64,000 nucleotides of DNA from Promineifilum sp. GTDB taxonomy: Bacteria > Chloroflexota > Anaerolineae > Promineifilales > Promineifilaceae. The stretch is taken from NCBI GenBank assembly GCA_018058545.1, contig JAGOZU010000008.1:1-64000 (forward strand), given 5' to 3'. Below, one piece after another: positions 1 to 64,000 of the stretch; the first letter of the stretch is position 1; every line of letters begins with the position of its first letter. The notes below the pieces were generated by a model. The model was not told where the DNA came from. It worked only from the letters and a program-made list of their open reading frames with translations, and searched no databases. A program made the translations under genes and the position numbers.

Positions 1-2565
1 CTCATAGATTCGCTCAATGTACAGGCGTGTCTCGGGAAAATCCACTGTGTCGACGAACAGATCGTGCGCTCTTCCGGCGATTTCGACCCAGTGGGCGGCG
101 TTCCCCGGCCCGGCGTTATAGGCGGCCAGTGCCGCGGGGACGTTACCCTCGAAATATCCCAGTTGTTGGCTCAGGTAATAGGCCCCGAAGTTGAGGCCGA
201 CATAGGGTTTATAGAGGTCTTCGTTGACGAAGTCGGGCCATGCCAGCCGCTGGGCGATCCACGCGCCCGTGTCGGGGATTACCTGGCTGAGGCCCTGGGC
301 GGCCGCGCCGGAGCGGGCGAAGCTTTCGAACAGGCTCTCCTGCCGCACAAGGGCGAACTGCAAGCGCGGATCATAGCCATATTGCTCGGCCAACGGCAGG
401 ATGAGATCGGCGTAGTAGACCGGAAAGGACAGGCGGCCCAGATAAACCGGCGCGTCGAAGACAGTCGCCCCGACCTGGTTCAACAGGGTGGCTGCGGCGA
501 TGATCGACGAGCGATATAACCCCAGCCGGCTGAAGAAACGAGCCAGTTGGTAGTTGGCCAGGGCGTCTCCGGCATAGGCCTCGCGCACGGCCTCCAGTTC
601 CGCCTTGGCCTCCTCCAGCAGGCCGAGTTGCCACAGCTTCTCGCCGATGATGCGCTGCGGATCGACCGCCAATGCACCCGACAACTCGCCCAAATCGCCC
701 TCAGGGAGGGATATACCGTCGGCCGTCAAACGCTCCCTCAGCCAGGCCTCAGCTTCGACGCGGCCGTTGTCGGGATCGGACGGCAAGACCATCTCACCGG
801 TGGCGCTAAAAGGCTCGGTCCCGGCCACCCAATCGGCCGCGCGCAGAGCGAAGTAGTTGCTGGGAGGCAGATATTTGACTTGTTCGGCCAGCGCTTGCTC
901 GTCCAGTCCCTTGATCTCGCCGCTCTCGGCCTCCAGCAGCAGCCGGAACAACGCCTCGGCTCCATACACGTTCGCCGGATATTGCTCAATCAGACGCTGG
1001 CGCAAGGCCAGCGCCTTGTCGGGTTCTTCCTCATCCAACAGCTCGGCCGCACGGAAGAGGGACAGAGGCGTGTTATCGTGAAACGGGAAGGTATCGGCCA
1101 GGAACAGATAGCGTTCGGCCGCGCCATCCAGGTTCTCCCGGTCGGCCAGAAACGCCGCCGCCCAGGCCACGGCGGCCGCGTTGTCCGCGCCGGAATGATC
1201 GGTCAGAAAGGCGTCATAGGCGGCCAGGGCTTCGGCCAATTGGCCCGCGCGCTGCAACATCTCACCACGCTCAAAAAGCGACCGCGCCGGATCGAATTGG
1301 GCGAATTTCTCGATCGAAGCCAGCGCGGCTTCGAGATCGCCCAGGTTCTCATGGCTCCAGGCGGTGAAGAGGTGCGCGTCGGCCTTAAAATCGTCTCCGG
1401 CGGCGACCATGTAACGGCCGAAGGCTTCAATCGCCGGAGTATAAGCTCCGGCATAGTAGTCCACCACGCCACGCTGGTATTCATCCACGGGAACGGCCGC
1501 GTCCAACAGGAGGACCAATCCCTGATAACTTTCTGCCGCGCGGGGATACTCCATCACGCCAACCAGTAGGCGGTCGTGCCCCGCCTCCGTGTTGCCGGCC
1601 ATCAATTCCGCCTGTCCCGCCAGATAGCTCATTTGCCCCTTGGTGGCTTCCGTGCGAGCGATATCGCGGACGGCATCGTATTGGGCGATGGCCGCCGGGA
1701 AATCCTGACGAGCCAGATAAAGCGAGGCCAGCCTCAGTCGGTTGGCCACGGCCTTGAAACGTTGGGCCGGGGCGTTGGTCGCGGACTCCAGGGCGGCGAT
1801 CATCGAATCTGTGTCGCCCAGCGCCTCGTGAGCATCGGCGACAAGAGGCTGAACATAGGCGGCCATATCGGAGTTGTTCTGCAGATAGGCGGTGAAAGCC
1901 TCGACAGCCCCGGCGTAGTCACCCGATCTCAGGCGTACCTGACCGAGATGAAAGGCGGCGATATCGCCCACATTGACGGGACTGAGCGAGATGTCGACCT
2001 TACCGATCGCGGCGCGCGACCGCGGAGAATTCACCAGCGCGGCCAACTCGCGCTCGGCGTCGGCGTCCCGCCCCTCGGCCATCAGGGCCACGGCCAACCC
2101 TAAATGCGCCTCGGCCAGCTCGTCGTCGCCCAGATCGCCGGTTTCTTCAAGCGCAGCCCGAAAGGCGGCCGCGGCCAGGGTTTGGTTGCCCTCGGCGGCC
2201 GACCGTTGGCCCAGTTCCAGCAACTCTCTCGGCGTCGCGCCTTCGGGCAGGGGGATGGCCGTCGGCGTCGGCGGCACAGCCGTGGGTGACGCCGGATCCG
2301 CCTGGGTGCCGCTTGTCTCGGCCGGAGCCTCGGCTACCATGCCCGGTGGCGTCGGCGAGGGGTAGACGATCGGCGTGGGCGGCCGCAGGGGATCGACATT
2401 GACCGGCAGGGCCAGAGTCGGCGTCGGCAAGAGACCGGGCGTGATTACGGCCGTCGACGACCGTCCTGCCGGCTCGTTGCCCCCGCAGCCGGCAACCAAC
2501 AAGCCCAGTAACACAACGAGAACCAGGGCGGGAAAATTCCTCGACTTCAGCGAGTTCTGAAGCAT
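1..2565 (-). CDS. TPR-rich lytic transglycosylase lipoprotein (SLT family), 3' end cut by window edge
   Basis: Predicted murein lytic transglycosylase of the soluble-lytic-transglycosylase (Slt70-like) type, cleaving glycan strands outside the membrane. The N-terminus is a lipoprotein signal ending in LVAGC (Cys27), followed by a Pro/Thr-rich linker and about 550 residues of TPR-like helical repeats. From about residue 720 comes an SLT domain: the catalytic Glu lies in ALVRQES, then GLSQVIPDTG and AAYNAGPGN. The frame is open to the window edge with 855 codons visible; probably only a few C-terminal residues are missing. It starts 7 bases after the stop of the upstream coiled-coil membrane gene, so it is the last visible gene of the alaS operon. 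The presence of a second lytic enzyme (mltG) two genes upstream supports a cell-wall role. Confidence 0.9.
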   Translation of the reverse strand, partial: MLQNSLKSRNFPALVLVVLLGLLVAGCGGNEPAGRSSTAVITPGLLPTPTLALPVNVDPLRPPTPIVYPSPTPPGMVAEAPAETSGTQADPASPTAVPPTPTAIPLPEGATPRELLELGQRSAAEGNQTLAAAAFRAALEETGDLGDDELAEAHLGLAVALMAEGRDADAERELAALVNSPRSRAAIGKVDISLSPVNVGDIAAFHLGQVRLRSGDYAGAVEAFTAYLQNNSDMAAYVQPLVADAHEALGDTDSMIAALESATNAPAQRFKAVANRLRLASLYLARQDFPAAIAQYDAVRDIARTEATKGQMSYLAGQAELMAGNTEAGHDRLLVGVMEYPRAAESYQGLVLLLDAAVPVDEYQRGVVDYYAGAYTPAIEAFGRYMVAAGDDFKADAHLFTAWSHENLGDLEAALASIEKFAQFDPARSLFERGEMLQRAGQLAEALAAYDAFLTDHSGADNAAAVAWAAAFLADRENLDGAAERYLFLADTFPFHDNTPLSLFRAAELLDEEEPDKALALRQRLIEQYPANVYGAEALFRLLLEAESGEIKGLDEQALAEQVKYLPPSNYFALRAADWVAGTEPFSATGEMVLPSDPDNGRVEAEAWLRERLTADGISLPEGDLGELSGALAVDPQRIIGEKLWQLGLLEEAKAELEAVREAYAGDALANYQLARFFSRLGLYRSSIIAAATLLNQVGATVFDAPVYLGRLSFPVYYADLILPLAEQYGYDPRLQFALVRQESLFESFARSGAAAQGLSQVIPDTGAWIAQRLAWPDFVNEDLYKPYVGLNFGAYYLSQQLGYFEGNVPAALAAYNAGPGNAAHWVEIAGRAHDLFVDTVDFPETRLYIERIYE

Positions 2566-2572
2566 AGCGTTC

Positions 2573-3562
2573 TTAACCGGGTGGCACCCTGGAGTCATCT
2601 GTTGCGACAGTCGTCTCGCCGGCTCCGTCGTAGATAATCTCATCTGCGGGTTGGCTGGTCGCCGTCACCGTGGTCGATTGGGTGATCCCGGCGTGGCTGG
2701 GCTTGGCCGGATCGCGGCGACCTGTCAGAAGCTCCCAACCCAGGTAGATCGGCGCCAGTTGAGATAGCCCGATGGCGACCAGCAAGACAATCGATCCGAC
2801 ACGCACCAGACTCAGGTAATCGTTCAGGCGGCCACCGACCTGTTCAACCGTCGATCGCAGCCGCCCAATCAGGCCGATATACTGATCCATTAAGGGGCCG
2901 GTCTCGCCGATCCAGGTGTTGATCGTCGCCAGATTGTCCGAGGTGGCCTGCAGATCGGTCGAAAGGATTCCCAGATTGTTATTGGTGGCTTGCAGATCGT
3001 CTTCCAGGCCGCGCAAACTTTCCGGCAAGCCTTCCAGGCCGCCCTCAAAGACACGCAACGATTCGTCGAAGGGGACTTCGGGATTATATTCAATGCCCAG
3101 ATCGAAGCGCAGCGGGATCGATCCGCCAAAAGGCAGGGGGATATCCTGATCGATGCCGATCGTGCTTAAGGTGGTCAACGTCGCGTCGATGACCGATGCA
3201 ACCTCGATGATATTGGGCAGGGCGTTCTGTATCCCCTCCACGGCCTCGGGCACTTCCTGCGTGGTGACGGCGGCCACGTTATTGAGCAACGGTCGGCTCT
3301 CGTTCAGAGTACGAGAGGCGCTGGCGGTCGCCTCGACGGCCGTGTTCAGCCCCAGGACCACGTCGTTGATCGAGTTGCGCGACAGTTCCAGAGTGTCGGC
3401 CGCGGTGTCCAGGCTGTCGGCTGCCAGGGTCAGGTTGGCCGATATGTCGGCGGCGGCCTTGCTGAGGACATCCCCGGCGAAGTAGGCCCCGATAAAGGCG
3501 GCGGCCAGGATGATCAATCCGGTCAACAACATGATAAAACCGAGGATGCGTCTCACAATCAT
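2573..3562 (-). CDS. Membrane protein with N- and C-terminal TM segments and a long helical middle
   Basis: I do not recognise a named family. The 329-residue protein has an N-terminal membrane segment (about 5-30), a long region of about 220 residues rich in heptad-like Ala/Leu/Asn patterns (repeated LQATNNNL/LQATSDNL, LAADSLDTAADTLELS) typical of coiled coils, a second membrane segment at about 255-275, and a polar tail. The layout suggests a rod-like domain held outside the membrane by two anchors, as in some methyl-accepting or apolipoprotein-like proteins, but no signalling motif is visible. It sits between the substrate-binding-like lipoprotein and the lytic transglycosylase in the same orientation, so an envelope role is likely by context only. 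Confidence 0.75.
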   Translation of the reverse strand: MIVRRILGFIMLLTGLIILAAAFIGAYFAGDVLSKAAADISANLTLAADSLDTAADTLELSRNSINDVVLGLNTAVEATASASRTLNESRPLLNNVAAVTTQEVPEAVEGIQNALPNIIEVASVIDATLTTLSTIGIDQDIPLPFGGSIPLRFDLGIEYNPEVPFDESLRVFEGGLEGLPESLRGLEDDLQATNNNLGILSTDLQATSDNLATINTWIGETGPLMDQYIGLIGRLRSTVEQVGGRLNDYLSLVRVGSIVLLVAIGLSQLAPIYLGWELLTGRRDPAKPSHAGITQSTTVTATSQPADEIIYDGAGETTVATDDSRVPPG

Positions 3563-3600
3563 AATCGATTCAGTTCCTTAAGTTAGGTGGCGGTCACTGC

Positions 3601-4257
3601 TCAGGGCCAATATACCACGCCAGTCACGCCCTCATATTCTAAACCACTCAGCGCAGCTTGGACAGATTCGCGATTGATACCCCCCTGGGTTTGCTCAGCC
3701 ATCGCTAAGGCTTGCCATAGCAAACCGAATGCGTCGTAGGTCGGCCCGGCGAATGGACCGGCCGTTTCATCGAAGGGCGTTATCGAGGCGTACCTCTCCA
3801 GAAAATCATCGGGCAAGAGCGAGGCATCAAATTCGTCGAAGGGGGGTTCGCCCATCCGCACGAGGGCCATACCCTCATTGATGTAGATGTCGGCGGCGCT
3901 GGCGGTCGTGTCCGCCAGAAAATGCCCGGCCACGGCGACGACAGCCGGATCGACGGCCATGGTCGCCGCCGCCTGTCGGGCCAGCCGCGGGTCGCCGCGG
4001 TCGTCCAGGGCCACCAGGGCCACCCGATGACCACCGATGCCGCCGACGGCATTGATCTCGCGAACGGCCAGCCGGGCGCTATAGATGGCGTCATAGCCCA
4101 TGGCCCGGTGGCGTCCCTCAAACGGGGCGACGAGGCCGACCTTGACCACCGGCTTCACCGAGGCGCACCCGGTCATGGTCGCGACACCCAGCAACGCGCC
4201 TGCGATCAGCAGGAGGAGCTTAGCGGCAGCGTTCCACATGACCCAGATGCTCTTCAT
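3601..4257 (-). CDS. Shortened branched-chain amino-acid-type substrate-binding lipoprotein
   Basis: Resembles periplasmic binding proteins of the Leu/Ile/Val class (Peripla_BP_6): after a lipobox (MTGCAS) come VGLVAPFEGRHRAMGYD, then REINAVGGIGGHRVALVALDD, the usual first-lobe signature. The protein is only about 218 residues, against 350-400 for the family. After SLLPDDFLERYASITPFDE it passes directly to GPTYDAFGLLWQALAMAE, which normally lies more than 100 residues later, so the middle of the two-lobe fold looks deleted. I chose the Met that begins MKSIWVMWNAAAK; a Met six codons later is equally possible. Either start overlaps the end of mltG. No permease or ATPase genes are nearby, so transport is doubtful; it may be a sensor or relic. 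Confidence 0.7.
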   Translation of the reverse strand: MKSIWVMWNAAAKLLLLIAGALLGVATMTGCASVKPVVKVGLVAPFEGRHRAMGYDAIYSARLAVREINAVGGIGGHRVALVALDDRGDPRLARQAAATMAVDPAVVAVAGHFLADTTASAADIYINEGMALVRMGEPPFDEFDASLLPDDFLERYASITPFDETAGPFAGPTYDAFGLLWQALAMAEQTQGGINRESVQAALSGLEYEGVTGVVYWP

Positions 4258-5404
4258 AAGTGGCGCTAAAGACGTGCCGTCCCGATGTTTCGCCGTCACA
4301 CTCAAGAACGAAGAACAGAAAATCGACGGCCGCCGGGTTGGCGACGGCCTGCAGCGAGGCCAGGCCGGGGTTGGCTATGGGGCCGGGGGGCAGCCCGTCG
4401 ATCAGGTAGGTGTTGAATGGTGACTCGATGGCCAGATCGGCCACGTCCAGCGGCGATTTCCACCAGGTGTCGTTCGCGCTATCGTGGCCGAGAGCGTACT
4501 GCACAGTCGGGTCGGCCTGCAGGCGCATGCCCGATCGCAGGCGATTGAGAAAGACGGCCGCCATCAGCGGCTTTTCTTCCGGCAGCATGGCCTCCTTCTC
4601 GATGATGGAGGCCAGTATAACCGCGTCGCGGAGCGATAATCCCTGCGTGCCAAACCCCTGGCGCATGGCGGGGGTCACCTGACGGTCGAAATTGTCCAGC
4701 ATTAGCCGCACCAGTTCCAGGCTGTCCGTATCGGGTTCGATCGGGTATTCGCCGGGGAACAGATATCCTTCCAGTGACGCGCCATCGGGCAGAGTGGACA
4801 GGAAGGCGAAGGCCGACAGGTCCAGCCCCTGTCGGGTGAGGACGATATTCGTGAAAGCGTCGGCATCGATTCGGGCGGGATTCACCACGCGCAAGTAATT
4901 GGCCATCTCCTCGCTGCGCCAGCCGGGCAGAAAGTTGAGTTCCAGCCCGTGCGCGCCATAGACGCCCAAGGATTCAACCAGTTGGGGGATCGTCTGTCGG
5001 GGATCGAGACGAAAATCGCCTGCCACCAGCCCGCCATCCAGCCCATAGTAGGTCAGGTAGTTGAGGAATAGCTCGGTATTGGTCAGCAGCCCGGCCTGAT
5101 TCAAGTGTTCAGCGATGGTTGCCGCGCCTTCGCCTGGCGAAATGGTGAAGGATTGCGGTTCCTGTCCCCGGCCGGACGGCCCCTCCAGTTCAGCGGCGTG
5201 CTCGGTCAGATAATATTCCAGATAGAGTCGTTGGGCCCGGCTCAGGTTGGGGTTGACGGCCGACCGATCGAGGCCTTCTCCCAGCCAGGTGCGGTAAAAA
5301 ATCAGGGCGGCGACGCAGAACACCGCTATCATGATGATGACGATCAGGGCCTTCAGGATGCGGCCAACCGCTGAACTCGATCCTGTGGCCGGTTTATTCG
5401 TCAT
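4220..5404 (-). CDS. mltG: Endolytic murein transglycosylase MltG (YceG-like)
   Basis: Cleaves nascent glycan strands at the membrane and is thought to end glycan chain growth. The N-terminus is cytoplasmic and short, followed by one TM segment (ILKALIVIIMIAVFCVAALIF) and a YceG domain. Key motifs are LEGYLFPGEYPI, ILASIIEKEA with the catalytic Glu, LNRLRSGMRLQADPTVQYALG and the closing SPFNTYLIDGLPPGPIANPG, all standard for the family. The start at MTNKPATG was chosen because a GAGGGAG sequence precedes it by the right distance; a longer frame exists upstream. The start overlaps the 3' end of ruvX by about 10 bases, indicating translational coupling. Confidence 0.95.
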   Translation of the reverse strand: MTNKPATGSSSAVGRILKALIVIIMIAVFCVAALIFYRTWLGEGLDRSAVNPNLSRAQRLYLEYYLTEHAAELEGPSGRGQEPQSFTISPGEGAATIAEHLNQAGLLTNTELFLNYLTYYGLDGGLVAGDFRLDPRQTIPQLVESLGVYGAHGLELNFLPGWRSEEMANYLRVVNPARIDADAFTNIVLTRQGLDLSAFAFLSTLPDGASLEGYLFPGEYPIEPDTDSLELVRLMLDNFDRQVTPAMRQGFGTQGLSLRDAVILASIIEKEAMLPEEKPLMAAVFLNRLRSGMRLQADPTVQYALGHDSANDTWWKSPLDVADLAIESPFNTYLIDGLPPGPIANPGLASLQAVANPAAVDFLFFVLECDGETSGRHVFSATYEEHLGHVERCR

Positions 5405-5894
5405 AGGACGCTTCTCCCTCGTCATCATCCGGATACGATTGAGCATCCAGATATGATTGCAGGATGAGGGTGGCGGCAACGGCGTCCACGCGACCCTTTA
5501 GCTTTCGACCCCGGCGCCCCTGCGCGTGCAGGGCTTCGGTGGCCGCGACGGTCGTCAGGCTTTCGTCCTGGAAAACAATCGGGATGTCGATATGCCGGCC
5601 GAAATCTTCAGCATAGTCGCGCACCCAGGCGGCGCGTTGGCCTTCATCCCCGCCCAGCGTGATGGGCAGGCCGACCACGATGAGTGTCACGGCTTGCTCT
5701 TCGATGATGGCGAGATAACGCGCGAAATCATCGGCCCGCGATTTGCGGTTGAGCACCATGAAGGGCGAGGCGATGGTTCGGGTGGGATCGCTGCGGGCAA
5801 TCCCTATCCGTTTTTCACCCAGGTCAAGGGCCATCACCCGGCCGGGCATGCGATTTACATGTGTCATATCATCGTCGAGTCGTCGGTTCGCCAC
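5394..5894 (-). CDS. ruvX: Putative pre-16S rRNA nuclease / Holliday junction resolvase-like RuvX (YqgF)
   Basis: RNase H-fold protein of the YqgF/RuvX family, needed for final 16S rRNA 5' processing in bacteria studied. The N-terminal MALDLGEKRIGIARSDP contains the first catalytic Asp, followed by LIVVGLPITLGGDEG, then PIVFQDESLTT with the middle acidic residue, and KGRVDAVAATLILQSYLD with the final Asp. The core from MALDLG to the end is about 145 residues, the normal size. An alternative start (MTHVNRM) lies nine codons downstream. The neighbours alaS upstream and mltG downstream recur around ruvX in many bacteria. Confidence 0.93.
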   Translation of the reverse strand: MANRRLDDDMTHVNRMPGRVMALDLGEKRIGIARSDPTRTIASPFMVLNRKSRADDFARYLAIIEEQAVTLIVVGLPITLGGDEGQRAAWVRDYAEDFGRHIDIPIVFQDESLTTVAATEALHAQGRRGRKLKGRVDAVAATLILQSYLDAQSYPDDDEGEASYDE

Positions 5895-5981
5895 TCTGTA
5901 ATTATCTCTTAAGACGATGGAGACGCCTGAATGGTTTCCCTACGCCTCATCTATGGGAAGGCGGCAGGGTATATCCTGAAT

Positions 5982-7157
5982 TTAGGGCAGCACCTCGATG
6001 TGGATGCGGTCGGCCCGGTAGGGCAAACGGCCTCGGGATGCGCCCCACCACCACGACGGCCGGATATCGACATATGGCGGTTCCGCCAATTGATACGCGG
6101 TCGACAGATAACGGGCCGCGTCGGCCGCCGGTTGGCCGCGCAACAGGTCGGCCAGAGCCGCGGGATCGATGGACGCGCGCCCCACGGTTGTGGCCGTCAC
6201 CCGAAAGTCGTTGGCGAGTGGTTCGCCGCCCAACTCGATCCCGAGCTGCACACCGGTCGGATCGGCGGCGTAACCGGCCGGCAATGCCGCGGTCAGCCTG
6301 GGCAGGACGAGCGACTGGAGATCGGCCTTGCGCACGGCCAGCCCCTCCAGCCGGGCGTTGAGCGACAACTCTCCGGCTGAATCAAAGGTTTCATCGATGA
6401 TATTGACGCGAACAGACGGGGTAATCAGACGTTCATCCGGCTCAAGTTCGGCGGCAAGCAGGTCGGGCGCGGCGGCCGTCAGACCTCGCGTGGCCTCCTC
6501 GACGATCCGGCGCCGGTCCTCGGCCGTGTCGCCGGTGGCGGAGCTGGTCGCCTCCCAGGGCTGGTCGAGGGATATTTGCCGCGCGGGCAAGATCTGGGCC
6601 ACGGTCTCCGTCAATGCCGGATCGGCGGTGAAATCGGTGATGACCTGCACCGGTAGCTGCCGCGACCGGATGCGAAGCGTCGCCGTGGGAATGGCGACTC
6701 CCGCGGTCAGGGCCAGACCTGTCAGAATCAGAACGGCCGCCAGGAGAAGGATGAGCGCCCTCAGGGCATGGATGCCCGCAGGGTGTGGGGCGGATTCCGC
6801 CGGCGGCAGATGATCCTGCCCCGGGGCGAAGCCCAGTGGCCGTGGCTTTCGCCCAGCCCGCCACCAGCCCGGCCGGAAATGCTCGGCCAGGGCCAGATTG
6901 GGGAAGACCGGAAACCCCAACGCGCGCGCTTGCCGGATAATTTCCCGGTCGGTCGTCACCAGTCCGATGTCGAGACGCTCGCGATCGGCCAGCCGCTGCA
7001 GCAGCACCAGATCGATCTCCCGAATTTTGGAACCGTGAGCCGGCAACAACAGGGCTGCCCGTCGGCGGCGGTCGGGTGAGGCAGTGCCCCACAGCAACCG
7101 ATGGCGAATCGAATAGTAGGTATCGGCCGGGTCAACCTCGATCGCGTGCAACGGCAT
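5982..7157 (-). CDS. Single-pass membrane protein between alaS and ruvX, unknown function
   Basis: 391 residues. The N-terminal 90 residues look like a small Rossmann/PIN-like domain (IREIDLVLLQRLADRERLDIGLVTTD, then ARALGFPVFPNLALAEHF). A single membrane segment follows at about 132-155 (ALILLLAAVLILTGLALTAG), and the outer portion of about 230 residues begins IPTATLRIRSRQLPVQVITDF. Related proteins in this phylum are, to my memory, sometimes labelled baseplate J/gp47-like, but no phage context exists here. It is co-oriented between alaS and ruvX with gaps of 67 and 87 bases. The role is unknown; a membrane-tethered protein with a cytosolic nucleotide-sensing-like domain is a fair description. 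Confidence 0.8.
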   Translation of the reverse strand: MPLHAIEVDPADTYYSIRHRLLWGTASPDRRRRAALLLPAHGSKIREIDLVLLQRLADRERLDIGLVTTDREIIRQARALGFPVFPNLALAEHFRPGWWRAGRKPRPLGFAPGQDHLPPAESAPHPAGIHALRALILLLAAVLILTGLALTAGVAIPTATLRIRSRQLPVQVITDFTADPALTETVAQILPARQISLDQPWEATSSATGDTAEDRRRIVEEATRGLTAAAPDLLAAELEPDERLITPSVRVNIIDETFDSAGELSLNARLEGLAVRKADLQSLVLPRLTAALPAGYAADPTGVQLGIELGGEPLANDFRVTATTVGRASIDPAALADLLRGQPAADAARYLSTAYQLAEPPYVDIRPSWWWGASRGRLPYRADRIHIEVLP

Positions 7158-7224
7158 GAGCTATCCGGTTCGACGCCCGCTGATTTCTTGCCTGACTAAT
7201 GCTTCAAACCCGCGGATCATGTTC

Positions 7225-9927
7225 CTATCCTTCGAGTTTCGCCTGCACCAAATCGGCGACGGCCGCCAGCGCTTCGCCCAACTTCTCCGGGTTGGGGCCG
7301 CCTGCCTGGGCCATGTTCGGCCGACCGCCCCCGCTGCCGCCGAGGACGCGAGCGATCTCCCGCACCAGATCGCCGGCTTTCACACCGCGCGCGATGAGGT
7401 CATCGGTCACGGCGGCGATGATGACCGGCTTGTCATTGCTGACTGTGCCGAGGACGGCTACGCCTGATTTGACCCGGTCGCGGAACCAGTCGGTCATTTC
7501 GCGTAACTGTTCGACATTTTGCACGTCCACCCGAGCTGCCAACACGTAGGCGTCGCCGACCTGGACCAAACCGCCGAGCAGGACGTCGAACTGCCCCCGC
7601 GCCGCTTGCCGATGGGCGACCTCCAGCGCACGTTCCTGGGCGCGGTCATGCTCCAGCAGCGCGTCGAAGCGGCCCTCCAGTTCGGCCACGGGCGTGTTCA
7701 GCTTCCCGGCCAGGCGGTCGAGCAGGTTCAACCGCTCGGCGACGAAGGTGTAAGCGCCGTGGCCGGTGACCGCCTCGACACGACGGACGCCCGCGCCGAC
7801 CGCTTCCTCGCTCATGAACCGGAACTGCCCGATCTCGCCCGTTTCGCCGACATGGAGGCCGCCGCACAGCTCGAAGCTGTAGGGTGGCGTTCCCTCGCCA
7901 TTGGTTGAATTATCAGCAACGGTGATCGTGCGGACGATGTCGCCGTACTTCTCTCCGAACAAGGCCATTGCGCCCGCGGCGATGGCCTCTTTCTGGCCCA
8001 TGTAGGCGATACGGACGGGGTAATTGGCCAGGATGGCGTCGTTGATGTCAGCTTCGATCCGGCCGAGCGTCTCGCGATCGACCGCCTTGTCGTGGGTGAA
8101 GTCGAATCGCAGCCGGTCGGGAGCTACAAGCGATCCGGCCTGGACCACATGGTTGCCCAGGTGACGGCGCAGTTCACGATGGAGCAAGTGGGTGGCCGTG
8201 TGGTTGCGACGGATGTCGGCGCGACGCGCCCGATCCACCTCAAGTCGCACGAGGTCGCCTTCGTTAATCTCGCCGCTGACGACTTCCCCGATATGGACGA
8301 TCAATCCCGGCGTCGGCCGCCGTGTGTCGCGCACGTCGACGAGGGTGCCGTTGGTGATGATTTTGCCGGTGTCGCTGACCTCACCGCCCGCCTCGACGTA
8401 GAACGGCGTGGCCGCGGTGACGACCTCGACCTTATCGCCGGCTTGCGCCGTGGACACTCGCTCGCCGTCACGGATGAGGCCGATGACGGTGGTTTCCAGC
8501 GACGCGCCGGAATAGGGGTCGTAATCGACCCCCGACTCTTCCAGATAACCGTTGTCGATGAGTGCACGCAACAGGCTGGTGTAGACGTTGGCGCCGACGG
8601 CGTAGCCGGCAAACGCGCCGCTGCCGCTGGCCAGGGCGTGGGCCTCGCGCGCCGCGTTATAACCTGCTTCATCGACGGTCATATCGTGCTGTTCTTTGGC
8701 CACGTCGCGGGTGATCTCCAGAGGCAGGCCATAGGTGGCGTAAAGATTGAAAGCCACGTCGCCGGGGATCTCCGTGATACCCTGGCTGTGATACGCATCG
8801 ATCAGCGCGTCCAGATGCAGCAGCGCATGGTCGAGGGTGCGATTAAAGCGCTCTTCCTCGCGTCGCAGGGTATAGAGAATGAGGTCATGACGTTGGTGCA
8901 ACTCCGGGTAGGAGTCGCCCATCTGATCGATGTAGACCTGGGCCACTTCGCCCAGGAACGGATCGTGAAAGCCGATCTTGCGGCCGAATCGCGCCGCCCG
9001 GCGGATGATCATGCGCAGCACATAGCCCGCGCCGGTGTTGCCCGGTTGCACGCCGTCGGCGATGAGAAAGGTGGCCGCGCGGCCGTGGTCGGCGATGACC
9101 CGATAGCCGACATAGTTCGTCTGTCGCTGTTCGTCGCTATCGCCCAGCAACGCCTGAATGCGGGCCAGCGCCGGGGTGAAGAGATCGGTGTCGTAGTTGC
9201 TGTCCACGCCCTGGACGACGCGCACCAATCGCTCCATGCCCATGCCCGTGTCGACCGATGGCTTCGGCAACGGCACCAGCGAGCCGTCGGGCTGGGCGTC
9301 ATACTGCATGAACACCAGATTCCATACCTCGACATAGTTGGGATAGTCATCATTGTTGACCCCCGCCGGATCGATATCCTTCATGTCGCCGGAGTAGTAA
9401 TGGATCTCGGAGCATGGCCCGCAGGGACCGACATCGCCCATGGCCCAGAAGTTATCCTTTTTGCCGAAGCGCAGGATGCGGTTGGCGGGCAGGTAGCGCT
9501 CCCACAGTTTGGCCGCTTCGTCGTCGTCGGTGTAGACGGTGGCGAAGAGCCGCTCCGGCTCCAGTTCCATCACCCCGGTCAGAAACGTCCAGGCGAAGTC
9601 GATGGCCTCGCGCTTGAAGTAATCGCCGAAGGAGAAGTTGCCGAGCATCTCGAAGAAGGTGTGGTGGCGGGCCGAGGGGCCGACGTTCTCCAGGTCGTTT
9701 TGTTTGCCCTGCACGCGCATGACCTTCTGGGCGGTGGTGGCGCGGCTATAGGGGCGCTTCTCCTTGCCCAGGAAGACGTCGACGAACTGATTCATGCCGG
9801 CGTTGGTGAACAGCAGCGTCGGGTTATCGCGCTGCGGCAGGGGGGCGCTGGGCACGACCTTGTGCTGCAGCTCCTCAAAATAATCCAGAAATGCTTTTCG
9901 AATCTCGTTGCTGGTTGTCGGTCTCAT
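7225..9927 (-). CDS. alaS: Alanine--tRNA ligase
   Basis: Class II aminoacyl-tRNA synthetase charging tRNA-Ala in the cytoplasm. All domains are visible in 900 residues: the catalytic core (NPTLLFTNAGMNQFVDVFLG, KQNDLENVGPSARHHTFFEM, LGNFSFGDYFK), the tRNA-recognition middle, the editing domain with zinc ligands in HTATHLLHRELRRH and ELCGGLHVGETGEIG, and the C-Ala domain with GGSGGGRPNMAQAGG near the end. Length is close to the usual 870-880. The start has CGGAGTAATT just upstream. It appears to be the first gene of the minus-strand operon reaching the left window edge; a structured leader lies upstream. Confidence 0.98.
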   Translation of the reverse strand: MRPTTSNEIRKAFLDYFEELQHKVVPSAPLPQRDNPTLLFTNAGMNQFVDVFLGKEKRPYSRATTAQKVMRVQGKQNDLENVGPSARHHTFFEMLGNFSFGDYFKREAIDFAWTFLTGVMELEPERLFATVYTDDDEAAKLWERYLPANRILRFGKKDNFWAMGDVGPCGPCSEIHYYSGDMKDIDPAGVNNDDYPNYVEVWNLVFMQYDAQPDGSLVPLPKPSVDTGMGMERLVRVVQGVDSNYDTDLFTPALARIQALLGDSDEQRQTNYVGYRVIADHGRAATFLIADGVQPGNTGAGYVLRMIIRRAARFGRKIGFHDPFLGEVAQVYIDQMGDSYPELHQRHDLILYTLRREEERFNRTLDHALLHLDALIDAYHSQGITEIPGDVAFNLYATYGLPLEITRDVAKEQHDMTVDEAGYNAAREAHALASGSGAFAGYAVGANVYTSLLRALIDNGYLEESGVDYDPYSGASLETTVIGLIRDGERVSTAQAGDKVEVVTAATPFYVEAGGEVSDTGKIITNGTLVDVRDTRRPTPGLIVHIGEVVSGEINEGDLVRLEVDRARRADIRRNHTATHLLHRELRRHLGNHVVQAGSLVAPDRLRFDFTHDKAVDRETLGRIEADINDAILANYPVRIAYMGQKEAIAAGAMALFGEKYGDIVRTITVADNSTNGEGTPPYSFELCGGLHVGETGEIGQFRFMSEEAVGAGVRRVEAVTGHGAYTFVAERLNLLDRLAGKLNTPVAELEGRFDALLEHDRAQERALEVAHRQAARGQFDVLLGGLVQVGDAYVLAARVDVQNVEQLREMTDWFRDRVKSGVAVLGTVSNDKPVIIAAVTDDLIARGVKAGDLVREIARVLGGSGGGRPNMAQAGGPNPEKLGEALAAVADLVQAKLEG

Positions 9928-10057
9928 AATTACTCCGGGCGGATTTTATCAGATTTCATACGGTTGTGCGCGATGTTGAATGTATCCCATGTCGGCGGCT
10001 GATCAGTTAGCCAGCTGAGCGAACGAGGTGCTGCGGCCAGAGATACTGGTCGCATAT

Positions 10058-10099
10058 GAAGCCGGGCAGGACTATGTCCTCCTGATCCCGCCTGGCTTC
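10058..10099 (-). other. Imperfect inverted repeat in the alaS upstream region
   Basis: Arms GAAGCCGGGCAGGAC and GTCCTCCTGATCCCGCCTGGCTTC pair around a TAT loop with small bulges, giving a stem of about 15 pairs. It lies some 130 bases upstream of alaS and downstream of the LysM gene terminator. It lacks the T-box consensus AGGGTGGNACCGCG. It may be a structured leader for alaS or simply a stable hairpin; transcription through it is not shown. Confidence 0.45.
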
Positions 10100-10167
10100 G
10101 AGCAACATTGCTATCCTTCTCCTTAGCCTTGTTAAATGAGGGGAACCATGCCTCAAAAGCGCCGAAC

Positions 10168-10204
10168 AAAAAAAGAGCGGCCCCCTTGGAGACCGCTCTT
10201 TCTG
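10168..10204 (-). terminator. Rho-independent terminator after the LysM gene
   Basis: On the minus strand AGAAAGAGCGG and CCGCTCTTTTTTT form a strong GC stem followed by seven T residues. It begins about 18 bases after the stop codon of the LysM gene and separates it from the alaS operon. Confidence 0.85.
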
Positions 10205-10222
10205 ATTTAAGTCAAGATCGGC

Positions 10223-11170
10223 TTACAGCTTCGGTATCTTCAACACCTGCCCCGGCCGGATGAGGCTCATGTTATCGCCGATGACATCCTTGTTGGCCTC
10301 ATAAATAATACGGAAGTTCGCCTGAGTTCCGTAGTATCTCTCCGAGATGAAGCTCAGATTGTCGCCCGGCTGCACGGTGTGTTCAGCAATGAACTTGGTG
10401 TATTTGGGAGCGGCAGCAGCGGCGGCCGCGGCGGCAGCAGCTTCTTCACGAGCCTTGGCCTCGGCCTCAGCCTTGGCGGCGGCTTCACGCTGGCGCTCCT
10501 CCACCTCCTGGCGAGCCTTCTCAAATTTCTCCCTGGATTCGGCGTCCTTCTTGGCCTTGGCTTTGGCTTCGGCTTCCTCGCGGGCCTGCTCCAACCGCGC
10601 CTTGGCCTCGGCATCCTTCTTGGCCTTGGCTTCGGCTTCGGCTTTCTCCCTGGCGTCATCGTCGCGCTTGGCCGGGGCGGGCTTGGCGGCCGCGGGGGCT
10701 GGTTTGGCAACGGTATGGGCGGTGGCGTATGCGGCGCTTACCTTTAAGGCGCTCTCAATCTTGAGCAGGGCGGCCGATTCCTTCTCGGAAATGGCCGATC
10801 CGGTGCCATGCTCCTTGGCGGCGGAAGCCACGGCATTGCCGACACTCAACAGGTAATCCTTGAGGGCGGCCAGATCATTGGCTCCCAGCTTTTGCTCAAC
10901 GATCGCCGCAATACGGTTCAACGCCTTCTCGGCTTCCGCCTGGGAAGCCTTTTCGATCCCCTTAGCTGCATCGCTGCCATCGGCAATGATGTCCTTGATC
11001 AGGGCATTGGCCGATTTGTATTCCTTGACGGCCTTGTCAAAGGCCTTGTTCTCGCGAAATTTGGTGAGGATGGCGACGCGGCCATCGGCCGCGGCCAACG
11101 CCTGGTTGACCCAATAGTGTGCGTCCCTGACCAGCTCCCATTCGCTGTCGGTTAGCTTTTCCTTGGACAT
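10223..11170 (-). CDS. LysM-domain protein with Ala/Lys/Glu-rich helical linker and no signal peptide
   Basis: 315 residues in three parts. The first 150 are an all-helical domain (WELVRDAHYWVNQALAAADG...) that I do not recognise. Residues 155-250 are an extremely charged Ala/Lys/Glu stretch (AEAEAKAKKDAEAKAR repeats), predicted to be a long single helix or coiled coil and ending in a run of Ala. The C-terminus is one LysM domain (EHTVQPGDNLSFISERYYG ... LIRPGQVLKIPKL), normally a peptidoglycan binder. No signal peptide or TM segment is visible, which is odd for a wall-binding protein. It may be cytoplasmic, like the LysM protein YgaU/Kbp, which binds potassium. The start has AAAGGAGAAAAATT upstream. 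It is monocistronic, with its own promoter and terminator. Confidence 0.85.
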   Translation of the reverse strand: MSKEKLTDSEWELVRDAHYWVNQALAAADGRVAILTKFRENKAFDKAVKEYKSANALIKDIIADGSDAAKGIEKASQAEAEKALNRIAAIVEQKLGANDLAALKDYLLSVGNAVASAAKEHGTGSAISEKESAALLKIESALKVSAAYATAHTVAKPAPAAAKPAPAKRDDDAREKAEAEAKAKKDAEAKARLEQAREEAEAKAKAKKDAESREKFEKARQEVEERQREAAAKAEAEAKAREEAAAAAAAAAAAPKYTKFIAEHTVQPGDNLSFISERYYGTQANFRIIYEANKDVIGDNMSLIRPGQVLKIPKL

Positions 11171-11287
11171 AATTTTTCTCCTTTATGACGGGGCTTCCAG
11201 CACCATGAGCCGGAACCCCAATATGATATTAAAAAGGTAAAGGGCGCGAATATCAACGATGTTTCATAAATATTCAAACCGCAGGCG

Positions 11288-11315
11288 ATTATAGTATAAT
11301 TTCTGCATTAGACAA
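11288..11315 (-). promoter_or_regulatory. Sigma70-type promoter candidate for the LysM gene
   Basis: Minus strand TTGTCT, 16-base spacer, TATAAT, about 115 bases upstream of the LysM gene start. The match to the housekeeping consensus is good and the region is AT-rich in a GC-rich genome. No alternative gene lies in this direction. Confidence 0.45.
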
Positions 11316-11405
11316 TAACCATTTAGGTATTATTACCTATTCACGTCATTCACAAGCGTTTGAGGCGCTCTCCGGCTCGTTCGGTCAAACGATAATATTT
11401 GATCG

Positions 11406-11443
11406 ACAAAGAGAGCCGCTCACCTCAATGAACGGCTCTCTCT
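11406..11443 (-). terminator. Hairpin terminator candidate after the 225-residue membrane protein
   Basis: AAGAGAGAGCCG and CGGCTCTCTTTG form a near-perfect stem with a loop of about 13 bases. On the minus strand the T-run is short (TTT), so it is a moderate terminator for the gene cluster ending at 11528. The rest of the 357-base gap between that gene and the LysM gene holds only the promoter candidate. Confidence 0.55.
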
Positions 11444-11527
11444 TGCTCAAAGCGGGGTGATTTATTGCCGGCAGCAATATCGGCACGCCCGATAGTCACC
11501 CTCCGGCGATAAATCGTAACATCGATC

Positions 11528-12205
11528 TTACTTGCCGATAGCTATCGGAGCAGTGATTTCCTCCAGCTCAGAGTCGGCCAAAACGTATCGACCCAGAATC
11601 GCCAGACCGCCCAGCATCGCCGCCCAGCCGGCCACAGCCAGCGGATAGTGCCAAACATCGGCGTAGTTGATGCCGTCAAGCATATGGGTTGGTCCAGCCC
11701 AAAACTGAACGGTCAGAGTGATCACCCCAACCACGATCATGGCTGCGCCGGCGCCCAGGCCTGAGGAATGATCGTCTTTCTTCAGGGAGTCGACCTGATT
11801 CCGAACGCCGGGAATAAGGTACAGAAGGAAGACGAGCAGCGTGAGAGCGTTCACCCACATGATCGGATCGGCCGGCATCGAGCTGCCGCGCAACGCGCGC
11901 GAAGCGACGACGTGGATTATGCCGGTGATCAGGCCGGCCACCAGCGTGATGACCGCAAAACGATAGGCGCCGGGCTTGCCCCGGATAAGCCGGATCATGG
12001 CAACGATACCCATGATGCCGATGACCACGCCGGCCACGACGAAGAGGATGTATAGCCACTGGAACGGCGCGATCTTGGCGAATACAGGCCCGTATTCGGT
12101 GGGTTTGAAGGCGACACAGAAAGTGCCGATTCCGCCCAGCAGGACAGCTACCGACGTGAGCGCCAATAAAACAATACCAACGATTCGAAATACTTTACCT
12201 AACAT
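11528..12205 (-). CDS. Polytopic membrane protein, unknown (225 aa)
   Basis: I do not recognise the family. At least five and probably six hydrophobic segments are visible: about 5-30, 48-72, 80-100, 117-133, 151-170 and 186-206. Charged loops include KKDDHSSG. There are several His residues near membrane ends (GIIHVVAS, GPTHMLDG, DVWHYPLA), which could be ligands but are not arranged in a known motif. It starts 14 bases after the upstream membrane gene, with AGGAGACATTCA before the ATG. It is the last gene of the row that begins with the 12-TM protein and ctaB, so it may be an accessory subunit of that membrane complex. Confidence 0.7.
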   Translation of the reverse strand: MLGKVFRIVGIVLLALTSVAVLLGGIGTFCVAFKPTEYGPVFAKIAPFQWLYILFVVAGVVIGIMGIVAMIRLIRGKPGAYRFAVITLVAGLITGIIHVVASRALRGSSMPADPIMWVNALTLLVFLLYLIPGVRNQVDSLKKDDHSSGLGAGAAMIVVGVITLTVQFWAGPTHMLDGINYADVWHYPLAVAGWAAMLGGLAILGRYVLADSELEEITAPIAIGK

Positions 12206-12219
12206 TGAATGTCTCCTGA

Positions 12220-12828
12220 CTAACCTAAATGGAAGCCGACAACATATGCGGTGGTCATCAGCAACAACAGGAGCGGGAGAATGGTCAGGATCGTTTGACG
12301 CGAGATGACGGGCTTTCCCATCTTCAGGAACGCCAACAATAGACCCCCCACCCCGATGAGCGCACCACCAATACCTACTAACACGAAGCCGATCGGCGCC
12401 AGGCCGCGCAGGCTCATGTAAATGGGCAAGAGGAAAATCAACAGACCGGCCACGCTATGCACAACCGCCAGGGTAATGACGGCCGCTTTCGACTCCGGTC
12501 GATAGAATCGGGTGAAGGCAACGGCCACGAAACCCAGGATGACGAAGATCAGATAGGCATTGCGCCAGGCGGGCCAATGTTCCCACACCAACCCCAGCGA
12601 TAGCGCCAGGGGAAGGATTGTGGAGACGACGGTCACCAGCGGATTATCCAGGATCTCGAAGCCGAAGATGATCATGAGCAGCCCGGCCAGAAGCAATGTG
12701 CCGAAGGCGATCGTATAAGCCCATATCGACAAGGGTGGCGCGCCCTCGATACCGAATACGATCTGGTAGGCCGCTAATAGCCCAGCCAGAAGGATAAAGA
12801 TACGATCCGGGACTGACATCTTTTTCAT
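12220..12828 (-). CDS. Polytopic membrane protein, unknown (202 aa)
   Basis: Not recognised. The 202 residues contain about six hydrophobic segments (8-25, 33-55, 61-80, 91-106, 116-133, 140-165, 178-198) with few charges and no obvious cofactor-binding residues; one His lies in LVWEHWPAW and one near the C-terminus. It lies 27 bases after ctaB and 14 bases before the next membrane gene, all co-oriented. A GGAAG sequence precedes the start. Context suggests a role together with the heme-related genes upstream, but nothing in the sequence proves it. Confidence 0.68.
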   Translation of the reverse strand: MKKMSVPDRIFILLAGLLAAYQIVFGIEGAPPLSIWAYTIAFGTLLLAGLLMIIFGFEILDNPLVTVVSTILPLALSLGLVWEHWPAWRNAYLIFVILGFVAVAFTRFYRPESKAAVITLAVVHSVAGLLIFLLPIYMSLRGLAPIGFVLVGIGGALIGVGGLLLAFLKMGKPVISRQTILTILPLLLLLMTTAYVVGFHLG

Positions 12829-12855
12829 GGTTACACTTCCACACGCTTCCGGGAA

Positions 12856-13728
12856 TCAGACGACCAGCATCAACAACAGCATCGCACCGAGCATGTAGAG
12901 TGAGGCGTATTTGAACAGGCCGAAGTTGGCACGCTCCGATGGCCGCATCAGGCTGGAGATAGCCAGCAACAGCAGGCCTCCGGTCAGAACGGCCAGCAAG
13001 CGCCAATAGCCAAGCGTCAATCCCACGCCGTAGGCGGCCAGGGCCATCATGCCCCCGGCCAACATGCTGGAGATAGCGACGATCATGCGCGTTTTCGCAA
13101 ACCCGTAAACCGAGGGGAAGGTGGGGACGCCGGCCCGCTGGTAATCATCAAAATAACGCATGCTGAAAGTCATGATATGCGTCGGAATCCAGAACACGAC
13201 AGCCAGAGCCAGGACGATACCGACCCATTCGATCCGTCCCGACCCAAGCGCATGTCCGGCCAGCACCGGCATCCCCCCGGCTAACCCGCCCCAGATGATG
13301 CTCCACGGCGTGCGCCGCTTGAGCCAGATGGTGTAAATCACGACATCGAAAAACAGCCCGGCAAAGACGATAACACCATACAGGACGTCCATGTATAAGG
13401 CCCAGGCAACGCCCAGGACGCTAAGGACAAGGCCTAATATCAACGCCTCGTTCGGGCTGACTTCTCCCGAGGGAATCGGCCGGGCGGCCGTGCGGCCCAT
13501 CCTGGCGTCGATATCCCGGTCGTACCACATATTCAGGATCGTGCTGCCACTTATAGCCAACGTCAGGCTTCCGGCCACAGCCAGCGTGGTTTGCCAGTTG
13601 ATGAACGGACAGCGAGTGCTCATGAATCCCGCCAGGCCCGTCAAGAGCAGCAAGCCGGTCTGCAAGCTTTTGAAAAGTGGCAGGTATCGACGAAATCGCC
13701 GAGTGTGTGAGGTTGGCATATGGCTCAC
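12856..13728 (-). CDS. ctaB: Protoheme IX farnesyltransferase (heme O synthase), UbiA family
   Basis: Integral membrane prenyltransferase adding a farnesyl chain to heme B to give heme O for heme-copper oxidases. The diagnostic Asp-rich motif NMWYDRDIDARMGRTAARP (first catalytic loop) matches heme O synthases closely rather than quinone UbiA enzymes. The second loop has MRYFDDYQRAGVPTFPSVYG. About eight TM segments fit the family length of 290-300. The start is a GTG preceded by GGAGAAG at seven bases. No cytochrome oxidase subunit genes are adjacent in recognisable form; the neighbours are the SUMF1-like lipoprotein and the 12-TM protein upstream and two small membrane proteins downstream. 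Confidence 0.9.
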   Translation of the reverse strand: MSHMPTSHTRRFRRYLPLFKSLQTGLLLLTGLAGFMSTRCPFINWQTTLAVAGSLTLAISGSTILNMWYDRDIDARMGRTAARPIPSGEVSPNEALILGLVLSVLGVAWALYMDVLYGVIVFAGLFFDVVIYTIWLKRRTPWSIIWGGLAGGMPVLAGHALGSGRIEWVGIVLALAVVFWIPTHIMTFSMRYFDDYQRAGVPTFPSVYGFAKTRMIVAISSMLAGGMMALAAYGVGLTLGYWRLLAVLTGGLLLLAISSLMRPSERANFGLFKYASLYMLGAMLLLMLVV

Positions 13729-13750
13729 GAATCATCTTCTCCGTTATAAA

Positions 13751-14710
13751 CTAATTCACATCGCGCACGCAGCGGAAGCCCACTGCCGGGCCGTAGTATT
13801 GCGGTCCGGCGCTGTTGTACTTCCACACTCGCAGGTCTACTTCATAAGAGTAGAAACTGCCGCCGCGCATGTGTCGATAATGCTGGTTGGGATAGTCATC
13901 GCCCACCCACTGCCAGACGTTGCCGGCCATGTCGTAAACGCCGTATGGGCTGGCCGAATCCAGGGTCTGATAACCATCGTAATTCATGCCGTTATAGAAG
14001 CCGACAGGTGTCGTGTTGCCCAGCTTGCCGAAAAGTTTCACGAATACGTCGAACGAGGAGTAGTAGTTGGCGTTGTTGCGTTCGATCTCCAGCCCCCAGG
14101 GGAAGGGACGACCGCGGCCGTCCACGAGCTCCGTGCCGCGCGCCGCTTTCTCCCACTCAACTTCGGTCGGCAAACGCCAGCCGTTGTATTGGCAGAAAGA
14201 ATTGGCGCCGAACCAGGTCACCATGGTGACGGGATGGTTGCTATAGGCGTCCATCGAGGAGAATTCATTCCCATCAAAGGTCAGGCGCAGGCCTTCGCCC
14301 TGCAGGGGCATATATAGCTTGTTGCCGGCCTTGATCTCTTCCTCGTGTCTGAAACCGTCGAAGGGTTCGCCCGGGTAGTGGCCGAACACCCCATTTTCCG
14401 TCCAGATGCTCTCCCCGGCCTCCACTTCAACCTCGCCGATAGTGGCCGCTCCGGAAGCCAGCGCCTCATTGAGGAAGCGGGCATATTGCTCGTTGGTCAC
14501 ATTGGTGACCATGATCTCGAAGTCGTCCGTCATCGTCATATGATCATGCTGGCCGTAAGGGAATTCGCCGGCGGGGACGAGCGCCCAGGATTCCGGATTG
14601 ACTCCCGTGTCCATGAATGGCGGAGTGATAGATCCGATGTTGGGCGTGGGGCCGCAAGCGGCGACCCCGACCATTAACAACAGAGTCAACATGATTAATA
14701 TACGCTTCAT
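13751..14710 (-). CDS. SUMF1/formylglycine-generating-enzyme-fold lipoprotein without FGE cysteines
   Basis: Lipoprotein (VGVAACGPTP lipobox at about residue 19) with a complete C-type-lectin-like SUMF1 fold: VTNEQYARFLNEAL, HPVTMVTWFGANSFCQYNG, WRLPTEVEWEKAARG, YDMAGNVWQWVGDDYP and RHMRGGSFYSYE ... AVGFRCVRD. True formylglycine-generating enzymes carry two catalytic Cys just after GGS; here that stretch is GGSFYSYEVDLRVWKYNSAG with none, so sulfatase activation is unlikely. Its ATG overlaps the stop of the 12-TM gene as ATGA, implying tight translational coupling and probably a shared complex. Possible roles are a surface ligand-binding or structural subunit of that membrane protein. Confidence 0.85.
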   Translation of the reverse strand: MKRILIMLTLLLMVGVAACGPTPNIGSITPPFMDTGVNPESWALVPAGEFPYGQHDHMTMTDDFEIMVTNVTNEQYARFLNEALASGAATIGEVEVEAGESIWTENGVFGHYPGEPFDGFRHEEEIKAGNKLYMPLQGEGLRLTFDGNEFSSMDAYSNHPVTMVTWFGANSFCQYNGWRLPTEVEWEKAARGTELVDGRGRPFPWGLEIERNNANYYSSFDVFVKLFGKLGNTTPVGFYNGMNYDGYQTLDSASPYGVYDMAGNVWQWVGDDYPNQHYRHMRGGSFYSYEVDLRVWKYNSAGPQYYGPAVGFRCVRDVN

Positions 14711-16248
14711 TGGGTAGCCTCCTTGAGGGCCTGATTCAGCTCATCAATCCTTTTACGTTGCTCGGCAATCTCCTTGAGGGCGACCTCCCGTTTCTCGGCC
14801 GCCATTTCATCGGCCCAGTGCCCCTTGGCGCGGAAGAGATCGACCAGTCGCCAGAACATGAATGCCCCCAGCACGGTCAGAATCGTGGCCAAACCGATGT
14901 CGGTCAACAGCATCGTCCAGTTGACGATGCCCTGTTGCCCCGCCTCGGAGACAAAAAGACGCTTCATGGCGAAGACGGTCACCGCGCCAAAGGCCAGATT
15001 GGACATGACGATGATCGACCAGCCAAACCACTTGCGGACGCGGCCTTTAAGCCCTACCCGATCGGCATAGTAGAACAGGATGATGGTAGCGATCAAACTG
15101 GCCAGGATGTGCCAGTGGCCGGTTAGCGTGATTCGCTCATCCCGATGAGGCCAAACGCGGATGATCTCATCAAGTTTGACGGCCATAAAAATACCGATGC
15201 CGCTCACGGTGAAATTCATGAAGACCATTTGCCAGCCGGGGCCGAATTTGAGCGGATCGTGCCCAAGGGCTTTGATCTTCTGCAAGAAGGTCGGTTTTTT
15301 AAGGCCCAATTCGGCGGTACGATCGTTGATCAACTTGGCCCACGCATAGATGACGTAGAGCAATGCGGCCAGCATGACAAAGACCGAGCCGACGTAGATG
15401 GTCGTGTGCGCCCAATCAACCCAGACCACAGAGAGCGCGCCGGTGGTGATGATGATGGTGCCGACGATCATGAGGAGCATCGCCACCTTGTGCAGCCGCC
15501 CTTTGAAGTCCATCCAGCGCCCCACGATCAGGGTGATGGCGATGGCGATCAGGGTCAGCATGATATGCAGGTGACCGATGATCGCGCCTTGCATGGCCGT
15601 CCTGATCGGCGTGCGGATCAGGTCTTCAGCCAGGAATGTCTCGTGACCATTGCCCCAATAGGAGCCGGTGACCGCCCCGAAGGCCGCGGATAGCAATGTA
15701 GCCAGGGCCATGACGAAGAAAGCGGTGCGCTCCAGATCCAGGCCCTTTTTCGTGCGGGCATAGAGGGAGTCTTCGGGGAGGCGATACTCCTTCCGCCATG
15801 GCCACAAGGCGATAGCCAGCAGGATGCCGGCGAAGAAGATCAGCGATTGCCCCAGCAGAAACAGGCCATGAAACATGAAGTTCTGGCCCCAATAGGCAAA
15901 CGCCATGCCGAAGATGACAGTCAACAAATAACCGAAGGTGATGGTGCCGTTGATAAGCACCTGATTCTGCCGCTTCATCGGCAGGATGTCGGTCATGATG
16001 TAGACCTCGATTGCGATGATGGCCATCGCTATCGTATGGTAGAGCATGATGATGCGTGCCTCGCGTTCGGCCTGCACCAGCTGCATCCCCAGCACGCGAA
16101 CTGTGAAGTCGCGCACACCCCATTCCACCATCGGCCCGGAAAGCGTGCCCCAGATCACCGTGATCAGGGAGATGATCGCCATGGCCATGAGGATCAGGCC
16201 GTTCGTGGAAGTAAAGAGATAGTCGATACGTTTTTTAAGCGAACTCAT
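14707..16248 (-). CDS. 12-TM His-rich membrane protein with internal repeats, possibly heme-copper-oxidase-related
   Basis: 513 residues with about 12 predicted TM segments and a charged C-terminal helix. His residues recur at the same place in helices: LYHTIAMAIIAIE (TM2), GHLHIMLTLIAIAI (TM6) and GHWHILASLIATII (TM10), with further His in MFHGLFLLG (TM4) and DWAHTTIYVG (TM8). TM6-7 and TM10-11 align as copies, each followed by a KGR loop, and TM2-3 fits the same pattern. A three-fold arrangement of four-helix units is the architecture of heme-copper oxidase subunit I, and HxH in a late helix is typical of it, but the HH pair of helix VII and the classic CuB motif are not seen. It lies next to heme O synthase. 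Function is therefore inferred: a divergent heme-binding respiratory protein or a novel transporter. Confidence 0.75.
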   Translation of the reverse strand: MSSLKKRIDYLFTSTNGLILMAMAIISLITVIWGTLSGPMVEWGVRDFTVRVLGMQLVQAEREARIIMLYHTIAMAIIAIEVYIMTDILPMKRQNQVLINGTITFGYLLTVIFGMAFAYWGQNFMFHGLFLLGQSLIFFAGILLAIALWPWRKEYRLPEDSLYARTKKGLDLERTAFFVMALATLLSAAFGAVTGSYWGNGHETFLAEDLIRTPIRTAMQGAIIGHLHIMLTLIAIAITLIVGRWMDFKGRLHKVAMLLMIVGTIIITTGALSVVWVDWAHTTIYVGSVFVMLAALLYVIYAWAKLINDRTAELGLKKPTFLQKIKALGHDPLKFGPGWQMVFMNFTVSGIGIFMAVKLDEIIRVWPHRDERITLTGHWHILASLIATIILFYYADRVGLKGRVRKWFGWSIIVMSNLAFGAVTVFAMKRLFVSEAGQQGIVNWTMLLTDIGLATILTVLGAFMFWRLVDLFRAKGHWADEMAAEKREVALKEIAEQRKRIDELNQALKEATQ

Positions 16249-16405
16249 AAAACAGCACCCCCTTATGAGTGTCTTTCAAGTTCAAGTATGGCAGGCTATC
16301 TCTCATCCCCGTAGTGACATACAGCAGTTAAACCCATGAAGAAAGTCACATGTTTTCACACCTAATTTGTGCGTCATTCAGCACGCCTGCCTCTGCTCCT
16401 GATTC

Positions 16406-16558
16406 TCATAAATTCTTCTGCTCAAGGATCAGCCGCTGTGTGCCGGGCAGCCACAAAATGACAAACAGAACCAGAGCGATGAGCGGCGCGGGCAGGAACA
16501 TCGAGAAGCGCTGGACTTCAACGATGTTGATCGCCGCCAGGGGGAAACCACCGATCAT
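16406..16558 (-). CDS. Small hydrophobic protein (50 aa) or C-terminal remnant
   Basis: A short frame reads MIGGFPLAAINIVEVQRFS then a strong TM segment (FLPAPLIALVLFVILWL) and PGTQRLILEQKNL before a TGA. The protein-like composition (a clean TM followed by a charged tail) suggests real coding. No Shine-Dalgarno is visible, and the frame continues open upstream for some codons, so it may be the tail of a decayed membrane gene rather than an intact small protein. It lies 158 bases upstream of the 12-TM gene in the same direction. The rest of the 415-base gap up to the STAS gene shows nothing else. Confidence 0.35.
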   Translation of the reverse strand: MIGGFPLAAINIVEVQRFSMFLPAPLIALVLFVILWLPGTQRLILEQKNL

Positions 16559-16664
16559 CGCAGCCGGGATTTTGTGGCCACCTGCACGGGAACGGCTACA
16601 ATTTAATGGAGTTAGGCATGTCAGTGATCCGCCTGGATTTCACACCGAACGGAGACGGAACATC

Positions 16665-17084
16665 ATGGAAATTAAAAGCAGCCCCGTGGTCAATTCGCCG
16701 ACGACTTTTATCCTGCACCTTGAAGGTGAACTGGATGCGTCCAATTACCTCGATGTCATCGAACGCGTCCGCCAACTCTACAACGACGGCGCGCGGGAAC
16801 TGGTCATCGATCTGACTGATCTGACCTTCCTGTCCAGCTCCGGCCTTGTGTCCCTTCACAGCGCCGCGCTCATCATGCGTGGCGAGGAGCCTCCCAGCCC
16901 GGAATTTGGCTGGAGTGCCTTCCATGCCATCGCGTCTGACATCGACCGGGGCTTCGAGACACACTGCAAGCTGGCGAACCCGCAAGGCCGCGTGCGCAAG
17001 GCGCTGGAAATGACCGGTTTCAACTCATTTCTGGCGATATTCGACACCGTCGAAGCGGCCGTCCAGTCCTATCAGGACGTATAA
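16665..17084 (+). CDS. STAS-domain protein, anti-sigma factor antagonist-like
   Basis: 139-residue protein with a STAS fold: FILHLEGELDASNYLDVIE, then ARELVIDLTDLTFLSSSGLVSLHSAAL, where Ser in LSSSGL corresponds to the phosphorylatable serine of SpoIIAA-type antagonists. Between the two halves is an insertion (EEPPSPEFGWSAFHAIASDIDRGFE) longer than in the minimal STAS proteins found at the other end of the window, then KALEMTGFNSFLAIFDTVEAA. The start follows GGAGACGGAACATC; the longer frame upstream lacks a start signal. It is alone, so its kinase and phosphatase partners are probably encoded elsewhere, perhaps in the 59-64 kb module. Confidence 0.85.
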   Translation: MEIKSSPVVNSPTTFILHLEGELDASNYLDVIERVRQLYNDGARELVIDLTDLTFLSSSGLVSLHSAALIMRGEEPPSPEFGWSAFHAIASDIDRGFETHCKLANPQGRVRKALEMTGFNSFLAIFDTVEAAVQSYQDV

Positions 17085-17160
17085 TTTATTCGCTCGGCGG
17101 CGGCGCAATCCCGATATTTTTCCACCTGGCGAGCGGGCGCCTATTCCATGGAGGTGAGCC

Positions 17161-18357
17161 ATGCCCTTCGAATCTATCCCGGCCGAGATGAGCATCCTGC
17201 TACGAACGCTGAATGAGTTCGTTCGCGAGGAACTGTTGCCTCTGGAGCGGCCGTTTCTGCTGCACGAGTTCGATACCGTCATCCCGGCCATCGAAGAGAA
17301 ACGTCGCCTGGCCAAGGGGCTGGGTCTGTGGCTGCCGCAAATCCCTGAAGAGTATGGCGGGATGGGGCTGTCGCTCTTCGAGCACGGCCTGGTCAGCGAG
17401 GTACTCGGCCGCACCCCACTCGGCCATTACGCCCTGAACTGCCAGGCCCCTGACGCGGGCAACATGGAGATCCTCATCGAGCACGGCACGCCGGAGCAGA
17501 AGGAGCGTTTTCTCATGCCGCTGCTGGCCGGCGACACCCGCAGTTGTTTCTCCATGACCGAGCCGGAAAACGCCGGTTCCAATCCCACGTGGTTGAGCAC
17601 GACGGCCGGGAAAGACGGCGATGATTACATCGTCAACGGACACAAATGGTTCACTACGGCGGCCGACGGCGCGGCTTTCGCCATCGTCATGGCCGTCACC
17701 GACCCGGCCGCGTCGCGCTATGAACGGGCGAGCATGATCATCGTGCCCACCGACACGCCGGGGTTCCACATCGTCGAAAACACATCGGTGATGGGCGAAC
17801 GCGGCGCCGGGTGGGCCAGCCACGCCGAGATCCGTTACGACAACTGCCGCGTGCCGCAAGCCAACCGGCTGGGCGGCGAGGGGATGGGTTTCGTCATCGC
17901 CCAGCAGCGACTGGGGCCCGGCCGCATCCACCACTGCATGCGCTGGATCGGCATCTGCGAGCGGGCGTTTGACCTGATGTGCCGCCAGGCCGCCTTGCGC
18001 GAGCTGGCTCCCGGCCGGACGTTGGCTGAAACGGGGCCGGTGCAGACCTGGGTGGCCGAGAACCGGGCCGAGATCGACGCCGCGCGATTGCTGGTGCTGC
18101 AAACGGCGCGCAAGATCGACACCGAAGGGGCCTATGCCGCCCGCGACGACATCTCGCTGATCAAGTTCCATGTCGCCGGGGTGTTGCAGAAAGTGCTGGA
18201 TCGCGCCATTCAGGTTCACGGTGCGATGGGCATGACCGAAGAAACGCCGCTGGCGTTCTGGTATCGCCACGAGCGGGCGGCGCGTATCTATGACGGGCCG
18301 GATGAGGTGCACAAGTGGTCAGTGGCGCGGCGCATCCTGAGCCGGTACGCATTATGA
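17161..18357 (+). CDS. Acyl-CoA dehydrogenase (ACAD10/11-like)
   Basis: FAD-dependent dehydrogenase introducing an alpha-beta double bond in acyl-CoA. 398 residues with the N-terminal helical domain (LWLPQIPEEYGGMGLS), the FAD-binding beta domain (CFSMTEPENAGSNPTWLST, KWFTTAADGAAFAIVM) and the C-terminal domain with VHGAMGMTEETPLAFWYRH and RIYDGPDEVHKWSVARRIL. The last motif is typical of the ACAD10/11 branch acting on long or branched substrates. A strong GGAGGTGA precedes the ATG. The stop overlaps the next start as ATGA, joining it to the APH-like gene, a pairing also seen fused in animal ACAD10/11. Confidence 0.92.
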   Translation: MPFESIPAEMSILLRTLNEFVREELLPLERPFLLHEFDTVIPAIEEKRRLAKGLGLWLPQIPEEYGGMGLSLFEHGLVSEVLGRTPLGHYALNCQAPDAGNMEILIEHGTPEQKERFLMPLLAGDTRSCFSMTEPENAGSNPTWLSTTAGKDGDDYIVNGHKWFTTAADGAAFAIVMAVTDPAASRYERASMIIVPTDTPGFHIVENTSVMGERGAGWASHAEIRYDNCRVPQANRLGGEGMGFVIAQQRLGPGRIHHCMRWIGICERAFDLMCRQAALRELAPGRTLAETGPVQTWVAENRAEIDAARLLVLQTARKIDTEGAYAARDDISLIKFHVAGVLQKVLDRAIQVHGAMGMTEETPLAFWYRHERAARIYDGPDEVHKWSVARRILSRYAL

Positions 18358-19418
18358 ACGACAACACCAAACCCCCCGATACCATCACTATGCGCCCCGA
18401 CGAACAAATCGACGCGGAACGGCTTGGCCTGTATCTGGCCGGGAAATTGCTCGGCAGCGATGGCCCGCTTGCCGTGCGCCAATTCGGCGGCGGCGCGGCT
18501 AACTTGACCTACCTGCTCGACTACGGAACCCATGAGTATGTGCTGCGACGGCCGCCACTCGGCCCCGTGGCCACCTCGGCCCACGACATGGGGCGTGAAT
18601 ACCGGGTGTTGTCCGTCTTGCACCGGGCATTCCCCTACGCGCCCCGCGCCTACCTGTTCGGCGAAGATGAATCGGTGATCGGCGCGCCCTTCTTCGTCAT
18701 GGAGCGACGACGGGGCGTAGTCGTGCGGCGAACGATGCCTGAGGTCTATGCCGGACAGCCCGACGCGGCCCGGCGGATGAGCGAGGCGCTGATCGACGTG
18801 CTGGCCGAATTTCATGCCGTCGATTATCAGGCGCTCGGTCTGGGGGAATTGGGCAAGCCGGAGGGCTTCATCGACCGGCAGATCGAGGGTTGGTATCGCC
18901 GCTGGCAGGCAGCCAAAACGGCCGAACTAACGGACATGGATGCCGTCTACGCCTGGCTGAAGGCCCACGAGCCGGCCGCCCCCCATGTCTCGCTGGTCCA
19001 CAACGATTACAAGCTCGACAACGTGATGCTGGCGGCCGACGATCCCGGGCGGATCGTGGCCGTCTTCGACTGGGATATGTGCACCCTGGGTGACCCGTTG
19101 GCCGATCTGGGCGCATTACTGACATACTGGACGGAACCGGACGACCCGCCCTATCTGCAAGCGACGGCGATGATGCCGCTGGGCGTGCCGGGCTTCCTGA
19201 ATCGGGCCGAATTGGTGGCGCGTTATGCCGCCAAAACCGGCCGCACAGTTGACCACATCAACTTCTATCACGCCTTGGGTCTATTCCGGCTAACGGTCAT
19301 CGTGGCCCAAATCTACATCCGCTATGCGCGCGGCCAGACACAAGATCCCCGTTTCGCGGCGATGGAGATGATGATCCCCGCGCTGGCTCGTCGGGCCGGA
19401 GAACTCACATCCGCCTGA
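18354..19418 (+). CDS. Phosphotransferase family protein (APH / ACAD10-11 kinase-like)
   Basis: Kinase-fold protein of the aminoglycoside-phosphotransferase family. Seen are the nucleotide-binding N-lobe (VRQFGGGAANLTYLLDYG, YVLRRPP), the hinge motif FFVMERRRGVVVRR, the Brenner catalytic loop HNDYKLDNVML and the metal-binding FDWDMCTLGDPLADLG. 354 residues. The ATG overlaps the acyl-CoA dehydrogenase stop (ATGA). In animals the equivalent kinase domain of ACAD10/11 phosphorylates 4-hydroxyacyl-CoA so that it can enter beta-oxidation; a like role here is inference from gene pairing. Antibiotic resistance is unlikely. Confidence 0.9.
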   Translation: MNDNTKPPDTITMRPDEQIDAERLGLYLAGKLLGSDGPLAVRQFGGGAANLTYLLDYGTHEYVLRRPPLGPVATSAHDMGREYRVLSVLHRAFPYAPRAYLFGEDESVIGAPFFVMERRRGVVVRRTMPEVYAGQPDAARRMSEALIDVLAEFHAVDYQALGLGELGKPEGFIDRQIEGWYRRWQAAKTAELTDMDAVYAWLKAHEPAAPHVSLVHNDYKLDNVMLAADDPGRIVAVFDWDMCTLGDPLADLGALLTYWTEPDDPPYLQATAMMPLGVPGFLNRAELVARYAAKTGRTVDHINFYHALGLFRLTVIVAQIYIRYARGQTQDPRFAAMEMMIPALARRAGELTSA

Positions 19419-19589
19419 TTCCATCAGAAACCGCCACCCCCTTGGCTTGGCCTTGCTTATTACGGTTCCTGGGGTAAGATTAGGTCACGTGTTTTCCGAG
19501 GGGGTGTTGAGCCATCGTCCTCACGATCATGAAGTCATAACCCTTCATTCATCTGAATACACGTCTGACAAAAGGAGAGTAAGCAAGCT

Positions 19590-20093
19590 ATGTCCAACTC
19601 GCCTCCCGAAGGGAAGCAGGGCGTACTGAGCCGTATCTGGGCGGCGGCTCCTTTCCGAGCCTGGCTGATGCTGGCGGCGGTCATCGGCGGAGTGTTCGGA
19701 TTGGGGTTTTTCACGTTCGCCTTTGCCCAGGGAGCTTCCTATTTTTCGGATGACCCTGCGTCCTGCGTCAATTGCCATATCATGCGTGATCAGTACGACG
19801 GCTGGAACCACGGCAGTCACAAATCGGTGGCCACCTGCAATGATTGCCACACGCCCCATGACTCCGTGGTGGCCAAGTACGCCGTGAAGGCGATCAACGG
19901 TTTTCGCCACAGCGCCGCCTTCACGCTCAACAATTTTCACGAACCGATCCAGATCACATCGCTCAATCACCGCGTGGCTCGATCAAGCTGCCTCTATTGC
20001 CACGAAGCCATGACGGCCTATATGAATCATGCCGACAGTGATGATCCCACCGATTGCCTGCTCTGCCACGCGCGGGTCGGGCATGCCAAATAA
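19590..20093 (+). CDS. nrfH: NapC/NirT-family tetraheme cytochrome, NrfH
   Basis: Membrane-anchored tetraheme cytochrome c passing electrons from quinol to NrfA. One N-terminal TM segment (about 24-47) is followed by four CxxCH sites at about Cys59 (CVNCH), Cys83 (CNDCH), Cys134 (CLYCH) and Cys156 (CLLCH), as in NrfH. The Met after the first motif (CVNCHIM) fits the unusual Met-ligated first heme of NrfH. Length 167 is normal. AAAGGAG stands upstream. It is 15 bases before nrfA in the usual nrfHA order. Confidence 0.94.
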   Translation: MSNSPPEGKQGVLSRIWAAAPFRAWLMLAAVIGGVFGLGFFTFAFAQGASYFSDDPASCVNCHIMRDQYDGWNHGSHKSVATCNDCHTPHDSVVAKYAVKAINGFRHSAAFTLNNFHEPIQITSLNHRVARSSCLYCHEAMTAYMNHADSDDPTDCLLCHARVGHAK

Positions 20094-20108
20094 CAAACGA
20101 GGAAGAAG

Positions 20109-21419
20109 ATGACCAATCAGGAACCCACGCAAAAATCACCCAGTCGATGGTGGCTTATTGGCGCCTTTGTCGGCGGCCTGGTCATCATGGGCTTGATCGC
20201 CGCCCTGCTGGTGAATATCACCACCCGCAAGGCCGAGGGGGAGCAATATCCGCTCAAAGTCGTCGAGATCGCCGATGATGAACTGGATCCGCAGGTCTGG
20301 GGCAAGAATTTCCCCCGACACTATGACTCCTTCATGAAGACCCAGGACTCGACCATCAGCACGCCATTCGGCGGCTCCATACCCTATAGCAAGCTGGAGC
20401 GTGTTCCGGCGATGGTGCGCATCTGGGCCGGCTACGCCTTCAGCATCGACCACAACGAGGAACGGGGCCATTACTACACGCTGACCGACCAGCTGGAAAC
20501 CCAGCGAATTCAGGTTGTGGAGCAACCCGGCGCGTGTGCCAACTGCCACTCGGCCGACGCTCCGCGCCTGATCGCCGAGATGGGCTGGGAAGCGTTCAAC
20601 AAGACACCTTACAACGAATTGAAGGCCGACCTCCACTACGGCACGTCCTGCGCCGATTGCCACGACCCGCAGACGATGGAACTGCGCATCACCCGCCCGG
20701 GGCTTATCAATGCCATGACCGCGCGTGGCGTGGATCTGGAAGCCACCACCCGCCAGGAGATGCGCACCTACGTGTGTGCCCAATGCCACGTCGAGTACTA
20801 CTTCAAGGGCGACAACAAGGAACTGACCTTCCCCTGGAGCCAGGGATTGTCTATCGACGACATCGAGGCCCACTACGACACTTACGAATTCAAGGACTGG
20901 ACGCATAAAGAGACCAACGCACCGATGATCAAGATCCAGCATCCTGAATTTGAGATGTTCTCCAGCGGCCTGCATTACAAGTCGGGCGTGGCCTGCGCCG
21001 ACTGTCATATGCCCTACGTCCGCGAGGGCGCGGTCAAGATCTCCGATCACTGGCTGCGCAGCCCGATGGTCAATATCAACAACGCCTGTCAGACCTGCCA
21101 CCGGCAGGATGAGGCCGTCCTGCTGGAGCGCATCAACACGATCCAGAACCGCACCGCCGACCTGTTGCGCTCGACCGAAGAGTCGCTGCTCGACGCCATC
21201 GACGCCATCGTCGCCGCGCAGAACTCGGGGGCAACGGACGAGCAGCTGGAAAACGCCCGTTATCTGCACCGCCGCGCCTCGCTGCGCTGGGACTTCGTCT
21301 CGTCGGAAAACTCCACCGGCTTCCACAGCCCGCAGGAATCGGCTCGCATCCTGGCTGACGCGATCAACTTCGCCCGCCAGGCCCAACTGGAGGCCGAACG
21401 GCTGGGCGGCACGCCCTAA
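20109..21419 (+). CDS. nrfA: Ammonia-forming cytochrome c552 nitrite reductase NrfA
   Basis: Pentaheme enzyme reducing nitrite to ammonium by six electrons outside the membrane. An N-terminal TM/signal anchor (about 15-37) is followed by five CxxCH motifs: CANCHSAD, CADCHDPQ, CAQCHVEYYF, CADCHMPY and CQTCHRQD. The active-site heme, CxxCK in E. coli, is CANCH here, so this is the CxxCH-type NrfA. Catalytic residues are retained: Tyr of CHVEYYF, Gln-His of KIQHPEFEMFSSGLH. 436 residues. GAGGAAG stands before the ATG. With NrfH it makes a complete quinol:nitrite oxidoreductase; detoxification or dissimilatory ammonification are both possible. Confidence 0.95.
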   Translation: MTNQEPTQKSPSRWWLIGAFVGGLVIMGLIAALLVNITTRKAEGEQYPLKVVEIADDELDPQVWGKNFPRHYDSFMKTQDSTISTPFGGSIPYSKLERVPAMVRIWAGYAFSIDHNEERGHYYTLTDQLETQRIQVVEQPGACANCHSADAPRLIAEMGWEAFNKTPYNELKADLHYGTSCADCHDPQTMELRITRPGLINAMTARGVDLEATTRQEMRTYVCAQCHVEYYFKGDNKELTFPWSQGLSIDDIEAHYDTYEFKDWTHKETNAPMIKIQHPEFEMFSSGLHYKSGVACADCHMPYVREGAVKISDHWLRSPMVNINNACQTCHRQDEAVLLERINTIQNRTADLLRSTEESLLDAIDAIVAAQNSGATDEQLENARYLHRRASLRWDFVSSENSTGFHSPQESARILADAINFARQAQLEAERLGGTP

Positions 21420-21515
21420 CTCGCAAGCTTCTTCATCTCTTTAACACCTGACCGGCTGCGGCGCGATCGCGTCATGGCCGGTCAGGTGTTATTATTTCCG
21501 GCGGAGGTTATATCC

Positions 21516-22361
21516 ATGCCCATCACCTATCGTTCCATCTTCCGGCCGGATTTGTTTGCGGGACAAACCTATATCGTCACCGGTGGCGGCACCGGTATCG
21601 GCCGCGCCGTGGCTCATGAATTGGCTTCGCTGGGAGCGCATGTCGTTCTGGCGGCACGAACGATGGAGAACCTGGAGCGAGTCACGGCCGAAATCCGTGA
21701 GGCAGGCGGCGAGGCGTCTCCCTTCGCCTGCAACATCCGTGAGGAAGAGCAAGTGGCGGCCCTGTTCGACTTCGTGCTGGCCGAACGCGGCGGCTTCCAC
21801 GGTCTGGTCAACAACGCCGGCGGCCAGTTCATCAGCCCAGCGGAGATGATCTCGCTCAATGGCTGGCGGGCGGTGGTGGAGACGAACCTGACCGGCACGT
21901 TCCTGATGTGTCGCGAGGCGTTCAACCGCCACATGAACGCCCACGGCGGAGTCATCGTCAACATGCTGATCGAGATGTGGCGCGGCTTTCCGGGCATGGC
22001 CCACTCGGCCGCGGCGCGGGCGGGCATCGAGAACCTGACCAAGACGCTGGCCGTCGAATGGGCGCGGGCCGGGGTGCGCGTCAACGCCGTCGCGCCGGGG
22101 CTGATCTCGTCCAGCGGGCTGGAGCGCTACCCGGAGGCGGTGCGGCCGATGATCACGCAGAACATCCGCGACATCCCCATGAAGCGCATGGGCACGGAGG
22201 CCGAGGTGAGCGCGGCTATCGTCTTCCTGCTGTCGCCCGCGGCGGCGTTCATCAGCGGTGAGTCGATCAAGATCGACGGGGCGGGGTCGTTATGGCGCAA
22301 GACGTGGGAGGTGGGGGAGGATGGGCAGGGGGCGGAGGGGTATGAGGGGTTCGAAAGCTAA
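21516..22361 (+). CDS. SDR oxidoreductase of the enoyl/dienoyl-CoA reductase type
   Basis: Short-chain dehydrogenase with NAD(P)-binding YIVTGGGTGIGRAVAHELAS and LVNNAGGQF. The catalytic region reads GMAHSAAARAGIENLTKTLAVEW, lacking the standard YxxxK tyrosine. That sequence is the hallmark of peroxisomal trans-2-enoyl-CoA reductase, 2,4-dienoyl-CoA reductase and citronellol dehydrogenase relatives, so a role in unsaturated or branched acyl-CoA metabolism fits the acyl-CoA dehydrogenase 4 kb upstream. The start at MPITYRSIF was chosen because GGAGGTT precedes it; the longer frame by 14 codons has no such site. 281 residues with an acidic, Gly-rich tail. Confidence 0.88.
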   Translation: MPITYRSIFRPDLFAGQTYIVTGGGTGIGRAVAHELASLGAHVVLAARTMENLERVTAEIREAGGEASPFACNIREEEQVAALFDFVLAERGGFHGLVNNAGGQFISPAEMISLNGWRAVVETNLTGTFLMCREAFNRHMNAHGGVIVNMLIEMWRGFPGMAHSAAARAGIENLTKTLAVEWARAGVRVNAVAPGLISSSGLERYPEAVRPMITQNIRDIPMKRMGTEAEVSAAIVFLLSPAAAFISGESIKIDGAGSLWRKTWEVGEDGQGAEGYEGFES

Positions 22362-22403
22362 ATTAGCAATCACCTCGGGCTAAGGCCACGAGGCTAATGA
22401 CCA

Positions 22404-22425
22404 GCGACCCCTCAAAGGGGCTTTT
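22404..22425 (+). terminator. Short terminator candidate after the SDR gene
   Basis: CCCCT-CAA-AGGGG followed by CTTTT. Only five GC pairs, but position just downstream of the SDR stop and a T-run support it. The rest of the 320-base gap to the SdpI gene contains a 13-base direct repeat and a small inverted repeat, described in the findings, but no gene. Confidence 0.4.
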
Positions 22426-22682
22426 AGAGCCGCGTTCAAATCTTCTGGAGCCGGGTTCAACCGTCGTAATTATCTAGCCCGACCCTTCAGGGCCAGGCGA
22501 TCCCGGCATAACGTTTTCCATGTGGCGATATGACTGCATCACGATGCACAACTGAAAAAACCCGCCGCAGGAAACCACCCGCTGGACACTCGCCGGGCTT
22601 GTCGTTACACTGGTAATCATCAGAAATTGTCCGCAATTGACGGACGAATATTTATGAACCCTTCCCGGCAGAAGGAGGTAGC

Positions 22683-23387
22683 ATGAGCGAGGCTCAATTA
22701 AAAATTCGGACAATGGTGTGGTTCAGCCTGGGCGTGTTGGCGGTGATGCTGCTGGTTACGGCATATACCTGGATGCAAGTACCGGCAGGGGCGCAAATCC
22801 CCAGTCACTGGAACGCTGCCGGTGAGGTCGACGGCTACAGCAGCAAGGCGTTCGGCCTGCTGCTTGTCCCGGCTCTCGCCCTGAGCCTGGCCGCTTTGTT
22901 CGCGGTCATTCCCCGTATCGACCCCAAGGGCACGAACATATTGCGCTCCTGGCCCGCCTATCGCGCGACCTGGGGCATGATGATGGTCTTCATGCTCCTG
23001 ATGCAAGTGTTCATCTGCCTGGCGGCGATGAGAATCGACATCCGGATCGGCACATTCATTCCAGTGGCCACCGGTTTCATGTTCCTCATCATAGGCTATT
23101 ACATGGGCCACATCAAACCAAACTTTATGTTCGGCGTTCGCACACCCTGGACCATTACCAGCGAGCTCTCTTGGACCAAGACCCACCAGCTGGCCGGCTG
23201 GTTATTTTCCGCCCTAGGAGCGATCATGATCCTTGGCCCAATCTTCCTGAAAGGCGAGACGTGGGTTTGGTTGATGATGGTCGGCATCGCTGTTTTGTTG
23301 GTCGCGACGACCACCTACTCGTATATAGTCTGGAAGGACGATCCCAATCGCGAGCATATGAAACACAACAACGGTCCGGATGTTTAG
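22683..23387 (+). CDS. SdpI-like membrane protein (DUF1648 plus SdpI domain)
   Basis: 234 residues with six hydrophobic segments. The first part carries the DUF1648 signature PAGAQIPSHWNAAGEVDGYSSK after TM1; the second carries the SdpI pattern GYYMGHIKPNFMFGVRTPWT followed by TWTKTH-like SWTKTHQLAGW. In Bacillus, SdpI gives immunity to the SdpC peptide toxin and helps control SdpR, but most relatives have unknown roles and no sdpC or sdpR-like gene is visible here. AAGGAGGT lies before the ATG. It is apparently monocistronic. Confidence 0.85.
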   Translation: MSEAQLKIRTMVWFSLGVLAVMLLVTAYTWMQVPAGAQIPSHWNAAGEVDGYSSKAFGLLLVPALALSLAALFAVIPRIDPKGTNILRSWPAYRATWGMMMVFMLLMQVFICLAAMRIDIRIGTFIPVATGFMFLIIGYYMGHIKPNFMFGVRTPWTITSELSWTKTHQLAGWLFSALGAIMILGPIFLKGETWVWLMMVGIAVLLVATTTYSYIVWKDDPNREHMKHNNGPDV

Positions 23388-23581
23388 CGGCGCCGCGCCA
23401 GCGAACCCACCGGCGACCTGCTCCCGGCTTGCATCCGGAAGAATAATGCCGGCCATGCAAGGTTAAACCACGAGGTTCTCCAAAACTCTTCGTTGCATCG
23501 CCGGTTTCCCATCCGGTGGTCCAGATTAAGTGTGAGGCCGATTTCTTAATCGGCTGACGAATACCGAATAAGAATCCGGCT

Positions 23582-23680
23582 CTACGGCAACAGGTCTCCG
23601 TTCTCAATCAACCTTCTCAACCGCGCCGCCGGCGCGCCGTCGATTATGTCATGGTGGAACGACATTGTGAATTGCAGGTA
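23582..23680 (-). pseudogene. Decayed C-terminal fragment of an E2-type acyltransferase
   Basis: The minus strand translates to YLQFTMSFHHDIIDGAPAAR and then LRRLIENGD before a stop. This is the catalytic C-terminus (HHxxxDG) of a 2-oxoacid dehydrogenase E2/CAT-like acyltransferase, matching YLHVTLSFDHDIVDGAPAAR in the intact gene 800 bases away, also at the DNA level. A stop codon stands directly in front of the fragment and no upstream part is found, so it is a remnant of a second copy or a partial duplication. Confidence 0.7.
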
Positions 23681-23724
23681 TCACCAAGGCTCAATATTAC
23701 ACTTGCTAAATCCAGGACAATGAT

Positions 23725-23741
23725 ATATACTATTGGTATAT
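23725..23741 (+). promoter_or_regulatory. Palindrome in the vapBC promoter, probable VapB operator
   Basis: ATATAC-TATTG-GTATAT is a perfect 6-base inverted repeat, about 25 bases upstream of the vapB ATG. It includes TATACT, which could be the -10 box. VapBC complexes usually repress their own promoters by binding such palindromes; binding here is inferred. Confidence 0.5.
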
Positions 23742-23765
23742 TCTGATTAGAGGCGTCAGATTGAT

Positions 23766-23999
23766 ATGGATACTGCAAAACTCTTCACCAACGGCCGCAG
23801 CCAGGCCGTCCGTCTGCCCAAGGAATACCGCTTCGAAGGATCGGAGGTTTTCATCAAGAAAGTCGGCGATGCCGTGATGCTTATCCCCTTCACCCAGTCA
23901 TGGCAAACGCTCATCGACAGTCTGGATCAATTCTCCAATGATTTCATGGAGAGTCGGGAGCAGCCGCCAATACAAGAGCGCGAGTCACCATTCGCATGA
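23766..23999 (+). CDS. vapB: VapB-type antitoxin (AbrB/MazE fold)
   Basis: 77-residue antitoxin. The N-terminal swapped-hairpin DNA-binding signature is clear: AKLFTNGRSQAVRLPKEYRF, then GSEVFIKKVGDAVMLIP. The C-terminal tail (about 45-77, acidic and Pro-containing) would bind and inhibit the toxin. Its TGA overlaps the vapC ATG (ATGA), the normal coupling in such operons. A palindrome lies just upstream. The first codons have a weak GAGGCG ribosome site. Confidence 0.92.
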   Translation: MDTAKLFTNGRSQAVRLPKEYRFEGSEVFIKKVGDAVMLIPFTQSWQTLIDSLDQFSNDFMESREQPPIQERESPFA

Positions 24000-24406
24000 A
24001 GTATCTTCTCGATACAGACATCTGTATCTACCTCATCAGGCAGCGCCCGCCGGGCGTGATTCGGGAAATGGCACGGCAGCAAGTCGGCGACGTGGGCCTG
24101 TCATCCATAACGGTTGCCGAGCTACAATATGGCGTGATGAAGAGTGCGCAGGTGGAGCGCAATCAATCGGCGCTGGTGCAATTCCTCGCGCCGCTGGTCA
24201 TAGTCGACTTCGATGCGGCTGCCGCGACCGCTTACGGGAATGTTCGCGCCCTGCTGGAGCGAAACGGAACGCCCATAGGTTCGCTGGATACCTTGATCGC
24301 CGCTCATGCGCTGAGCCTGGATGTAACTTTGGTCACCAACAATGAGCGCGAGTTCAGTCGCGTACCTCGGCTGAAACTCGCAAACTGGACGACGAATAAC
24401 GAATAA
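23996..24406 (+). CDS. vapC: VapC-type toxin, PIN-domain ribonuclease
   Basis: 136-residue PIN-domain nuclease, toxin partner of VapB. The acidic catalytic residues are present: Asp in YLLDTDICIYLIR, Glu in SSITVAELQYGV, Asp in GSLDTLIAAHAL, and the final TNNEREFSRVPRL. The size and order match VapC/FitB proteins, which cleave tRNA or rRNA. The frame is intact with no missing residue, so it is probably active. Confidence 0.94.
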   Translation: MKYLLDTDICIYLIRQRPPGVIREMARQQVGDVGLSSITVAELQYGVMKSAQVERNQSALVQFLAPLVIVDFDAAAATAYGNVRALLERNGTPIGSLDTLIAAHALSLDVTLVTNNEREFSRVPRLKLANWTTNNE

Positions 24407-24417
24407 AATCCCGGTTT

Positions 24418-25224
24418 CTAGGCTTTGTCCATCTCCAGCCCATGCGCCCCCTCAACCAACCCCCTCAACCGCGCCGCAAACCGCGCTGCCGGCGCGCCAT
24501 CGACGATGTCGTGGTCGAACGACAACGTGACATGCAGGTATTCTCGCGGCTTGACGCTGCCGCCCACCATGCCCGGTTTCGTGGCAATGCCGCCCAGCGT
24601 CAGGTTGAGCGTGTAGAGCGGGATAGGGATACCCCAGCCGCCGCCTTCACCGAACATACCCACAGCCGTGACGCTGACCGTGCCGCCGATCCGTTTCATC
24701 CGGTTGGGGTCGGCCATGGCCACCCGGTAAGCCAACCGCCGCAACGGTCCCGGCAGCCGGGTATACAGGCGTAGCAGGCGCACAGTTCGGTCGTCGTAGT
24801 TGCGGTCACCCCTCGCCTGAACCGTGCGAATCTCATCGTGTATATCACGCACGGTACGGCGGTTGGTGGCGCGGACGACGTGGGCCAAGGGGAAGCGGCG
24901 ACCTTCCAGCTCGATCTCGATGATGGTGTTGATGTCCACATCGTCGAACAATAACAGGCGGCCGCGCCAGTCACGGCAGGCATGGATCATCCGGTCCTCG
25001 GCCACGGTCGCGCCGACGCAGTGCAATACAAACGCCGTGAACGACAGCGCTTCGCCGGTGCGAGCCTTATGGTCGCGCAGACGTGCTCGCGGTTCGGTCA
25101 CGTCAAATTCGACAAGTCCGTGGATCATGTGCTTGCCGGCGGCTACCCGGGCCGCGTCAACGACAAACGCCCGCGAACGCGGATAGGGCGCGGTCGTGAA
25201 GTCTTGGTCCTTTTTTGAAGGCAT
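24418..25224 (-). CDS. Stand-alone 2-oxoacid dehydrogenase E2-type acyltransferase
   Basis: 268 residues forming only the catalytic (CAT-like) domain of E2 acyltransferases. It begins FTTAPYPRSRAFVVDAARVA, with LSFTAFVLHCVGATVAEDRM, a GGTVSVTAVGMFGEGGGWGIP strand and the catalytic HDIVDGAPAARF. There is no lipoyl domain or E1/E3-binding domain, so it cannot work as an ordinary E2; acetyl- or acyltransferase activity with a CoA donor and an unknown acceptor is likely. GGGAGGTGAGC stands before the start. It is divergent to the ThDP enzyme gene, and a fragment of a paralog lies beyond vapBC. Confidence 0.85.
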   Translation of the reverse strand: MPSKKDQDFTTAPYPRSRAFVVDAARVAAGKHMIHGLVEFDVTEPRARLRDHKARTGEALSFTAFVLHCVGATVAEDRMIHACRDWRGRLLLFDDVDINTIIEIELEGRRFPLAHVVRATNRRTVRDIHDEIRTVQARGDRNYDDRTVRLLRLYTRLPGPLRRLAYRVAMADPNRMKRIGGTVSVTAVGMFGEGGGWGIPIPLYTLNLTLGGIATKPGMVGGSVKPREYLHVTLSFDHDIVDGAPAARFAARLRGLVEGAHGLEMDKA

Positions 25225-25426
25225 CGTCTGCTCACCTCCCTGTACTGCCTGCGAGGAGTATCATCCGTAGTATGCCATGCCATTACCAATTTGACAGCCA
25301 ACATGGCACAGGAGGTAAAATAGGCTACCTTATGAACAATAACAGGACGCGCAAATCACGCTCCGAAAACTTGTGAAATCGGTGTAATCTGTGGATTCTT
25401 CATCTTAATTTCAGGAGGCAATCGTT

Positions 25427-27064
25427 ATGCAATACGCTCACGGGGGCGAACTCGTCGCCCGCTCGCTGGCGGCCCAGGGCGTCAGCACGATCTACACCCT
25501 CTGCGGCGGCCACGTCGCGCCTATCTACGACGGCTGCCTCAACCACGACATCGCCGTCATCGACTTCCGCCACGAGCAGGCGGCCGCCCATGCCGCCGAC
25601 GCCCACGCCCGGCTGACGCGCAATATCGGCGTAGCCCTCGTCACCGCCGGGCCGGGCGTCACCGATGCCGTCACCGGCGTGGCCAACGCCTACCAGGCGC
25701 GCAGCCCGATGATCCTGCTGGGCGGGGCTGCGCCACTGAAGACCAAGGGCATGGGCGCGCTGCAGGAAATGCCGCAGGTAGAGATGTTCCGCACCTTCAC
25801 CAAGGCCGCCTTCACCATCGAGCGCACCGAGGACATCCCCGAACGAATGGCCGAAGCCTACCGCGCGGCCCTCAGCGGCCGCCCCGGCCCAGTCTTCATT
25901 GAACTGCCGTTCGACGTGCTGTTCAATGTCGTCGATTCACCCGAGCGGATGCCCGACCGGGTGACCATCGACCCCATCGCGCCGCCGGTCGACGCCGTGC
26001 AGGCCATGTTCGACCTGCTGCGCGCCGCCGAGCGGCCGCTCATCATCGCCGGGACGCAGGTCTACTGGGACGGCGCGAGCGACGCCCTGCGCGAGCTGAC
26101 TGACCAGACGGCCATCCCCGTCTTCACCAACGGCGCGGGGCGCGGCACGTTGTCGATGGATCATCCTCATTGTTTCAAGGCCACGCGCGGCAAGGCGCTG
26201 CGGGCAGCCGATGTCGTCCTGCTCATCGGCACGCCGCTCGACTTCCGCCTCAAGTACGGCCGCGAGGACTGGAATCCCGACAGCAAGCTGATCCAGATCG
26301 AGAACGACGCCGCCGAGCTGAACCACAACCGGACCGCCGATGTGGCCTTGACGGCCGATGCGCGGCTGGTGCTGGAAGCGCTGGCCGAGGGATTGCAAGG
26401 CATCCGTTTCCAGCCCTGGCTGGATCAGGTGGCCGAGTGGGAGCGGACGCGCAACGAGAAGCAGGCGGCGTGGGAAGCGCTGGACGACGTGCCGGTGAAC
26501 CATTTCCGCTTCGCAGCCGAGGTGAGCCGGATGGTAGACGAGAACTGTATCGTCATTGGCGACGGCGGCGACATCGTCAGCGCCTGTGCCAAGGTGCTCA
26601 AGGTCACCCAACCGGGGCAATGGCTCGATCCCGGCCCACTGGGTTGCCTGGGTGTCGGCGCGCCGTTCGCCATCGCCGCGCAGCATCTCTACCCCGACCG
26701 GCGCGTGCTCATCATCAGCGGCGACGGCTCGTTCGGGTTAAACGGCTTTGAGTTCGACACGGCCGCGCGCTTTGGGCTGCCCATCGTCGCCATCGTCGGC
26801 AACGACGCCGGCTGGGGGCAGATTCGCGGGCCGCAGGTGCAGATGGTCGGCGCGGAGCGGGCCATCGCCACCTCGCTGGCTCCCACGCGCTACGACAAGG
26901 TGGTCGAGGCGCTGGCCGGCTACGGGGAACTGGTCGAGGAACCGGACGGCGTTTTCCCCGCGCTGGAGCGGGCTTTCGCTTCAGGGTTGCCGGCTTGCAT
27001 CAACGTGATGCTCGACCCGGCGGGGATGAGCAAGACGGGGGCGAGTTCGCCGTATATTGTGTGA
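25427..27064 (+). CDS. Thiamine diphosphate enzyme, acetolactate synthase large-subunit-like
   Basis: 545 residues with the three-domain layout of the acetolactate synthase/2-hydroxyacyl-CoA lyase family. The N-terminal domain has the activating Glu in VIDFRHEQAAAHAADAHAR and TAGPGVTDAVTGVANAY; the middle domain FAD/ADP-fold starts near 190; the C-terminal domain has the ThDP motif GDGSFGLNGFEFDTAARFG ... GNDAGWGQI. The family position resembles ILVBL/HACL-type or generic acetolactate synthase-like enzymes rather than a classical ilvB: no regulatory subunit (ilvN) or ilvC follows. Substrate is not certain. AGGAGG precedes the ATG. Overlapping antisense frames are artefacts of the high GC. Confidence 0.85.
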   Translation: MQYAHGGELVARSLAAQGVSTIYTLCGGHVAPIYDGCLNHDIAVIDFRHEQAAAHAADAHARLTRNIGVALVTAGPGVTDAVTGVANAYQARSPMILLGGAAPLKTKGMGALQEMPQVEMFRTFTKAAFTIERTEDIPERMAEAYRAALSGRPGPVFIELPFDVLFNVVDSPERMPDRVTIDPIAPPVDAVQAMFDLLRAAERPLIIAGTQVYWDGASDALRELTDQTAIPVFTNGAGRGTLSMDHPHCFKATRGKALRAADVVLLIGTPLDFRLKYGREDWNPDSKLIQIENDAAELNHNRTADVALTADARLVLEALAEGLQGIRFQPWLDQVAEWERTRNEKQAAWEALDDVPVNHFRFAAEVSRMVDENCIVIGDGGDIVSACAKVLKVTQPGQWLDPGPLGCLGVGAPFAIAAQHLYPDRRVLIISGDGSFGLNGFEFDTAARFGLPIVAIVGNDAGWGQIRGPQVQMVGAERAIATSLAPTRYDKVVEALAGYGELVEEPDGVFPALERAFASGLPACINVMLDPAGMSKTGASSPYIV

Positions 27065-27180
27065 TGGATTGTGTTACCCATCGGCGAGAGTGACCATCTC
27101 ACACCATCAAACTGAATTGTGCTAAACTAGCAGCTTCAGAGGTTGATGATTAATAAGCCATCGTTATCAGGAGCAGGCAT

Positions 27181-27492
27181 ATGGATTCCTTATCGCTCTC
27201 CGAACGTGTTCTTAACGTAATTGATGAACTGGAACCGGGAGATACCCTGGAAGCCAAAGTAACCCGGCTGGCCGAGTCGGAGTTACGCCGCCGCTTGGCC
27301 CGCTACCAATTAACCGACCGCCAATTTCAAGCCAAGTACGGCATGACTCTGGCGGATTTTGAAGCGCGCGGGATCGTGGTCGAATTGGGCTATTCCTATG
27401 AGGCGGAAAGCGATCATCAGGACTGGGACCTGGCTGTAGACGGTATTCGCAGTACGGAACGCCAATTAGCCGAGCTTCTGGATCTTCCGTGA
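27181..27492 (+). CDS. Probable antitoxin partner of the TumE-like protein (103 aa)
   Basis: I do not recognise a domain with certainty. The protein is helical and charged, LEAKVTRLAESELRRRLARYQ, then QFQAKYGMTLADFEARGIV, which resembles small antitoxin-like proteins found beside DUF6516/TumE toxins. The stop overlaps the start of the next gene as GTGA, the arrangement expected for a toxin-antitoxin operon. AGGAG lies upstream of the ATG. No DNA-binding HTH is evident. Confidence 0.65.
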   Translation: MDSLSLSERVLNVIDELEPGDTLEAKVTRLAESELRRRLARYQLTDRQFQAKYGMTLADFEARGIVVELGYSYEAESDHQDWDLAVDGIRSTERQLAELLDLP

Positions 27493-27842
27493 ACGTTGAT
27501 GAATTTGAGCGTTACATACTGACGACTGCCACCCAGTGGTCTTTTCTGCGCGCAGTCGATACCGTTGACAAGACTGACTACGCAGTGAAGTTGCGACTTC
27601 ACGTTGACACGGAATGTTTTATTCAGGTTTATGCCAACGTTCAAAAAGGCATTTTTAGTTTTGCGCTGGTTCTCAATCGATCGCGCATCTATGGGCGAGA
27701 TAATGAAGGGGGAACCTGGCACCGACACCCACACGGCCAACCGGATAACCATGATGTATCGCCGGAGGGTCGGACAGAGGTCACCCTGGCACAATTCCTT
27801 GCCGAAGCACAAAAGGTATTAAAGGACAAAGGATTGTTGTAA
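27489..27842 (+). CDS. TumE/DUF6516-like toxin candidate
   Basis: 117 residues starting with GTG overlapping the upstream stop. The pattern RLHVDTECFIQVYANVQKG, FSFALVLNRSRIYGRDNEGG and WHRHPHGQPDNHD is the one seen in TumE-family toxins (hydrophobic strand, ..YGYDNE-like, WHRHP). A C-terminal helix (TLAQFLAEAQKVLKDKGLL) closes it. The catalytic mechanism of this family is poorly known. Together with the preceding small gene it makes the second toxin-antitoxin operon within 4 kb. Confidence 0.7.
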   Translation: MNVDEFERYILTTATQWSFLRAVDTVDKTDYAVKLRLHVDTECFIQVYANVQKGIFSFALVLNRSRIYGRDNEGGTWHRHPHGQPDNHDVSPEGRTEVTLAQFLAEAQKVLKDKGLL

Positions 27843-27859
27843 ACGAATACGCGCAAGGC

Positions 27860-29152
27860 TTATTTCAATCCCTCAAAAAACGCCGGCCGCTGCGCCATAT
27901 ACCGGTTCACAATCGCCACGGCCTCTTCCACTCCCCGCTCGGCCTGAATCTTCCGGCCCACCTCGGCCGCCCGCGCGCGCATTGTCTCATCGCTCGTTGC
28001 CGCTCCGATGGCCGTGGCCAGGCGTTCAGTCGTCAAATTGCCCTGCAAGATCGGCTGCGGCCCGGCGCCCAGAACCTGCACCCGGTCGCCCCAGAACGGC
28101 TGGTCGCCGAAGAAGGGCACGACGACATTGGGCACGCCAGCCCGCAACCCCACGTGGGTCGTGCCGACGCCGCCATGATGGACAACGGCCGCCATACGCG
28201 GGAAGAGCCAGTCGTGGGGCACGGCGTCGAGTTTCAGCACTGATTCGGGCAGGTCGCCTTCGGCCAGCCCGGCCCACCCGCTGAGCAACACCCCGCGCCG
28301 TCCGCTCAGCTGCAGCGCCTCCAGGGTGATAGTCGTCAGTCGCTCCGGGTCGTTGCCGGTCATACTGCCGAAGCCGACATAGACCGGTCGATCGCCCGCA
28401 GCCAAAAACGTCGTCAACGTCTCCGGTGGCTCGTAGTCCGGCTCGTCCTGGAACCAGAAGCCGGTGACAAACGCTGCCTCGTTCCAATCGCGCGGTTTGG
28501 GCAACACAGTCGGGCTATAGCCGTTGATGACCGGCAAGCATCGCCGCAACATATCCAGAAATGGCCCGCCAAAGGAAAACGGCCGCAGCCCCAACAGATC
28601 GCGCCGGACGTTGTTCATGATCGGGCGGATCATCTGCCAGAACAACTGGCCGCCGATGGCATGGGTCGCGTAGTTGAACAGCGCGCCGCCCTTGTGTCGG
28701 GTAGGGAAGATAGCACTGGGGAACTCGCGGGTCGGGTTAACCGGTTGCAAATAGCTTTGAATGAACGGCTTGCCCAGCTTTTCGGCGACGTTATAAGCCG
28801 TATAAAAAGCGGGGCCGGAGAACAGGATCAGATCCGCGCTGTCGCAGGCCGCCAGCACGTCGGCCGTCGCTTGATGGAGGGTGGGGCCGATTAGGTCGCG
28901 GAATCCGCGCACAAACCCCAGACCCCTGCGACCGGTCTCCATCCAGTCGCGCCCTTGCCGCCCCTGCACTGCCTCCATTGGATCGCCTTCGACGGGGCTG
29001 AAACCCAACCCATGACTTTGAATCCTGTCGGCAAAGAGGGCATGCGTCGCTAATTTGACGGCGTGGCCGCTCGCCATTAGGCCAAGGCTCAACGCGATGA
29101 ACGGCTGGACATCGCCGCGAGAACCGGTGGTGACAATTGTGATGTGAGCCAT
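27860..29152 (-). CDS. GT1-family (MGT/sterol-type) glycosyltransferase
   Basis: 430-residue glycosyltransferase of the UGT/MGT type: N-terminal MAHITIVTTGSRGDVQPFIA (typical of sterol or macrolide glucosyltransferases), and C-terminal VYVGFGSMTGNDPERL, then the nucleotide-sugar site PHDWLFPRMAAVVHHGGVGTT and FFGDQPFWGDRV. The acceptor is unknown; lipids or small secondary metabolites are usual. The start was placed at MAHITI, with GGAGG 12 bases upstream, rather than at the longer frame. It is divergent from the SDR gene to its right. Confidence 0.9.
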   Translation of the reverse strand: MAHITIVTTGSRGDVQPFIALSLGLMASGHAVKLATHALFADRIQSHGLGFSPVEGDPMEAVQGRQGRDWMETGRRGLGFVRGFRDLIGPTLHQATADVLAACDSADLILFSGPAFYTAYNVAEKLGKPFIQSYLQPVNPTREFPSAIFPTRHKGGALFNYATHAIGGQLFWQMIRPIMNNVRRDLLGLRPFSFGGPFLDMLRRCLPVINGYSPTVLPKPRDWNEAAFVTGFWFQDEPDYEPPETLTTFLAAGDRPVYVGFGSMTGNDPERLTTITLEALQLSGRRGVLLSGWAGLAEGDLPESVLKLDAVPHDWLFPRMAAVVHHGGVGTTHVGLRAGVPNVVVPFFGDQPFWGDRVQVLGAGPQPILQGNLTTERLATAIGAATSDETMRARAAEVGRKIQAERGVEEAVAIVNRYMAQRPAFFEGLK

Positions 29153-29262
29153 GAACCGGGTTCGCCTCCGATAGTGTGGTAAAATTTGCACTAATCCGTC
29201 CATTCGACGGACACACCGGATACTATCAAAGCGCGACCTCGGGTCAAGCGCGAAGGATTTGA

Positions 29263-30063
29263 ATGGACTTTAAGGAAAATGTGGTAATTCTGACCGGCGC
29301 GTCAACGGGCATCGGCGAGGCGTTGGCCCATGCGTTGGCCGAGCGCGGGGCCTGGCTCGTGTTGGCCGCTCGCAACGTTGAGAGGCTGGAAGATGTGGCG
29401 GCCGAATGCCGGAAGCGCGGCGGCCGCGTCCTCGTTGTGGCCACGGACGTGACCGATGAGGGCCGATGCCGCAAACTGATCGAACGCGCCGTGGCCGAAT
29501 ACGGCCGAATCGACACGCTCATCAATAACGCCGGCCTCAGCATGTGGATGAAGCTGGAAGACGTCGAAGACCTGTCAACGCTGGAATACCTCATGCGTGT
29601 GAACTTCTTCGGCAGCATGTATTGCACCTACTACGCCCTGCCTTGGCTGAAAAAGACAAAGGGGCGCATCGTGGCCATCGCCAGCGTTGCCGCCCGAACC
29701 GGCGTGCCCACCCGCACCGGTTACTCCGCCAGCAAACACGCCATGGTGGGTTTTTTCGAATCGCTGCGCATCGAGGTGGAAGATGACGGCGTCAGCGTGA
29801 CCATCGCTTTCCCCGATTTCGTCGCCTCGGGCATGCACACTCGTTCGCTGGGCGCGGACGGCAAGCCGTTGGGCCATAACCCGCTGCAGGTGGACAAGAT
29901 CATGACCAGCGAGACCTGTGCCCGGCTGATCATCGAAGGGGTGGCCGCCCGCAAGCGGCAGATCGTCATGTCCAACCGCGCGCGCTTCGGCCAGTGGCTC
30001 AAGCTCATCGCTCCCGACAAGGTGGACGGGATCGCCAAGCGTGCGATCAAGGAAGGACGGTGA
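29263..30063 (+). CDS. Classical short-chain dehydrogenase (SDR)
   Basis: 266 residues with the Rossmann motif VVILTGASTGIGEALAHALAE, LINNAGLSMWM, catalytic Ser in VAIASVAARTGVP and the intact TGYSASKHAM tyrosine/lysine site. The C-terminal half has the PDFVASGMHTRS loop of the DHRS7/11-beta-HSD-like group. Substrate not predictable; membrane-lipid or sterol-like alcohols are possible given the neighbouring glycosyltransferase. GAAGGA lies upstream. A strong hairpin terminator follows. Confidence 0.9.
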   Translation: MDFKENVVILTGASTGIGEALAHALAERGAWLVLAARNVERLEDVAAECRKRGGRVLVVATDVTDEGRCRKLIERAVAEYGRIDTLINNAGLSMWMKLEDVEDLSTLEYLMRVNFFGSMYCTYYALPWLKKTKGRIVAIASVAARTGVPTRTGYSASKHAMVGFFESLRIEVEDDGVSVTIAFPDFVASGMHTRSLGADGKPLGHNPLQVDKIMTSETCARLIIEGVAARKRQIVMSNRARFGQWLKLIAPDKVDGIAKRAIKEGR

Positions 30064-30069
30064 ACGGAC

Positions 30070-30113
30070 CAAGCGGCAGGTAACAGATCGGTCTGTTACC
30101 TGCCGCTTGTTTA
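30070..30113 (+). terminator. Strong terminator between the convergent SDR and YceI genes
   Basis: AAGCGGCAGGTAACAGA and TCTGTTACCTGCCGCTT form a perfect 17-base-pair stem with a four-base loop, followed on the plus strand by GTTTATTTA. It begins a few bases after the SDR stop. On the minus strand it has no T-run, but the hairpin could still help end the opposite transcript. Confidence 0.85.
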
Positions 30114-30114
30114 T

Positions 30115-30882
30115 TTAGGAAGCGTTCGCTGTGAAGTTAATATAGAGTTCGACCTCTTCCTCCACGTTGGCCACATTGGGTACGCTGGGAATCTGCAGGT
30201 CGTAATCGACGCGATTGACGACGGCCGTGGCCGATCCGGTGATCTGGGTATCCGAGACAACCGTAGCCTCAACTGCGAAGGTCGCCGGCAAGGTGATATC
30301 GCGAATCGTCAGGTCGCCTGTCAGCGTGAAGGTCACTGTCTCCCCGACGGCGGCCGCCGCAGGCAATCCCTCAACTCCGGTCGGCGTGAAGGTGATGAAT
30401 TCAAATGCGCCGGTATCCAGGATTTCGTTCTGAATCGCCCGATTGCGGAAGTTGTTGTCCGTCTGTAGTGTTCGGGCATTGATCTGGATGACACCCACCT
30501 GGGTCTGGCTCAGGTCGGCCAGATTGAGCGACAACTGGCCCGCGACCTGGTTGGTCGTGCCGACGACCGTCTTGCGCTCGCCGCGCAAATCCTCATCCAA
30601 CTGGAACCGCACCTCGGACGCGGCCGAGTCGATGGTAAAGACACTCGCTCCGCCCGCAGGCGCATCGGCGGGAGCGTCTGTCGATGCGGCCGCGGCTTCC
30701 GTCGGCGCGGGGTCTAACGCCGGTTGAGTCGCCTCAGCAGGGACTACTCCGGCTGCCTGCGTCTCCAACGGAATCGCCTCGATCGGCCCGCTGGCGGCCT
30801 CAGGCTCCTGAAACACACCGCAGCCCACCAGGGCAAATGCGGCAATCAACGTCAACAATAAATACAGTGGTAATTTCTTCAT
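30115..30882 (-). CDS. YceI-family lipoprotein
   Basis: 255 residues. Lipobox LVGC at about residue 21, then a Pro/Ala/Thr-rich linker to residue 75, and a YceI/lipocalin-like domain: VFTIDSAASEVRFQLDEDL, VVGTTNQVAGQLSLNLADLS, RNRAIQNEILDTGAFEFITF and TGDLTIRDITLPATFAVEAT. YceI proteins bind polyisoprenoids such as octaprenyl chains; the cavity-lining pattern is kept. AAGGAG precedes the start. Confidence 0.9.
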   Translation of the reverse strand: MKKLPLYLLLTLIAAFALVGCGVFQEPEAASGPIEAIPLETQAAGVVPAEATQPALDPAPTEAAAASTDAPADAPAGGASVFTIDSAASEVRFQLDEDLRGERKTVVGTTNQVAGQLSLNLADLSQTQVGVIQINARTLQTDNNFRNRAIQNEILDTGAFEFITFTPTGVEGLPAAAAVGETVTFTLTGDLTIRDITLPATFAVEATVVSDTQITGSATAVVNRVDYDLQIPSVPNVANVEEEVELYINFTANAS

Positions 30883-30992
30883 CCATCTCCTTGTTTTTTG
30901 TGCGGGCTAAATCGTCCGCAAATTACCGCCCGACTCTGCCATCCCAAAATAAGAACAGGCTGAATCGGGCGTAGCAAACACATTAATATTAT

Positions 30993-32375
30993 TTACGAGT
31001 GGGTTGATTCATTGGGAGGCGACATCGGCAGGGCGATGGTGAATTGCGCTCCACCGCTCACGTTTTCGGCCGTGATTTGGCCCCCGTGGGCCTCAACCAG
31101 CGAGCGGGCGATGGCCAACCCCAGACCGGATGCGCCGTCGGCCGGCTGCCGTGCCGCGTCCCCCCGGTAGAACCGATCGAAGATATGCGGCAGGTCATCC
31201 ACCGGAATACCCGGCCCGCTGTCACGGATGCGAAGCAGCACGCGGTCGCCCGCGCGAACCGACGACAACTCTATGCGGCCGCCGTCGGGCGTATGGCGCA
31301 GGGCATTGCCCACGACATTGCCCAACACCTGCAACAGGCGATCAGGATCGATCAGAATTGGCGGCGTATCCTCTCCCTCAACCGTAAGGATGATGCCGCG
31401 CGCTTCGGCCGCGGGCAAGTTGGCCAGCGCCGTATGCTCCAGCAGGCTGCGCGGTTCCACCGGTCGCCGGACAAGCGACAGTCGGCCCGCGTCGGCCAGC
31501 GACAGGGTGCGCAGATCCTCGATGAGTCGATTGAGATGCTGAGCCTGGAGATATAAGGCCTCGTAGACCTCCGGCGACCCGGGCAGCTTGCCGTCGGCCA
31601 GCGCCTCGGAATAGCCAAGGATGACGCTCAATGGCGTGCGCAGGTCGTGGGCGATATCGGCCGTCATCTGGCGGCGCAACTGGTTGGCATGAGCCAGATC
31701 GGCGCTCATTCGATTGAACGAAGTCGCCAATTGGCCGATTTCGTCGTCCGTTCGGACCGGCACCTGATGGCCAAGCTCGCCGGTAGCCAGAACTTGCGTG
31801 GCTTCGGTCAACTCCCTGACCGGGCGGGAGATCGTTCCGGCCAGAATGCCGGCCAGCAGCAACGCCAACACGGCCGCGCCCCCCGCGCTCCAAATGATAG
31901 CCCGATCGACCCCGGCCAGAAACCTGGCTTCCGGCGATCCGCGGCTGTTATCCATCCCCCGTCGCTCGCCAAACCACAGGTAGCCGACGACTTCCCCGTC
32001 GACTTCGACAGGCAGGACGCCCGGATTCCCCTGCCCAATATCGCTGGCCGCCTCCCCCAATCGATAGCGACCGGCATTGCTGAAAAGGATGCGGCCATGG
32101 GCATCCGCCAGGGCCACAAGCGGGTCGTTATTACCGAAAGGTCCCTGACCGCCCGGCCCGCGACGCCATGGCAACAGGTCCTCAACGCCATCCCAACTGT
32201 CATGGGTCGAATAATAATCGGCAACGTTGTTCAGGATATCTGTCTCAAATCTGTCGATGACGAATTCGTCAAATTGTCGCCGTGTGAGGCGACCGACGAA
32301 GACAGCGACCAGAAGCGCTCCGGATAGGCCGACAACCAGAAAAGCAAGTGTGAGTTTCGATGCCAGGGAGCGCAT
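30993..32375 (-). CDS. Sensor histidine kinase with HAMP
   Basis: 460 residues. Two TM segments (about 7-28 and 152-177) flank an external sensor of about 125 residues without an obvious ligand motif. A HAMP domain follows (ISRPVRELTEATQVLATGEL), then the H box MTADIAHDLRTPLSVILGYSE, N box NVVGNALRHTPDGG, G1 RDSGPGIPVD and G2 ASGLGLAIARS. All catalytic boxes are intact. It starts five bases after the stop of the response regulator. The longer frame upstream overlaps that gene and is not a start. Confidence 0.93.
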   Translation of the reverse strand: MRSLASKLTLAFLVVGLSGALLVAVFVGRLTRRQFDEFVIDRFETDILNNVADYYSTHDSWDGVEDLLPWRRGPGGQGPFGNNDPLVALADAHGRILFSNAGRYRLGEAASDIGQGNPGVLPVEVDGEVVGYLWFGERRGMDNSRGSPEARFLAGVDRAIIWSAGGAAVLALLLAGILAGTISRPVRELTEATQVLATGELGHQVPVRTDDEIGQLATSFNRMSADLAHANQLRRQMTADIAHDLRTPLSVILGYSEALADGKLPGSPEVYEALYLQAQHLNRLIEDLRTLSLADAGRLSLVRRPVEPRSLLEHTALANLPAAEARGIILTVEGEDTPPILIDPDRLLQVLGNVVGNALRHTPDGGRIELSSVRAGDRVLLRIRDSGPGIPVDDLPHIFDRFYRGDAARQPADGASGLGLAIARSLVEAHGGQITAENVSGGAQFTIALPMSPPNESTHS

Positions 32376-32379
32376 GGTG

Positions 32380-33081
32380 TCAGGCTGCAACCGGCTCGGC
32401 CGCCAGCCGATAGCCAATGCCATAGACGGTGACGATATAACGCGGCTTGCCGGGATCCGGTTCGATCTTGGTGCGCAAGTTTCGTATGTGGACGTCGATG
32501 GTGCGCTCATATCCATCGTAGGCGTCACCCTGGAGCCTGTCCAGCAGATCCAGCCGCGAGAACACGCGACCGGGCGAGGCCAGAAAGATCGCCAGAAGAT
32601 CAAACTCCGAGGGGGTCAGGTCAACGTTGGTTCCGGCGGCCGTTACCTCATGACTGTCCCGGTCGAGCGTCAATTCCCCCGCGCGAAGCAAGGCGGAGCT
32701 TCTGCTACCCACCTCTTTGTCGGCGCGACGAAGGACGGCCCGAACGCGAGCGGTCAATTCGCGCATGCTGAACGGCTTGGTCATATAGTCGTCCGCGCCC
32801 AGCTCAAGCCCCAGCACCTTGTCATTCTCTTCCACCTTGGCGGTCAGGATGATGATCGGCGCGCTTCCCTCGCGGCCGTAGGCGGAGATAAACTCATACC
32901 CGCCCAGTTCCGGCATCATCAGGTCGAGGATGATCAGATCGGGGCGTTCCTGGCGAGCGACGAAGAGAGCCTCGCGGCCGTTGGCGGCAGTCACCACACG
33001 AAAGCCGTCCTGCGTCAGATAGGCCTTGACCATCGTCCGCAAGCTCTCCATGTCGTCGACCACCAAAATCGTCTTGCTCAT
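32380..33081 (-). CDS. OmpR/PhoB-family response regulator
   Basis: 233 residues. Receiver domain ILVVDDMESLRTMVK with phospho-acceptor Asp in PDLIILDLMMPELGGYEF and Lys in TAKVEENDKVLGLELGADDYM TKPF region; then a winged-helix domain with LTPSEFDLLAIFLASPGRVFS and YGIGYRLAAEP. GGAG lies seven bases before the ATG chosen at MSKTIL, so the longer frame is rejected. Cotranscribed with the kinase; the secreted Gly-rich protein upstream is a possible target gene. Confidence 0.94.
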   Translation of the reverse strand: MSKTILVVDDMESLRTMVKAYLTQDGFRVVTAANGREALFVARQERPDLIILDLMMPELGGYEFISAYGREGSAPIIILTAKVEENDKVLGLELGADDYMTKPFSMRELTARVRAVLRRADKEVGSRSSALLRAGELTLDRDSHEVTAAGTNVDLTPSEFDLLAIFLASPGRVFSRLDLLDRLQGDAYDGYERTIDVHIRNLRTKIEPDPGKPRYIVTVYGIGYRLAAEPVAA

Positions 33082-33304
33082 CCAATTACTCCGTCCTCGC
33101 CACCGCGCAAAGGCTATCCTTATTGTATCCGGGTTTGCAGCGGATGGGACCCGCGGCTTAACCTTCATCAGAAAGGAGCGCAACGATCTGCGCTCCTATC
33201 TAAATCATAGACCTTGTTCCCGATTAGACACCCGGCTCCTTGCCGATTGATTTCGATGGTGCATTAACGGACAACGCCACATTCGGTCCAGCCGGGTGTC
33301 ATAA

Positions 33305-33976
33305 TCACCAACGGCCGCCGCCACCGCCGCGGCCACCACGACCACCGTGACGACCGCCACGTCCGCCAAAATTAAAATGATCCATGCTCAGGAATTCATC
33401 CGCCTGAGCCTGAGTGATCACGCCATCGTCGACCGCCTGCTGCACGGCAGCTTCAATAGCGGTCTGGGCATTCGCCTTCAGCGTCGTCGCGTCGAGGTCG
33501 CTATCCTCGATCAAGTCGCGCAACGTTTTACCGCCAGCAATCGCAGCTTCCAGATCCTCAACCGGCATTCCCAGCGCGGCGGCCATAATCGCCTGATGAT
33601 CGATATACTCCTGCAAGGCGCGCTTTGCCAGCATCCTGTCGGCCTGCTCCTGCGTGATCTGCCCGGCGGCTACGGCATCGGACGCCGTCGCGGCATAGGC
33701 TTCATCCTGGGCCTCTTGCAGTCGCTCGACCGTGATACCTAACGCTTCGGCCAAATTCTCCAGCCAGGCGTCGTTGCCTTGGCCACGACCGAAACCGCCC
33801 CAATGCCCCAACCCGAAGCCTCTGAAGCCGTCGGCTTCCGGCGTTGTTCCTTCCTGCGTCGAGGTTTCCGCCTCGGGAGTCGCCTCCTGAGCGAACGCGG
33901 CGCGTCCAAGCCAACCTAATGCCAGAACGGCCATTCCGCCGATCAAAAGAATCAACCCGATTTTTCTTTTTTCCAT
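33305..33976 (-). CDS. Secreted helical protein with Gly/Arg-rich C-terminus, unknown
   Basis: 223 residues. A signal peptide (about 5-30, cleaved after AFAQ) is followed by a Glu/Thr linker, a Gly-rich patch (GFGLGHWGGFGRGQG), and a helical part containing two copies of the ITQEQAD / ITQAQADEFL pattern typical of DUF2680-like secreted proteins. The last 25 residues are nearly all Gly and Arg with one His. GGAGAAACGAAC precedes the ATG. It lies upstream of the two-component pair in the same direction, so it may be sensed by or controlled through it; metal or stress sensing is a guess. Confidence 0.75.
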   Translation of the reverse strand: MEKRKIGLILLIGGMAVLALGWLGRAAFAQEATPEAETSTQEGTTPEADGFRGFGLGHWGGFGRGQGNDAWLENLAEALGITVERLQEAQDEAYAATASDAVAAGQITQEQADRMLAKRALQEYIDHQAIMAAALGMPVEDLEAAIAGGKTLRDLIEDSDLDATTLKANAQTAIEAAVQQAVDDGVITQAQADEFLSMDHFNFGGRGGRHGGRGGRGGGGGRW

Positions 33977-34147
33977 GTTCGTTTCTCCATGCTATCCCGG
34001 GTTCGGCTTCGATTCATCATCCTGAATACCCGGCTAACTGTTTGTACTGCTTACAGGTTACCGGTTGAATATTCAGAAGTTGTTAAGAACAGTTTGGAAG
34101 ATCGTTAACAGGCGATTGGTTTGGCACGACCACCCCTGCGTCACTAT

Positions 34148-34177
34148 AAAAGAGCCTGAACGTTGGGTTCAGGCTCT
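34148..34177 (-). terminator. Rho-independent terminator of ppk1
   Basis: AGAGCCTGAAC-CCAAC-GTTCAGGCTCT on the minus strand is a perfect 11-base-pair stem followed by TTTTAT. It starts ten bases after the ppk1 stop codon. Confidence 0.9.
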
Positions 34178-34186
34178 GGCTATCCA

Positions 34187-36349
34187 TTAACGGTATTCGG
34201 CCGGCAGGGAATCCATTTGCTTCATGAACCAGGCCTGGCTATCGAAAAGTGGGCCGTTGCCTTCGAGAAGGAAGCGCCGGGGGATATAACGACCGTCGCT
34301 TTGCAGGATATGACTCTTGGCGGTGTCGCGCAGGCAGACAGCCAGGATCTCCTCCACGATATGGGATTGCATGGCCGGCTCCTCGATTGGAAACAGGACT
34401 TCGACCCTCCGATCCAGGTTGCGCGGCATCAGATCGGCGCTGCCCATGTAAAGGGACGGAGCGCCATTATTGTGGAAGTAGTAGACGCGCGAGTGCTCAA
34501 GGAAACGGCCGACGATACTCATCACCTGGATATTGTCGCTGACTCCGGCGATGCCCGGGCGCAGGCCGCAAATGCCGCGAACGATCAGATCGATCTTCAC
34601 ACCCGCCTGGGACGCCATATACAGGTGGCGAATGATCTCGCCATCCACCAGCGAATTGCATTTGAAGATGAGCCGTCCCTTCGCCCCCAGTTCGGTTTCG
34701 CGCCGGATCATCTCCAGCAGCCTTGGCCGAATGGTGACCGGCGCGACCAGGAACTTGCGGTACGCTTCCTGGCGGGAGTATCCGGTCAGGAAATTGAACA
34801 GGTCGCTGGCATCATCGGCCATCTCCTCATCATCGGTCATGAAGCCGATATCGGTGTAGACCCGTGCCGTGACATTGTTGTAATTCCCACTGGACAGATG
34901 AACGTAGCGCCTGATGCCCTCCCGTTCGCGCCGGACGATCAGCGACACCTTGCAATGGGTCTTCAGGCCGATCAACCCGTAGGCCACATGGACGCCCACC
35001 CCCTCCAGTTCCTGCGCCCACTGGATGTTGGTCTCCTCATCAAAGCGAGCCTTCAGTTCGACGACAGCCGCCACCTGCTTGTTGTTCAATCGGGCTTTCT
35101 TGAGGGCCTGCAACACCGGCGGGTTATTGCCGACGCGATAGAGGGTCGTCTTGATGGCCAGCACGTTGGGATCATCGGCCGCCTGTTCCAGCAGATTGAC
35201 GACCGGGGAAAAGCTGTCATACGGGTGATGGAACAGGATGTCGCGCTGACTTATAACGCTGAAGATGCTGCCGCGCAGGTTTTGCAATGACGGCGGCGTG
35301 CGCGGTGTAAACGGTTTGTCCTTCAAATCAGGCCGTTCCAGTTTGTGCAATTCAAACAGGCTGCTGAGGCCGAGGGGGCCGTTGGTGGTGTAGACGTCGT
35401 AGGCATCGACCCTCAGGTTCGACATGAGGATACTGCGCACTTCCGGCGGCATGCTCTCGTCCAGCTCCAGACGCACGACCGTGCCAAAGTGGCGCTGACG
35501 CAGGTTCTCTTCCATCATCAGCAACAGATCGTCGGCCTCTTCTTCCTGGAGTTCCATGTCGCTGTTGCGGGTGACACGGAACGGATAGGAGGCGACGATC
35601 TCCATGCCGGGAAACAGCCGGTCCAGATTGGCGGCGATGACTTCCTCCGACCAGACGAACTTCTGCACCGCGGGTGTCGATAGCTGATCGGGATCGAAGC
35701 GTTTCAGGGGGACCAGCCGGGATAAGGGCGGTGGCACCTTGACCCGCGCGAACCGCAGATCGCCGGTTTTCGGATCGCGAACCTGGACGGCCAGATTGAG
35801 ACTCAGGTTGGAGATGTGGGGGAACGGTCGGCTGGGATCCGAGGCAAACGGTGTCAATACAGGAAAGATTTCCCGCTCATAGTAGGCCCGCAATTTATTG
35901 CGTTGCGACTTGCTCAACTCGTCGTAGCGCAGAATATGAATGTTGCTCCCGGCCAATTCCTGAAGGAGCTGGTCGCGCCAAATGCCGTTGGCCTCCGAGA
36001 AGAGTTGCGTCAGCGTACGGTGGATGGTGGCCAGCTGCTCCCGGGGCAGCAGGCCGTCGGCCGCGGTAGGCGTCAGCCCCAGTTTGAACTGCTGCTTCAG
36101 GCCCGATACGCGCACCATGAAAAACTCATCCATGTTGCTATGAAAGATAGACAGGAACTTGACGCGCTCCAGCAACGGATGTTCCGCCTGGGTCTCATGC
36201 AACACGCGACGATTGAACTCGATGCTGCTTAGCTCGCGATTGATGTACAAGCTGGGATCGCGCAAGTCGATGACCGGATCGGCCACCTGTTTTGATTGGG
36301 CAGATTTGCGCTTCTCCTGAACCGTATCAAGGGCTGGAATCTCCGACAT
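34187..36349 (-). CDS. ppk1: Polyphosphate kinase 1
   Basis: 720 residues, the normal PPK1 length, making inorganic polyphosphate from ATP. N-terminal domain LYINRELSSIEFNRRVLHE and FLSIFHSNMDEFFMVRVSG; the head and catalytic domains carry YDSFSPVVNLLEQAADDPNVLAIKTTLYR, YVHLSSGNYNNVTARVYTDIG with the phosphorylated His, and SIVGRFLEHSRVYYFHNNG with the second essential His. The start at MSEIPALD has GGAGGCGAC directly before it. No exopolyphosphatase or pho genes are near. It is divergent to the capA-like gene. Confidence 0.96.
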   Translation of the reverse strand: MSEIPALDTVQEKRKSAQSKQVADPVIDLRDPSLYINRELSSIEFNRRVLHETQAEHPLLERVKFLSIFHSNMDEFFMVRVSGLKQQFKLGLTPTAADGLLPREQLATIHRTLTQLFSEANGIWRDQLLQELAGSNIHILRYDELSKSQRNKLRAYYEREIFPVLTPFASDPSRPFPHISNLSLNLAVQVRDPKTGDLRFARVKVPPPLSRLVPLKRFDPDQLSTPAVQKFVWSEEVIAANLDRLFPGMEIVASYPFRVTRNSDMELQEEEADDLLLMMEENLRQRHFGTVVRLELDESMPPEVRSILMSNLRVDAYDVYTTNGPLGLSSLFELHKLERPDLKDKPFTPRTPPSLQNLRGSIFSVISQRDILFHHPYDSFSPVVNLLEQAADDPNVLAIKTTLYRVGNNPPVLQALKKARLNNKQVAAVVELKARFDEETNIQWAQELEGVGVHVAYGLIGLKTHCKVSLIVRREREGIRRYVHLSSGNYNNVTARVYTDIGFMTDDEEMADDASDLFNFLTGYSRQEAYRKFLVAPVTIRPRLLEMIRRETELGAKGRLIFKCNSLVDGEIIRHLYMASQAGVKIDLIVRGICGLRPGIAGVSDNIQVMSIVGRFLEHSRVYYFHNNGAPSLYMGSADLMPRNLDRRVEVLFPIEEPAMQSHIVEEILAVCLRDTAKSHILQSDGRYIPRRFLLEGNGPLFDSQAWFMKQMDSLPAEYR

Positions 36350-36381
36350 GTCGCCTCCAAAGTGAGCCGGCTTCCCTAACG

Positions 36382-36429
36382 ATGCTATCGATGGTAGCAT
36401 GACCGTGTGAAAAGTGAGATACTCTTCAC
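36382..36429. promoter_or_regulatory. Two inverted repeats in the ppk1/capA divergent promoter region
   Basis: ATGCTA-TCGATGG-TAGCAT and, seven bases further, GTGAA-aAGTgagatACTc-TTCAC. They fill the 83-base space between the two divergent genes. Their location suggests operator sites or a hairpin around the capA start, but no regulator is known; a resemblance to Pho boxes is not clear. Confidence 0.4.
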
Positions 36430-36432
36430 AAG

Positions 36433-38229
36433 ATGCATAAAAACGTATTATACATAATTCTGCTGACTCTGATAATCACCGGTTGCTCGTCGGGCGGCCA
36501 ACCGGAGGCGGGAAATGCGATCCCCGCGGTAGTCCAGAACCCGCCCACCCCACCGATCACCCCCCTGACCGGCGACAACACCCAACAGGATGATAGCCCT
36601 CGCCTCGATCCTCCAGGCAATTCCCAAAGTGACGGCCTATTGCCGACACCTACTCTGGCCGGCGCTGCTCAGGCGACCGGGGCGGGTAACGAGACTGTTT
36701 TGCAGCCCCCACCCCCGCCAACCGCCACTTTTCCGGCAGGCGGAACAGGGCAATACACCATCTCGGCCGCGCCGGGCGTGCCCGCCGATCTCATCGCCGC
36801 CGCCCAGACCATCGCCGCCAACAACCGACAACTGTTCAGTTGGGTAGATGCCGATCCGGCTAATCCGGCGGCCGACGTGCTGCTGACCGTCAACAACGGC
36901 ACGATTATCGCTCACTGGCTCTACGTCGTGGCCGCGCCTTTCGCTACCGTCGCCGACGATACAACTTGGCCCGCCGTCACCGCGGGCTGGGCCTCGGGTT
37001 CGTCGGAGTTGGGCCGCCTGTTCGTCGATCCGGCGACGGCCGCCGCGCTTACCGCCGTCTGGGGGCCATCGGCCGGGGCACAAACCATCGCCGACGATTT
37101 CATCGGCCAGGTCTGGGCGGCCCGGCCGTCATGGATCATCGTACCGTTTGAGAATCTGCGGCCGGAGTGGAAGGTGATCCGGCTGGACGGCCGTACGCCC
37201 CTGACCCATGACTTCAGCCCCGACGGCTATCCTCTGTCATTGCCGATGACGGTCACCGGCGATCCGGCGGCAGTCGAGGCCTTCCTGGCGCGCTGGGCCG
37301 GTCCAACCGCCAATCGCAATCCGGACAATCTGAGCCGGGTGGCGATGACCGGCGTGACGGCTCTGGTGCGGGCCACCGCGGCCCAGATGGAGAGTCGCGG
37401 CATCCTCTGGCCGGGCGAGGAGGTCGGGCCGGTGCTGCAATCGGCCGACATCGCCCACATCAGCAATGAGGTATCATTCGCCGCCGACTGCCCGCCGCCC
37501 GATCCCTATGGCGGCACAACCTTCTGCTCCCGCGATCCGTACTTCGAGTTGATCAAACATCTGGGGATCGATGTCATCGAACTGACAGGCAACCACCTGA
37601 ACGACTACGGCCGCGAGCCGCTGTCGCGGACGATCGACATGTATGAGGCGGCGGGGATGCAATGGTTCGGCGGCGGCCGCGATCTGGCTGATGCGAGTCA
37701 AGCCGCCATCTTCGAGCATAACGGCAATCGCATCGCCTTCGTCGGCTGTAATCCCGTGGGGCCGGCCAACGACTGGGCCCTGGTCGACGCCGCCGGCTCC
37801 CGCCCGTGCGGCGCCGACTTTTTGGCGCAGATCGCCCAACTTCACAGCGAGGGCTACATTGTCATCGCCACTCTGCAATACAATGAACATTATGTCTATT
37901 ACGCTCCACCCGATCAGGTGGCCGCCTTCTCGGCGCTGGCTGAGGCCGGAGCGACGGTCGTCTCCGGCAGCCAGGCTCATCACGCTCAAGGGTTCGCCTT
38001 CGAGAATGATGTCTTCATTCATTATGGGCCGGGCAATCTGTTTTTCGACCAGATGGATATGATGGGCACGCGCCAGACGTTTGTCGCCACCTACGTCCTC
38101 TATAATGGCCGGCTTATCAGCGTGGAGTTGTGGACAGGGTTAATCGAGAATTGGGCGCGGCCGCGGCTGATGACGCCGGAGGAGCGCACCGATCTCCTGG
38201 AGACCATTTTCGAGGCCAGCGGTTGGTAG
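36433..38229 (+). CDS. CapA-family lipoprotein with N-terminal binding-protein-like domain
   Basis: 598 residues. Lipobox ITGCSS near residue 17, then a Pro-rich linker to about 95. Residues 100-290 resemble a periplasmic-binding-protein lobe (PADLIAAAQTIAANNRQLF, ATLTVNN-like LLTVNNGTIIAHWLYVVAAPF). From about 330 a CapA/PgsA-like metallophosphatase domain follows: SADIAHISNEVSFA, IDVIELTGNHLNDYG, RIAFVGCNPVG and VSGSQAHHAQGF with HYGPGNLFFDQ. CapA proteins take part in poly-gamma-glutamate capsule assembly, but many relatives are of unknown role. No capBC genes are adjacent. No strong ribosome site is visible. Confidence 0.85.
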   Translation: MHKNVLYIILLTLIITGCSSGGQPEAGNAIPAVVQNPPTPPITPLTGDNTQQDDSPRLDPPGNSQSDGLLPTPTLAGAAQATGAGNETVLQPPPPPTATFPAGGTGQYTISAAPGVPADLIAAAQTIAANNRQLFSWVDADPANPAADVLLTVNNGTIIAHWLYVVAAPFATVADDTTWPAVTAGWASGSSELGRLFVDPATAAALTAVWGPSAGAQTIADDFIGQVWAARPSWIIVPFENLRPEWKVIRLDGRTPLTHDFSPDGYPLSLPMTVTGDPAAVEAFLARWAGPTANRNPDNLSRVAMTGVTALVRATAAQMESRGILWPGEEVGPVLQSADIAHISNEVSFAADCPPPDPYGGTTFCSRDPYFELIKHLGIDVIELTGNHLNDYGREPLSRTIDMYEAAGMQWFGGGRDLADASQAAIFEHNGNRIAFVGCNPVGPANDWALVDAAGSRPCGADFLAQIAQLHSEGYIVIATLQYNEHYVYYAPPDQVAAFSALAEAGATVVSGSQAHHAQGFAFENDVFIHYGPGNLFFDQMDMMGTRQTFVATYVLYNGRLISVELWTGLIENWARPRLMTPEERTDLLETIFEASGW

Positions 38230-38275
38230 CTGGACAGCGCCATAAGATCAAGGCGCTTTTTGCCGGGGAAACCGT

Positions 38276-38304
38276 TTGCGCGACGGCTCAAATATGACTA
38301 AAAT
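38276..38304 (+). promoter_or_regulatory. Promoter candidate for the tRNA-Lys gene
   Basis: TTGCGC, 17-base spacer, TAAAAT, ending 15 bases before the tRNA. Reasonable sigma70-type spacing. Confidence 0.45.
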
Positions 38305-38319
38305 GGGTCTGTTAATCAC

Positions 38320-38391
38320 GGCCCCGTAGCTCAACGGCAGAGCAGTTGACTCTTAATCAATTGGTTATAGGTTCAAATCCTATCGGGGTCA
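38320..38391 (+). tRNA. tRNA-Lys (anticodon CTT)
   Basis: A complete cloverleaf of 72 bases: acceptor GGCCCCG pairs with CGGGGTC, D arm GCTC...GAGC, anticodon stem with loop CTCTTAA (anticodon CTT, reads AAG), T arm ATAGG-TTCAAAT-CCTAT, discriminator A. CCA is not encoded. A bidirectional hairpin follows at once. Confidence 0.97.
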
Positions 38392-38393
38392 TA

Positions 38394-38430
38394 AAAAGCG
38401 CCCCTCTCGAATACGAGAGGGGCGCTTTCG
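38394..38430. terminator. Bidirectional terminator between tRNA-Lys and lon
   Basis: AAAGCGCCCCTCTCG-AATA-CGAGAGGGGCGCTTT is a perfect 15-base-pair stem. The minus strand ends in TTTTT and serves lon; the plus strand has TTTCGTTATTT and serves the tRNA. Confidence 0.92.
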
Positions 38431-38459
38431 TTATTTATGAGCGTACCGGGCTAACCTGA

Positions 38460-40871
38460 TTAATTCGCCCGTCCGATCCGGTCGCCGCCATTGCCACTGG
38501 TCAGCGGCGGCACGATCGACGGTTCGGGCGCGTGCTCCGGCTCAGTCACCTTCATCGGCGGGCCGACCGGCTCCAGCAGGGCCACGGCCATCACCTCATC
38601 GAGATGGCTGACAGGGATTAGCTCCATATCCTGGCGGACACGCTCGGGCAACTCGGGGATGTCCTTGGCGTTATCTTTCGGCAGCAACACCGTCTTGATC
38701 CCCGCGCGATGGGCGGCGATGGTCTTCGACTTCAGGCCGCCGATGGGCAGCACCTTGCCGCGCAGCGTCACCTCACCGGTCATGGCCACGTCGCGTCGCA
38801 CCGGCCGCTGGGTCAGGGCAGAGATGACCGCCGTCGCCATGGCGATGCCCGCGCTGGGACCATCCTTGGGGGTCGCCCCATCGGGCACATGGATGTGGAC
38901 GTTGATCTTGTCGAACAGCGTCGGCTCCAGCCCCAACCTGCGCGCGTTGGCCCGGGCATAGGTTAGCGCGGCCTGCGCCGACTCCCGCATCACATCGCCC
39001 AGCGAGCCGGTCAAAGTGATTCGGCCGTTGCCCTCGCTCAGACTGACTTCGATGGGCAGCGTGTTGCCGCCGTAATGATTGACTGCCAGCCCGGTCACCA
39101 GGCCAACTTCATCACGTTCTTCGATGACGCCATAGGTGAACTTCATCGGCCCCATGATCTCTTCGATGTCGGCCACGGTCACCTCAAACGGCCCGGTCTC
39201 GCCGGAGGCAACCCGCACGGCCAGCTTGCGCGCCACCTTGCCCAGGTTGCGCTCCAGTTGCCGCACGCCCGCTTCCATGGTGTAGTAGCGAATGATATTG
39301 CGCAAGGCTTCATCACCAATCGTTATGTCAATGTTCGCGATGCCGTTGGCCGCCTGTTGCTTCTTCAGCAGGTATTGCCGGGCGATGGCCAGCTTCTCGT
39401 CCTCGATGTAGCCGGGCATGGTGATGCTCTCCATACGGTCGAGCAGCGGCGCGGGAATGGTCCCAAGCTGGTTCGATGTGGTGATGAAGATAACCTGGCT
39501 CAGGTCATAGGGCGCCTCGAGATAGTGGTCGGTGAAGCTGTGGTTCTGCTCGGGGTCGAGCACTTCCAGCAGCGCCGACGACGGGTCGCCCCGCCAGTCC
39601 GCACCCACCTTGTCGATCTCGTCCAGGACGATGACGGGATTGCGCGTCCCGGCGTCACGCATGGCGCGAATAATCCGACCGGGGAGCGCGCCGATGTAAG
39701 TACGGCGATGGCCGCGAATCTCAGCCTCATCGCGCACGCCACCGAGACTGATGCGCACCATCTCGCGGCCGATAGCCTTGGCCACCGAGGTCGCGATCGA
39801 CGTCTTGCCCACTCCGGGCGGGCCATTCAAATTGATGATCGCGCCCTTCATATCCTTGCCGGCCAGCTTGCGCACGGCGACGTATTCGACGATGCGTTCC
39901 TTGACGTCTTCCAGACCATAGTGGTCGTTGTCGAGCACCTCCCGGACGTGGGCGATGTCGAAATTGTCCTCTGTCTCGGCCGTCCAGGGCAGTTCGGTGA
40001 GCCATTCCAGATAGGTACGTATGACTCCGGCCTCGGCCGACTGCGGCCCCTGATACTCCAGGCGTTTCAGTTCATTCATCGCCCGCTCAAGTACCTTGGG
40101 CGGCATCCCGGCGTTCTCGACCTTGGAGCGTAAGTCTTCCGGCCCGTCCTCGGCATCGTCGCCCAGTTCCTTGCGGATGGCCTTCATCTGCTCGCGCAGC
40201 ATGTAGTCGCGCTGCGCCTTCTCCGCGCCCTCGCGGGCGTCGGTTTGAATCTTGCTGCGAATATCGGCAATGCGCACTTCCTGGCGCAGATGCTCCAGAA
40301 CCGTCTCCAGGCGAGAGCGGCCGTTGAGATCGGTCAATAGCTTGACCTCGGCATCAAACGGCAGATTGATCAGGCCCGCGATATAGTCAGCCAACTCGCC
40401 GACCGTCTTGCTGGCCCGCGTCATCATCATGACCTGCTGGTTTGTCTCGCCCACCAGCTCGATATACTGCTCCAGATAGGCGATAGCCTCCAGCTTTAGC
40501 TCTTCATCAACCGCGTCTTCTTCGGCCAGTTCTTCGTAGCGGCCGATGAGAAACGGCTCCGTGCCGTCGATGCCCAGCAGCCGCACGCGCCGGCGCAATT
40601 CGACCAGCATCTGAATGCCGACCGGAGTGCGCAACATGTCGCGCGCGGTGGCCAGCAGGCCGATGGGGAAAATATCTTCCGTACCGGGCGTCTCCACCTC
40701 AGCGTCGCGCTGGACGACGATCAGCAAATCGCCACCGTTCTCGATGGCCTCCTGAACAGCCGCCAGGGATGTCCGCCGTCCGATGGACACGGTGGTGGTG
40801 ATGCCGGGAAAAACCGTGCCGCCACGAAGGGGCACGACCGGTATCGGTTTTGATTCGTAATGATTGTTCAT
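38460..40871 (-). CDS. lon: ATP-dependent protease Lon
   Basis: 803-residue Lon (LonA) protease degrading damaged and regulatory proteins in the cytoplasm. N-terminal LON domain (IPVVPLRGGTVFPGITTTVSIGR), AAA module with Walker A NGPPGVGKTSIATSVAKAI and Walker B VIVLDEIDKVGAD, and C-terminal peptidase domain with catalytic Ser in DGPSAGIAMATA and Lys in LPIGGLKSKTIAAHRAG. The start MNNHYESK has GGGAGAGTT upstream. An inverted repeat TTGTAA-CGAA-TTACAA lies 19 bases before the start, possibly a heat-shock or other operator. Monocistronic with its own terminator. Confidence 0.97.
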   Translation of the reverse strand: MNNHYESKPIPVVPLRGGTVFPGITTTVSIGRRTSLAAVQEAIENGGDLLIVVQRDAEVETPGTEDIFPIGLLATARDMLRTPVGIQMLVELRRRVRLLGIDGTEPFLIGRYEELAEEDAVDEELKLEAIAYLEQYIELVGETNQQVMMMTRASKTVGELADYIAGLINLPFDAEVKLLTDLNGRSRLETVLEHLRQEVRIADIRSKIQTDAREGAEKAQRDYMLREQMKAIRKELGDDAEDGPEDLRSKVENAGMPPKVLERAMNELKRLEYQGPQSAEAGVIRTYLEWLTELPWTAETEDNFDIAHVREVLDNDHYGLEDVKERIVEYVAVRKLAGKDMKGAIINLNGPPGVGKTSIATSVAKAIGREMVRISLGGVRDEAEIRGHRRTYIGALPGRIIRAMRDAGTRNPVIVLDEIDKVGADWRGDPSSALLEVLDPEQNHSFTDHYLEAPYDLSQVIFITTSNQLGTIPAPLLDRMESITMPGYIEDEKLAIARQYLLKKQQAANGIANIDITIGDEALRNIIRYYTMEAGVRQLERNLGKVARKLAVRVASGETGPFEVTVADIEEIMGPMKFTYGVIEERDEVGLVTGLAVNHYGGNTLPIEVSLSEGNGRITLTGSLGDVMRESAQAALTYARANARRLGLEPTLFDKINVHIHVPDGATPKDGPSAGIAMATAVISALTQRPVRRDVAMTGEVTLRGKVLPIGGLKSKTIAAHRAGIKTVLLPKDNAKDIPELPERVRQDMELIPVSHLDEVMAVALLEPVGPPMKVTEPEHAPEPSIVPPLTSGNGGDRIGRAN

Positions 40872-40889
40872 AACTCTCCCTCGACCCAC

Positions 40890-40905
40890 TTGTAACGAAT
40901 TACAA
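40890..40905. promoter_or_regulatory. Inverted repeat upstream of lon
   Basis: TTGTAA-CGAA-TTACAA, perfect 6-base arms with a 4-base centre, lying about 19 bases upstream of the lon start codon. It differs from the CIRCE and HAIR heat-shock operators. Position suggests an operator or a 5' UTR hairpin. Confidence 0.45.
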
Positions 40906-41113
40906 ATGGCGATGCTGGGATTTTACTTCGGGGAAATAGACAATGCGATAGCGGGGTATATGAGTTGTGTAAGAAAACCCGAACATATGACCGAATGGAA
41001 TCCGCTTGCCATTGGAATGATCTTCCCTGAAATCGTCTATCAAGGGCATTGCGAATTTCCCCGTTTGAGCGAAAATTTCACCATCTGTTCGATCAAACAG
41101 GGGTGTACCGGCA

Positions 41114-43129
41114 GTGGGAATGAGGAACCATATCGCGCCAATCGGGCTATCGACGATCATCTTCATGCTGTCGTTGCTCGCTACCGGCCGGACCGCTGCC
41201 CAGTCCGCAATGCTGCCCATAGGGGAGATCCAGGGCACGATCGACGTGTCGCCCTACCTCAACCGCTTCGTCAACTTCCGCGGCGTGGTCGTCGGCCGCT
41301 ATGAGGACGAGAACACTCGCGGCGACGTCTATTACACTCTTTACATCCAGGATACCCCCGACGCGGCCGACGATGACCCGGCCACATCGGACGGCATCGC
41401 CGTCTTTCTCGGTCGCGATCCCCGCCCGGATATCGCTCCGGGCGATCGGGTCCGGGTCGGCGGCAAGGTGACGGAGTTCTACGGACTGACGGAGATCGAC
41501 GACAAAGGTCTGGTCCTGTCCATCGAGGAACCCGGCGGCACGCTTCCCGTCCCGACAATCATCGACCCGCCCGCGGACATGGATGCGCAGCTCGCCTACT
41601 TCGAGGCGCTGGAAGGGATGCGCGTAGCTTTCAGGGATGAGGCAGTCGTCGCCGGGCCGACCCACTCCGGTTGCGGCTTTGCCGTCATCGACGCCGCGGC
41701 GACGGCCGAACTGCCGGTCATTCGTCGCTTCGACGACGATCCGATCGGCCGCGTGGTTCCCGTTCTCTATCCCAGCGACCGGCAGTGCGACGACATCCCG
41801 CAAGTCAAGACGGGCGATGGCCTGACGGGATTAGAGGGCGCGTTGACTTACAACTTCGATCAGTTCAAGATCATCATCGATTCGGCCGACGGGCTAACGA
41901 TCACCCCAGCCGAGATGCCCGTCGCCCCAACCCTGCCGCCGGTCGGCCCCGCGCAAATCGTGATAGCCTCACTCAATCTGAAAGATTATTTCGACACAGT
42001 GCGTGACACCAACGAACAAGGCGAGCCGGTGTGGACGGCCGACGAACTCCTCGCCCGTCAAACGAAACTGGCCCACGTCATCGCGGACGTCCTCAATTGC
42101 CCGACGCTTCTGGCCATGCAAGAGGTGGAACACGAGGCATTACTGGTCGATCTGGCGGCCGAGTTGCGAGAGGAATGCGGGTTTACCTATCAGGTGAGCC
42201 ACATCGAAAGCCCCGATGCGCGCGGCATCGACAACGCACTGATCAGCGATCCGCGCCACGTGACCGTCGACGACCTGGCCCTCCGCCAAACCTGCTCCCC
42301 GGTGCCGACAGAGATTGCCGATCCGACGATTAGATGCGAGGGTGGTCAGGAGCCTTTGTTCGGCCGCCCGCCGCTGGAGATCCTGACCCACATCGACGGC
42401 CATCCCACCACCATATTCGTCAACCATTTCAAGTCAAAGCGCGGCGGTGAGGTCGAGACCGATCTTCAGCGCATCCGGCAGGCGGTCTTTCTGAACGGGC
42501 TGGCGACCGAGATGTTGACAACCGACCCGTCGGCGCGGATCGTCGCCCTGGGAGATTTCAACGATACCGATTTGTCTCCCACGCTGGCCCTGCTGACCGA
42601 CCCGGCACAAGGCGGCCGCTTCACAAACGCTCTGGCGAACATCCCGTCCGACGAGCGCTACACCTACAATTTCGGCGGCGTGGTCGAGTTGATCGACGCT
42701 ATCTTGCTCTCGCCCGTTCTGATGGAAGAAATCAATCAGGCTACCATCCTGCATATCAACACCGATTTTCCCATCGCCTGGTCTCTGGATACATCGCCTG
42801 AACGGCTGGCTTTCCGCGTATCGGACCACGATGTCCCCGTCGTTGTTCTCGGGCAGCCCCCGGAACCGACGGTCGAGCCGCTCCCCACATCCACACCCAC
42901 ACCCGCCCCCTCGCCGACGCCATCACCGGAAGCCGAGCAGCCTACAGCCCCGGCGACCGAACCAACGGCCGAAGCGACCACGGAGTTCGCCCCCACAGCC
43001 GCGGCCGACACATCCTTAAGTGAACCTCATCCAGCGACAGGTCAGACGGCATCGCATTGGCTCATCCTGGCGATCGGAGGTATTCTCGTTCTGTTCATGG
43101 CCATCGTTTTCATCCGATCGAGACGCTGA
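41114..43129 (+). CDS. Surface-anchored extracellular nuclease (ExeM/NucH-like)
   Basis: 671 residues. Signal peptide (cut after RTAAQS region), an OB-fold domain of the YhcR type (FVNFRGVVVGRYED ... GDRVRVGGKVTEFYGLTEI), and an endonuclease/exonuclease/phosphatase domain from about 275: IVIASLNLKDYFDTVRD, LLAMQEVEHEALLVDLA, FVNHFKSKRGG with catalytic His, VALGDFNDTDLSPTL, and the closing RVSDHDVPVVVLG. A Pro/Thr-rich linker and a C-terminal TM segment (HWLILAIGGILVLFMAIVFI) with basic tail anchor it to the membrane. Likely scavenges external DNA. The GTG start is followed by a close ATG; either may be used. Confidence 0.9.
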   Translation: MGMRNHIAPIGLSTIIFMLSLLATGRTAAQSAMLPIGEIQGTIDVSPYLNRFVNFRGVVVGRYEDENTRGDVYYTLYIQDTPDAADDDPATSDGIAVFLGRDPRPDIAPGDRVRVGGKVTEFYGLTEIDDKGLVLSIEEPGGTLPVPTIIDPPADMDAQLAYFEALEGMRVAFRDEAVVAGPTHSGCGFAVIDAAATAELPVIRRFDDDPIGRVVPVLYPSDRQCDDIPQVKTGDGLTGLEGALTYNFDQFKIIIDSADGLTITPAEMPVAPTLPPVGPAQIVIASLNLKDYFDTVRDTNEQGEPVWTADELLARQTKLAHVIADVLNCPTLLAMQEVEHEALLVDLAAELREECGFTYQVSHIESPDARGIDNALISDPRHVTVDDLALRQTCSPVPTEIADPTIRCEGGQEPLFGRPPLEILTHIDGHPTTIFVNHFKSKRGGEVETDLQRIRQAVFLNGLATEMLTTDPSARIVALGDFNDTDLSPTLALLTDPAQGGRFTNALANIPSDERYTYNFGGVVELIDAILLSPVLMEEINQATILHINTDFPIAWSLDTSPERLAFRVSDHDVPVVVLGQPPEPTVEPLPTSTPTPAPSPTPSPEAEQPTAPATEPTAEATTEFAPTAAADTSLSEPHPATGQTASHWLILAIGGILVLFMAIVFIRSRR

Positions 43130-43208
43130 CACGGAAATCACTGGTTGGGTTCATAGATGGCCAAGGCAAATCAATTGGATTTCAGCAAACCAACCAGAGG
43201 CTGAGCGC

Positions 43209-43595
43209 GTGGACGAAGAACGAACATCCCAAACCAAAGGCGAGGTAGAACCGGAAGTCATTCGCGGCCTGCTGCAACATGTCGCCCTGGGCGTCAGCCA
43301 AACGGTCATTGTCGCCCGCGGTCCGCAGATGATCGCCTACCGCGGTATGCTCAAACAAGTGGAAGCGTTGGACGTGGCCGCCCACGTGGCTCAGACCTGG
43401 CGCGAAGTCAATCAAACCCAGCGCGTCCAGTTCATGCGCCTGCCTCTCTCCCCCATCCCCAGCCTGCTGCTCACCTATCCCCTGCGCGACGGCTACCGGC
43501 TCATCCTGGTGGACAACGAAGGCACCTCGCTCACATCGTTGCGCAAGCTGAGCGTTCCATTGCTGGGCGCGCTCGAAGTCGCCGGAATCGGCTGA
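43209..43595 (+). CDS. Small protein of unknown function upstream of polA (128 aa)
   Basis: Hypothetical. A GTG start is preceded by GAGG; the longer upstream frame reads through non-coding-like sequence. The 128 residues form a mixed alpha/beta pattern: QTVIVARGPQMIAYRG, a helix EALDVAAHVAQTWREVNQ, then LLLTYPLRDGYRLILVDNEGTSL and a helix. The order recalls roadblock/LC7 or longin folds, but this is only an impression. It lies 43 bases before polA in the same direction. Confidence 0.6.
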   Translation: MDEERTSQTKGEVEPEVIRGLLQHVALGVSQTVIVARGPQMIAYRGMLKQVEALDVAAHVAQTWREVNQTQRVQFMRLPLSPIPSLLLTYPLRDGYRLILVDNEGTSLTSLRKLSVPLLGALEVAGIG

Positions 43596-43638
43596 AACCC
43601 GCCATGCATTCGCCCCGCCAAACATCGAGAAACGCATT

Positions 43639-46440
43639 ATGACCACAGAAAGACTGGTGCTCATCGACGGCCACGCGCTGGCCTACCGAATGTTCTTCGC
43701 CCTGCCGCTTGAATCCTTCACGACCAAGGAAGGCGAGCCGACCAATGCGACTTATGGCTTCTCACGGATGTTGCTCGACCTCATCCTGGCCCCTGAACCG
43801 CCGGAGTATCTGGCCGTCAGTTTCGACACCGGGGCGACCTTCCGCGACGAACTGTTCGAGGCCTACAAGGGCACGCGCGAGAAGATGCCCGACGAACTGC
43901 GAGTGCAGATCGAGCGCATCAAGGAAGTCATCCGCGCGCTGAAGATTCCCATCCTTGAGTTGGAGGGGTATGAGGCCGACGACGTGCTGGGCACGGTAGC
44001 GACCCAAATGCGCGACATCGTGCCCGTCTACATCATCACCGGCGACCGCGACCTGCTGCAACTGGTGGACAACAACACCCGGGTCGAACTGCCGGCCCGA
44101 CGATCCGGCGCGAGCAGCGAGGTATACGACGCGCAGCAGGTCATGGCCTATCTTGGAGTGTGGCCCAACCAGGTCGTCGACTACAAGGCGCTGGTGGGCG
44201 ACGTCAGCGATAACATTCCCGGTGTGAAAGGCATCGGCGACAAGACGGCCGTCAAGCTGCTGGTTGAATACGGCACACTGGGCAACCTCTACGACCATCT
44301 CGACGAGATCAAAGGCGCGATGCGGCAGAAGCTCGAGGACGGTCGCGAATCGGCCCAACTGAGCTACAACCTGGCCCGCATCGTCACCGACGCGCCCATC
44401 GCTGTCGATCTGAAAGATTGCGTGACAAAGGATTTTGACGCCGCGCCGGTGCTGTCCATCTTCCGCGATCTGGAATTTCGCTCGCTATCCAAGGCTCTGG
44501 TGACGGCGTTGGACACGGCCGAATTGCCCGAAGCGATCGGCAGCAGCGACGGAGCATGGCAGCCCACCGAGGTGACGGTCGTGCGCGACGAGGCCGGATT
44601 GGCCAAACTCGTGCGGGAACTCGACGACGCGAAGTGGATCAGCTTCGATCTGGAGACCGACAGTCTGGAACGGCTGACGGCCGGGATCGTCGGCTTTTGC
44701 CTGGCCGTCGCGCCGCCACGAGCCTACTACATCCCGGTCGGCCACGTGATCGGTTCGGCTCAGGTAGATTCAGGCCAGATGAACCTGTTCGCCGGCTCGG
44801 CCGAACTGGTACCCGGGCAATTGCCCATCGACCGTGTGCTGGAGGCGATTCGCCCGGCCATGACCAATCCGGCCATTCCCAAAGTGGCTCATCACGCCAA
44901 GTTCGATGCGATGATCCTGGAACAGCACGGTCTGACGGTCTCGCCTATCAGATTCGACACGATGATCGCCGAATGGCTGACCGACCCGGCCACGAAGCAC
45001 AAGGGGCTTAAGGACCTGGCACGCCACCGGCTGGGGGCGGAGATGACCGACATCGACGAACTCATCGGTCGTGGCAAGGCCCAACGCTCTTTCGCCGAAG
45101 TGCCCATCGACCTCGCTGCCCCCTACGGCGCGGCCGACGCCGATATGACCTTGCGTCTCATGCCGCCGCTGCAACACGAGCTTGAGGAAAAGGGATTGAT
45201 CCGGCTGATGGATCTGGAAATGGATCTCATGCCGGTTATCGCCGATATGGAGCGCGCCGGCGTGCGCATCGATGTCGAGTTCTTTCGCCACATGTCGCAA
45301 GACCTCGAGGCGGCGATGCTCCGGCTGGAACAAGATATCTATGAGATCGCCGGAGAGGTGTTCAACATCAACTCAACTCAACAGTTGAGCGATATCCTGT
45401 TCAAAAAGTTGCAATTGCCGCATGAGGGATTGAAGCGCATCGCCAGCGGCCATTATTCGACCGCGGCCGACGTGTTGGACAACCTGAAAGCGGCCGACAC
45501 CACCGGTATCATCGACGCCATCATCGAGTACCGCGAGCTGGGCAAGCTCAAGGGCACCTATGTCGATGCCCTGCCGCAATTGATCAACCCCGTCACAGGT
45601 CGCATCCATACCAATTTCAGCCAGACCGGGGCGATCACCGGCCGGTTGGCCAGCAGTAACCCCAATTTGCAGAATATCCCCATCCGCAGCGAGATCGGCC
45701 AGCAGCTGCGGCGCGGCTTCGTCACCGAGCCGGGCTGGGCGTTTCTCTCGGCCGACTACTCCCAGGTGGAGCTGCGCATTCTGGCCCACATCAGCCAGGA
45801 CCAAACCCTGCTGGAAGCGTTCCGCACCGACCAGGACATTCACACCGCCACAGCCGCCACTATCTATGGCATTCCGCCCGAGAAAGTCACCAAAAATCAG
45901 CGCCGCTTTGCCAAAGTTATCAACTTCGGCCTCATCTACGGCATGGGACCGTTCCGGTTGGCACGCGAGACCGGGCTGACACTGGGCGAAGCCGAGACAT
46001 ACGTCAAGAAGTATTTCAATCAGTTTCCGGGCATCGAGCGATATCTGGAGGAGACCCGGCGCAAGGCGCGGATCGATGGTTACGTGGAGACGCTCTTCGG
46101 TCGCCGCCGCTACTTCCCGGTGTTCAAGTCAACCATGAGCAGCGCCAATCGACAGGCCGTCAATCGAGCCGATCGCGAGGCGGTTAACCACCCCATCCAG
46201 GGCACGGCGGCCGACATCATCAAGCTGGCCATGATCAGGCTTCATGCCGAACTGAAGGAGCGGTATCGCGCCCGCTTGCTGCTCCAGGTCCATGATGAAT
46301 TATTGCTCGAATCGCCTCTGGATGAACTCGGTGAAGTGCGCGAACTGGTCGTGGATATCATGAGCAACGCCTTCAAGCTGGATGTGCCCTTGAAGGTGGA
46401 GGCTGAAACCGGCTCCAACTGGCTGGAACTGAAGGAATGA
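43639..46440 (+). CDS. polA: DNA polymerase I
   Basis: 933 residues with all three activities. The 5'-3' exonuclease domain begins LVLIDGHALAYRMFFALP with GYEADDVLGTVA and GDRDLLQLV and KGIGDKTAVKLL. The 3'-5' exonuclease keeps Asp/Glu in ISFDLETDSLE, Asp in HHAKFDAMIL and Asp in YGAADADMTL, so proofreading is probably active. The polymerase has motif A FLSADYSQVELRILAHIS, motif B RRFAKVINFGLIYGMGP and motif C LQVHDELLLES. The stop overlaps the start of the following alkaline-phosphatase-fold gene as ATGA. Confidence 0.97.
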   Translation: MTTERLVLIDGHALAYRMFFALPLESFTTKEGEPTNATYGFSRMLLDLILAPEPPEYLAVSFDTGATFRDELFEAYKGTREKMPDELRVQIERIKEVIRALKIPILELEGYEADDVLGTVATQMRDIVPVYIITGDRDLLQLVDNNTRVELPARRSGASSEVYDAQQVMAYLGVWPNQVVDYKALVGDVSDNIPGVKGIGDKTAVKLLVEYGTLGNLYDHLDEIKGAMRQKLEDGRESAQLSYNLARIVTDAPIAVDLKDCVTKDFDAAPVLSIFRDLEFRSLSKALVTALDTAELPEAIGSSDGAWQPTEVTVVRDEAGLAKLVRELDDAKWISFDLETDSLERLTAGIVGFCLAVAPPRAYYIPVGHVIGSAQVDSGQMNLFAGSAELVPGQLPIDRVLEAIRPAMTNPAIPKVAHHAKFDAMILEQHGLTVSPIRFDTMIAEWLTDPATKHKGLKDLARHRLGAEMTDIDELIGRGKAQRSFAEVPIDLAAPYGAADADMTLRLMPPLQHELEEKGLIRLMDLEMDLMPVIADMERAGVRIDVEFFRHMSQDLEAAMLRLEQDIYEIAGEVFNINSTQQLSDILFKKLQLPHEGLKRIASGHYSTAADVLDNLKAADTTGIIDAIIEYRELGKLKGTYVDALPQLINPVTGRIHTNFSQTGAITGRLASSNPNLQNIPIRSEIGQQLRRGFVTEPGWAFLSADYSQVELRILAHISQDQTLLEAFRTDQDIHTATAATIYGIPPEKVTKNQRRFAKVINFGLIYGMGPFRLARETGLTLGEAETYVKKYFNQFPGIERYLEETRRKARIDGYVETLFGRRRYFPVFKSTMSSANRQAVNRADREAVNHPIQGTAADIIKLAMIRLHAELKERYRARLLLQVHDELLLESPLDELGEVRELVVDIMSNAFKLDVPLKVEAETGSNWLELKE

Positions 46441-47879
46441 CACAGGCTGACGGCCTTTCCGGATGGCAGGTCACGATGGAAACAAACATTCGTCGTTTAA
46501 TCAGGTCTATTTTCACCGCGCGAGTATGGATCGCCCTGCTGCTATTAGGGCTGGTCGTCGGTTTGAGCCTTACCCGGCAACCGGCTACGGCTCTGGCGAC
46601 CGCCCAGCCTAACGTCATCTTCATCGTCGTCGACGCCCTGCGCGCCGATCACGTCTCCGCCTACGGCTACGAGCGATCGACCACGCCTCGCCTGGATGCC
46701 TTCATGGCCGAAGGCGTGCGCTTTGCCGAGGCGACCTCACCCTCCTCGTGGACCTTCCCCTCCAATGTCACCATGTTCACCGGTCGCATGCCGCAACGCA
46801 TCCGCATGAATGACTGGGGCAGCTTCAACGCCGTGATCCCGCCGGAAGAGATGACGCTTGGCCAGGCGATGAAAAACGGCGGCTATCTTACGGCAGGCTT
46901 TGTCACCAACTACTATCTCGACAGCAAGTTCGGTTTCGCGCAGGGGTTTGATCATTATCAGCGCCTGACCGAAACCGAGTTGGCCGAGGATCTGAACGGG
47001 TTGATCTTTGACTGGCTGGATACCAACCCGCCGGCATCCGACAGCCGGCCGCTATTCCTGTTTACCTATTACTACGACCCCCACTCCTGGTATGACCCAC
47101 CCCCGCCCTATGACACATTATACAAACCGAGCTGCCCCAGCGCGCTGACACCGGAAAGCTATGGCCACGGCGAGCGAGTCGTCGCCGGAGAGGACGTCCT
47201 CACCGCCTGTGATGTCGAGCATCTGCTGGCGCTCTATGACGGCGAAACCACCTACTGGGATTATCATCTCGGCCTGTTCCTGGATCGACTGGAGGCCGAG
47301 GGTTTGCTCGATAACGCCCTGATCGTCCTCACCTCCGACCACGGGCAGATGTTCGGCGAGCATGGCAAATGGGTCCATCGCAACTCACTCTATGAGGAAG
47401 TGCTACGGGTTCCCCTGTTCATTTACTATCCGGGCACGGCTCCGGCCGGGATGGTGGTCGACACGCCCGTTTTCACGGCCGACATCATGCCGACGATACT
47501 CGATCTGGCCGGGCTACCGATCCCGCCAAAAATGGACGGCAAGAGCCTGCGGCCATTCCTGCAAGGTCAACCTGGCACCCTGCTCACCCGGCCGATCTTC
47601 GCCGAGATGGAGGCCGAGCCGTCGCCCTCTTCTCCCGGCCACTGGATCGCCCCGCCCTACAGCTTGCGTTCCATCAAAGTGGACGGCTGGAAATATGTCA
47701 AGGAGATCAACAACCCCGCCGGCGACGCGCTCTACCAGGTTCAGGCCGACTCCATCTATGAGGGGGTCAATATGAGGGGCGATTATCCCCAGAAAGCACA
47801 GGAACTGCACGGCACTTTGTTCGACTGGTTCCGGCTGCCGACGGATTTCCTGTTCTTCCCGTCGGTGCGCTATCGCTGA
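46437..47879 (+). CDS. Alkaline-phosphatase-superfamily (sulfatase-like) enzyme without formylglycine motif
   Basis: 480 residues with an N-terminal TM anchor (about 30-50) and a sulfatase-fold domain outside the membrane: PNVIFIVVDALRADHVSAYG with metal-binding Asp residues, TSDHGQMFGEHGKW with Asp-His, and PTILDLAGLPIPPKMDGKSL. At the nucleophile position sulfatases have C/S-x-P-S-R; here it is SSWTFPSNVTMFTG, offering Thr but no Cys/Ser for formylglycine. So it is more likely a phosphatase or phospho-transferase using Thr. The ATG overlaps the polA stop; an internal Met (METNIRR) is an alternative start. The 3' end overlaps the convergent next gene by ten bases. Confidence 0.85.
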   Translation: MTQADGLSGWQVTMETNIRRLIRSIFTARVWIALLLLGLVVGLSLTRQPATALATAQPNVIFIVVDALRADHVSAYGYERSTTPRLDAFMAEGVRFAEATSPSSWTFPSNVTMFTGRMPQRIRMNDWGSFNAVIPPEEMTLGQAMKNGGYLTAGFVTNYYLDSKFGFAQGFDHYQRLTETELAEDLNGLIFDWLDTNPPASDSRPLFLFTYYYDPHSWYDPPPPYDTLYKPSCPSALTPESYGHGERVVAGEDVLTACDVEHLLALYDGETTYWDYHLGLFLDRLEAEGLLDNALIVLTSDHGQMFGEHGKWVHRNSLYEEVLRVPLFIYYPGTAPAGMVVDTPVFTADIMPTILDLAGLPIPPKMDGKSLRPFLQGQPGTLLTRPIFAEMEAEPSPSSPGHWIAPPYSLRSIKVDGWKYVKEINNPAGDALYQVQADSIYEGVNMRGDYPQKAQELHGTLFDWFRLPTDFLFFPSVRYR

Positions 47880-48514
47880 TCAGCCGGTTCGGCGAACCAT
47901 TCCAGCGAGCGAAAATCGACCTCGGTCCGGCCGCCGAATCCCGCCGACCACAGACCAACCCGCTCCGGCGACCAGGCCTTTTCACCACGCCACAGCGTCT
48001 CGCGGTTGACAGAAGCTGTGATCACGGTTCGACCGCCATCCCCATCGACATCCAGCCATATCTCATTTGCAGCCTCGCCCATGCGCACGTGGGGCCAGGT
48101 TGACCAGGGGATGAGATCGACGGTTTGACCGCCGGCCTTCTCCTCCCGCACGGCCACATAGCCGAGCGGTGAGACAGCCACAACCAGCCGCCCACCCTTT
48201 CCGGCAAGCGCCAACCCATAGCCGCTATCCAGATCGCCCGCCACTTGAGTGGCAGCGAGACGCACGGAGAATCGCTCCGGCGGCGAATCTGCCGGCCAGG
48301 GAGGTTCCAGTTCCACGATTTGCTCTCCCACCCTGTCCTGCTCCAATGTGCCGGGGTAATCGGTATGCAGGAACGCCCCCTTGGGTTTGGGATCAAACGC
48401 CCCCGAAGCAATGAGGACGATGAGGGCGACGGCCGTCACGAGCAGCGCGATAGCTGCCGGACGCAGCAAGCGCCGGATACGCTCCGGTCGGTTGGATGGG
48501 GGGCTTTCGGACAT
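47870..48514 (-). CDS. Single-pass membrane protein with outer beta-sandwich-like domain, unknown
   Basis: 214 residues. After a basic N-terminus comes one TM segment (about 23-42: AIALLVTAVALIVLIASGA) and an outer domain of about 170 residues with alternating beta strands (FSVRLAATQVAGDLDSGYG, GRLVVAVSPLGYVAV, EIWLDVDGDGGRTVITASVN, VGLWSAGFGGRTEVDFRSLEWF), similar in rhythm to concanavalin-like or LamG/DUF1080 carbohydrate-binding sandwiches. The start at MSESPPSN is my choice; a longer frame exists. It overlaps the convergent enzyme gene by ten bases at the 3' end. Confidence 0.7.
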   Translation of the reverse strand: MSESPPSNRPERIRRLLRPAAIALLVTAVALIVLIASGAFDPKPKGAFLHTDYPGTLEQDRVGEQIVELEPPWPADSPPERFSVRLAATQVAGDLDSGYGLALAGKGGRLVVAVSPLGYVAVREEKAGGQTVDLIPWSTWPHVRMGEAANEIWLDVDGDGGRTVITASVNRETLWRGEKAWSPERVGLWSAGFGGRTEVDFRSLEWFAEPADQR

Positions 48515-48709
48515 ATCGGGCGGCCGCCGGGTACATGCTCCGGCTGTCTTACCAGCCAGTGGTGTTCGTTCAGGATGCACCGGTCACATTTATAATCTCG
48601 ATAACCTCTATCGGCAATCGAGACGGCCAAACCGGCGCGTGGCAGAATTCCGGGACCTGCCAGGGGAGGTGAGCGATCTTGCCTCAAAGCCCATTTATAG
48701 GTAGGATAT

Positions 48710-49116
48710 GAGAGGCAAGTTGACCGGGTGATCGCGGTTTCGGTTCGCCGAAGCTGAGGAAAGTCCGCACTCCACAGAGCAAGGTGCCGGCTAACGGCCG
48801 GGCGGGGTAACTCGACGGCAAGTGCAACAGAGAGGTAAATTGCCGGGAGGGGCAACCCTTCCGGCGAGGGTGAAACGGTGGTGCAAGAGACCACCGGCGG
48901 TGGCAGCGATGTCGCCGGCCAGGCAAACCCCACCAGGAGCAAGGCCAAGCAGGGCGAAAGGCGGCCGTTCGGCTGCCTACGGAGTTGCTCGCTCCGTCTG
49001 ACGTCCGGGTAGGCTGCACGAGGCTTTCAGCAATGAAAGTCCCAGATAGATGATCGCCAGCGCCACGCGGTCCCGTGTGGTGTCCACAGAATGCGGCTTA
49101 CAGGTCGACTTGCCCA
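48710..49116 (+). ncRNA. rnpB: RNase P RNA (type A)
   Basis: Catalytic RNA of RNase P. The conserved CRI core GAGGAAAGTCCG with TCCACAGAGCAAGGTGCC and GTGCAACAGAGAG lies near the 5' side, and CAGATAGATGAT (P4 3' strand) near the 3' side, followed by ACAGAATGCGGCTTACAGG. The ends pair: GGCAAGTTGACC with GGTCGACTTGCC (P1). Length about 405 bases. Open frames antisense to it are not genes. Confidence 0.95.
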
Positions 49117-49173
49117 TCACGAGAACATGTGCAGTTCATGCCCTGTTCTCACTAATTATCGCGTGGAGAATCG

Positions 49174-49641
49174 ATGATGGTTCGTGTGTTGTTTATATGC
49201 CTTGGGAATATTTGCCGGTCGCCCATGGCCGAGGCCGTCTTTCAAAAGTTTGTCGATGATGCCGGGCTGACGGATAAAATCTCGGTCGATTCAGCCGGCA
49301 CGAGCGCCTACCACGTCGGTGAACCGGCCCATCCGGGGACGCGTCGGGTGCTGGCCCATCATGATATCCCCTACGACGGCCGCGCCCGACAGATCAATGC
49401 TGAGGATACGCGGAACGGCAAATCCTACCTGATCGCTATGGACAGCGACAACGTGGCCGAGCTAAACCGGCGATTCGGAGAGCTACCTTCCCTTCATCGA
49501 TTGCTCGATTTTGCCGACCATACATCCGTTCACGACGTACCTGATCCCTACTACAGCGATAACTTCGATTACGTTTATCGCCTCGTAGAGGACGGTTGCC
49601 AGGGCTTGCTCCAGACCATACGAACCAACGAAGCTATCTAG
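49174..49641 (+). CDS. Low-molecular-weight protein-tyrosine phosphatase
   Basis: 155 residues with the P-loop VLFICLGNICRSPMAEAVF (CX5R) at the N-terminus and the general acid in DVPDPYYSDNFDYVYRL. VDSAGTSAYHVGEPAHPGTRR is the usual family segment. All catalytic residues are intact. GGAGAATCG precedes the start (ATGATG). It is a stand-alone gene with no tyrosine kinase next to it; tyrosine-phosphorylated partners are unknown. Confidence 0.94.
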   Translation: MMVRVLFICLGNICRSPMAEAVFQKFVDDAGLTDKISVDSAGTSAYHVGEPAHPGTRRVLAHHDIPYDGRARQINAEDTRNGKSYLIAMDSDNVAELNRRFGELPSLHRLLDFADHTSVHDVPDPYYSDNFDYVYRLVEDGCQGLLQTIRTNEAI

Positions 49642-49749
49642 GCCTCCTTCATCCTTGCAACCTTGGAAGACAACAGCATTAGAAAGCATTCAATATCACG
49701 AACAGCATCGACCCGAAGGGTGGATGATCCATGAGGAGTATCGACAACT

Positions 49750-50928
49750 ATGCAGACCGCTAGCGAACATGATGTCATTGTGGTGGGAGCAGGGCCGGGA
49801 GGGGCCACCACGGCAACGGCACTCGCCCAACGGGGACATGATGTATTGTTACTCGACCGGCAGGAGTTCCCGCGCGATAAAATTTGCGGCGACGCGATCT
49901 CTCAGGGCTGCATCCGGATCATGAATGATCTGGGGATGGCCGACAAGGTGCGCGATGCCGTGGCCCGCGGCGAATTCCATCAGCTGGATGGTTTGCGACT
50001 GATCGGCCCCAGTGGCCAACTGGTCGAGTCTGACTTCAAGAGTGGCCCGAACGGAGAGGAATCCTATGTCGCGCCACGGATCTATTATGACGCGGTGATC
50101 CAACAGCATGCCATAGACAGTGGCGCGCAATTTCTGCAGGCCGAAATGAAGGAGCCTGTCATCGAGAACGGCGCCGTCGTCGGCGTGACGGCGCGGGTTG
50201 ATGGCGAGGTTAAGGCCTTTCGATCCCGCGTGGTCGTCGGCGCCGACGGCGTGACCTCGACGATTATGCGCACGCTTCGCCCCGAAGCCAAACAGCATGA
50301 GGACAAGCACCGCGCGGTCGCCCTCCGCGCCTACATCAAGGGATTGGATCTCTACCCGAACAGGGTCGAGTTCTTCCTCTATAATGACATTCTGCCGGGC
50401 TATGCCTGGATATTCCCGATTAGTGACAACGAGGCCAACATCGGATTGGGCATGCGCCTCGACCGGTTTCGCAACCTGAAGAAAAACCTGAAGAAGATGC
50501 TCCAGCAATTTCTGGAGATGCCGGCCATCCGGGAGCGGACGAAAAACGGCACCGACATTCGGGACATCGCCAGCTGGCAGCTCAGTTTCGGCTCACAAAA
50601 GAACCTGCAACATGCTTTCGATGGCGCGTTGCTCGTCGGGGACGCCGCCGGATTCATCAACCCTCTCACCGGCGGCGGCATTCACAACGCGCTTATCTCC
50701 GGCATCCTGGCGGCCGACACCATCACCGAAGCCCTGCGCAGCGGTGACACCTCCCGCGAAGGATTGAAAATTTACGAGCAGCGTTGCCACAAGGAGATGT
50801 GGTCGGAAATGCGCAAGGCTTATTTCTACCAGCTTATCCTGCTCAATTACCCCGGCGTGGTTGACAACCTGATTAAATATCTGGGGCGGCACGGCGGCGT
50901 GGCCCAGACTTTTATCAGCAAGTTATAG
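49750..50928 (+). CDS. Geranylgeranyl reductase-family FAD enzyme
   Basis: 392 residues of the geranylgeranyl reductase/FixC family of flavoproteins. N-terminal FAD site DVIVVGAGPGGATTATALAQR with LLLDRQEFPRDKICGDAIS, the second FAD region VVVGADGVTSTIMRTL and the C-terminal DALLVGDAAGFINPLTGGGIHNALISG. Such enzymes saturate isoprenoid chains of menaquinone, chlorophyll or archaeal lipids; the substrate here cannot be read from sequence. A menaquinone side-chain role would fit a respiring organism. Preceded by weak GAGTATCGACAACT. Confidence 0.9.
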   Translation: MQTASEHDVIVVGAGPGGATTATALAQRGHDVLLLDRQEFPRDKICGDAISQGCIRIMNDLGMADKVRDAVARGEFHQLDGLRLIGPSGQLVESDFKSGPNGEESYVAPRIYYDAVIQQHAIDSGAQFLQAEMKEPVIENGAVVGVTARVDGEVKAFRSRVVVGADGVTSTIMRTLRPEAKQHEDKHRAVALRAYIKGLDLYPNRVEFFLYNDILPGYAWIFPISDNEANIGLGMRLDRFRNLKKNLKKMLQQFLEMPAIRERTKNGTDIRDIASWQLSFGSQKNLQHAFDGALLVGDAAGFINPLTGGGIHNALISGILAADTITEALRSGDTSREGLKIYEQRCHKEMWSEMRKAYFYQLILLNYPGVVDNLIKYLGRHGGVAQTFISKL

Positions 50929-50951
50929 GTTAGGCAGAATTATCGGGCGAT

Positions 50952-51335
50952 CTAACTCGCTTCCGGCGGTGAGAGATGAGCCGACAGGAGCGTGGCTAAA
51001 TCAAAGATAGAGATACTTTTGCTGTAGAACAGATCGGCCCCGGCATCGAGGCCAGCCTGGCGGGTTTCCGGCCGTGAGTTGGCCGTGTAGATCACGATCA
51101 GCGGCGGGGGTGACGGGCTTAAGTCGCGAATCCGGCGACAGACCTCCACCCCGTCCATACCGGGCATCATCACATCCAGCAGAACCACATTGGGCCTATC
51201 GGCCGCGATGCTGTCAATAGCCTCCTGCCCCTCTCTCGCCGTGCGCGTTTGCCAACCGCTTCGCTCGAAGACGATCTGATACAGATTGGCCAGAGATTGA
51301 TTATCATCAACGATCAACAAGGACGCGTTCATCAT
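50952..51335 (-). CDS. Single-domain response regulator (receiver only)
   Basis: 127 residues, a receiver domain only: LLIVDDNQSLANLYQIVFE with acidic pocket, phospho-acceptor Asp in PNVVLLDVMMPGMDGVEVC, Thr in VIYTANSRPETR. The usual Lys of the last strand appears as FYSKSISIFD. No output domain, so it acts by binding a partner, or as a phosphotransfer relay. It is convergent with the preceding reductase and upstream of no kinase in the window. Confidence 0.92.
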   Translation of the reverse strand: MMNASLLIVDDNQSLANLYQIVFERSGWQTRTAREGQEAIDSIAADRPNVVLLDVMMPGMDGVEVCRRIRDLSPSPPPLIVIYTANSRPETRQAGLDAGADLFYSKSISIFDLATLLSAHLSPPEAS

Positions 51336-51391
51336 GCCGGTATCGGGCTAATCGCAACCCGTAATCGATTGTACGCCACTCACCAGATAAT

Positions 51392-51415
51392 GAAAAGCCC
51401 GCCGAATGGCGGGCC
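51392..51415 (-). terminator. Rho-independent terminator of the cold-shock gene
   Basis: GGCCCGCC-ATTC-GGCGGGC then TTTTC on the minus strand, about 58 bases beyond the csp stop. Confidence 0.85.
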
Positions 51416-51472
51416 TAACAATACAACACCTTGACCGGAATGGATTCCACTACTTGGCCGGCCGAACGAAAG

Positions 51473-51694
51473 CTATAGATGGCGAGCAACGACGTTTTGC
51501 GCCTGCGGACCTTTGCCCTGGTCGATTAACTCATATTCGACCTGGTCACCCTCAAATAAATTCCGATACCCATCACCCCGGATCGCAGAATAATGCACAA
51601 AGACTTCCTTCTCGCCCTGATCCGGATTGATGAAGCCATAACCCTTCACCCGGCTAAACCACTTGACAATACCTGTCTCCCGAAACATTTCCAT
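51473..51694 (-). CDS. Cold-shock-domain protein
   Basis: 73 residues, a complete CSD: GIVKWFSRVKGYGFINPDQG (RNP1-like GYGFI), EVFVHYSAIRGDGYRNLFEG (RNP2-like VFVHY), QVEYELIDQGKGPQAQNV. Binds single-stranded nucleic acid. The start may be two residues downstream (MFRETG). A long leader precedes the gene and includes a large hairpin, which suggests post-transcriptional control as in other csp mRNAs. Confidence 0.96.
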   Translation of the reverse strand: MEMFRETGIVKWFSRVKGYGFINPDQGEKEVFVHYSAIRGDGYRNLFEGDQVEYELIDQGKGPQAQNVVARHL

Positions 51695-51756
51695 TACCTC
51701 CGAAGCGCGCTTACAGTAATTCAGTTGGGGTCGATAGACTCTAGAGGTGGCGCTCC

Positions 51757-51799
51757 AGATAAAGCACCATTCCGGAGGGACGGAAATGGTGCTTTATCT
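51757..51799. other. Large hairpin in the cold-shock gene leader
   Basis: AGATAAAGCACCATTCCG and CGGAAATGGTGCTTTATCT pair almost perfectly (about 18 pairs) with a short GAGGGA loop. It lies 63-105 bases upstream of the csp start and 122 bases after the GNAT gene end. Lacks a T-run on either strand, so a folded mRNA leader is more likely than a terminator; both remain possible. Confidence 0.6.
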
Positions 51800-51920
51800 A
51801 CAGCAACTTCCAATACGTGGTGTAACGAAGATCCAATACAAGTGAAGTTAGGGCCAGATTATCATATCTGACCGAGAAGGGTCAACGGGCGTGAACCAGA
51901 ATTCACGCCTTCTTCACGCC

Positions 51921-52700
51921 CTATACACGGGATTTTCGAGTGGCCTGAATGAGCAGATCGCGCGCGCCCGTATCGACAAAGCCAAGACTTTCCGCCAGAT
52001 GAATCGACGGGCCATTTTCTTCAGCCACGACATAAAGCGGGGTTCGGCCGCTCTCGATGACATGGTTGCACAGGGCCGAGACGACGCTGCGTCCCCAGCC
52101 CTTTCGTCGATATTGCGACAGTGTGTTGACTGCTATTTCAGCGAAATAAGGCGATTGCCAGTTTAGCGAGGCGCCGGCCACGACCTCGTCCTCTCCCCTT
52201 TGCGATGAGCGGATGGTGTATCGCGGCAACCTCGACGGATCTTCGGAGCGCGTCACCAGGACATTGATGACAGGCTCGAATTGCTCCAAATCAAGCACGT
52301 ATAGCCGAAGCTTTTCTTCCGAATGGATCTCGAACAATGCGTCAACGATCGGGCGGTAGCGAATCGGAACATCCAGGATAACCGGCCAATCGGGGGTGAT
52401 GGCCAATTGCAGCAAGTCGGCCGCGGCCTGGGTGGTGTCGCTGTCGTTACCGGACGGTGCGTGATCGATCGGCAGCCGCATGGTGACCAGCGGTCGAAAA
52501 AGATCGATGCCCGTTCGCGACAGGGCGACGTAGCCGTCCGCGCGGCCGCCGACATGATTTTCCACCCCTTCCGGCCAGAGGATCAGCGTCGTCTTGGCAT
52601 CAGAATGATGGAACGCATAATAGGCTTCCATGGCATCTACCGGATCGCGCTCACGCAACAAATTCCGGATGGCCTGCCGCCTTGCCCTCAAGGTGCTCAC
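51921..52700 (-). CDS. GNAT-family N-acetyltransferase
   Basis: 259 residues. The C-terminal half is a GNAT domain with the acetyl-CoA loop QYRRKGWGRSVVSALCNHVIE and LYVVAEENGPSIHLAESLGF; the N-terminal half (AYYAFHHSDAKTTLILWPEG ... ) looks like a second, degenerate acyltransferase repeat. I placed the start at a GTG that overlaps the stop of the nucleoside phosphorylase gene (GTGA). Substrate unknown; the pairing with a phosphorylase suggests nothing specific. Confidence 0.85.
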   Translation of the reverse strand: MSTLRARRQAIRNLLRERDPVDAMEAYYAFHHSDAKTTLILWPEGVENHVGGRADGYVALSRTGIDLFRPLVTMRLPIDHAPSGNDSDTTQAAADLLQLAITPDWPVILDVPIRYRPIVDALFEIHSEEKLRLYVLDLEQFEPVINVLVTRSEDPSRLPRYTIRSSQRGEDEVVAGASLNWQSPYFAEIAVNTLSQYRRKGWGRSVVSALCNHVIESGRTPLYVVAEENGPSIHLAESLGFVDTGARDLLIQATRKSRV

Positions 52701-53461
52701 TCGATCCCTTGCAGCGTCTCCAAAGCGCACAACGCGGCGATATCGACCGCTTGATGGACGACCTCTCTCCCGGGCGCATAGGTGTCCATGCTCTCGCTCG
52801 TTTCCAGCACATTGCCGTCAACCACCAGCACGGCCGCCGTTGCCACACGGCGCATACTGCCGACCAGAAACAGAGCAGCACATTCCATCTCCACCGCCTG
52901 CACATTCGCCCGGCTCATCTCCCGATAATCGGGAACGGCCGGCGCGGCCACGCCGCCATAAAAGGCGTCTCGCGTGAGAACAAAACCCCGTCTGCGGCCG
53001 AGGCCCCTTTCCGAGGCTATCTCTTCCACAACACCCCACAAGCGGCGGGTCAAATCAAGGTCGGCCACGGCCGGGTAGCCATAGGGCACGACCTCGCGGC
53101 CGTAGCCGGTGTTTTGCACCGCGGCCGTGGCGACGATCAGTTGGCCGGGCTGGATATTCGGTTGCAAGCCGCCGCAAGTGCCGACACGAATAATGCGCTC
53201 GGCTCCAGCGGCGATCAGCTCCTCGAAGGCTATAGCCGCCCCCGGTGCGCCAATACCGTGGGAGCAGACTGTGACGAGCTTTCCACCGTAGCGGCCGCGA
53301 TAGACCCAATATTCGCGCTTGCGGCTGAGGATCGCGCTATCTTCCAGGCGTTCGGCGATTCGTTCGGCCCGCGCGGGATCGCCACAGACGATGACGGACG
53401 GGCTTACTTCACCGGCGGGCAGGCCGGTAATAGGCAGGGTGTCTGAGGTCACAGGTTCCAA
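52697..53461 (-). CDS. Nucleoside phosphorylase (uridine phosphorylase-like)
   Basis: 254 residues of the PNP/UDP family, splitting nucleosides with phosphate. SPSVIVCGDPARAERIAERL is the N-terminal motif; VCSHGIGAPGAAIAFEELIAAGAERIIRVGTCGGL gives the phosphate and base sites; VQAVEMECAALFLVGSMR holds the ribose-binding MEC; VVDGN follows. The pattern fits uridine phosphorylase more than hexameric DeoD. Coupled by overlap to the GNAT gene. Confidence 0.92.
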   Translation of the reverse strand: MEPVTSDTLPITGLPAGEVSPSVIVCGDPARAERIAERLEDSAILSRKREYWVYRGRYGGKLVTVCSHGIGAPGAAIAFEELIAAGAERIIRVGTCGGLQPNIQPGQLIVATAAVQNTGYGREVVPYGYPAVADLDLTRRLWGVVEEIASERGLGRRRGFVLTRDAFYGGVAAPAVPDYREMSRANVQAVEMECAALFLVGSMRRVATAAVLVVDGNVLETSESMDTYAPGREVVHQAVDIAALCALETLQGIE

Positions 53462-53525
53462 TCACAACGGGTGACGGCCATGCGTCGCCCGATAACATAC
53501 ACATCAACAAATCTCGACAATTACT

Positions 53526-54521
53526 TTACCCGGGTTCGCCCTCGTCGCCCAACACCTTATCAATGGCGGACATCACGTCATCGGTAAGTTGCGGCAAGAG
53601 GTCAAGCGCCTTGAGATTATCGTGAAGCTGCTCGACCCGCGACGCGCCAAGGATGACAGTGCTGACCTGCGGGTTCTTGAGGCACCAGGCCAACGCCAGG
53701 CAGGTGATGCTGGTGTTCAATTCCGTGCCGATCCCGGTCAGTTGGCGAACCTTGACGATGCGCCGCTGTCCTTCCTCGCCTTCGACGAACTCGCGGAGCC
53801 AGCTGTAATCAGGCAGGGTGGCGCGGGAATCGGCCGGGATGCCTTCGTTGTACTTGCCGGTCAGAAGGCCGGAAGCCAGCGGCGACCAGATGGTCGTCCC
53901 CAACCCGTAATTATCGATGAGATGGGCCAGTTCCTTCTCCACGCGAGCGCGACGGAACATGTTATATTCCGGCTGCTCCATCGTGGGGGGTATGAGGCCA
54001 TACTGCCGCGCCACGCCATAAGCCTCCGTCAGCCGATCGGCCGTCCACTCCGACGTTCCCCAATAGAGTATCTTGCCCTGCTGAATCAGATCAGTCATCG
54101 TGCGAACGAGTTCCTCCATCGGCACGTTGGGATCATGGCGATGGCAGAAATAGAGGTCAAGATAATCAACCTGCAACCGGCGCAAGGCATCGTGGCAGGC
54201 CTCGAACACGTGTTTGCGGTGCAAGCCGCGCTGGGTCGGCTTGGGGTCCGACATTGATCCCCAAAACACCTTACTGGAAAGGATGTACGAGTCGCGTCGC
54301 CAGCCGGCTCGCTTCAAGGCCACGCCCATAATCTCCTCTGACTTGCCCAAGGCATAAACCTCGGCATTATCGAAGAAGTTGATCCCGGCGTCGTAGGCGG
54401 CCGTCATGGTCTCCAGAGCCGCGTCGACGGCCATTTGATTGCTGAAGGTGACCCACGAACCATAGGAAAGGGCGCTGACCGGCAGGCCCGATTGACCCAA
54501 TCGGCGGTATTCCATACTCAT
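53526..54521 (-). CDS. Aldo/keto reductase (Kv-beta-like)
   Basis: 331 residues. Begins MSMEYRRLGQSGLPVSALSYG and keeps the AKR catalytic residues: Asp in NFFDNAEVYALGKSE, Tyr of that motif, Lys in LSSKVF, His in LDLYFCHRHDPNVP. WGTSEWTADRL and GLGTTIWSPLASGLLTGKYN are typical of the potassium-channel-beta/YghZ group using NADPH. The ATG overlaps the aceK stop (ATGA), so they are cotranslated. Substrate unknown. Confidence 0.93.
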   Translation of the reverse strand: MSMEYRRLGQSGLPVSALSYGSWVTFSNQMAVDAALETMTAAYDAGINFFDNAEVYALGKSEEIMGVALKRAGWRRDSYILSSKVFWGSMSDPKPTQRGLHRKHVFEACHDALRRLQVDYLDLYFCHRHDPNVPMEELVRTMTDLIQQGKILYWGTSEWTADRLTEAYGVARQYGLIPPTMEQPEYNMFRRARVEKELAHLIDNYGLGTTIWSPLASGLLTGKYNEGIPADSRATLPDYSWLREFVEGEEGQRRIVKVRQLTGIGTELNTSITCLALAWCLKNPQVSTVILGASRVEQLHDNLKALDLLPQLTDDVMSAIDKVLGDEGEPG

Positions 54522-56263
54522 TGATTGCCATTCTCCTGGTGAAGTCGTTGCTCGGGCTGGTAGGGGAATATGTGGGAGCGCACACCTTCCCGAATCAGCT
54601 CCTGTTCGTTCCGCCAATACTCGACCGTATAGAGGTCAGCGTGGCGGTGTTCAAATTCGTCGCGCAAATGTCCCGAAACCCCCAAAAAGTTGGGGAACTC
54701 TTCAGGAAATATATCATTGGCGTTGATATGAAACCAAGGCTCGGAAGCCAGTTCATCCTCATAGCGGCTTGAGGGCGGCACCCGACGGAAGTTGCATTCT
54801 TCCAACAGACTAATCTCATCGTAGTCGTAGAAGACAACACGGCCGTGGCGGGTGACTCCGAAATTCTTCAACAGCATGTCGCCGGGGAATATATTGCTCG
54901 ACGCCATATCCTTGATCGCCTGCCCGTAGTCACATATAGCCGCGCAAGCCGCCGGCTCATGGGCATCGCGAACAAAGATATCAAGCGGAACCACGCGCCG
55001 CTGGACATAGGAATGGGAAATAATGACCGACGTCTCGGTGATCGTCACCGTCTGGGTGCAATCGGTCGCCAGAGCCTCCAGCACCTCCTCCGAAAAAAGC
55101 TCGCGGCCGAACTCCAGATATTCAAAAGCCTGGGCATCGACCAGGCGACCGGCGCGATCCCGGCGATAAACCAGGTCATACTTGCCCATCACTTCCTTGC
55201 GCGTCGAATCCTTGGGGTAGTTGAAGAAGTCCTTGATGAGCTTGAAGACCATATCATAGCCCGGCATGGTGAACACCAGCATCACCATACCGCGCTGCCC
55301 GCGAGCGATCTCAAATTTCTCGGTGGTGTGGGCCAGATGATCCAGCAGGTCGCGATAAAGATCCGTCTTGCCATGCTTGTGATAGCCCAGCGAGATGTAG
55401 AGTTCGCCCGTGCGCTTGCGCGGCAACATGCTTTTCAGGAAGTGAACCAGATCGTACGGCCGCTCAACCTCAACGTGGAAATAGGAGTGGGCAAAGCTGA
55501 AGAGGATACTGATGCTGTTCTGGTCCAGCAAGACCGAATCGACGACGATGCCCCCCGGCGCGTGAATGAGGGCCATGGCGAACGGGATACGATGGGACCC
55601 GCTATAGATCCGACCGATCAGGTAAGCGCCCATCCCCCGGAAAAACGGCGAGCGAATCATCTCGATCCGATCGACTGTTTGCAACGCGCCAATGGTCTCC
55701 AGTTCGCCCCTGATGCGTTCAGCCGCCAGCTTCACATCCAGGTCCGCATCCCGATAAGGGGTATCGAAACCGAAGTCGTTGAGGATAGCCTTGAGCATGC
55801 CGTCAATCGAACCGGCGCGATCATAGAGACGGTAGACGGGAGACCGTGGCCGGGTGGGAGGCATCTCGTAATCGGTGGCGACGAACTCGATCTGGTGATC
55901 GACACCGACGGTAGTAAAGATTCGTCGGGTCGTCGAATTGAAGAACGTCTCCGCCAGCTCCCAATCGTCTCGCTCAGCGATCAGGCTGGAGTAGACGGCC
56001 TTCATGCTGGCCCAGATCAGCTTGTTCTCAACCCTGTCGGCGAGCAGATCGCGGATAGCGCTTTCCACCAGATCGACGATGCGCCGATAGAGGCCCAGAC
56101 GTTCGGCCGTGTCGGCCTGCAAACCGGCCCAATCCTGCGTGTCAAACCGCTCTTTGGCTCGTCCGGTGATCGCCTGGAACTGGGTATGAAAGGTGACGTA
56201 AGCCGTCTGGATGGTCTTCGCGCCAATATTCGCCAGACGGCTATCCGTCAGGCGTTGGCTCAT
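54518..56263 (-). CDS. aceK: Isocitrate dehydrogenase kinase/phosphatase AceK
   Basis: 581 residues of the AceK family, a bifunctional enzyme phosphorylating and dephosphorylating isocitrate dehydrogenase and so directing carbon to the glyoxylate shunt. The N-terminal regulatory half (IQTAYVTFHTQFQAITGRAKERF) and the kinase-like half are present: GKYDLVYRRDRAGRLVDAQ, FPGDMLLKNFGVTRHGRVVFYDYDEIS with the DYD metal site. AceK is best known in Proteobacteria, so transfer is plausible. The start overlaps the upstream Trm112-like gene (ATGA). No aceA, aceB or icd lies in the window. Confidence 0.93.
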   Translation of the reverse strand: MSQRLTDSRLANIGAKTIQTAYVTFHTQFQAITGRAKERFDTQDWAGLQADTAERLGLYRRIVDLVESAIRDLLADRVENKLIWASMKAVYSSLIAERDDWELAETFFNSTTRRIFTTVGVDHQIEFVATDYEMPPTRPRSPVYRLYDRAGSIDGMLKAILNDFGFDTPYRDADLDVKLAAERIRGELETIGALQTVDRIEMIRSPFFRGMGAYLIGRIYSGSHRIPFAMALIHAPGGIVVDSVLLDQNSISILFSFAHSYFHVEVERPYDLVHFLKSMLPRKRTGELYISLGYHKHGKTDLYRDLLDHLAHTTEKFEIARGQRGMVMLVFTMPGYDMVFKLIKDFFNYPKDSTRKEVMGKYDLVYRRDRAGRLVDAQAFEYLEFGRELFSEEVLEALATDCTQTVTITETSVIISHSYVQRRVVPLDIFVRDAHEPAACAAICDYGQAIKDMASSNIFPGDMLLKNFGVTRHGRVVFYDYDEISLLEECNFRRVPPSSRYEDELASEPWFHINANDIFPEEFPNFLGVSGHLRDEFEHRHADLYTVEYWRNEQELIREGVRSHIFPYQPEQRLHQENGNQ

Positions 56264-56703
56264 TCGGTTGGCGGAAGCTCCCGGCCGCCGGTGGGTCTCT
56301 TGCGGCCGAGACCAATGATAAGCAGCAAAGCCAGGAGGATCGCTCCGGCGACAATCAGGATGCGATAATCGGGATCATTGCTGACAGCGGCTGGACCGGC
56401 GCCCGCCGTGCGCAACGTGTCCGGGGCCGGCTCACTCGCCGGAGGTGGCGGCACCGGCAGATCGTCCACCGGCGTATCCTGCCATCTGGCGCCTTCCTCC
56501 ACGAGCATCACCGGGATACCATCCCGAACCGGGTACTTATAACCGGTATCGCTGGACACCAGCCAGTAGCCGCCATGCGCCAATTGCAGGTGACCGGGAT
56601 CCGTACCGTGAACCGCGCCTTCCTGGATAGCTTGCGGGTCGCGCAGGATTTCGAGCAGATCGGGGCTGACGGGCGACGGGTTTACATGTTTATCCTTGGC
56701 CAT
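56260..56703 (-). CDS. Cys-less Trm112-like domain fused to a TM anchor
   Basis: 147 residues. The first 70 resemble UPF0434/Trm112: DLLEILRDPQAIQEGAVHG, LQLAHGGYWLVSSDTGYKYPVRDGIPVMLVEEGA. The four zinc-binding Cys of that family are absent. A Pro-rich linker and one TM segment (about 112-132, ILIVAGAILLALLLIIGLG) follow with a basic tail. The gene overlaps aceK by ATGA, so it may work with it, but Trm112-type partners are usually methyltransferases. Confidence 0.75.
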   Translation of the reverse strand: MAKDKHVNPSPVSPDLLEILRDPQAIQEGAVHGTDPGHLQLAHGGYWLVSSDTGYKYPVRDGIPVMLVEEGARWQDTPVDDLPVPPPPASEPAPDTLRTAGAGPAAVSNDPDYRILIVAGAILLALLLIIGLGRKRPTGGRELPPTE

Positions 56704-56857
56704 TAGAATCACTCCCTATGCGTCCAACCGGGCCAGGAGATCGCCCGGAATATTTGTTAGTCGTTATACCAATGATACGCCTTTCAGGTTCAGCCTGTCA
56801 ATCAGGCCTCTTTCATCAGCGCGTGGGGTCTTTCCGGTCGAAGTGACCGGTTCGCCC

Positions 56858-57946
56858 CTATTCGTCGAGAAAATAAGCGCCGGCCGGGTTGTCCTCGGTG
56901 CCATAGGCCGCCAGCGCGCTTCGCAGGTTCTCGTAGACAATGATCGGGCTGCTGCCGCCAATCCAGATGGAAACGTAATTCCGATCGGGATATTCCGCGC
57001 CCAAGGCCAGCACGTTGGATTCGTCCTCCGCACCTTTGCCGTTTCGGACAATAGCGAAGCGACGAAAACGGCCGAACAGCTCCTGCTGAGCTTCCAGCAG
57101 CTCAGGACTGATCATCGGCAATGTTCTCTGCAGCTGGGCAGCATCCTGGCCCTTCGCGGCGGAGGCGGCGGCTGCGCTGCCGATGGTAGCCAACGCCGCT
57201 GCGCCGGCCCCCATTTGAATAAGAAATTGGCGCCGATCAATTCCCGTCGGGGAAAGCTCGCCGGAGGATTGCGGCGCCTGGATTCTCGTTAACCGACCAA
57301 GGCTATCATCGATAAATAGCGCCCATATCATGCCCCAGCCCGTAAGCCAGGCGACGATGATGCCGTGGGACAAAGTCGAATCGCCCAGCGCCAGGCCGGC
57401 GAAGAAAAACGGCGCGACGAACATCAAGCCAAAGAATACGGCAACAAGGGAGTTTGAACGGCCGCGACGTCCCTTCACCGCATAAAACAGAATACCCACG
57501 ATTAGAGCGAGTAAAAAGAACAACGCCACGCCCAATATCCATTGCGCCTGCATCGTTCTTCGCAAGAGGTCGTCGGCGTTGACGGCCGTCGAACCGATTA
57601 AGGCATCGGTTATCCTCACCCAGGGCGCATACCCGGTCCGGTTGAGCCAGTTGACCAGCGTAAAGGGCGGGAAGGGGATTCCCAACCATGTATGGCCCAA
57701 ATACAGGATAGCGAGCAACGGCGTGGAAACGAACAGGATGACCAGGATCGCCCTGCCGATGCCCGGCCGTGAGATGCCCGGAGGAGAAAGCGGCTTGTCA
57801 TCGGGTGGCTGCCCAGAGTCAGAAGACGGCTCCCCGTCGGGCGACAGGTCAAACTCCGCGGCCGACTCATCGGCGACATCCCATTCAATACCCTCTAATT
57901 CAATATCATCCGGTTGACTATCAAGTGGATCATCCAGCATAGTCAT
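56858..57946 (-). CDS. Polytopic membrane protein with internal Tat-like motif and short C-terminal domain
   Basis: 362 residues. An acidic, Pro-rich N-terminus of about 65 residues precedes four TM segments (about 68-85, 135-160, 168-190, 196-212). Then comes DRRQFLIQMGAGAAALATIGSAAAASAA, a twin-arginine-like signal in the middle of the chain. The final 100 residues form a small domain (QQELFGRFRRFAIVRNGKG, YVSIWIGGSSPIIVYENLR) without any cofactor motif. The design resembles membrane-anchored molybdopterin oxidoreductases that have lost the catalytic domain. Function unknown. The 145 bases downstream and 94 bases upstream hold no clear feature. Confidence 0.72.
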   Translation of the reverse strand: MTMLDDPLDSQPDDIELEGIEWDVADESAAEFDLSPDGEPSSDSGQPPDDKPLSPPGISRPGIGRAILVILFVSTPLLAILYLGHTWLGIPFPPFTLVNWLNRTGYAPWVRITDALIGSTAVNADDLLRRTMQAQWILGVALFFLLALIVGILFYAVKGRRGRSNSLVAVFFGLMFVAPFFFAGLALGDSTLSHGIIVAWLTGWGMIWALFIDDSLGRLTRIQAPQSSGELSPTGIDRRQFLIQMGAGAAALATIGSAAAASAAKGQDAAQLQRTLPMISPELLEAQQELFGRFRRFAIVRNGKGAEDESNVLALGAEYPDRNYVSIWIGGSSPIIVYENLRSALAAYGTEDNPAGAYFLDE

Positions 57947-58040
57947 TCTTATACCCGCTTTTGATTACAATGCTTCTAACGATGCCAAATCGACATACGC
58001 TCTCTCATTATAGTCAAATAATGCGATTCGATTCAGGCGA

Positions 58041-59516
58041 TCACGGCGCAAACATCTCACCCATGATTGACGAGAGCGTCGGAATCGCCGTCGGGTTGGC
58101 CAGAAGCCAGCGAGCCAGCTCGTCATGGGGCAACTCGTTTCGCCACTGGCGATAAGTTTGTTGCGGCAGGTCGCGATAGAATAATATGACGATCACCGGA
58201 GCGGATTCCCCCCAACGATAGGCGTAATAAGCCGTGGTCAGCACGCCAGGAAGCGAGCCGTTTTTATAGCCTATATTGCTGAAAATCTCCTGATTGGCCG
58301 CAAACAGGTTGGTCCATTCCAGAATACGCCGAGCCTGGTAGCTACTGTCCGGATTGCCAAGCCCGTTCTGGGCCAATCGAAGCATGAGTGCCGCGTATGC
58401 CCCGGCAGTTCCTTGTGGCGCCATCGTGCCCGCAAAATAGCGCTGCGTCTCGATAGTCGGCCGTCGCGTCGTCGAACGCCAATCAAGCTCCGCCTCGCGA
58501 AACGCCTCCTGATTGACGTAGGCATCGGCCAGCATAGCGACTTCGCGGCCGTAAGCTTCCGCGCCAGACTGATCCCCGTTAACAAAACCCGATAGGATAG
58601 TCTGATCACCGTTCCCGTCACGGGTGTGGTTGCCCATCATGAGAAATTGCCCAAGGAAGGTGCACGGCGCGCTGTGGCTGTGGGGCGAATCATTAAGGCC
58701 AAGAGCGACAGCCGTCTCCTCGATTCTGCGCTGTCCCAATCGCAAATGAAGATAATCGGATGCGGCATTGGAGCTATGACGGATCATCATCCAGGCGACA
58801 TCATCAAGCGAGACGGTGGGCTTATCGTCGGGCGAGTGCACTCGATCCAGTTCCCGCAGTTCGGCCACCGCCCGACGATGCGCGCCCAGGTCGAAATTGG
58901 GAAGATAATAGCGATCCAGCTCGGCTAACGGGATATGCTCCTGTGAGTCAAGTTCTCCGGCAGAGACTGCCTCGGCATAGGCCACCAGGATGATCAACTT
59001 GGCGACCGACGCCAGAGGCATGGGCACGCTCGCATTCAGATAAACACCCTCCGCCTCCCTGCCTGCCTGAAAGGCAACCAGCCCGACCGTATCAGGCGCA
59101 TCCAGCATTCGTTGCAGCGCGGGCCGGGCGGCCGCCGGAACCAGTTGCCGCAATTCGTTTATGGCGGCGTCGCTCGCCTCAAAATCGACCGGCTCACCCG
59201 CCATCCTGATCGGCAACGGCCTAAGCAACAGGCCACAGGGGGGTGAAAGCGGGCCGGAATAGATCGGCGTGGGCGCGCCAACGGAAGGCTCGGCATCAAC
59301 GACAGCCGGCAGCTCGATTGCCTCAGCGCCCGGCACGGGCGAAGGAATTGTTGATGCACCGGGCGTGGCAACAATCGGGTAAGGTGTGGTCGAAGGCGTG
59401 ATCGAGGAAGCGACGGTTACCGGGGGCACGCTTCCCGAATCAGCGCATGCGGCTATCGCGACCCCCAATACAAGAATGGTGATGAGGCGAGAGAAGGCCC
59501 AGGTCTTTCGCGTCAA
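58041..59516 (-). CDS. Beta-lactamase/serine-hydrolase-fold lipoprotein
   Basis: 491 residues. Lipobox IAACADSG, a Pro/Thr-rich linker to about 100, then a class A beta-lactamase-like domain: SVAK in PLASVAKLIILVAYAE (nucleophile Ser and Lys), HSSNAASDYLH as the SxN motif, and GYKNGSLPGVL as KxG. All three motifs of penicillin-interacting serine enzymes are kept. Length exceeds class A enzymes because of the linker and an insert (about 310-400). More likely a peptidoglycan-related or esterase-type hydrolase than a resistance enzyme. It starts seven bases after the phosphatase stop and is the last gene of the partner-switching operon. Confidence 0.87.
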   Translation of the reverse strand: MTRKTWAFSRLITILVLGVAIAACADSGSVPPVTVASSITPSTTPYPIVATPGASTIPSPVPGAEAIELPAVVDAEPSVGAPTPIYSGPLSPPCGLLLRPLPIRMAGEPVDFEASDAAINELRQLVPAAARPALQRMLDAPDTVGLVAFQAGREAEGVYLNASVPMPLASVAKLIILVAYAEAVSAGELDSQEHIPLAELDRYYLPNFDLGAHRRAVAELRELDRVHSPDDKPTVSLDDVAWMMIRHSSNAASDYLHLRLGQRRIEETAVALGLNDSPHSHSAPCTFLGQFLMMGNHTRDGNGDQTILSGFVNGDQSGAEAYGREVAMLADAYVNQEAFREAELDWRSTTRRPTIETQRYFAGTMAPQGTAGAYAALMLRLAQNGLGNPDSSYQARRILEWTNLFAANQEIFSNIGYKNGSLPGVLTTAYYAYRWGESAPVIVILFYRDLPQQTYRQWRNELPHDELARWLLANPTAIPTLSSIMGEMFAP

Positions 59517-59523
59517 ATAGTCG

Positions 59524-62500
59524 TTACCCTTGTTTCTCTGATTTCCCTCTCCGGCGTTTCATGACGATCAGCGTCATGTCGTCGAATTGCGGCGTCTGCC
59601 CGGTGTGATCGCGGATGCTGTCATCGATATGCTTCACCATTTCAGACGAGGGTTGCCCGGCGGCCGCGCGAGCCGCCACCTGTAGCCGTTCCAGACCGAA
59701 TTCATCGAAATCCTCATTCAGGGCCTCGGTGACACCGTCGGTATAGAGGATAATCGTCTCACCGGGTCTCAGGCGCACCGACTGACTTTCCATATGAACC
59801 TCCGGCAAGACCCCCAGAGCGATGCCGTTCCCCGTCAGAACCTGAAATTCGCCATTTGTTTTGAGCAACAACGGTGGGTTATGTCCTGCATTAGAATACG
59901 TGAATTGGTCGGTGGCCGGGTCCCAAATGCCGTAAAACATGGTCACGAACAGATCGGCGCGCGCCTCACGGCCGATGATCTCATTAGACCTCATCAGCAC
60001 ATGGGCCGGATCATCGCGATTAAAGGCCACCGTGCGTAAAATAGTACGACTCAAGGCCATAAACAACGCCGCCGGCACGCCTTTGTCGGCCACATCGGCG
60101 ATGACGATGCCCCATTTGCCGTCGTCAAGCGGCAGAAAATCATAGAAGTCGCCACCGACCTGGCGTGCCGCCTGCCAAAGGGTGGCCACGGAGCACCCCG
60201 GAATATCGGGGCTGCCGTCGGGCAGGAAGCTGGCCTGGATGGTGTGGGCCACGTCAAGCTCCTGCTGCATCCGCACTCGCTCGGCCGACTCCTTATAGAG
60301 CTGGTTATTGACGACCGCTGTCGCCGCTTGCTGGGCAATGCCGTTGAGGATGCTGAACCGGCGAGGAGAGACCGATGCCCGACCGTGGCGGTCCTGCTGC
60401 AGGCCGACGATTTGAGCTCCCACCAATTGGCCACGGGCGACCAATGGGAAACCATATACCACAGGGGTGTTCAACACCGTTTCCAGCCACACCGGCACGC
60501 GCAGGGGATAATATCCCGTGTTAGGTTGGCGCGACAAGTCATACTCCTGCGCCAATTGGGGCGACATCGCCATAAACTCGTCGCGATCGACTTCCAGCGT
60601 CTCCACAAGCCCGCGTCCCATCGAACTAACCCCATAGCTCGGCCCGATATTGAATACCTGGCGCTCGTCGTTCCAAATCAGAATAAAGACCGAGTCAATG
60701 CCAACGAGCAGGGGTACGAGGCGGACGATCGTATCGAGTATTTCGTTGAGATCAGTGAGGCTGTTCACCGCCTCAGCCACTTGCAGCAGGGCTGTATTGA
60801 CCCAGGCCTCCTCTTGCTGGGCCAGTCGCAGATAAGTCCTTTCCAGCGCCTGCCCGGTTTGGCGAGCGATGTTGAGAATCAATTCTTCCCGGGGGTTGGC
60901 GGCCGACGCATTAGGATGGTCTTTCTCCCCACTTTCAACGCAAGCATCTGCGGCATTCAGGCCAACGACCATCACCCCCAGGTTTTTGCCCTGGCTGCTG
61001 ATCAGCGGATAAAGACGCAGGCAAGCGGGCTGCCATTTGTCCAGCCAGGCAGGGATTTGCGTGGTAGTGAGGGCCTCGCAACCCACATGGACGGCGTCCA
61101 GCGTGCTCCAATCGCCAATGCCCAACTCAAGCTGGGTGAAATGCTCATCCGCACTCCCAACAGCGTCTGCCAGAGTCATGCCCAGATATCGCTCTTTGTC
61201 TTCGTTCCACGCGAAAAAACCGCAGATTTCAACCCCGGCCAAAATGGGGGCCAGGCGGGCGACCGCCTCCAGCATTTCGTCCCGGTCATCATGACGACCG
61301 ATGGCCTCAGCCACCTGCAGCTGAGCGGTGGTGACCCAGGCCTGCTCCTGCTCGCGCGCCCACTGCTGAGCCTTATAGACGGCTCCGGCCACCTCGGCCG
61401 CCAACGCCTCCAACACCATCCGCTCCGTTGTGCCAAACGCGCCGACCTCGGGGCTTTGTACGTCCAATACACCCAGGAATTCGTTATTTACCACGAGCGG
61501 GATAGCGATCTCGGACCGGGTATCGGGAACGGACTCAGGAGCCATCCCTTCCAGCATGAGGAGATATCGATCGTCTTCGGCCGTGCTGTTGACGACGACC
61601 GTATGTCGCATCTCCGCTGCCGCGCCGACGATGCCATAGCCGATGGGCAAGCCCAGCAGTCGCGTGGCTTCGACCGAATCATCGGGGCGCTCCGGCCGAA
61701 GCTCAGGCATGCTGCTGGCCTGCACAACAACCATTCGACTGTCCGGCTCCACGCGAAACACGCTGACCGGATGAAAGCCGAATGTGCTGTGGGTCAGGCT
61801 GACCACCTGCTCCATGATCCCTTCCGCATCTTCGGCCGCGTTCGCCTGCACCGCGATCCGGGTCACCATCTCCAGATGAACAGCCCGGGTGCGCTCCTGA
61901 ACAAAGAGCTGGGCGTTGGCGATAGCAGCGGCCGCCTGGTTGGCCAGGATGGTTAATTGCCGCAGATCCTGTTCGCCATAGTGATAGGGACGCCGACTCT
62001 GGGCGGAAACGATGCCAAGGGTGCGGCCGCCGCTAATCAGGGGCAGGAACAGGGCCGATCGGGGTGGTGATTCACTCTCATAATTTGGTCGAGCCGGAAG
62101 CTGGCCCATCTCGCGCTCGAAATCGCCCACCAGCAACGGCTGTTGGGAATCGCGCACCCAACCCACCAGGCCACGCGCTTCTCCCATAACCGAATGTTGC
62201 GCCTCAAGATCAAACACTTGCGGAACCGGCTGCGGCACGCCGTCAATAGTCCAGTAGCGAATATCATAATAACCCTCATTAAATAACCCCACCTGAAACG
62301 TGCGGTTGTCGATGATCTGACCCGCCTGCTCGGCGATCAGATTGCAAAGGGCATCAAGATTAAGCTCGGCAGCCACAAGGGCGCGGCCGGCGGCGATAAG
62401 CGCTTCCTGCTCGGCCACCCGTTCTTCCAGCATCCTGCGGGTGCGCCGACGGCGAAGATAGATAAGCAACAGGCTGGCAACAAGTGCCGCCGCCATCATG

Positions 62501-62595
62501 GCGGTTATCAGCAGCAGGAGGATTGCGCCGCGGTCATCTTCAGGGGAAATGGGGAACATGGCCGGCGTGGTTACAAAGTTCAGGGTGATCAACAT
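59524..62595 (-). CDS. Membrane SpoIIE-type protein phosphatase with four GAF domains (RsbU-like)
   Basis: 1023 residues. One N-terminal TM segment (about 25-47) and a coiled stretch, then four GAF-like domains at about 65-220, 235-405, 415-590 and 600-770, each spaced by a helix (LLQVAEAIGRHDDRDEML / LLQVAEAVNSLTDLNEIL, a visible repeat). The C-terminal SpoIIE (PP2C) phosphatase starts MQQELDVAHTIQASFLPDG, with DFYDFLPLDDGKWGIVIADVADKG (metal-binding Asp), GHNPPLLL and ILYTDGVTEALNEDFDEFG. It should dephosphorylate the STAS antagonist(s) in response to signals sensed by GAF domains. It starts 20 bases after the STAS gene. Confidence 0.94.
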   Translation of the reverse strand: MLITLNFVTTPAMFPISPEDDRGAILLLLITAMMAAALVASLLLIYLRRRRTRRMLEERVAEQEALIAAGRALVAAELNLDALCNLIAEQAGQIIDNRTFQVGLFNEGYYDIRYWTIDGVPQPVPQVFDLEAQHSVMGEARGLVGWVRDSQQPLLVGDFEREMGQLPARPNYESESPPRSALFLPLISGGRTLGIVSAQSRRPYHYGEQDLRQLTILANQAAAAIANAQLFVQERTRAVHLEMVTRIAVQANAAEDAEGIMEQVVSLTHSTFGFHPVSVFRVEPDSRMVVVQASSMPELRPERPDDSVEATRLLGLPIGYGIVGAAAEMRHTVVVNSTAEDDRYLLMLEGMAPESVPDTRSEIAIPLVVNNEFLGVLDVQSPEVGAFGTTERMVLEALAAEVAGAVYKAQQWAREQEQAWVTTAQLQVAEAIGRHDDRDEMLEAVARLAPILAGVEICGFFAWNEDKERYLGMTLADAVGSADEHFTQLELGIGDWSTLDAVHVGCEALTTTQIPAWLDKWQPACLRLYPLISSQGKNLGVMVVGLNAADACVESGEKDHPNASAANPREELILNIARQTGQALERTYLRLAQQEEAWVNTALLQVAEAVNSLTDLNEILDTIVRLVPLLVGIDSVFILIWNDERQVFNIGPSYGVSSMGRGLVETLEVDRDEFMAMSPQLAQEYDLSRQPNTGYYPLRVPVWLETVLNTPVVYGFPLVARGQLVGAQIVGLQQDRHGRASVSPRRFSILNGIAQQAATAVVNNQLYKESAERVRMQQELDVAHTIQASFLPDGSPDIPGCSVATLWQAARQVGGDFYDFLPLDDGKWGIVIADVADKGVPAALFMALSRTILRTVAFNRDDPAHVLMRSNEIIGREARADLFVTMFYGIWDPATDQFTYSNAGHNPPLLLKTNGEFQVLTGNGIALGVLPEVHMESQSVRLRPGETIILYTDGVTEALNEDFDEFGLERLQVAARAAAGQPSSEMVKHIDDSIRDHTGQTPQFDDMTLIVMKRRRGKSEKQG

Positions 62596-62615
62596 CCCCG
62601 AACGGAGATCCGACC

Positions 62616-62972
62616 CTAGGTACGGGCCTTCGACTTGGCCTGGGTACGCGCTGTCTCACAATCTTCATGAATATCAAACACTTTATCAAAACCGACCATG
62701 GAGAAAATCTCTTGCAATCGGCTATTCAGGCCGCAAAGGACTAACGAACCCTGATTGGTCTTGGCCCTTCGCCAGGCGCTCACCAGGCAACGCAACCCAC
62801 CGCTATTGATGTAGCTGGTTTGGGAAAGGTCGACGACAAGATGGTAATGGCCATCATCGAGTAGCACCTTGAGCGTCTCCTCCAGTTTTGGAATCTGGGT
62901 TTGATCCAGCCGATCGGTGATCGCAATCACCCAGGCATCGCTTTGAGGAAGACGCTCTTGCCTGACAGTCAT
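62616..62972 (-). CDS. STAS-domain anti-sigma factor antagonist
   Basis: 118 residues with the STAS pattern: WVIAITDRLDQTQIPKLEETL, HYHLVVDLSQTSYINSGGLRCLVSAWR with Ser in the phosphorylation site, and NSRLQEIFSMVGFDKVFDIH. It is coupled by ATGA overlap to the anti-sigma kinase gene and followed by the phosphatase gene, the order expected of partner switching. The N-terminus is MTVRQERLPQSDA. Confidence 0.9.
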   Translation of the reverse strand: MTVRQERLPQSDAWVIAITDRLDQTQIPKLEETLKVLLDDGHYHLVVDLSQTSYINSGGLRCLVSAWRRAKTNQGSLVLCGLNSRLQEIFSMVGFDKVFDIHEDCETARTQAKSKART

Positions 62973-63481
62973 GAGGTTTCCTTGCCCGGATTCGAATCCA
63001 GCTTCTTGACCATGACCAACTCGTTACCCTTTTGCCGGTCGGACGAGAAATGAACTTCGTCCATGAGATTGCGAATGAAATGCAGGCCCAGACCGCCGAT
63101 ACGCAATTGATTGATTACCTCATCGAGGGAGTCTTCATCCGCATCGATCGTTGGAGGGGACGGAACGAGGCCCGGATCAAACGTCGCCCCCTGGTCACAG
63201 ATGACGATTGTAAATTCGTCCTCACCGATCTTGTAGCTAATGGTGATGTCGCCGCCGTCTTCGCCACCGTAGGCATGTTCGATGATATTGGTTGAAGCCT
63301 CATCACAGCACAGTTCCAGGTGAAAAATTGCTTCCTCATCGAAACCGGCTTGTGCCGCCCCGGCAGCGACAAATTCACAGATCCGCTTGATCTCCTTGTA
63401 GCGTCCGGGAACCGTCAGGCTTCGTTCACCGCCCATGTTAATCGAAAAAACGGCCGACATATCGATCGATACCAACGGCAT
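62969..63481 (-). CDS. HATPase anti-sigma factor kinase (RsbW/SpoIIAB-like)
   Basis: 170 residues with the GHKL ATPase fold: FHLELCCDEASTNIIEHAYGG (N box), FTIVICDQGATFDPGLVPS (G1), GGLGLHFIRNLMDEV (G2). It should phosphorylate the STAS antagonist and bind a sigma factor or other target. The start is uncertain: MPLVSIDM, or MGGERS 15 codons later. The repeated sequence immediately upstream makes a shorter start plausible. The cognate sigma factor is not in the window. Confidence 0.9.
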   Translation of the reverse strand: MPLVSIDMSAVFSINMGGERSLTVPGRYKEIKRICEFVAAGAAQAGFDEEAIFHLELCCDEASTNIIEHAYGGEDGGDITISYKIGEDEFTIVICDQGATFDPGLVPSPPTIDADEDSLDEVINQLRIGGLGLHFIRNLMDEVHFSSDRQKGNELVMVKKLDSNPGKETS

Positions 63482-63575
63482 CCAGCCGTCAACGGCACTT
63501 AGTCATCAACGGCAGCCAGCCGTCAACAGCACTCAATTGTCCACAACATTCGACCGTCAACATCATCCAGCCGCT
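63482..63575. repeat. Short degenerate tandem repeats upstream of the anti-sigma kinase gene
   Basis: Units of about 15-20 bases such as CAGCCGTCAACGGCA, CAGCCGTCAACAGCA and GACCGTCAACATCATCCAGCC recur with slight variation. Lies in the 109-base gap between the two STAS/kinase genes. It has no CRISPR structure. Confidence 0.6.
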
Positions 63576-63590
63576 GGTTCGTCGTTGATG

Positions 63591-63935
63591 CTAAAAGCTG
63601 CCGACGGCCGCGACCTCGGAATCATACACCTCAAATAACGAATCCAGGCCGGCCAACTGCAACACCTCAACCACGCGTTCCGATGGCGCGGCCAGGCGTA
63701 CATCGCCCCGTTGCTTTTTGACCTCGCGCAGCAAGGAGATCATCGCTCGCAAGCCCGCACTGCTGATGTAGTCGACGCCGCTCATATCCAACACGATGTT
63801 GGATTTGCGGCCGGCGACTTCCTTGAGGACGTTGTCGAACTGGGCGACGTTGCTGCTGTCGATGCGGCCGCTGACCTTGACCAACTCAACACGCTTTAAG
63901 TCTTCGACCTGGATAGTGACGATAGATTCAGCCAT
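63591..63935 (-). CDS. STAS-domain anti-sigma factor antagonist (second)
   Basis: 114 residues: VELVKVSGRIDSSNVAQFDNVL, NIVLDMSGVDYISSAGLRAMISLL with the phospho-Ser in YISSAGL, and RVVEVLQLAGLDSLFEVYDSE. The ATG chosen at MAESIV follows AGGAGGAAGGTGAAC. It begins the partner-switching operon and is the closest match to SpoIIAA/RsbV in the window. Confidence 0.93.
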   Translation of the reverse strand: MAESIVTIQVEDLKRVELVKVSGRIDSSNVAQFDNVLKEVAGRKSNIVLDMSGVDYISSAGLRAMISLLREVKKQRGDVRLAAPSERVVEVLQLAGLDSLFEVYDSEVAAVGSF

Positions 63936-64000
63936 GTTCACCTTCCTCCTGTTTGTTGCGAGTAAGCAAATATAGAGCGACGGAATTATACCATACGATA

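Follow-up and report, generated by a model that had tools for sequence, protein, structure and literature searches.

A conserved operon pairing a candidate heme-copper oxidase-fold membrane protein with heme O synthase, with links to nitrite reductase genes

The window, which is the whole 64,000-nt stretch of DNA analysed, carries a five-gene operon whose first gene encodes P1, a membrane protein modelled with the fold of heme-copper oxidase (HCO) subunit I. The P1 family combines this fold with the absence of the usual His pattern, occurs in at least nine phyla, and is invisible to present annotation. The fold, the conservation of the His residues, the operon, and the regulon are supported computationally. 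The explanation favored here is that P1 is a divergent, new HCO-fold hemoprotein, that its operon is induced with nrfHA, and that it reduces NO escaping from nitrite reduction; we regard this as about evenly balanced between right and wrong.

Operon structure

An ORF check of the window placed P1 to P5 in an operon on the minus strand, 16248→11528. The features of the locus are as follows.

P1, 14707..16248, minus strand: 513 aa, 12 TM, HCO subunit I-like fold (ORF, alignment, AF2, Foldseek)
P2, 13751..14710, minus strand: 319 aa, exported SUMF1/FGE-fold protein with lipoprotein signal (PF03781, E 6e-36)
P3, 12856..13728, minus strand: 290 aa, heme O synthase (CtaB/CyoE) by profile (TIGR01473)
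P4, 12220..12828, minus strand: 202 aa, 7-TM protein, paralog of P4b (AF2, alignment)
P5, 11528..12205, minus strand: 225 aa, small membrane protein (ORF, conservation)
Truncated remnant of the cluster 7 family, 16406..16558, minus strand: 50 C-terminal residues (tblastn)
Degenerate Crp/HcpR-type site TGTGACTTTCTTCATG upstream of P1, 16335..16350, minus strand (motif scan)
nrfH, 19590..20093, plus strand: cytochrome c nitrite reductase small subunit (TIGR03153, 152 bits, above the cut-off)
nrfA, 20109..21419, plus strand: ammonia-forming cytochrome c nitrite reductase (PF02335, 492.7 bits)

The first-pass annotation had counted six genes in one direction here; five of them (P1 to P5) are present on the minus strand where it put them, but the sixth is a truncated remnant. 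In tblastn, the product of 16406-16558 aligned with residues 213-262 of the copy in L056 at 52% identity and, by this alignment, is the C-terminal 50 residues of a membrane family of ~265 aa (cluster 7) that sits upstream of P1 in other genomes; no intact gene is present in the window. The ATGA coupling that had been read between the 12-TM gene and the SUMF1-like gene was seen as a 4-nt overlap at 14707-14710, and nrfHA, which had been put about 3 kb away, starts 3.3 kb from the P1 operon.

Fold and histidines of P1

P1 matched no family in Pfam or NCBIfam. Nothing was found against PF00115 at E up to 1, and the matches that 43 members of the P1 family gave at E up to 10 included neither COX1 nor, in Pfam, PF05940 (NnrS). 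Searching PDB sequences with the P1 protein or its profile gave no match. The AF2 model of P1 (pLDDT 80.7, pTM 0.86) was compared with 350,542 PDB chains using Foldseek, and the ten best matches were all HCO subunit I, with probabilities of 0.99-1.00 and TM of 0.44-0.59 over the full length, the closest being Thermus ba3. Among the matches listed, non-HCO proteins reached TMq <=0.23, and MATE and MurJ <=0.20. Foldseek gave modest E-values (0.015 at best, and an unrelated 7-TM model query also reached E 0.02), so the argument for an HCO fold rests on the gap in TM-score. A weak profile alignment with HCO (E 0.16, corroborative only) pairs GHWH with AHFH of TM10 and MKR with the MRRR loop. The earlier description of P1 as similar to HCO subunit I but lacking the standard CuB motif was supported, and the structural match to a transporter that had been named as counterevidence did not occur.

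Twelve TM helices were predicted in P1, with YHTIA on TM2, GHLHIML on TM6, and GHWHILA on TM10 occupying the same helix position within their respective 4-TM units. It had been claimed that the three helix units are similar; this stands for the placement of the His motifs and for units 2 and 3, which are related in a profile comparison (hhalign probability 82%, E 9e-6), but not for unit 1, for which the same comparison found no similarity to the other two. Seven His residues are invariant in an alignment of 43 sequences, namely, H71 (TM2), H127 (start of TM4), H226 and H228 (TM6), H281 (start of TM8), and H378 and H380 (TM10). All seven are retained in short P1 relatives with ~40% identity, and the loss of conserved His in homologs, which would have spoken against the first-pass reading, was not seen.

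In canonical HCOs, the low-spin heme is held by His on TM2 and TM10, the high-spin heme by His on TM10, and the second metal (CuB or FeB) by a single His of TM6 together with the HH pair of TM7, and the known HCO-fold reductases are recognized through one His pattern. P1 has in common with subunit I of the A/B-type O2 reductases 12 TM arranged as three 4-TM units, His on TM2, HxH on TM10, a fold match over the full length, and an adjacent heme O synthase gene. It differs from them in having no PF00115 sequence match and no HH on TM7, and in carrying an extra HxH on TM6 and extra invariant His at the starts of TM4 and TM8; its operon also encodes no subunit II bearing CuA or cytochrome c. Across the alignment, the short relatives, and the AF2 model, TM7 shows neither an invariant His nor an HH, the nearest invariant His being H281 at the start of TM8. 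Membership of P1 in the HCO subunit I fold is supported by the model, whereas a binuclear site is not established because the canonical TM7 HH is missing.

The cNOR, qNOR, and eNOR enzymes share with P1 the HCO fold, an N-oxide genomic context, and regulation. However, P1 lacks their FeB triad (TM6 His plus TM7 HH), its TM6 reads GHLHIM, and its operon includes heme O synthase but no cytochrome c or cupredoxin subunit. An eNOR-type protein (GHPAQQ) is encoded by a separate gene in the same genomes, including most of those with both NirS and P1, which counts against the reading of P1 as the enzyme that removes NO. NnrS (PF05940) and COX1-like multi-TM proteins are, like P1, multi-TM and His-bearing and are found in RNS regulons and in the same islands, but they have no HMM-detectable homology to P1 and differ in size and motifs. 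Identity of P1 with NnrS was rejected for want of a PF05940 match, and identity with NosB of clade II nos clusters was rejected because NosB is another membrane protein, lying between nosZ and nosD and bearing other motifs (PMC9697520).

Partner proteins

P2 has the SUMF1 fold (PF03781, 124.8 bits, E 6e-36), with a lipoprotein signal in the window copy and a lipobox-like motif in 47/70 relatives. The catalytic, copper-binding Cys pair of the formylglycine-generating enzyme is not conserved, only C314 near the C-terminus being invariant in 69 P2 sequences, which agrees with the earlier description of a lipoprotein without FGE cysteines. P3 scores 227 bits against TIGR01473 (curated cut-off 210.3) with N66, D70, and D74 and the second prenyltransferase-motif residues D195/Y196 invariant, and by this match it is a heme O synthase (CtaB/CyoE). 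P4 was modeled by AF2 as a 7-TM protein (pLDDT 96) with one invariant His, H124, and its model gave only unspecific 7-TM matches in Foldseek; its paralog P4b lies ahead of P1 in many genomes. The invariant residues of P5 are C30, R106, H174, and N180.

Distribution and genomic neighborhood

Relatives of P1 with 58–85% identity come from at least nine phyla, and the gene order of the operon repeats in most of 80 fetched loci from genomes of at least nine phyla, which is more than chance. A neighborhood search for P1 with the SUMF1-like gene had been proposed, and the pair recurs in this order. No P1 homolog was found in a plasmid search, and no account of the operon was found in the open-access literature. 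P3 adjoins P1 in most loci, and the heme O synthase without a recognizable oxidase that had been remarked on in the window holds more widely, with no PF00115 protein in 16/40 P1-bearing genomes and likewise none in G064 (99% complete). Rrf2 regulators lie near the operon in other phyla.

Several neighborhoods involve nitrite or NO. In the complete genome G003, nirS and the P1 operon are divergently arranged. The neighbor of P1 is nrfHA-crp in a KSB1 genome and a DUF438-hemerythrin gene in a Neomarinimicrobiota genome. Short P1 relatives adjoin a flavodiiron protein and a YtfE-like hemerythrin in G009 and a divergent HCO and an NADH-dehydrogenase-like gene in G186. P1 is present in 5/6 NirS genomes; one genome (G048) has NirS, NrfA, and P1 with an A-type O2 reductase as its sole HCO. 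NrfA is present in 8/9 P1-bearing Chloroflexota compared with 4/142 other Chloroflexota, a count that is inflated by relatedness and is therefore used as support only; the association lacks significance (p 0.24) within the only family represented by enough genomes. Taken with the regulatory sites below, the evidence on P1 points to nitrite/NO metabolism, which is more specific than the respiratory complex proposed at first.

Regulatory sites

The palindrome TGTGA-N6-TCACA, which is also the CRP consensus, occurs in 17 copies in the intergenic DNA of P1 loci compared with 0.1 expected, and several copies lie directly upstream of the operon. Exact TGTGAC-N4-GTCACA sites number 28 in 37 genomes, with 11 preceding P1 operons and 7 preceding nrfHA (18/28 together). 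The site in the window, TGTGACTTTCTTCATG, is degenerate, and 8% of shuffles score equally well; at the matching position, a relative with 85% identity (L003) has TGTGACTTTCTTCACA. TGTGA-N6-TCACA is a footprinted HcpR1 site (PMC5701242). In neighboring Crp proteins, recognition-helix residue 180 (Arg or Pro) agrees with the motif type as expected from the published HcpR/DNR rule tying the two (PMC1274295). These proteins score only weakly against named Crp/Fnr subfamilies, and their N-terminal Cys are few. HcpR/DNR regulons share with the P1 loci the palindromes TGTGA-N6-TCACA and TTGAC-N4-GTCAA, the matching recognition-helix residue, and nrfHA as a co-target, whereas the target here is an undescribed operon. 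Co-regulation of the P1 operon and nrfHA in relatives is supported computationally by these predicted sites, and nrfH is taken as a functional partner on that basis.

Proposed function and alternatives

We infer that the HCO fold would have a new, divergent branch with P1 as its core, in which His of TM2, TM6, and TM10 hold hemes close to the periplasmic side. H71 would probably ligate a low-spin heme together with one member of the HxH pair on TM10, and the other His of that pair would serve a second heme, probably O-type and made by P3. H226/H228, with H281 and/or H127, may replace the missing TM7 HH and ligate a second metal or a further heme. The operon would be induced together with nrfHA by HcpR/DNR-like Crp-family regulators. 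As the operon encodes neither a cytochrome c nor a CuA subunit, the membrane electron donor of P1 would probably be quinol. P1 would use these electrons to reduce NO leaking from nitrite reduction, with P2 as a putative exported scaffold or assembly factor and P4, P4b, and P5 as candidate membrane partners.

A bolder version, which we hold only tentatively and think somewhat unlikely, makes P1 a new class of enzyme reducing NO (or another gas) on the HCO fold with a differently built active site. The HxH on TM6 and TM10 would then fill the third, normally empty pore of the three-fold symmetric protein with a metal or heme. For the nitrite-ammonifying anaerobes and the NirS-bearing ones in which no NOR is known, P1 would then be the NO reductase so far missing. 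If true, such an NO enzyme would offer a case from nature for testing the extent to which the active site of HCOs can be remodeled, and should P1 turn NO into N2O, the N2O sources among nitrate ammonifiers are undercounted in surveys. How NO-making bacteria cope without a known NO reductase is an open question, raised for the Chloroflexota in PMC8756737, on which the tie of P1 to nrfHA and nirS bears.

The missing canonical metal site could also mean that P1 is non-catalytic, binding NO or protecting heme or copper in the membrane in an NnrS-like role that lessens nitrosative damage without NO turnover. We judge this unlikely. NnrS/COX1-like multi-TM genes do occur in the same island (L222, L011, L013, and L018), and the regulon is of the same kind (PMC1274295), but the heme O synthase dedicated to it and the several membrane partners conserved with it favor an enzyme, and no sequence relation between P1 and NnrS could be detected. 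Were P1 an enzyme for O2, it would be an HCO-like scavenging or microaerobic quinol oxidase protecting anaerobes, and co-regulation with nrfHA would reflect anaerobic/redox control instead of NO. Such a role fits the HCO fold and also the heme O synthase, since the enzymes known to be served by such a synthase are O2 reductases, as it does one further palindrome near cytochrome bd genes (L216) and the ability of flavodiiron proteins, found beside a short P1 relative, to reduce O2 as well. It is nonetheless rather unlikely given that TM7 offers no HH for CuB, that P1 is repeatedly linked to nirS, nrfHA, and RNS-type regulators, and that A-type oxidases are already present in many P1 genomes.

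The regulatory site common to the P1 operon and nrfHA would also suit a quinol dehydrogenase or electron-transfer complex of P1, P2, P4, and P5 feeding NrfHA or another periplasmic reductase, and a NapH-like 4Fe-4S membrane protein (cluster 10) lies upstream of the operon in some genomes. This reading is improbable, as NrfH already serves NrfA, nrfHA lies outside the operon, which has no cytochrome c, and one genome (G040) has P1 without a strong NrfA. In Calditrichota, Ignavibacteria, Bacteroidota, and Desulfuromonadales, the operon is followed by beta-barrel genes, Toluene_X/FadL-like ones among them, which would suit maturation or transport of heme or another hydrophobic compound by P1 with FadL-like and other outer-membrane partners. 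That role seems very improbable because FadL genes are absent from the Chloroflexota P1 loci, the matches to transporter folds are poor, and the invariant His residues of P1 lie on the heme helices of HCOs.

Operon and family

The window carries five intact minus-strand genes, running from 16248 to 11528:

P1, 14707-16248 (-), 12-TM protein, 513 aa
P2, (-), SUMF1-fold exported protein, 319 aa
P3, (-), heme O synthase, 290 aa
P4, (-), 7-TM protein, 202 aa
P5, (-), small membrane protein, 225 aa

P1 and P2 are coupled by an ATGA overlap, as stated in the first-pass annotation. Its six-gene operon was reduced to these five; the sixth (16406-16558) encodes just the last 50 residues of a membrane protein family of ~265 aa, whose complete members precede P1 in other genomes, so the upstream part of the operon is cut off in the window. 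The genome bin is 3.6 Mb and 98% complete, and its P1 groups with Anaerolineae relatives. By eye, a small gene pair at 23766-23999 and 23996-24406 resembles a toxin-antitoxin module, with the antitoxin first and a PIN-domain VapC-like toxin second.

P1 represents a genuine, ancient and highly conserved family with no sequence match in Pfam, NCBIfam or PDB. One scan returned 170 stretches encoding P1 relatives, and the 80 fetched (P1 identity 58-85%) came, by genome label, from Chloroflexota, Spirochaetota, Calditrichota, Ignavibacteriota, Chlorobiota, Fidelibacterota (Neomarinimicrobiota), KSB1, Bacteroidota, Aminicenantes and Desulfuromonadota/Myxococcota. P1, P2 and P3 are kept together in most loci; P4 usually accompanies them, and so, often, does P5 or P4b, a paralogue of P4. 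His conservation, expected of homologs under the earlier reading, was found: seven His never vary across 43 sequences, nor across 46 when short relatives of ~40% identity are included. Several Gram-negative phyla carry beta-barrel outer-membrane genes 3' of the operon, either Toluene_X/FadL-like (L038, L045, L067, L070, L082) or Phenol_MetA_deg-like (L056, L057, L059, L063, L064, L075).

Structure of P1

The AlphaFold2 model of P1 has 12 TM helices (pTM 0.86), and its best ten PDB matches are all heme-copper oxidase (HCO) subunit I, in agreement with the likeness proposed from motifs. Thermus ba3 scored highest (TM-score 0.59 by query length, 0.55-0.57 by target length), and non-HCO families among the matches listed reached at most 0.23 by query length. 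Even the best E-value was modest (0.015), and matches at 0.02 also came from an unrelated 7-TM model, so the HCO fold case was weighed on the TM-score gap and the consistency of hits.

By helix order, the seven invariant His all lie in the N-terminal halves of the even helices TM2, 4, 6, 8 and 10; if P1, like HCOs, has a cytoplasmic N-terminus, this would be the periplasmic side. HCO hemes are ligated from TM2 and TM10, and the second metal from TM6 plus the TM7 HH. P1 likewise has TM2 and TM10 His, but its TM6 His is doubled and, as first noted, the standard CuB motif is missing, with no HH on TM7; P1 therefore fails a strict HCO active-site test, though its fold is HCO. A weak profile alignment (E 0.16) pairs P1 GHWH with HCO TM10 AHFH, and P1 MKR with MRRR, the heme-propionate-binding loop of HCOs.

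P3 reaches the curated heme O synthase cut-off. The lack of a recognisable oxidase, reported for the operon, extends to the whole of G064 (99% complete), where no PF00115 (HCO subunit I) protein was found and the sole strong heme O synthase adjoins P1; none was found in 16/40 P1 genomes reached through other loci, although these bins may be incomplete. In these genomes heme O thus lacks a recognised oxidase client, and P1 would be the obvious candidate insofar as the bins are complete.

Other HCO-like proteins were seen. Single 4-TM proteins of ~135-190 aa (L174 894-1346; L175 1241-1648 and 1652-2083; L177) resemble a single unit of the HCO fold and in some cases stand in tandem; the two tested each align to a third of PF00115 at scores slightly under cut-off, one also weakly matching DUF2871 and NnrS. 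Multi-TM proteins of ~390-440 aa (L172 1169-2455, L173 564-1883, L176 1212-2510, L002 2060-3313, L222 2573-3751) may form a further unrecognised group, HCO-like or NnrS-like, within N-oxide regulons. The L172 protein matches COX1 above cut-off over partial length, that of L002 (the window's own genome) weakly along its length, and that of L222 has no NCBIfam name.

Regulation and genomic context

In intergenic DNA of P1 loci, TGTGA-N6-TCACA was observed 17 times (0.1 expected) and TTGAY-N4-RTCAA 10 times (0.5 expected), many directly 5' of P4b, P1 or a divergent crp. Crp proteins encoded nearby pair with TGTGA sites when residue 180 (CRP numbering) is Arg (L010, L011, L013, L016, L037, L041, L074) and with TTGA sites when it is Pro (L007, L035, L052, L036, L071), as in the rule that PMC1274295 gives for HcpR, DNR and related regulators. 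TGTGA-N6-TCACA is the footprinted HcpR1 site (PMC5701242), and PMC12750200 describes HcpR as a heme-dependent NO responder.

Genome-wide, 37 P1 genomes held 28 exact TGTGAC-N4-GTCACA sites, 11 before P1 operons, 7 before nrfHA (G104, G451, G216, G048, G392, G064, G440) and 10 elsewhere; the reversed pattern, used as a control, matched in only 2/36 genomes. In 7/7 the gene right after the nrfHA site is nrfH (annotated, or an ORF with four CxxCH motifs). The window's own site upstream of P1 is degenerate (3 mismatches, equalled by 8% of shuffles), and L003, an 85%-identical relative, has a near-perfect site at the same position.

Among 151 Chloroflexota, the nitrite reductase NrfA occurs in 8/9 genomes with P1 vs 4/142 without, and NirS in 5/9 vs 1/142, associations inflated by relatedness. 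NirS, NrfA and P1 occur together in G048, where an A-type O2 reductase (SHPAVY) is the sole HCO; the other genomes with both NirS and P1 additionally encode an eNOR-type protein (GHPAQQ). In G003, a complete genome, three crp genes stand divergent to the P1 operon, and after them come nirS, a cupin and an NnrS/COX1-like gene. A KSB1 genome has crp-nrfH-nrfA ~3 kb from P4b-P1, a Neomarinimicrobiota genome has a DUF438-hemerythrin gene after the P1 cluster, and Rrf2 genes lie near P1 in L050, L052, L073 and L080. Short P1 relatives adjoin a flavodiiron protein and a DUF438-hemerythrin gene (G009), or a divergent HCO and an NADH-dehydrogenase-like gene (G186).

P1 is read here as a new, divergent offshoot of a known fold that carries a non-canonical set of His and is linked to nitrite/NO metabolism. 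In the proposed mechanism, NO leaked from nitrite reduction would reach P1 via the membrane. The donor is probably quinol, since the operon has no cytochrome c or CuA subunit genes, and electrons would travel via a low-spin heme, held by H71 and a TM10 His, to an O-type second heme adjoining a metal or heme on the TM6 His with H281 and/or H127. There NO would be reduced, most simply to N2O, and P2 may stabilise or assemble the complex at the outer face. Fold, conservation, operon and regulon were computed; from these we infer the remainder, and we consider the chances evenly balanced that P1 is such an NO-reducing complex.

The L141 8316-9944 protein (G186) is of the COX1 family (220.9 bits), with TM7 HH and TM10 HAH but GN for the usual TM6 GH, and is possibly NO dismutase-like or a new NOR type; a short P1 relative and an NADH-dehydrogenase-like gene are its neighbours. 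Near other exact TGTGAC-N4-GTCACA sites lie multiheme cytochromes, an Rrf2 regulator, cytochrome bd and HdrC-like genes (L202, L204, L205, L210-L213, L216-L218); the regulon is possibly wider than P1 and nrfHA.
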